Of a DNA stretch of 20,709 nt, positions 1-20,709 are shown piece by piece. The first letter of the stretch is position 1; the number at the start of each line of letters is the position of its first letter. Origin of the DNA: a virus. The notes beneath the pieces are model-generated. The model did not search any database. It was not told where the DNA came from and saw only the letters and a program-made list of their open reading frames with translations. The position numbers and the translations under genes were made by a program. The DNA lies in IMG/VR virus record IMGVR_UViG_3300036846_000151, positions 1 through 20,709 of that record, one strand, 5' to 3'.

Positions 1-65
1 AGGGTATTGGTGCACCCGCGATATTTTTTTCGGGGTAGGGATATTTTCGGGGAGGGGAACAGATC
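1..65. other. Leader upstream of terS with AT-rich direct repeat
   Basis: This short non-coding stretch precedes the terminase genes. It holds an 8-base perfect palindrome (GGTGCACC, 9-16). Two imperfect copies of a T-rich block follow, each running GATATTTT...CGGGG (about 20-35 and 40-52), unlike the GC-rich DNA around them. A purine-rich Shine-Dalgarno-like stretch (GGGGAGGGG, about 49-57) lies ahead of the terS ATG at 66. In many phages of this type the packaging site (cos or pac) lies just before or within terS, so this could be part of one, but nothing here proves it. I see no convincing -35/-10 promoter. Confidence 0.35.
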
Positions 66-587
66 ATGGGACGCCGGCCGCATCCGATTGAACTGCGCGA
101 GTTGCACGGCAATCCGACCGATCGCCCGATCCCGAAGGGGGTTCCGGAGCCGACGGGGTATCTGTCCGAGCCGCCCGACTGGATGACGCCTGACCAGCGG
201 CTCTCCTGGGTCTACGTCATGCAGAACGCGCCGCCGACGCTGTTGAAGCGCATCGACAGGGGCGTGCTGGCGACATGGTGTGTCGCCGAGAGCATGCACC
301 GCGACGCTGTCATGGCGCAGGCGGCGACCGGGCAACTCCTGGTCAGGGGCGCCGCGCCTGGGTCGATGCCGTTCCAGTCGCCCTACATCGCGATCATCAA
401 TCGACAGGCCCTGATCATGATGCGGGCGGCCGATCACCTGGGGTTCTCGCCGGCATCGAGACCGCGCATCTTCTCGACCTCCATCGACGAGGAGTTCAAT
501 GCCAAGGTCCGCTCTGGCGCGGCAGCGTCTCAAGAGACACTCGAGGATTGGCTCGGCGCGTCTCCCGGTTCGCCGTCCGTCAACTGA
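66..587 (+). CDS. terS: Terminase small subunit, P27 family
   Basis: This is the DNA-recognition subunit of the packaging motor. It binds the phage packaging site and hands DNA to the large subunit. The 173-residue product opens with the P27-family signature: GRRP (residues 2-5) followed by an L-x-GNP-x-x-RP segment near residues 13-21. A helical middle contains a QSPYIAIINRQ segment (around residues 104-114), as in the terminase_4/P27 family. Length is normal for the family. The ATG at 66 follows a purine-rich ribosome binding site (GGGGAGGGG) at good spacing. The gene is the first of the cluster and its 3' end overlaps the start proposed for terL. Family assignment is from remembered motifs and gene order. 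Confidence 0.9.
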   Translation: MGRRPHPIELRELHGNPTDRPIPKGVPEPTGYLSEPPDWMTPDQRLSWVYVMQNAPPTLLKRIDRGVLATWCVAESMHRDAVMAQAATGQLLVRGAAPGSMPFQSPYIAIINRQALIMMRAADHLGFSPASRPRIFSTSIDEEFNAKVRSGAAASQETLEDWLGASPGSPSVN

Positions 588-2295
588 GGTCGATCCGGTC
601 AGCGCCTATGCGTGGGATGTCTGCCGGAAGCGGGTGAAGGCGTGCCGCCTCGTGCATCTGGCCTGCGAGCGGCACTTCCGCGATATCGAGCGCGGGCCGC
701 AGCGCGGCCTGTCCTGGCGACCGGACATCGCGCTGCACCGGATCCGGTTCTTCGCCTTCCTGAACCACTCCAAGGGCGAGTGGGGCGGCCAGCCGCTCAT
801 GCTGACGCCGTGGCAGACCTTCATCGTCGGCTCGGTCTATGGCTGGCTCCGCGCCGATGGCACGCGGCGGTTCCGGACCGTCTACCAGGAGGTTCCGCGG
901 AAGAACGGCAAGAGCACCCTGCTGGCCGGCATCGGCATCAGTGCCCTGGTCGGCGACAAGGAGCCGGGCGCCGAAATCTATGCGGCGGCGACGCGGCGGG
1001 AGCAGGCGCGCATCGTCTTCGACGAGGCTCGGCGCATGGTGCGCGGCAGCCCTCAGCTTCGGATGCGGGTCGGCATCTTCCAACTGAACATGAGCGTCGA
1101 TCTGACCGCCTCGAAGTTCGAGCCTCTGTCGGCCGACGACAAGACGCTCGACGGCCTGAACCCGCACTGCGTCATCATCGACGAGCTTCATAAGCACCGA
1201 TCCCGGGCGGTCCTCGACGTGCTGGATACCGCGATGGGCTCGCGGCGACAGCCATTGCTCTGGATCATCACGACGGCCGGCGACGACACGCCCGAGACCG
1301 TCTACGCGCAGGAGAACGACTACGCGATCCGCGTGCTGGAGCGGGTTGTCCATGAGGCCGACGCGGACACGCACTTCGTCTACATCAGCACGATCGACAA
1401 GGGCGACCGCTGGGACGACCCGAAGGTATGGGCCAAGGCGAACCCGAACTGGGGCGTGTCGGTCAAGCCCGACGACATGCGGCGGCAGGCGCGGAAGTCG
1501 AAGAACAGCCCTGGCGCGCTGGCCGAGTTCATGCGCACCCGGCTCAACGTCCGGACTGCCTCGGCCGGGCGCTTCATCGACATGGACCTGTGGGACCGCA
1601 ACACGCTCTGCCCGGCGCTCTCGCGGTCGGTGATCTATCGCTCCGAGATGGAGGAACGGCTACGCGATCGGCGCTTCTACGGCGCCATCGACCTATCCTC
1701 CAAGGTGGACTTGTCCGCCTGGGTGAAGCTCTACCCTCCCGAGACCGAAGGCGAGCGATGGGCGGTGCTGGCGCAGTTCTGGATGCCGGCCGAGACGGTG
1801 ACGGTCAAGACCGACCGCGATCAGGTGCAATATCGCCGATGGATCGACGAGGGCTGGGTGGACGCGACGCCCGGCAACGTCATCGACCACGACGAAATCC
1901 GGAACACGGTGATCGAGGACTGCCACCGCTGGGAGCCAATAGCCATCGCCTTCGATCCATGGAACGCGACCCAACTGGCGCTCACGCTTCAGTCCGAGGG
2001 CCTGCCGGTGGCCGAGTTCATCCAGGGAATACGTTCCTATACGGCGCCGACCAAAGAGTTCGAGGCGATGCTGCTGCGCGAGGTCATCGACCACGGCTCG
2101 AACCCAGTCCTGCGTTGGATGGCTGGCAATCTCTCTGTTCAGCGTGACAAAAATGAGAACATGATGCCGACCAAGCAGCACTCGCGGGGCCGAATCGATG
2201 GCATGACCGCACTGATCATGACGGTGGGCCGCGCGCTGCTGGCGGACCAGCTTGGCGACCCGACTGGCTTTCTCAGGAACCCGGTGGCGATATGA
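499..2295 (+). CDS. terL: Terminase large subunit (HK97-type, Terminase_1)
   Basis: This is the ATP-driven motor and endonuclease that translocates DNA into the prohead and cuts it. In the 598-residue reading, the Walker A motif PRKNGKST lies at 133-140. DGLNPH then Walker B VIIDEL lies at 218-230, and the coupling motif ITTAG at 257-261. The C-terminal RNase H-like nuclease has acidic residues in GAIDLSS (D398), AFDPW (D486) and RIDGMTA (D567). A DPVSAYAWDV...ACERHFRDI segment at 32-63 matches the usual family N-terminus, so the start must lie at or before about 589. ATG 499 fits, preceded by GAGGAG (489-494) four bases upstream, but it overlaps terS by 89 bases. The next in-frame candidate, GTG 634, would remove conserved sequence. 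Residues 1-30 may be mostly overlap-driven. Confidence 0.95.
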   Translation: MPRSALARQRLKRHSRIGSARLPVRRPSTEVDPVSAYAWDVCRKRVKACRLVHLACERHFRDIERGPQRGLSWRPDIALHRIRFFAFLNHSKGEWGGQPLMLTPWQTFIVGSVYGWLRADGTRRFRTVYQEVPRKNGKSTLLAGIGISALVGDKEPGAEIYAAATRREQARIVFDEARRMVRGSPQLRMRVGIFQLNMSVDLTASKFEPLSADDKTLDGLNPHCVIIDELHKHRSRAVLDVLDTAMGSRRQPLLWIITTAGDDTPETVYAQENDYAIRVLERVVHEADADTHFVYISTIDKGDRWDDPKVWAKANPNWGVSVKPDDMRRQARKSKNSPGALAEFMRTRLNVRTASAGRFIDMDLWDRNTLCPALSRSVIYRSEMEERLRDRRFYGAIDLSSKVDLSAWVKLYPPETEGERWAVLAQFWMPAETVTVKTDRDQVQYRRWIDEGWVDATPGNVIDHDEIRNTVIEDCHRWEPIAIAFDPWNATQLALTLQSEGLPVAEFIQGIRSYTAPTKEFEAMLLREVIDHGSNPVLRWMAGNLSVQRDKNENMMPTKQHSRGRIDGMTALIMTVGRALLADQLGDPTGFLRNPVAI

Positions 2296-3644
2296 GCGAT
2301 CTTGTCGAGACCAAGCAGCAGCCGGCACGCTGGACGCCGAATAGTCTCTGGCAGCGCTGGCGGTCGAAGGCCACGACATTCGCATCAGGCCTGAACCTCA
2401 CCGATCCCCGGCTTTACTTCTTCCTCACGGGGGGCCCGACCTCATCGGGCGAGGTGGTGTCCATCGACACCGCCATGCAGATCGACAGCGTGTGGGCCTG
2501 CGTCCGCCTGATCGCCGGGACCATCTCGACGCTGCCGATGTTCCTGTTCAAGCGCGATGCGGAAGGCTACGGCATCGAGGCGCGCGATCACCCGCTGTTC
2601 TATCTGTTGCACGATCAGGCAAACGCCGAAATGACGGCGGTGACCTTTTGGGATGCCATGGTCGCGTGCCTTATGCTCTGGGGCAACTGCTACGCGATGA
2701 TCGACCGGCGCGGCGACGGCGAGATATCCGCCATGACGCCGATGCGGCCCGACCGGCTCACGATCCATCGCAATCCCGACGGCTCCCTGACCTACCGATA
2801 CACATGGATGGGCATCGTCTACGTGCTGGACGACAGTCAGGTGTTCCACGTCAAAGGCTTTTCGCTCGACGGCTACCAGGGCATCAGCCCGATCGGGCAG
2901 GCCCGCGAGCAACTCGGCCTCGCGCTGGCGGCGGACCGCTCGGCGGCCTCGATGTTCCGCAACGGCATGCGCCCGTCGATGGTGTTCACCGCACCGAACT
3001 ACATGACCAAGAGCCAGCGCGCGGAATACGACGAGGAGTTCCGCGAGAAGTTCGTCGGCTCGATCAATGCCGGCAAGGTCCCGCTCCTGGAAGGCGGCTG
3101 GAAGCTCGAAACCCTGTCGATGAACCCCGACGACGCGCAGCTACTCGCGACGCGGGCGTTCTCGATCGAGACGATCTGCCGCTGGTATGGCATCCAGCCG
3201 GTCATGATCGGTCACATGGAGAAATCGACCGCGTGGGGAACCGGATTGGAACAGATGAACCTCTGGTTCCTGACCTACACCTTGCGCCCTCTGCTCAAGG
3301 CGATCGAGCAGGAGATCAGCCGGTCCCTGCTCAAGCCGACCGAGCGACGACAGTATTACGCCGAGTTCAATGTCGAGGGCCTGCTCCGCGCCGATAGCGC
3401 CGGCCGCGCCAACATGATGAAGGTGCAGGCCGAGAACGGTCTCAGGACGCGCAATGAACTGCGGGCGCTCGATAACATGCCGCCGATGGACGGTGGCGAC
3501 GACCTGACCGTGGCCGTCAACCTGATGCCGGCCCAACTGCTCGGCAAGGAAGCCCAGCCGCAGCGCGAGAAGCTGCTGCCCGATCCCGCGACCGGGACAC
3601 CGCCGCCGTCTGCCACGCCTACATCCCAGACCGCCCCAGTATAG
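2292..3644 (+). CDS. Portal protein, HK97 family
   Basis: The portal forms the dodecameric ring at one head vertex through which DNA enters and leaves. It nucleates prohead assembly and docks terminase and connector. The 450-residue product has the usual HK97/Phage_portal landmarks. These are IDSVWACVRLIAGTISTLP near residue 57, a FWDAMVACLMLWGNCYAMI block around 118-136, SPIGQAREQLGLALAAD about 200, and PVMIGHMEKSTAWGTGLEQ about 299 followed by the FLTYTLRPLLKAIEQE stem helix. A typical C-terminal crown ends in a proline/threonine-rich tail. The ATG overlaps the terL stop (ATGA), indicating translational coupling, with a weak GGTGG site four bases upstream. Length is ordinary and no defect is seen. 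Confidence 0.95.
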   Translation: MSDLVETKQQPARWTPNSLWQRWRSKATTFASGLNLTDPRLYFFLTGGPTSSGEVVSIDTAMQIDSVWACVRLIAGTISTLPMFLFKRDAEGYGIEARDHPLFYLLHDQANAEMTAVTFWDAMVACLMLWGNCYAMIDRRGDGEISAMTPMRPDRLTIHRNPDGSLTYRYTWMGIVYVLDDSQVFHVKGFSLDGYQGISPIGQAREQLGLALAADRSAASMFRNGMRPSMVFTAPNYMTKSQRAEYDEEFREKFVGSINAGKVPLLEGGWKLETLSMNPDDAQLLATRAFSIETICRWYGIQPVMIGHMEKSTAWGTGLEQMNLWFLTYTLRPLLKAIEQEISRSLLKPTERRQYYAEFNVEGLLRADSAGRANMMKVQAENGLRTRNELRALDNMPPMDGGDDLTVAVNLMPAQLLGKEAQPQREKLLPDPATGTPPPSATPTSQTAPV

Positions 3645-3651
3645 GAGGCCC

Positions 3652-4605
3652 ATGGCAATGGAACTGGACCGTCGCTTCAACACCGCCTTCGAGGTCAAGT
3701 TCCTCGGCGATGCATCACCCGGCGCGTTCACCGGCTACGGCTCGGTGTTCAACGTCAAGGACAGTCACGACGACATCATTCTGCCCGGCGCGTTCGCCGA
3801 GACCATGGCGGAACACAAGGCGCGCGGCTCGATGCCGTCGATGCACGCCATGCACTCTCTCTACCTCGGCGGCGACATGCTGCCGGTGGGCGTCTGGCAA
3901 TCGGTCGAGGAAGATGCCCACGGCCTCCACGTCGCAGGCAAGATCAGCGCGCTCAACACCGACACCGGGCGACGCGTCCATGAACTGATGCACGACGGCG
4001 GGCTGCGCGGGCTGTCCATCGTCTATCGCGTGCCGCAGGACGGCGCGAGCTTCACCAAGGAGGGCGAGGGCAAGGCGAAGGTGGAGATCAGGAACATCCA
4101 TCGGCTCAAGCTCCGTGGCATCGACGTGGTGGACGATCCTTCGAACGAGGGCGCGCGGGTCATGGAGATGCGCTCGGCTGGCTTCGGCGCCGAGTTCCTC
4201 GACGAACTGAAGGCAATGCTGTCGCAGTCCGACTCGATGGCCGCCTGCGACGCTATCCAGAAGGCGGCGGCGCTCCATGTGCGCACGACGGCGGGCGGCA
4301 ACTCCCCCACCAGCGAGGATCGCGCCCAGATGCTTGTGCACCTGGACGACGCTCATAAGGCAGCGTCGGGCGGGAAGTCCTTGCCATCTGGCACAAAATC
4401 ACGTCCTGATACGATCCGCGAATTCGAGACCTACTTGCGGGAGCAATGTGGCCTCTCGGTCCGCGAAGCCCGCAGCGTAGCCGAAGGCGGGTGGAAGTCT
4501 GTGTTTCCGGGACCTCGGGATGAGGGCACGGAGTCAGCCAAGCGCGCCGCAACGATGCTGTCTGAACTTCGTGGCGCCTTGGCAGGATTTACCCTCAATC
4601 CTTGA
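3652..4605 (+). CDS. Prohead maturation protease, HK97/S78 family, with C-terminal extension
   Basis: This protease is expected to act inside the prohead, trimming the capsid N-terminal scaffold domain and then itself. The first 180 residues look like the S78 prohead protease fold: AFTGYGSVFNVKDSHDDIILPGAF (25-48), a histidine-containing SMHAMHS (63-69, H65 or H68 as catalytic candidates), LPVGVW (77-82), and GLSIVYRV with S122 as the likely nucleophile. The remaining ~137 residues form an extension ending in a helical block, TIREFETYLREQ...VREARSVAEGGWKS. AGGAGG (3643-3648) overlaps the portal stop. It is only 3 bases from ATG 3652 but 9 from the in-frame ATG 3658, so translation may begin at 3658, two codons later. 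It lies between portal and capsid genes, as expected. Confidence 0.88.
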   Translation: MAMELDRRFNTAFEVKFLGDASPGAFTGYGSVFNVKDSHDDIILPGAFAETMAEHKARGSMPSMHAMHSLYLGGDMLPVGVWQSVEEDAHGLHVAGKISALNTDTGRRVHELMHDGGLRGLSIVYRVPQDGASFTKEGEGKAKVEIRNIHRLKLRGIDVVDDPSNEGARVMEMRSAGFGAEFLDELKAMLSQSDSMAACDAIQKAAALHVRTTAGGNSPTSEDRAQMLVHLDDAHKAASGGKSLPSGTKSRPDTIREFETYLREQCGLSVREARSVAEGGWKSVFPGPRDEGTESAKRAATMLSELRGALAGFTLNP

Positions 4606-4610
4606 AAGGA
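4605..4610 (+). promoter_or_regulatory. Ribosome binding site of the capsid gene (AAAGGA)
   Basis: AAAGGA directly follows the protease stop (TGA 4603-4605) and sits six bases before ATG 4617. This decides for ATG 4617 over an in-frame TTG at 4602 that overlaps the protease stop. Confidence 0.7.
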
Positions 4611-4616
4611 CCGGCC

Positions 4617-5825
4617 ATGGCTGCCGATGATCCAAACCCGGACGTGGAGCTGAAAAAGCTCGTTGACGACTTCAAGAAGGCCGGCGACGACGTGCGCAAG
4701 TTCGCCGAGACGTCGGCCGCCGAGATGAAAAACCTCGGCGCCATCACAAACGAGACCAAGGAAAAGGCCGACAAGGCGCTCACCGAGATGAACGCGATCG
4801 GCCTGCGCATGACCGACATCGAGCAGAAGATGGTCCGCCGCTCGGGTGCCGATCCGACCGAGCAGCGCAAGACAATCGGCCAGATTGTCGTCGATGATAA
4901 GGGCATCCAGGACCTGATGGAGCGCAAGAACGGCGCCGCCCGCGTCATCGTCGAGATGAAGGATATCATGTCCGGGCCGGGAAGCTGGGGCTCTGGCGTC
5001 TCGCCGACGTCGTCCCTGGTGGTCGCGGAGCGCGTGCCGATCATCCAGCCGCCGATGCGTCAGCTTGTCGTCCGGGACCTATTGATGCCCGGCACCACGG
5101 CGTCAAATGCCATCGAGTATCCGGTCGAAACCGATGATCCCGCGAGCACGGCAGCGGCGCCGGTCTCCGAGGGGGCGCGCAAGCCGCAGTCCGACATCAG
5201 GTTCGATCTGCGCAATGTGCCGGTCCGGACCATCGCCCACTTCATGAAGGCGAGCCGTCAGATCCTCGACGATGCGCCCATGCTGATGAGCTACATCGAC
5301 GGCCGGCTGGTCTATGGCCTCGGTTACGCCGAGGAATTCCAACTGCTCTATGGCGATGGCACAGGACAAAACCTGCTCGGCATCATCCCGCAGGCGACCG
5401 CCTACGTCGCAGCCTTCGCGCCGACGAACCCCACCAACATCGACACGCTGCGTCTCGCCTCGCTGCAAGCCACGAACGCCTACTATCCGGCGACCGGCTA
5501 TACCTTGCACCCGACCGATTGGGCCAAGATCGAACTCACCAAGGACACGCAGGGGCGCTACATCGTCGGACAGCCGGAGACCGAGATCGCGGCGCGCCTG
5601 TGGGGCCTCCCGGTCGTGCAGACCCCTGCTATGCAGGTCGGGCACTTCCTGACCGGCTCCTTCCGTCTCGCGGCGCAAATCTTCGACCGCATGCAGAAGG
5701 AGGTCATGATCAGCACCGAGGATCAGGACAATTTCGTGCGCAACATGGTAACGATCAGGGCCGAGGAACGGCTAGCTCTTGCCGTCTACCGGCCTGCCGC
5801 CTTCATCTACGGCACGCTGACCTAA
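4617..5825 (+). CDS. Major capsid protein, HK97 gp5 family
   Basis: This is the shell subunit of the icosahedral head. The 402-residue product starts with a charged, lysine/glutamate-rich helical segment (about residues 8-74). It looks like the HK97 delta (scaffolding) domain, which is removed during maturation. The HK97-fold core follows. A glycine-rich stretch at 119-128 may mark the junction or E-loop region. After it come VRDLLMPGTT, TDDPASTAAAPVSEGARKPQSDIRF, a YAEEFQLLYGDGTGQNLLGI block, and the C-terminal VTIRAEERLALAVYRPAAFIYG typical of the family. No scaffold gene is present, consistent with the HK97 strategy. Start ATG 4617 is supported by AAAGGA six bases upstream. The exact protease cleavage point and any covalent cross-link residues cannot be assigned from this view. 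Confidence 0.95.
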   Translation: MAADDPNPDVELKKLVDDFKKAGDDVRKFAETSAAEMKNLGAITNETKEKADKALTEMNAIGLRMTDIEQKMVRRSGADPTEQRKTIGQIVVDDKGIQDLMERKNGAARVIVEMKDIMSGPGSWGSGVSPTSSLVVAERVPIIQPPMRQLVVRDLLMPGTTASNAIEYPVETDDPASTAAAPVSEGARKPQSDIRFDLRNVPVRTIAHFMKASRQILDDAPMLMSYIDGRLVYGLGYAEEFQLLYGDGTGQNLLGIIPQATAYVAAFAPTNPTNIDTLRLASLQATNAYYPATGYTLHPTDWAKIELTKDTQGRYIVGQPETEIAARLWGLPVVQTPAMQVGHFLTGSFRLAAQIFDRMQKEVMISTEDQDNFVRNMVTIRAEERLALAVYRPAAFIYGTLT

Positions 5826-5958
5826 GCCGATCTGGGGCGGGCTCCAATCGGCCCGGTGCTGGCATCCCGCCCCAAACCGCCCGGCAGATCGGTGATGCAA
5901 CGCTTGCTGATCGGCCGATGCCGGTCAACTGTGTCGGTCCTTTCCTGGGAGGGCTGGC
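5826..5958 (+). promoter_or_regulatory. Structured spacer after the capsid gene (two hairpins)
   Basis: These 133 bases hold no supported gene. The first hairpin has a perfect 9-bp stem, TGGGGCGGG (5833-5841) with CCCGCCCCA (5866-5874), and a 24-base loop, seven bases past the capsid stop. The second pairs CCGGCA (5881-5886) with TGCCGG (5919-5924). It continues, after a two-base bulge, with TCGG (5889-5892) and CCGA (5915-5918). Neither is followed by a T-run, so these are not classical intrinsic terminators. They may protect the capsid mRNA 3' end or partly reduce downstream transcription. A ribosome binding site, GGGAGGG (5947-5953), ends the spacer. Confidence 0.55.
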
Positions 5959-6219
5959 ATGCGCATGAAGGCACTGAGGCCGTGGATCAACTGGGACCAC
6001 GAGGGCATCGTCCATGCGGGCCAGTTCTTCGAGGCCACGGAGCGCCGCGCGCGGGAATTGCGCCTCTCTGGTCTGGCCGAGCCTTCCCTCGAAGGCGCAA
6101 CCGTCATGGTGGTCCCGGACCCTCCCGTGCGGCGCGACGAACCCGTGCCGAAGCAGCCGCGCCGGTCTTCCTTCGCGCGCCGTGGGGCCTCGGAGATGCC
6201 ATCTACGTCCGTCCGCTGA
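5959..6219 (+). CDS. Small hypothetical protein downstream of the capsid gene
   Basis: The product has 86 residues and a very strong start: ATG 5959 five bases after GGGAGGG. The first ~60 residues resemble short head-associated proteins found beside HK97-type capsid genes: a short beta-rich N-terminus, GIVHAGQFFEATERRARELRLSGLAEP, then a proline-rich tail. Role is unknown; a small virion or head accessory protein is an inference from position. The codon pattern (G/C in third position) looks genuine to about base 6158 and deteriorates afterwards, where the residues SSFARRGASEMPSTSVR look like an out-of-frame reading of the following glycosyltransferase. The true coding signal may therefore shift by -1 near 6150-6165 into that gene rather than end at 6219. 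Confidence 0.6.
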   Translation: MRMKALRPWINWDHEGIVHAGQFFEATERRARELRLSGLAEPSLEGATVMVVPDPPVRRDEPVPKQPRRSSFARRGASEMPSTSVR

Positions 6220-7067
6220 TCGAGGACGCCGCCGCGCGTCGGCGGGTCTGGCTCGAAACGCCCTGGCCCGAACTCTATGAGGACCTGCCGCTCGCCGGCT
6301 ACGTGAAGGGCGAGAAGGGCCTGCTCATGCAGATGCGCAACGTGTGGCGTCAGCCGCCCGAGCGCTGGTCGCCTCACCCCACGGGGCTCCCGGAGGTCGC
6401 GCTCGGCTACGGGGCGCTCGAAATGGACAACGGCGTGTTCGCTGCTATGGAGGCGAAGCTGCCGATGCGATCGGGCGTGCAACCGCGATGGACCCTTCCG
6501 GAACTCGGCCCATCACCGATCCGCTCGGCAGCACCCATCGCCCTGGTGCGCCCGGTCATGCGCCGACTCGAATGGGACAATGAGGCGCGTAACCCTCGAC
6601 CGGAATACGTGGCGCACATCGCAGCCGACTTGAAGGCGCGGGGCTACGCCGTCGTGGTCGTCTGCGACATATCCCCGAACGAGCGCCCGGTCGGCGGTCT
6701 GCCGCCGCACAACATCGCCTTCACCAACGGCGAGATGACGCCCTGCCAGTTGCTCGCCACGATGCGGGACTCGGCTGTCGTCGTCGGCGGTGTCGGATGG
6801 ATCGTGCCGGCCGCCGTGGCGCTCGGCGTGCCCACGTTCGTCGTCCTCGGTGGCAACGGCGGCATGAACGCACCTGAGAAGCTGATCGACCGGCGCATGC
6901 CGTCAGGCCACATTGGGTTCGCCAAACCGGAGAGATTCTGCCGATGCATGGACATGCACCACAACTGCGACAAGACAATCAACGACATCGACGGACAGTG
7001 GCGGCGCTGGCGCAGCCGGTCGCTGCCCGCCCCGAGCTTTTCGAGGTCGCAGCGCGCGATCGCCTGA
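6159..7067 (+). CDS. Glycosyltransferase-like protein (GT-B / heptosyltransferase-like), start unresolved
   Basis: This is predicted to transfer a sugar from a nucleotide donor; acceptor and sugar are unknown. Counting from 6159, residues 3-13 (VFLRAPWGLGD) resemble the first strand and loop of GT9/ADP-heptose transferase-like enzymes. The C-terminal Rossmann half runs through GEMTPCQLLATMRDSAVVVGG and VGWIVPAAVALGVPTFVVLGG (about 209-232). The usual family motif with a histidine before the alanine-rich helix is not seen. A CxC-x6-C cluster follows (about 261-270). The frame stays open upstream to 5856, but the nearest in-frame starts are GTG 5982 and ATG 5895, both far inside sequence that reads as an out-of-frame shadow of the 5959 gene. 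Expression by frame change from that gene, an unusual start, or a sequence error are all possible. It overlaps the methyltransferase gene. Confidence 0.7.
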   Translation, partial: APVFLRAPWGLGDAIYVRPLIEDAAARRRVWLETPWPELYEDLPLAGYVKGEKGLLMQMRNVWRQPPERWSPHPTGLPEVALGYGALEMDNGVFAAMEAKLPMRSGVQPRWTLPELGPSPIRSAAPIALVRPVMRRLEWDNEARNPRPEYVAHIAADLKARGYAVVVVCDISPNERPVGGLPPHNIAFTNGEMTPCQLLATMRDSAVVVGGVGWIVPAAVALGVPTFVVLGGNGGMNAPEKLIDRRMPSGHIGFAKPERFCRCMDMHHNCDKTINDIDGQWRRWRSRSLPAPSFSRSQRAIA

Positions 7068-7648
7068 TCTGGATCCCAAAGATCGGCGTCGGCTACCTGG
7101 ATGTCCCTGCCGGCATCGACGCATACGACAAAGCCTACTTCGACAAGTATGCCCGCTATGCCGCGACCGACCTTGGCAGGAAGCTCACCAAGGCGCGCAT
7201 CGAACTCGTCGCGCGGCACTGGAAGGGACCGCTGCTGGACATCGGCATCGGCTGCGGCCAGTTCGTCCAGAGCCGGCCCGACACCCTCGGCTACGACGTG
7301 AATCCGGCCGGCATCGACTGGCTGACCGAGCGCGGCCTCTGGTCGAACCCATGGATGGAGACCGTCCAGGCCGCCTCCCTCTGGGACGTGCTCGAGCACA
7401 TCCCCGACTTCGACCAACTGCTCGACCAGATCGAGAAGATGGTATTCTGCTGTCTTCCGGTCTTTGCTGGACCGGAGCAAGTTCTCGCCTCGAAGCACTA
7501 CCGACCTGACGAACACTGCTGGTATTTCACCATGCGCGGCTTCATCAACACGATGCGCGACCTTGGCTGGATGATGGTCGAAACCTCGATGATGGAGACC
7601 ATGCTCGGCCGCGATGGAATCGCTTCCTTCGCGTTCCAGAGGCCCTGA
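6998..7648 (+). CDS. Class I SAM-dependent methyltransferase
   Basis: This protein is predicted to transfer a methyl group from S-adenosylmethionine. The 216-residue reading shows motif I LLDIGIGCGQF (79-89) with a downstream acidic GYD (98-100), a motif-IV-like LWDVLEHIPDFDQLL (128-142), and a C-terminal DEHCWYFTMRGFINTMRDLGW typical of small-molecule and sugar methyltransferases rather than DNA methylases. No N6A (DPPY-type) or C5 (PC) DNA-methylase motif is visible. GTG 6998 is my preferred start because upstream codons to the alternative ATG 6944 are a shadow of the glycosyltransferase tail; GTG still overlaps that gene by 70 bases. The stop overlaps the next start (TGATG). Pairing with the glycosyltransferase suggests methylation of a transferred sugar. 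That is an inference. Confidence 0.8.
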   Translation: MAALAQPVAARPELFEVAARDRLIWIPKIGVGYLDVPAGIDAYDKAYFDKYARYAATDLGRKLTKARIELVARHWKGPLLDIGIGCGQFVQSRPDTLGYDVNPAGIDWLTERGLWSNPWMETVQAASLWDVLEHIPDFDQLLDQIEKMVFCCLPVFAGPEQVLASKHYRPDEHCWYFTMRGFINTMRDLGWMMVETSMMETMLGRDGIASFAFQRP

Positions 7649-8349
7649 TGCACTCGTTCCTGACCGTTGTGACGCCTCCGACCAACCGCGACCTCACCAC
7701 GCTGGCGACGGTCAAGGACGAGCTTGGCATCGTGAAGTCCAACACCGACCGGAAGCTCCGGCGTTGGATCACCGAATGCTCGGATCAGATCGTCACCTAC
7801 ATCGACCGGCAGTTGGCGCGGCAGACCGCCACCGAGACCTTCCGCCAGTGGCCGACCACGACCTCAATCTGGTCCATGATCAACATGCCATCGCCGGTCG
7901 ATCCCGGCTGGGCGGGCGGCTGGTGGCACTCGAACCCGATTCGCCTCTCGATTCGCCCGGTTGAGTCGATCGAGTCCGTGACCGAGGACGGAGTCGTTCT
8001 CGATCCGTCCCTCTATGCCTTCGACAGCGACTCGGGCTTGGTCTGGAAGCTGTCGGATGACGGGTCGGGCTACCATGTGCCGTTCTGCGGCGGCCACATC
8101 GCGGTCACCTACATCGGGGGTTACAAGCTGCCCTCCGACCCGGCGCTCCCGTCGAACATCTCGCGGTCCTGCCTGCTGCTGATGCGGCATCGCTGGTGGG
8201 GCGACGACAAGGACCCGATGATCCGCCAGGAGAACGTGCCGGGCATCCTTGAGACGATCTATGTCACCACGGCGCCAGGGGACGATGCCTCCATGCCACC
8301 GGAAGCCTGCGGCCTCCTGGAAGCCTACCGGCACATCGAGGTTCCCTGA
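7648..8349 (+). CDS. Head-tail connector, gp6-like adaptor
   Basis: This protein should form the adaptor ring beneath the portal, the first layer of the neck. The 233-residue product begins with the family pattern LTTLATVKDELGIVKSNTDRKLRRWITECSDQIVTYIDRQL (about 16-56), two helices as in the HK97 gp6/SPP1 gp15-type connectors. A beta-rich middle with IRPVESIESV and VTYIGGYKLPSDPALPSNIS follows, then a helical C-terminus. Length is slightly above the usual 180-220. The ATG overlaps the methyltransferase stop (TGATG), and AGAGG (7638-7642) lies five bases upstream. Position immediately before the other neck genes agrees with the call. Confidence 0.75.
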   Translation: MHSFLTVVTPPTNRDLTTLATVKDELGIVKSNTDRKLRRWITECSDQIVTYIDRQLARQTATETFRQWPTTTSIWSMINMPSPVDPGWAGGWWHSNPIRLSIRPVESIESVTEDGVVLDPSLYAFDSDSGLVWKLSDDGSGYHVPFCGGHIAVTYIGGYKLPSDPALPSNISRSCLLLMRHRWWGDDKDPMIRQENVPGILETIYVTTAPGDDASMPPEACGLLEAYRHIEVP

Positions 8350-8352
8350 GCC

Positions 8353-8805
8353 ATGTCCACTGACCAGCGTGCCATCCTCGCGCTGCAACCTCCGGCATCC
8401 GACGCGCAGGACTGGGCCATCACAGTGCCCGGGACCTATCTCGGCGACTGGTTCGAGGACTTCGACGGCATGGTGGCGCTCTCCATGCAGATCAGATTCC
8501 TCTACGGCTCGGCTGGCACGAGCCTGCGCGCCTGCATCCAAAGCAGCATGGACCAGGGCACGACCGCCTATGACGTTTTAATCGCGGACTTCGCCACGGC
8601 GACCGACACGGTGCTGGCCTCGGTGGCGGCGTCAGGGCAGTTGTTCGACAAGACCGAGATCAGCGATGGCGGCGCGCTGCTCGGCGGCGGACAGGCGCCG
8701 GCCGGTCTGCGGTCTACCGTGCTCGGCGATCGTCTGCGCCTCAAGCTCATCGTCACCGGCACCTATGCCAACACGACCGTCTCGGCGCGGGTCATGGCAG
8801 GATGA
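8353..8805 (+). CDS. Hypothetical virion-type protein
   Basis: I do not recognise this 150-residue protein with confidence. It reads as largely beta structure, with a SLRACIQSSMDQGTTAYDVLIADFATATDTVLASVAAS stretch (about 57-94) and a C-terminal LGDRLRLKLIVTGTYANTTVSARVMAG strand pair. Similar patterns occur in small beta-sandwich proteins encoded among phage head genes, so a decoration or neck role is possible. There is no signal peptide or membrane segment. ATG 8353 starts three bases after the connector stop with no strong ribosome binding site, suggesting translational coupling. Its stop overlaps the next start (ATGA). Confidence 0.7.
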   Translation: MSTDQRAILALQPPASDAQDWAITVPGTYLGDWFEDFDGMVALSMQIRFLYGSAGTSLRACIQSSMDQGTTAYDVLIADFATATDTVLASVAASGQLFDKTEISDGGALLGGGQAPAGLRSTVLGDRLRLKLIVTGTYANTTVSARVMAG

Positions 8806-9140
8806 ACGCGAACGGGGTGCGCCGCGCGCTTCGTCGAGTCGGCGTGGACATCATCATCCAACGCACGGTCGGCACGCAGCGGACGCCACGCCGTATCACC
8901 TGCCGGGCACTGATCCACATCGGCGGTGCGACCGTTCTGGTCGGCGGTGTGCAGCAGACGGCCGACCTCATCACCATCACCACCGACGAGATGGACAAGG
9001 AGGACTGGCGCGGCTCCATCGTGCACGGCGATGTGGTGATCTATCCCGATGGGCGCGTGGTCACCGTCCAAGGCAGGGCTGGCGAGCGACGGCTCGGGCC
9101 CGACCGAGTGCTGAACTTCTTCACGCAGGGATCCACGTAG
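8802..9140 (+). CDS. Head closure / stopper-like head-tail joining protein
   Basis: The 112-residue product has the layout of small stopper proteins that close the DNA-filled head and provide the tail-docking face. It has a basic N-terminal helix (NGVRRALRRVGVDIIIQRT), then a compact beta barrel ending in GDVVIYPDGRVVTVQGR...GPDRVLNFFTQG. No enzyme motif is present. The ATG overlaps the preceding stop (ATGA). The assignment rests on size, the GD-VV-DGR-V-V barrel pattern and position between the connector and the terminator-like gene. Sequence similarity in this family is always weak. Confidence 0.6.
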   Translation: MNANGVRRALRRVGVDIIIQRTVGTQRTPRRITCRALIHIGGATVLVGGVQQTADLITITTDEMDKEDWRGSIVHGDVVIYPDGRVVTVQGRAGERRLGPDRVLNFFTQGST

Positions 9141-9141
9141 C

Positions 9142-9642
9142 ATGTCGCCGGAGATTTGGGACGATGCGCGCGCCAGGATCACCGCCGCCTGCTCGGCTCT
9201 GGTGCCGCCGCTCCCGGTCCAATGGCCCAACGAGGACAAGATCGACACGACCGGAGGCGGCAACGGGAACAACGGCAGCCTCGGTCAGCCGATCATGTGG
9301 CTGGACATCGAGGCGGCCGGCGCCGGGTCCGACATCATCGAGATCACCGGCCGCATCTGGAAGGAAGATGGGACAATCTTCCTTCATCTGATGATCCCGC
9401 TGAACACCGGAATCCGCGATGGACTGATCATCCGCAAGACGCTCTCCGAGGCGTTCCGCTTCGTGACGGACCAGCCACCGGGGCTGTTCTATCGCTCCCA
9501 GGACTTCGATCCGCTCGGACCGGACACCGGCGACGGCTCGTTCATGCGGCTGTCGCTCCTGGTGCGCTACGACTATCAGGACACGACCGGCTATGGATCG
9601 CCGACCGGCTATGGACTGATAGCGGATCAAACGACAGCATGA
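9142..9642 (+). CDS. Tail terminator-like / tail completion protein
   Basis: This protein is expected to cap the head-proximal end of the finished tail tube and join it to the neck. The 166-residue sequence has an N-terminal helix (EIWDDARARITAACSALV). A beta section, IMWLDIEAAGAGSDIIEITGRIWKEDGTIFLHLMIPLNTG (about 52-90), matches my memory of small phage tail-terminator-like proteins of the DUF4128 type. A helix, DGLIIRKTLSEAFR, and further strands follow. It precedes the tail tube gene by one small gene, as terminators usually do. The start lies one base after the previous stop. Function is by family resemblance and order only. Confidence 0.6.
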   Translation: MSPEIWDDARARITAACSALVPPLPVQWPNEDKIDTTGGGNGNNGSLGQPIMWLDIEAAGAGSDIIEITGRIWKEDGTIFLHLMIPLNTGIRDGLIIRKTLSEAFRFVTDQPPGLFYRSQDFDPLGPDTGDGSFMRLSLLVRYDYQDTTGYGSPTGYGLIADQTTA

Positions 9643-9678
9643 GCGGACAGAAAGGGTAAAAACGATGAGCGGCCAGAA
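9639..9678 (+). repeat. Duplicated start region (ATGAGCGG[A/C]CAGAA)
   Basis: ATGAGCGGACAGAA (9639-9652) is repeated at 9665-9678 with one mismatch, 26 bases apart. The first copy overlaps the terminator-like stop and opens a six-codon frame (MSGQKG, stop 9657-9659). The second is the start of the proline-rich gene (MSGQN). It looks like a small tandem duplication of a translation start. Confidence 0.6.
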
Positions 9679-9937
9679 TCCCGACCCAGCGGGCGCCACA
9701 GGCGGCACAGGAGCCACGGGCGGCACAGGTGCGGCGCAGGAGCCGCAGCCCGCCACGGGTCAACCTGCTGAGCCAGCGCCCGGCACCGGCGCGCCTGAGC
9801 CACCGCCACCGCCACCACCGCCACCTCCGCAGCCTCAACAGGACGACGCTGAGACAGAACGGCAGCGGATCAGGCAGCCGCATGAGGAAGATGCCGACAT
9901 CGGCAAGAAGGACGACGAGCCGGCCAAGGAGGCGTGA
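9665..9937 (+). CDS. Small collagen-like / poly-proline protein
   Basis: No known function is recognised. The 90 residues are low-complexity and probably disordered. A Gly-x-y segment (GAT GGT GAT GGT GAA, about residues 10-24) is encoded by two 18-base repeats (9692-9709, 9710-9727). Then comes a proline/alanine-rich stretch with ten consecutive prolines (9800-9829). The tail is highly charged (ETERQRIRQPHEEDADIGKKDDEPAKEA). Third-position G/C use and position between terminator-like and tail tube genes support a real gene. The ten-proline run should stall ribosomes unless elongation factor P acts. Start ATG 9665 follows an AAAGGG-type purine stretch (9651-9656). Confidence 0.65.
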   Translation: MSGQNPDPAGATGGTGATGGTGAAQEPQPATGQPAEPAPGTGAPEPPPPPPPPPPQPQQDDAETERQRIRQPHEEDADIGKKDDEPAKEA

Positions 9938-9962
9938 GGCTCATCCTTCTCGAACGCCAGCC

Positions 9963-9970
9963 AGGAGGGG
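9963..9970 (+). promoter_or_regulatory. Strong ribosome binding site of the tail tube gene (AGGAGGGG)
   Basis: AGGAGGGG lies six bases before ATG 9977, the best Shine-Dalgarno match in the tail block. This fits the need for many tube subunits per virion. Confidence 0.7.
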
Positions 9971-9976
9971 AAAACC

Positions 9977-11170
9977 ATGGCAGCGACAACTGGCTATCAG
10001 GCTGGCGTCGAGACCAATTCGACCCAGATCAGCTACGCCGTCGAGACCGTCTGGGGTGATCCGCCAGCCAGCGCGCCACTCCAGGCGATCCGATACACGT
10101 CCGAGACGCTGTCCCTGAACAAGACTCGCTCGCGGCCGTCCGAGATCACCGGGCTGCGGGAGGCGTCGCAGGGCGTCACCACGCAGCAGCAGGCGACCGG
10201 GACGATCTCATACGCGCTCTCGTTCGGCACCTTCGATGACCTGATCGCGTGCTGCTTTCAGAACGACTGGTCGGCGCCGGTCGCGGTCGCTGGCATCGGC
10301 GGCGACATCACCATCACGGCGGGCACCAACGTCCTGTCATCCACGCTTTCGACGAAGTTCCAGTCGGTCGTGCAGGGCCAGTGGATCAGCCTGTCGGGCT
10401 TCACCAACGCCGGCAACAACGGTCTGTGGTTCGTCGAGACCAAGACCGACGACAGCCACCTTGTCCTCTCGGGCGCAGGGACCATCGTCACCGAGACGCC
10501 GACCGGCACCGCCGCGAACGTCAGCGGTGGGCAGTTGAAGAACGGCGCCACCTTCCGCTCGCTGTTCATCCAGCAGAAGTTCTCGCCAGCGCTCTTTCTG
10601 ACCTATCCCGGCGCCTACGTGACGCGGTGGACCCTGACCGGAGGCATCGGCAACTTCCCGACTGGCGGGTTCGACATCGTTGCCAAGGGCGAGGTCCAGG
10701 CGATCACTGACAGTTCGACCGGGGCGGTGGTCGGCGCACCGACCGGGCGCGTGTTCGATCCGGTCGCCGGCTGGATCACCGCCACATGGGACGAGGACCC
10801 GATCGGCGTTGCCATCGACCAGTTCTCGCTGACCGTCGAGAACACCGGCGCGGCGGCAGAGATGGCCATGGGCAGCGCCGACGCGGCAGGCATCCTGACC
10901 GGCACATTCACCGTGACCGGCAGCTTCCGGACCTACTTCAAGGACTTCGAGCAATACTCGCTGTTCGCCGCCGAGACCGAGGGACGCCTCGCATTCCAGA
11001 TCAAGGACGCGGCCGGCAGCGCCTACGTGCTCACGATCCTCAGCGCGATCCTGCTGGTGCAGATCGACGTCGGCGGTCCTGGGCAGGCGGTCTATGCGAC
11101 CTGCAACGTCGAGGGCGGGCCGGCCCTCGGCGGCGGGACCATGACAATCGACCGCATGCCGGCTTCCTGA
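9977..11170 (+). CDS. Major tail tube protein
   Basis: This subunit polymerises into the hollow tail tube around the tape measure. The 397-residue product opens with YAVETVWGDPPASAPLQAIRYTSETLSLNKTRSRPSEITG (about 20-59), as in the Phage_tube_2 family. It continues with GTISYALSFGTFDDLIACCF, then a C-terminal barrel including FDIVAKGE, DQFSLTVENT and TGTFTVTGSFRTYF. Residues ~108-184 (DITITAGTN ... TGTAANVSGG) look like a separate small beta domain inserted in the tube fold. This accounts for the length above the usual ~300. ATG 9977 follows a very strong ribosome binding site. A stable hairpin lies downstream of its stop. Confidence 0.85.
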   Translation: MAATTGYQAGVETNSTQISYAVETVWGDPPASAPLQAIRYTSETLSLNKTRSRPSEITGLREASQGVTTQQQATGTISYALSFGTFDDLIACCFQNDWSAPVAVAGIGGDITITAGTNVLSSTLSTKFQSVVQGQWISLSGFTNAGNNGLWFVETKTDDSHLVLSGAGTIVTETPTGTAANVSGGQLKNGATFRSLFIQQKFSPALFLTYPGAYVTRWTLTGGIGNFPTGGFDIVAKGEVQAITDSSTGAVVGAPTGRVFDPVAGWITATWDEDPIGVAIDQFSLTVENTGAAAEMAMGSADAAGILTGTFTVTGSFRTYFKDFEQYSLFAAETEGRLAFQIKDAAGSAYVLTILSAILLVQIDVGGPGQAVYATCNVEGGPALGGGTMTIDRMPAS

Positions 11171-11295
11171 TAGCGTTTCGACCGGCACTGGCGAGCCTTT
11201 CCCAGAAGTTAGGTCACTCCCAGAGCTGCGGGATGTTCGGGGCGCGTCAGGCGCCTCGGGCATCTCGGCTTCTCCGCCCTGACAGGAGACGACCA
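11171..11295 (+). other. Spacer between tail tube and chaperone genes
   Basis: This 125-base stretch has no supported gene. It carries the long stem-loop at 11229-11267 and a ribosome binding site, AGGAGA (11284-11289), six bases before the GTG start at 11296. Confidence 0.6.
11229..11267 (+). promoter_or_regulatory. Long stem-loop after the tail tube gene
   Basis: Bases 11229-11245 can pair along their whole length with 11251-11267, a 17-bp stem with four G-U wobbles and a five-base loop (GTCAG). No T-run follows, so it does not look like a classical intrinsic terminator. It could act as an mRNA 3' stabiliser, a partial attenuator or a processing site between an abundant tube mRNA and the low-copy chaperone mRNA. 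Confidence 0.6.
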
Positions 11296-11760
11296 GTGGT
11301 ATCCATCGATGCCTTCCGATCCGACAGCCGCGCCATCAACGAGGGCGACTGGGTGCGCGTGGACGAGGCCCGCTATGGCGACCTCGAAATCCTGACGCGC
11401 GGTTTCACCGACGACTTCGTGGATGCGCAGAACCAGCGCACCGAGAAGCTCGCCGAGGCGCACATGGGCGACCGCACGCGCATCGCCAATTCCGAGATGC
11501 GCAAGCTCAATGCCTCGCTGCTTGAGGACTACCTGATCCTCGACGTGCGCAACCTGACCGACGACAAGGGCGAGCCGGTCTCGGTCGGGCTATTCCACGC
11601 AATGCTCTATCAGCCGGAATACTCCCGACTCCAGCGGGCGGCGTGGGTCGCGGCAGCGCGCATCTCCACTCGCTCGGTTCAGCAGTTGGACGAAGCAAGG
11701 GGAAACTCGCTACTGCCCTCCGGGTCTACCTCGAATGGGGCAACCTCCGCGCTAAACTGA
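11296..11760 (+). CDS. Tail assembly chaperone, short form (gpG-like)
   Basis: This protein is predicted to bind the tape measure during tail assembly and to be absent from finished virions. The 154-residue protein starts at GTG 11296, preceded by AGGAGA at ideal spacing. It is mainly helical and acidic: AFRSDSRAINEGDWVRVDE, an EILTRGFTDDFVDAQNQRTEKLAEAHMGDRTRIANSEMRKLN block, then LLEDYLILDVRNL. These features fit the first of the two chaperone frames. The identification rests on position (after the tube, before the tape measure) and on a GGGAAAC slippery site at 11700-11706 that leads into the overlapping second frame. The last ~17 codons after the slip site look like poor coding sequence, as expected if the extended form matters too. 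Confidence 0.8.
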   Translation: MVSIDAFRSDSRAINEGDWVRVDEARYGDLEILTRGFTDDFVDAQNQRTEKLAEAHMGDRTRIANSEMRKLNASLLEDYLILDVRNLTDDKGEPVSVGLFHAMLYQPEYSRLQRAAWVAAARISTRSVQQLDEARGNSLLPSGSTSNGATSALN

Positions 11761-12059
11761 TCGGGTTCCTCCCGGCCGACCAGCTTCCCCCAGCGCCTTC
11801 GGTTAAGCCCGTCTATCAGTGGATATGGCGGGCGTGGCATCGCCTGCACGATGACCGTCCCTACTATGGCGGCGGCTTCGGCCCGGCCGTCCCCGGCAAG
11901 ATACCCTGGTCTGTCGTGCGGCTTTGGGCGCAGCATCACAACATGACCAAGGCCGAGTTCTACCTGCTCGACTTCTGCTTTCAGGGGATGGAGGAGGTCT
12001 ACATGACGTGGTGGCTGGCGAAGCAGCCGCCATCGCCTCCGGCGACCGGCACCCGCTGA
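11296..12059 (+). CDS. Tail assembly chaperone, frameshifted long form (gpGT-like)
   Basis: This is a predicted fusion made by -1 ribosomal frameshifting: codons 11296-11706, then codons from 11706 to the stop at 12057-12059, about 254 residues. The slip heptamer is G GGA AAC. The -1 frame continues as LATALRVYLEWGNLRAKLIGFLPADQ, with a tryptophan-rich second domain (PVYQWIWRAWHRLHDD, WSVVRLWAQHHNMTKAEFYLLDFCFQGMEEVYMTWW). The second frame has no good start of its own: an upstream GTG at 11643 lacks a ribosome binding site and lies deep in the first frame. In lambda-like tails the T extension recruits tube subunits to the chaperoned tape measure. The next gene overlaps its stop (TGATG). Confidence 0.75.
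11700..11706 (+). promoter_or_regulatory. -1 frameshift slippery site GGGAAAC
   Basis: The heptamer is in the required phase, with zero-frame codons AGG GGA AAC. It has the X XXY YYZ form and differs only in the last base from the lambda G-T site as I recall it (GGGAAAG). A possible stimulatory stem, TGCCCT (11714-11719) with GGGGCA (11737-11742), starts seven bases downstream. Confidence 0.8.
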
Positions 12060-12709
12060 TGGCGGTGCAACCCATCGACAAGATCGGTCAGGTGTTCCGC
12101 CGCACCATCACCGATATGGTCGATGCGCACAGCACCCCGGCAGCGATCGGACAGCGCGTGGCGACCTACGCCACCGACGAGGTCCGCAAGATGATCGCTG
12201 GCGGCTCGGCGTCGCCGAAATACCGCACCTTCGTCGATGGCAGCGAGGACGCCTCTCTGGCGGCTGTCAGGCTGAACGGCGGCACCATCCTCTACCTGTT
12301 CTCGCGCATTTCGGAGGCAGTGGTGTCGGGCCTCGCCTATGCGCGCTCGATCTCGCCGGTCGGCCCGACCGGGAACTACCGCGACTCGTGGATCGTCGTC
12401 GTGAACGGGAATGTCTGGACCCAGCGCCCCGAGGATATCCCCTCGGGGTCGGAGGTCACGCTCACAAACTTCGCGCCCTACGCGCGCACCATCGAGGAAA
12501 AGGGCAGGCACGGCCGAGGCGGTCGGCTCAAGTCCTACCCGGTGCCGGCGCGGGTCATTTCCGAACAGACACGGCGCTACGTGGCGCGGCTCTATCCCTA
12601 CCTCTTGGTGAAACGCGCTTTCGTCCTGATCCCAGGCGGCTACATTCTCAAGACCGGCCCGAACGCCGGCCAACCGATGACCTACCCGGCAGTCGTCATT
12701 TCGGAGTAG
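12059..12709 (+). CDS. Putative neck/tail completion protein (HK97 gp10-like)
   Basis: This 216-residue protein is not identified with certainty. A central GPTGNYRDSWIVVVNG followed by VTLTNFAPYARTIEEKGRHGRG (roughly residues 100-160) resembles the layout of HK97 gp10-type proteins (G-x-G-x-x-R-S ... PYA-x-x-x-E). A C-terminal RRYVARLYPYLLVKRAFVLIPGGYILKT...YPAVVIS follows. ATG 12059 overlaps the chaperone stop (TGATG), which fixes the start and implies coupling; the open frame upstream to 11924 is a shadow. In HK97-type clusters a gp10-like gene normally lies before the terminator gene, so its place here, between chaperones and tape measure, is unusual. A tail-specific role is the alternative. 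Confidence 0.6.
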   Translation: MAVQPIDKIGQVFRRTITDMVDAHSTPAAIGQRVATYATDEVRKMIAGGSASPKYRTFVDGSEDASLAAVRLNGGTILYLFSRISEAVVSGLAYARSISPVGPTGNYRDSWIVVVNGNVWTQRPEDIPSGSEVTLTNFAPYARTIEEKGRHGRGGRLKSYPVPARVISEQTRRYVARLYPYLLVKRAFVLIPGGYILKTGPNAGQPMTYPAVVISE

Positions 12710-12713
12710 CCCC

Positions 12714-15700
12714 ATGCCGTCCGTCAATCAGGTCGTCGATAGCTACCTGATCCAGACCACCCTGACCGATGGCGTGTCGGCGCCGGCCGAGAGCGTCGCT
12801 TCCTCGCTCGATCAGGTGGCGTCAGCGGCCATCGCTGCCGGGCAAAGGCTGCTCGACTCATCGCAGGCGACCGCGCAGGCCGGGCAGCGGATCAGCCAGA
12901 CCTCCCAGGCGTGGGACGCCATAACCCGCAAGAACGACGATGTATCGGCGGCGGCCTACCGGCTGTCTCAGGCGCTCGCGGCGCTGACCCGCGCGCAGGG
13001 TCTTGCCTCGGCACAGATGGCAGCCGGCACCGCCAACATGGACCAGATCAGCCGCACGCTGACCGCCATGATCACCAACGTGGTCAATGCGTCCGACGCC
13101 TACCATGACCTCGTGGCATCGGCCGATGAGGTGTCGCACGCCATGAGCGCGCAGAGCCTCGTGGTAATGAAGAACGTCGATGACATGGTGGATGTCGTCG
13201 AGGCGGTGGAGAACGCCACGGCGGCGCAGGCCGAGTATAACCGCATCCTCGGCGTGAAGCCGCCCACGTCGCAGGAGGACTACAAGGCGCGCGCTGCCGA
13301 CGTGGCATCCTTCGCGACACAACTCGACAATCTGCGCGCGAAATATGATCCGCTTTATGCAGCGTCCCAGAAATACGCGCAGCAACTCGCTGAATACAAC
13401 ACGCTGATTGCCAACGAGGGTCTGCCGAACGCCGAGGCCGAGGCCAAGGCGCTCGATCTGATCAATCAGCAATTCGCTGCCTCGATCGCGCCGGTCAAGA
13501 AGGCACAGGAGGCGCAAGACGCCTATGGCGGCTCGATCAAAGCCAACGCTGTCGCCTTCCGACTGCTGGGAGTCCAGGCGGTCCAGGGCATCTCTGGCAT
13601 CGCCACCGGCCAGGACGTGTTCACCGTCCTGATCCAGCAGGGCCACCAGATCGTTGACGTGATGCTCGCCACCGATACGAGCTTTTCCCAGTTGGCGGCA
13701 TCGGCGAAAACAGCGTTCACCGCCATCGGCGGGTTCACCACGCTCGGCGTCGCTGCCGTCTTTGCCGCCATCGGCGCAGCCGTCTACGTGGCAGTCAGCC
13801 GGATGTCCGATCTCTCCAAAGAAATCCGCGAGATGGGCAACGCGGCGCAGGCGATGGGCACGGCGGCAGCGCAGTCCGGCACGCAGATCGGCACCCTGGT
13901 CACCGCCATCGAGCATCTCGGCATCGCGACCAAGGACGCGCAGGCGGTCGGCAACGCGATGGCGCAGACCGGCACCGGATCCTTCTTCGATGCGAAGCAT
14001 TGGGCCGACTTCGTGGCGACGATCAACGCAGCGGGCGGCAGCGTGTCCGAGATGGCAAAGGCTCTGGATCAGGCGAGCCAGGGCAATGAGAGCGCCTACA
14101 GCAAGCTGAACAACACGCTCAATCTGCTCAACGGCACGCAACTCACCAACATCCACAACCTGCTGGAGCAGGGCAGGACGACCGAAGCTTTCGCGATCCT
14201 GACCGACCAACTCGGCGGTCGGATGCAGAACCAGGCCGAAAAGTCGATGTCGGCTTGGGGCCGGTTCTTCCAGAGCATGAGCAATGGGCTGGATGCCATC
14301 GCCACAGGGTTCGGCAAGGCGCTCGAAGCAGCCGGGCAGTTCAACGAGGGCGCAGGCAGCGTCGTCGTCACCATGCCAGGACCGAAGCCGGCGCCAGGAC
14401 AGGCGGCGCCTGGAACCACGACGGCACCAGGAGCGCCCGGCTCCACGACCTATGGGCCGACGCTGCCGCCGCCGCAGACCGCCGAACAGGCCGCGCTCAC
14501 GGCAAAGTCCAATCAGGACGTGCAGGAGCAGAACCGCATCCTCGGGGCAGCGATCACGCAACGCGAGCGACTGAAAGCAACCATCGACGCACAGAACGAG
14601 GCCACCAAGAATGGCCTCATCGGCGATGATGCGGCTGCCTTCGTCAAGCAGCGCCTCGGCCTGCAAGTCCAGAAAGAGGCCACCGCCTTCGGCGACGAAC
14701 TGACCGCCATGAAGGCATCGGATCAGGTCGGCGTCTCGATGGCGCGGGCGGTCGATCAGGGCACCGCGTCGATGCTGCGGGCGCAGGCCGCCGCCGAGGC
14801 CCATGCGGAGGCCGTGACCAAGGCCGGCGTGTCCGAGAAGGCGCTGACCGCCGAAATCCTCAACCGGAACGCCGCGCAGGCTCTCCAGAAGGGCGCGCAG
14901 GACACCTCCGCGCTACAGCAGGAGGAAGCCTACGCCAAGACCCTGGCCGACGCCTCCAAGCTCGGGTCGTCGGCCTCCTACGGCGCGGAGCAGGCGGTCG
15001 CCATCGACAAGGCGACGCAGGCACTCCGCGAGCAGCGGGATGTGGCGACCGACCCGGCCATCGTGAAGGCGCTGAACGACCGCATCTTTGCGATCAATCG
15101 GCTGATGAGCGACACCAAGCAACTCACCGACGATACCAAGAACAACAATGCTGCGAATGCGAACGAGGACGCCATCCGGGTCCTCAAACTGCAAGGCGCA
15201 CTGCTCGGGGATAACTCCGACGCCGCCGCAGCGCTCGTCGCGGAATACCAAAAGCTCCTGGAACTCGAACACAACGAGGGCGCGCTCCCCGAGGCACTGA
15301 CCGAAAGCCAGAAGCGTGTCCTCGCCACGACCGGCGCGCTGGCCGCACAGAACAACGAACTCCAGCGCCAGCAAGGCGTGATGAACGATCTGGCCAACAC
15401 CGCGACCCAGGCGTTCGATCAGGTCGGCCAAGCGATCGTGCAGGCATTCGTGCAGGGGAACGGGGCCGCCGTGAACTGGGGCAACGTGATGAAAAGCGTC
15501 ATCGCGTCGGTGATCCAGGAATTCGCCAAGCTCGCCATCCTCAACCCGATCCTGAACGAGCTATTCGGCGGCGGGCGCGCGACGCTCTCGGACCTCGGCA
15601 GCCTCGGTGGCGGGCAGAACGCAGCGGCGAACGCAGTCGGCGGGCAGGGCACGCTGTCGTCGCTCATGAGCCTCGGCAGCGGCGCCGGCACCCTCAACAG

Positions 15701-18215
15701 CCTGAGCGGCGGCAGCCTGTTCGGTTCCCTCGGGATCACCGGACCCGGTGGCCTGACCCAGAGCCTCGGCCTGACCGGGATCACCGATGCCATCAAGACC
15801 GGCTTCTCGAGCGTCACCAGCGGCATCAGCGGCTTCCTCGGCACTGGCATCACCGGAGGCACGATCCAAGCCGGCGAGGCAGGCGCGGTGGGCGACCTTG
15901 CGCCCGGCCTGACCGGCAGCACCCTAGCAGGGAGCACCATAGGCTCCTCGCTCGCCGGGGCAGCGGCGGGCTTCGCTGGCGGCACCATGCTCGGCAACCT
16001 CCTGGCAGGCGCGACGGGCAAGGCGTCGGGTCCCAACCCGATGATCGGCGCTGGCGCCGGCACACTGGCGGGCCTCGCGGTCGGAGCGGCCTTCGCGCCG
16101 GCAACCTTGGGCCTGTCGATGCTGATTGGCGGCCTGATCGGCGGCGCGGGCGGCGGGCTCATCGGACCCAAGCCGGCCTCGCCGTTCAGCAGCACCTATG
16201 TCGGGCTGACCTCAGGCGGGCAACTCAGCCTCGGCGCCACGTCGAGCCAGATGGACCCGAACGCTGCGGCCGAACGGGACGCCGCGCAGAAGGGTGTCGA
16301 TGCGGTCAATCAGACGATGGCCGCGCTCGGGATCAGCCTCAAGTCGCTCGGCGATAACGTGGACGGCGCGGGCCGGCATCTCGCGGTCGCCGCTGGCGAC
16401 ATCCAGAGCATGCAGATCGGGATCAACAGCCCGAACGGGCCGCAGGACCCGAGCAAGGTCGCCGACCTCGCCAGCCAGTTCCAGAACTTCCGGTTCCAGT
16501 CCTCGGACCCGCACATCCAGGCGTTCCTGACCGCGCAGGCGCAGGGGAATGGAGGCGCTTGGCCCGATCTTCAGACGCTGGCGACCACATTGGCCACGGT
16601 CAAGCAGTTCGCCTCGGACATGGCCAGCACGGACTTTGCCGACAAGATCGACAGCACGCTGACCATGTTCGGGCAACTCGCCGGCACGGACCTGCAAAAC
16701 CAACTCGGCGCCGTCGAAACCTTCGTTCTCCAGACGGTGCCGGCGTTCAAAGCACTCGGCACAGTGACGGGCAGCTACTACGACCAGATCAACCAGATCA
16801 CCGCGACCTTTGCGCCGGCCATCGCGATGGCACAGCAACTCGGTTACGCCGAGCAGGATTTGACCGACAAGCGCGACGAACTGATCCAAGAGACGATCAA
16901 GGCCGCTCGCGCGGCTGCCGATGTGCAGGCCCAGACGACGCTCGGAAAAGCCTACACCGCCGAGAGCCAACTGAGCGGCGATCCAAATCAGGCTTTGAAC
17001 ACCAACCTCTACAACTTCGATCTCCAGGCCGACGCGCAGCGCAAGCAACTCGCCGACCAATACAAAGGCATCTATGGCGACGCGTATGCCTCGACCTATG
17101 AGTTCGTCGAGAACAGCCAAGCCCTCGAACGCGAACTTGGCGATGAGCGCTTGCTGATCCAGAAGCAGGCCAACGAGGCGATGGTGCAGAACGCGCGCGC
17201 CGCGACCGCCGCCTCAACCGATCTCTGGTCGCGGATGTTCACCGCGCAGTCGAGCATCAGCCGCGATCCTTATCAGGCCGAGGGCACGCAGCTTTATCAG
17301 TTCGACACCAAGGCGCAGCAGGAGCGCGATACCTATTCCGACCAGATGAAGCAGTGGTTCGGCGATGCGGTGACCTCGACTGCCTATTACGCGGAGCAGA
17401 TGACGCAACTCGACACCACGCTCGCCTATGAGCGCTACGCCATCCAATTGAACTTCGCGCGCCAGATGCAGCAAGCCTACGCGACCGCCGCGCAGAACGA
17501 TCTGACGGTCATGGGGCGCTATTACACAGCGAAGGCCGCGAACGACAACAACGCGCAGGAAGCCTATCAGGCGCAACTCTACAATTTCGACATCCAGGCG
17601 CAGGCGCAGCGGAGCAACCTGTCGAACACCCTGATGTCCACCTTCGGGGATGCGTTCGCTCAAACGGCCGAATATGCCCGCGAGATGGCCGATCTCGATC
17701 TCGCTCTCGGCCAGGAGCGGTTGCAGATCACCCAGAACTACAACGATCAGACCCTCGCCAAGACCGAGCAGGCGGCCGGGCAGGCGCTGTCGATCATCAG
17801 CCAGATTTCCCAGTATGCAGCCTCGCTGCAAACCGGATCGCTCTCGCCGCTCTCGCCGCAGGCGCAGTATGCCCTCGCCTCCCAGCAGTTCGCTGCGACA
17901 TCGGCAGCGGCCTCCCAAGGTGACGTCACGGCGCTCCAAAACCTCACCGCGCAGGCGAACACCTTCCTGACGGCGGCGCAGGTCATGTATGGCTCAGGGC
18001 AGAAATATGTGGACGCCTACAATCAGGTCCTCGCTGCCCTGTCGAGCGTCTCCAAGCAGAACCCCGATGTGCTGACCGCCTCGGTGCTGCAACAGGAGAC
18101 CCGGACCCAGACTCAGCAACTCGTGGATCAGCTTGTGATCCTTCAGCAGCAGGTCCAAGCGCTGCAAGATCAGCTTCGACAGAATACCAACATCCCGGCA
18201 CGACTGGCAGCCTAA
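12714..18215 (+). CDS. Tail tape measure protein (1833 residues)
   Basis: This protein sets tail length, sits inside the tube and helps DNA entry. The N-terminal ~280 residues are helical. Residues ~280-318 (RLLGVQAVQGISGIATGQDVFTVLIQQGHQIVD) match the TMP_2 region of lambda-like tape measures. A hydrophobic segment lies at ~330-362 and a proline-rich linker at ~555-590. A lambda gpH C-terminal-like block is at ~889-952 (AFDQVGQAIVQAFVQGNGAAVNWGNVMKSVIASVIQEFAKL). Glycine-rich sequence at ~953-1155 ends in a long hydrophobic glycine zipper. A three-fold repeat of ~94 residues is at ~1408-1687, and a heptad coiled coil (LVDQLVILQQQVQALQDQL) near 1803-1822. ATG 12714 follows GGAG (12703-12706). 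At the usual ~0.15 nm per residue it predicts a tail near 275 nm at most. Confidence 0.93.
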   Translation: MPSVNQVVDSYLIQTTLTDGVSAPAESVASSLDQVASAAIAAGQRLLDSSQATAQAGQRISQTSQAWDAITRKNDDVSAAAYRLSQALAALTRAQGLASAQMAAGTANMDQISRTLTAMITNVVNASDAYHDLVASADEVSHAMSAQSLVVMKNVDDMVDVVEAVENATAAQAEYNRILGVKPPTSQEDYKARAADVASFATQLDNLRAKYDPLYAASQKYAQQLAEYNTLIANEGLPNAEAEAKALDLINQQFAASIAPVKKAQEAQDAYGGSIKANAVAFRLLGVQAVQGISGIATGQDVFTVLIQQGHQIVDVMLATDTSFSQLAASAKTAFTAIGGFTTLGVAAVFAAIGAAVYVAVSRMSDLSKEIREMGNAAQAMGTAAAQSGTQIGTLVTAIEHLGIATKDAQAVGNAMAQTGTGSFFDAKHWADFVATINAAGGSVSEMAKALDQASQGNESAYSKLNNTLNLLNGTQLTNIHNLLEQGRTTEAFAILTDQLGGRMQNQAEKSMSAWGRFFQSMSNGLDAIATGFGKALEAAGQFNEGAGSVVVTMPGPKPAPGQAAPGTTTAPGAPGSTTYGPTLPPPQTAEQAALTAKSNQDVQEQNRILGAAITQRERLKATIDAQNEATKNGLIGDDAAAFVKQRLGLQVQKEATAFGDELTAMKASDQVGVSMARAVDQGTASMLRAQAAAEAHAEAVTKAGVSEKALTAEILNRNAAQALQKGAQDTSALQQEEAYAKTLADASKLGSSASYGAEQAVAIDKATQALREQRDVATDPAIVKALNDRIFAINRLMSDTKQLTDDTKNNNAANANEDAIRVLKLQGALLGDNSDAAAALVAEYQKLLELEHNEGALPEALTESQKRVLATTGALAAQNNELQRQQGVMNDLANTATQAFDQVGQAIVQAFVQGNGAAVNWGNVMKSVIASVIQEFAKLAILNPILNELFGGGRATLSDLGSLGGGQNAAANAVGGQGTLSSLMSLGSGAGTLNSLSGGSLFGSLGITGPGGLTQSLGLTGITDAIKTGFSSVTSGISGFLGTGITGGTIQAGEAGAVGDLAPGLTGSTLAGSTIGSSLAGAAAGFAGGTMLGNLLAGATGKASGPNPMIGAGAGTLAGLAVGAAFAPATLGLSMLIGGLIGGAGGGLIGPKPASPFSSTYVGLTSGGQLSLGATSSQMDPNAAAERDAAQKGVDAVNQTMAALGISLKSLGDNVDGAGRHLAVAAGDIQSMQIGINSPNGPQDPSKVADLASQFQNFRFQSSDPHIQAFLTAQAQGNGGAWPDLQTLATTLATVKQFASDMASTDFADKIDSTLTMFGQLAGTDLQNQLGAVETFVLQTVPAFKALGTVTGSYYDQINQITATFAPAIAMAQQLGYAEQDLTDKRDELIQETIKAARAAADVQAQTTLGKAYTAESQLSGDPNQALNTNLYNFDLQADAQRKQLADQYKGIYGDAYASTYEFVENSQALERELGDERLLIQKQANEAMVQNARAATAASTDLWSRMFTAQSSISRDPYQAEGTQLYQFDTKAQQERDTYSDQMKQWFGDAVTSTAYYAEQMTQLDTTLAYERYAIQLNFARQMQQAYATAAQNDLTVMGRYYTAKAANDNNAQEAYQAQLYNFDIQAQAQRSNLSNTLMSTFGDAFAQTAEYAREMADLDLALGQERLQITQNYNDQTLAKTEQAAGQALSIISQISQYAASLQTGSLSPLSPQAQYALASQQFAATSAAASQGDVTALQNLTAQANTFLTAAQVMYGSGQKYVDAYNQVLAALSSVSKQNPDVLTASVLQQETRTQTQQLVDQLVILQQQVQALQDQLRQNTNIPARLAA
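16935..17777 (+). repeat. Three tandem ~94-residue repeats in the tape measure
   Basis: The copies are 16935-17216, 17217-17495 and 17496 to about 17777. Shared landmarks in order are a YTA/FTA start, A-x-x-LYxFD, AQxxR/ER, FGDA or YGDA, a Y/E/A-rich AEQM or AREM segment, then L-x-x-ERx-x-IQ. The protein pattern is clear, while DNA identity is only moderate, so the duplication is old. Confidence 0.8.
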
Positions 18216-18218
18216 TCC

Positions 18219-19952
18219 ATGGTCTCAATGCCGTTGTTCTTCGCCGTCGAAGTGACGGCGTTCCGGCCAGGGGCGAGCGGCGACGCGCTGCCGCCCGTCC
18301 CGAACGGCACGGTCCCATTCGGCACGCTGTCGCTGATCCCGGCGCGCAGCGCGGCAACCAGCGTCATCCGCGGATCGGATCTCGGCTACCGCACGTCCAT
18401 CAACGACGATATGGATGTGACCACCTACCCGCCCATCGTGTCGGGTGCCTTCCAGTTGAACCGCGCCATGAACCTCGACCCCATGCGGTCTTCGGTCGGC
18501 GCGGCCTGGGGCAACATCCAACTCTCGAACGTGGGCGGGCGCTTCGACGATATTGCCGGTAGCTGGAACTCGGACAACCGCCCGGTCAGCATCTTCAGCG
18601 GGAACAAGGTCTACGATGCCGGCCGGGGCTACTACACCGACCCGCCCTACTCGTCGCTCAAGACGGTGTTCTCCGGCGTGGCGACGCCGTGGCAGCTTTC
18701 CGACACGGCACTCCAAATCCCGCTGCGCGACGCGACCTACTGGACGGAGAATCCGTTGCAGGCGTCGATCTACGGTGGCACCGGCACCTATGACGGGACG
18801 ACCTCGCTGCAAGGCCAGCCGAAGCCGAAGGCGCGCGGCGGCACCGCCACCGCACCGATCAGGAACGTCACGCCGGTCCTGATCGACCCGCCGATGCTGA
18901 TCTACCAATACACCGATGCGGCGGGCACCGTCGTCAATGCCTACGAGGGCGGTGCGATCGTCTGGACCTATGCTGGCGACACCACCAATCTCTACGCCGG
19001 CACGACACCAGCCGGGTCCTACCGCACGGATAACTCTCGGGGCCTGATCCAACTCGGCTCGAACCCGCAGCGCACCGTCACGCTGGATATCACGGCGGCC
19101 TTCGTGGTCGCCGGCTTCGTCAGCCAAATCTCGCAGATCGCCTACTACCTGATGACCGAGGAGCTTGGCGTCCCGGCAGCCTGGATCAACATGCCGTCGT
19201 TCATTCAGCCGGTGCCGCTGCCGCCATTCGACGAGGGGCACGGCACGCGCGCCTACAGCACCTTCACCGAATACTCGCTTGGCGCCGTCCCGCTTGCAGA
19301 TGGTTCGTCGGGGATCGGTGGCGTCTGGTGGGGATCGCAGACCGATGGCCCGACCGCGATCAACACGGTGGTCACGTCGTTCGGCGGCACGGTCATGCCA
19401 GACCGGAACGGGCTGCTGACCCTATTCTTGATCAGGGCTATCCCCGCTGGCACGGTGGCTGACGTCCAGTTCGACGAGTCGAACGTCGTCACACTGATCC
19501 CGCAGGCGCTCCCGTCGTCTGTGCAGCCGCCGACCTATAGGGTGAGGGTTGGCTATGCGAAGAACTACACGGTCATGAGTTCCGGTGTCTCACCGTCCGC
19601 GACGCTGGCGCAGCAGCAGTATGTCTCGACGCCAGGGCCGTCCGCTCCGTTCATCTCGACCGATGTGCAGACCACATGGCTCAGGCCGAACGACCTCGGG
19701 CCGCTCGATAGCGCGCTTCTCGAACTGTCGGCGGCGCAGGCGACCGCCAACGCGCTCGGCGCGCTCTGGTCGAAGCCGCGCATGCTCTACGTGGCGGTCA
19801 TGCCAGTGAAGAACGCCCTGGACCGGGAAATCGGCGATATCGCCAAGGTCGTCTGGCCGATCTCGAACCTGCACAACGGTCAGCTTGGGGTCATCGTTGG
19901 AGAGGCGTGGCGCAGCACGGACGCCACCATCGCGCTCATGGTGCTGGTCTGA
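18219..19952 (+). CDS. Putative tail tip / hub protein
   Basis: The 577-residue protein directly follows the tape measure, where tail-tip (distal tail, hub) genes lie. It is beta-rich. Residues ~95-205 carry GNIQLSNVGGRFDDIAGSWNSDNRPVSIFSG and FSGVATPWQLSDTALQIPLRDATYWTENPLQ. The middle has FTEYSLGAVPLADGSSGIGGVWWGS. The C-terminus (REIGDIAKVVWPISNLHNGQLGVIVGEAWRSTDATIALMVLV) resembles the last domain of tail hub proteins. No enzymatic motif is seen. ATG 18219 lies three bases after the tape measure stop, with no good ribosome binding site; ATG 18228 is in frame and equally possible. Exact role in the tip is not resolvable here. Confidence 0.7.
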   Translation: MVSMPLFFAVEVTAFRPGASGDALPPVPNGTVPFGTLSLIPARSAATSVIRGSDLGYRTSINDDMDVTTYPPIVSGAFQLNRAMNLDPMRSSVGAAWGNIQLSNVGGRFDDIAGSWNSDNRPVSIFSGNKVYDAGRGYYTDPPYSSLKTVFSGVATPWQLSDTALQIPLRDATYWTENPLQASIYGGTGTYDGTTSLQGQPKPKARGGTATAPIRNVTPVLIDPPMLIYQYTDAAGTVVNAYEGGAIVWTYAGDTTNLYAGTTPAGSYRTDNSRGLIQLGSNPQRTVTLDITAAFVVAGFVSQISQIAYYLMTEELGVPAAWINMPSFIQPVPLPPFDEGHGTRAYSTFTEYSLGAVPLADGSSGIGGVWWGSQTDGPTAINTVVTSFGGTVMPDRNGLLTLFLIRAIPAGTVADVQFDESNVVTLIPQALPSSVQPPTYRVRVGYAKNYTVMSSGVSPSATLAQQQYVSTPGPSAPFISTDVQTTWLRPNDLGPLDSALLELSAAQATANALGALWSKPRMLYVAVMPVKNALDREIGDIAKVVWPISNLHNGQLGVIVGEAWRSTDATIALMVLV

Positions 19953-20692
19953 TGCCGGCCGCGCTCGCCTGGATGAACTATGTCACGGCGGACGGCACCG
20001 CCATCGCGGCGGGATCGTCGCTGCCAAGCCTCCCACCATCCAACCTGACCAACCCGATCGGCTCCCCGTCGATCGCATGGCAGACGGCAGCGGGCGTCGT
20101 CACGGCGGCGGCCGGCGCCACGCTGAGGATCACGCCGGCATCGCCTGGAACGCACTGGCGGGCGGTCGGCGTGTTCCGCACCAACCTGACACCACAGGCG
20201 ACCGTGACCTTCATCCTGACCGGCGGTGGCGCCACGGTCTGGACCTCGGCGCTTCCCGGGCCTGCGATCGGCTTCGGACAGGTGCTGGCCATCCTGCCGG
20301 CCGACACCGTAGCCGATAGCCTGACCATCAATTTCGACGATCCGAACAATCCGGACCTGTTTATCAACGTGCCGCTGGCCTTCTGCGGACAGGCATGGAT
20401 CCCGGAAACCGGCCCGGCGTGGTCAAGCGCCATCGGGCGCGACGATAGCACCGACACAGTGACCTCGCGCGGCGGTCAGGAGGAAATCACCCTGCTCTGG
20501 CAGCGCCGCCGCTGGGAACTGGCGCTCGACGGCATCAGGGCCGAGGAAGTCTGGACCGACGTGGATGCCATGCGCTTCACGGCGCGGCTGGGCGGAAATG
20601 TGCTGTTCGTGCCGAACTACCAATCGGCCTACATGCCGCAGGAGGCGATTTACGGCGTCCTGCATGAGACCGCCGATATCACCTTCCCCTAA
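19952..20692 (+). CDS. Putative tail tip / baseplate-associated protein
   Basis: The 246-residue protein is not recognised by a named family. It is beta-rich: an N-terminal section with WQTAAGVVTAAAGATLRITPASPGTHWRAVGVFRTNLTPQATVTFIL, then ILPADTVADSLTINFDDPNNPDLFINVPLAFCGQAWIP. A C-terminal section follows with RRRWELALDGIRAEEVWTDVDAMRFTARLGGNVLFVPN. The first half resembles jelly-roll or carbohydrate-binding-like beta sandwiches seen in phage tips, but this is a pattern impression only. ATG 19952 overlaps the preceding stop (TGATG), fixing the start and implying coupled translation. The position supports a tail-tip component. Confidence 0.65.
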   Translation: MPAALAWMNYVTADGTAIAAGSSLPSLPPSNLTNPIGSPSIAWQTAAGVVTAAAGATLRITPASPGTHWRAVGVFRTNLTPQATVTFILTGGGATVWTSALPGPAIGFGQVLAILPADTVADSLTINFDDPNNPDLFINVPLAFCGQAWIPETGPAWSSAIGRDDSTDTVTSRGGQEEITLLWQRRRWELALDGIRAEEVWTDVDAMRFTARLGGNVLFVPNYQSAYMPQEAIYGVLHETADITFP

Positions 20693-20695
20693 AAC

Positions 20696-20709
20696 ATGGC
20701 GGACCGGCG
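20696..20709 (+). CDS. Start of the next tail gene (truncated by window end)
   Basis: An ATG three bases after the previous stop opens a frame reading MADR up to the window edge. Tight spacing and orientation match the rest of the operon. Too short to identify. Confidence 0.4.

Follow-up and report, generated by a model that had tools for sequence, protein, structure and literature searches.

Organization of the head gene block

The window analyzed here is the complete 20,709-base stretch of virus record IMGVR_UViG_3300036846_000151, and it contains, in order, genes for a terminase, portal, protease, HK97-type capsid, a small post-capsid protein (SM), a glycosyltransferase (GT), a methyltransferase (MT) and a connector. 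The major capsid protein gene (4602..5825; this and the following features through to the connector are on the + strand) is identified by Pfam Phage_capsid (5.8e-58) and NCBIfam TIGR01554, and is followed by the SM gene (5959..6219; 86 aa). The GT reading frame (6123..7067) lies in the −1 frame relative to SM, with a core at 6165..7067, and the MT gene (6998..7648) starts at GTG 6998 or alternatively at ATG 6944, such that the GT and MT coding regions overlap by 70 nt or 124 nt, respectively. The next head-block gene (7648..8349; phrog_442, 8.9e-20) encodes a head-tail connector/adaptor. An earlier note, made from the sequence alone, described overlapping glycosyltransferase and class I methyltransferase genes between an HK97-type capsid gene and a connector gene; both genes are real and both enzyme calls are right. 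Position 5959 is the start of the SM open reading frame and not that of GT.

SM is conserved over its first 56 residues among 19 aligned relatives and has a weak match to phrog_933 (0.0025). Its AlphaFold2 model has a mean pLDDT of 69, with approximately residues 1–43 ordered (74–87), the remainder low, and the tail predicted to be disordered. A fold search gave nothing below E 0.1, the best weak likenesses being to GINS, the ribosomal protein L9 N-domain and YqbF. With SM as the query for further loci of the window type, only the contig of the related locus L002 was recovered again, and among 385 genomes drawn from the class to which the Mesorhizobium strain belongs, that strain alone gave a match. 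Two sister phages (L008, 2406–3101; L059, 3137–3700) have genes between SM and GT encoding proteins of repeated PDQGLP units, and three have HNH-endonuclease-like genes, probably homing inserts, between the capsid gene and SM (L089, 4834–5718; L010, 3354–3746; L115, 4784–5737). The genes inserted between capsid or SM and GT in L008, L010, L089, L115 and others are HNH-type inserts, repeat proteins or lysis-like genes, and not the sialyltransferase-like gene (ST) considered below.

Glycosyltransferase and methyltransferase

Profile searches, as the earlier note had proposed, match GT to phrog_6804 (2.3e-71), a family with no function given, and MT to phrog_6564 (6.8e-68). GT matches no Pfam family at E≤1, and hence not the Glyco_transf_9 profile; by sequence, a profile built from 25 GT relatives matched only 1psw (E 0.039). 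Its AlphaFold2 model is of high quality (mean pLDDT 91.2, pTM 0.89) and has a WaaC/WaaF-type GT-B fold, the best Foldseek matches being heptosyltransferase II (1psw, E 2.6e-8) and TibC (4rap, E 1.3e-7, TM up to 0.65), with further matches to the heptosyltransferase structures 2gt1 and 2h1h. The Asp of a GLGD motif (core residue 11; 6195..6197) is invariant in 25 sequences and is a candidate catalytic base by analogy with GT9 enzymes and with Asp-110 of TibC. A C-x-C-x4-H-x-C motif near the C-terminus (6939..6968), in which C259, C261, H266 and C268 are invariant in the same number of sequences, is a candidate metal site. TibC transfers heptose onto autotransporter proteins, has a beta-barrel at residues 1–97, and holds iron through Cys 339, 342, 358 and 370 (PMC4358343). 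Both the four-Cys iron finger and the N-terminal beta-barrel are absent from GT, which may work like TibC, yet is not classified as a TibC-type (BAHT) member.

MT scores above the curated cut-off for Pfam Methyltransf_23 (1.3e-7; 32 bits versus 27) and has an invariant glycine-rich D-x-G-x-G-x-G-x-F motif (D81, G83, G85, G87), placing it among the class I SAM-dependent methyltransferases.

Phage-encoded glycosyltransferases acting on modified bases are known, and GT and MT could in principle act on the phage's own DNA. This is very improbable, as the two genes sit among capsid and connector genes and the fold of GT is nearest to those of heptosyltransferases and TibC; a gene for hydroxymethyl-pyrimidine synthesis is also not recognized in the window, a weak point given that the window is only part of the genome.

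Distribution of the GT–MT pair

In tblastn searches GT and MT are found in 29–30 phage records, the two sets of records being identical but for one, and these include Pseudomonas phages D3, PMG1, PAJU2 and Psp6, Enterobacter phage Mulvp2, Klebsiella phage Eowyn and Synechococcus phage BUCT-ZZ01. Among viral contigs there are 71 close and more than 500 wider relatives, and the pair is far beyond chance. The earlier note had suggested a survey of co-occurrence, and every one of the 81 distinct loci whose sequence extends far enough has MT downstream of GT; because the genes are inseparable, joint action of their products is likely. ST is present upstream as a third gene in 47 of the 81 loci, and 32 have SM without ST; none of the 14 contigs of the window's clade has ST.

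The pair in the window is of the phrog_6804 plus phrog_6564 type, like orf12 and orf13 of phage D3, and its position varies. It is between the capsid and connector genes in the window's clade and Psp6, 3′ of the head-closure gene in D3 and PAJU2, 3′ of the connector gene in a large group of uncultured phages, and near gp14 in a T4-like phage. In Eowyn, ST, GT and MT form an isolated operon with no recognized head genes flanking it, which, together with the usual role of GT9 heptosyltransferases in building the LPS core (1psw and the WaaC matches), is what would be expected if the enzymes modified LPS or another host surface glycan against superinfection and the position in the head block were incidental. 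We consider this unlikely: most loci are situated among head and neck genes with expected late expression, TibC modifies protein (PMC4358343), and fusion of the enzyme to a post-capsid protein, as proposed below, would be purposeless for LPS modification.

The match to the TibC fold and the usual place in the head or neck block favor a virion protein as the acceptor of GT, in preference to host LPS or DNA, and on balance we lean towards this assignment. The earlier proposal that the pair adds a sugar, possibly methylated, to a virion protein is partly supported, through the enzyme calls, the inseparability of the genes, the TibC-like fold and the location in the head block, but not in the ‘collagen-like’ protein, one of the three candidate acceptors that it named. 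That open reading frame (9665–9937) is Pro/Thr/Gly-rich and of low complexity, and is rejected as a conserved acceptor since sister phages have a different gene at this position. The genes found at this place in sister phages have an Ig-like look.

Missing start codon of GT

GT has no evident start codon of its own. ATG, GTG and TTG are absent from the 25 codons 5′ of the core, no NTG codon of any kind (thus including CTG) is present among the last 30, and the only in-frame starts in the window are near the beginning of SM, for example a GTG ~58 codons upstream of the core. The two closest relatives, L002 and L003 (73% and 64% GT identity to the window), likewise have no ATG, GTG or TTG within 25 codons of the core. 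In all three, GT is in the −1 frame of SM and the SM stop codon is 55 nt past the start of the GT core; this exact arrangement is confined to these three loci, which are mutually related. In lacking a start codon and being read, as the downstream open reading frame, in the −1 register, GT in the window has the form of a −1 frameshift gene.

A candidate −1 slip site, C CCT CCC (6120..6126), is located at SM codon 55 within a conserved GAC CCT CC, which is at codon 55 in L002 and at codon 57 in L003; the window and L002 have GAC CCT CCC at the slip codon and L003 has GAC CCT CCG. CCT is rare in all three, accounting for 7.9%, 6.7% and 1.9% of proline codons in the window, L002 and L003, respectively. 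The heptamer differs from the canonical X XXY YYZ, and only the first (P-site) tRNA re-pairs well. No stimulatory RNA structure was found 3′ of the slip site in the window (z 0.02, no conserved stem). A shift at 6121–6123 would join SM residues 1–55 to 314 further residues in a product of 369 aa. No natural in-frame fusion of SM with an enzyme (SM–ST) was found.

GT could instead be expressed without frameshifting, starting at a non-standard codon or, in a frame that overlaps SM completely, at the GTG close to the beginning of SM, with its translation coupled to that of SM and its role in virion glycosylation unchanged. Ordinary coupling is indeed used in the window's clade, where many sister loci have a TTGA or GTGA start/stop overlap or a separate ATG for GT, and the upstream GTG is available. 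However, SM itself is conserved and the −1 frame that overlies it only poorly so (identities 5′ of the slip codon are 40 versus 27, 31 versus 20 and 32 versus 19 for the SM and −1 frames), and the 30 codons immediately 5′ of the core offer none of the four NTG codons; in many ST relatives, moreover, the −1 frame is closed by a stop shortly before the core (see below). We regard a start without frameshifting as improbable, though less so than an action on host glycans, and a frameshifted SM–GT fusion in the window as fairly probable. SM is accordingly more probably the N-terminal carrier of GT than a mere neighbor or an acceptor.

The sister loci show that a −1 relationship by itself is no proof of frameshifting, as the same relationship arises whenever a TTG or GTG start codon overlaps with the stop codon of SM; L020, L086, L089, L096, L099 and others start GT in this way, and the notion that every −1 SM–GT overlap is a frameshift is rejected. 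Among 25 distinct SM–GT neighbors in the clade, C_CCT is present in 5 of the 8 that have no start, as against 2 of the 17 that have a start (Fisher p 0.017, as a guide only because the loci are related). C CCT TTA is the form found in the startless L016 and L017 and also in L115, where the single TTG falls within the core. L010 and L093 likewise have no standard start, but they do not contain C CCT. The loci with NTGA overlaps or a separate ATG show that SM–GT fusion is not universal in the clade, and fused expression, as one of several states there, is moderately supported for the window.

A second overlap in the window has the features of a lambda G/GT-kind tail assembly chaperone pair (11296–11760, with the −1 frame extending to 12059) and includes a G GGA AAC heptamer at 11700. 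From this arrangement, −1 shifting at the tail-chaperone overlap is very probably used by this phage.

A parallel organization in ST relatives

In D3-type phages it is ST that is in the −1 frame of a small post-capsid open reading frame, and its conserved N-terminus, VVCIASGPSL, is readable only in that frame. A D3-like capsid gene is upstream in 39 of 41 surveyed ST contigs. ST is annotated as an alpha-2,3-sialyltransferase in D3, PAJU2 and Eowyn and as pmgO in P1; function as a true sialyltransferase is not supported, and as the profile matches solved sialyltransferases only at E 0.8, the name is retained as a label.

Of 66 distinct ST loci, 42 have no start within 30 codons, and in 41 of these ST is in the −1 frame of the covering open reading frame. 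The 24 loci with a start are different: 17 have no covering open reading frame, and where there is one it is in the −1 relationship in four and +1 in three. In many ST loci a stop codon closes the −1 frame 27–45 nt before the core, which makes an upstream start impossible in those loci and pins the shift to that short stretch. The motif C CCT, at its best C CCT TTG, is present in the small open reading frame of 33 of 50 loci needing a −1 shift, compared with 1.84 expected from other long open reading frames on the same contigs; as heptamers, C CCT TTG occurs in 10 of 47 and C CCA AAG in 3 of 47.

The slip motif is followed by a covarying stem-loop, GGCCGCTGGC...GCCAGCGGCC, in which 85.1% of cells are paired across 44 distinct sequences, a level reached by none of 500 shuffles. 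Eleven cells are changed on both sides, compared with 4.1 in shuffles, and sliding the partner along reduces pairing to at most 57%; RNAalifold alone did not pick this stem. We consider it nearly certain that these ST relatives are made as frameshift fusions to the post-capsid protein.

The D3 record (L073, NC_002484.2) is affected by this organization, as its annotated orf7 (4111–4662) begins at an ATC codon, and the conserved ST N-terminus, which is in the −1 frame of orf6.5, is lost from the record. Unannotated ST-like open reading frames are present in Mulvp2 (L077, OR508996.1; 5509–5998), directly 5′ of the GT–MT pair, and in Citrobacter phage phiNP (L237, OR565852.1; 3001–3522).

A model for delivery of the enzyme

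The favored account of the window is a cassette for virion protein modification in which GT is delivered by programmed −1 frameshifting. Most ribosomes would produce the 86-residue SM, and a minority would shift into the −1 frame at C CCT CCC to yield the SM(1–55)–GT fusion. The SM portion would carry a few copies of GT to the head or neck during assembly; there GT would place a sugar on a virion protein, and MT would then methylate the added sugar. The protein acceptor and the methylation of the sugar are suggested by the TibC-like fold, the constant MT partner and the gene position. Glycosylation of virion proteins is known in some mycobacteriophages. The literature surveyed contained no virion glycan data for the window phage or for D3-type phages. 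Taken as a whole, we judge this account to be evenly poised between right and wrong.

On the simplest reading, SM would bind the head or neck, and a small share of the SM molecules would carry an enzyme; we infer this by analogy with Gag-Pol and with the Ig-like frameshift extensions of phage structural proteins. A more general version is that SM acts as a docking head to which a −1 shift attaches ST in D3-type phages or GT in the window, with a limited number of enzymes incorporated into or onto each head as it assembles and glycosylating the virion in place, as in a Gag-Pol strategy. This broader scheme is offered tentatively, and may well not hold in all its parts. Glycosyltransferases made as frameshift extensions of a capsid-neighbor protein would offer a way of directing an enzyme to the head during assembly and explain the missing N-terminus of D3 orf7 in its record. 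Virion glycosylation across a very large group of phages would also become directly testable with D3-type laboratory phages.

Comparison with known systems

The new feature is the coupling by frameshift of a glycosyltransferase to a post-capsid protein, which is strongly supported for ST and moderately for the window. The literature surveyed, with subscription journals mostly outside it, contained no phage glycosyltransferase made as a frameshift extension of a capsid-neighbor protein.

The closest systems are D3, PMG1, PAJU2 and Psp6, which have the same GT and MT families adjoining in the head-neck block (orf6.5–orf7–orf12–orf13 in D3). As in the window, D3 and Psp6 have a small open reading frame directly 3′ of the capsid gene with a startless glycosyltransferase in its −1 frame. 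In D3, however, the frameshifted partner is ST (orf7, annotated from the ATC), and GT (orf12) is further downstream with MT, whereas the window's clade has no ST and GT itself follows SM. P1 has a homologue of ST with its own start (pmgO) and an annotated glycosyltransferase (pmgQ), but lacks the post-capsid SM arrangement; both genes were scored as nonessential (PMC10695390), which for pmgO counts against the model. In P1 (L238, 2835–3594) pmgO is overlapped by pmgN, which was essential in the same screen (PMC10695390).

TibC is similar to GT in its GT-B heptosyltransferase-like fold, and it acts on protein and has metal-binding cysteines; it differs in sharing only ~15% identity with GT, whose CxC-x4-HxC motif is near the C-terminus and whose core has no N-terminal barrel. 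The lambda G/GT proteins and the Ig-like frameshift extensions of phage structural proteins (PMC5009743) are similar in mode of expression, in that a −1 shift extends some copies of a small or structural protein by a further domain, but in the window and in D3-type phages the added domain would be an enzyme rather than a chaperone or Ig-like domain.
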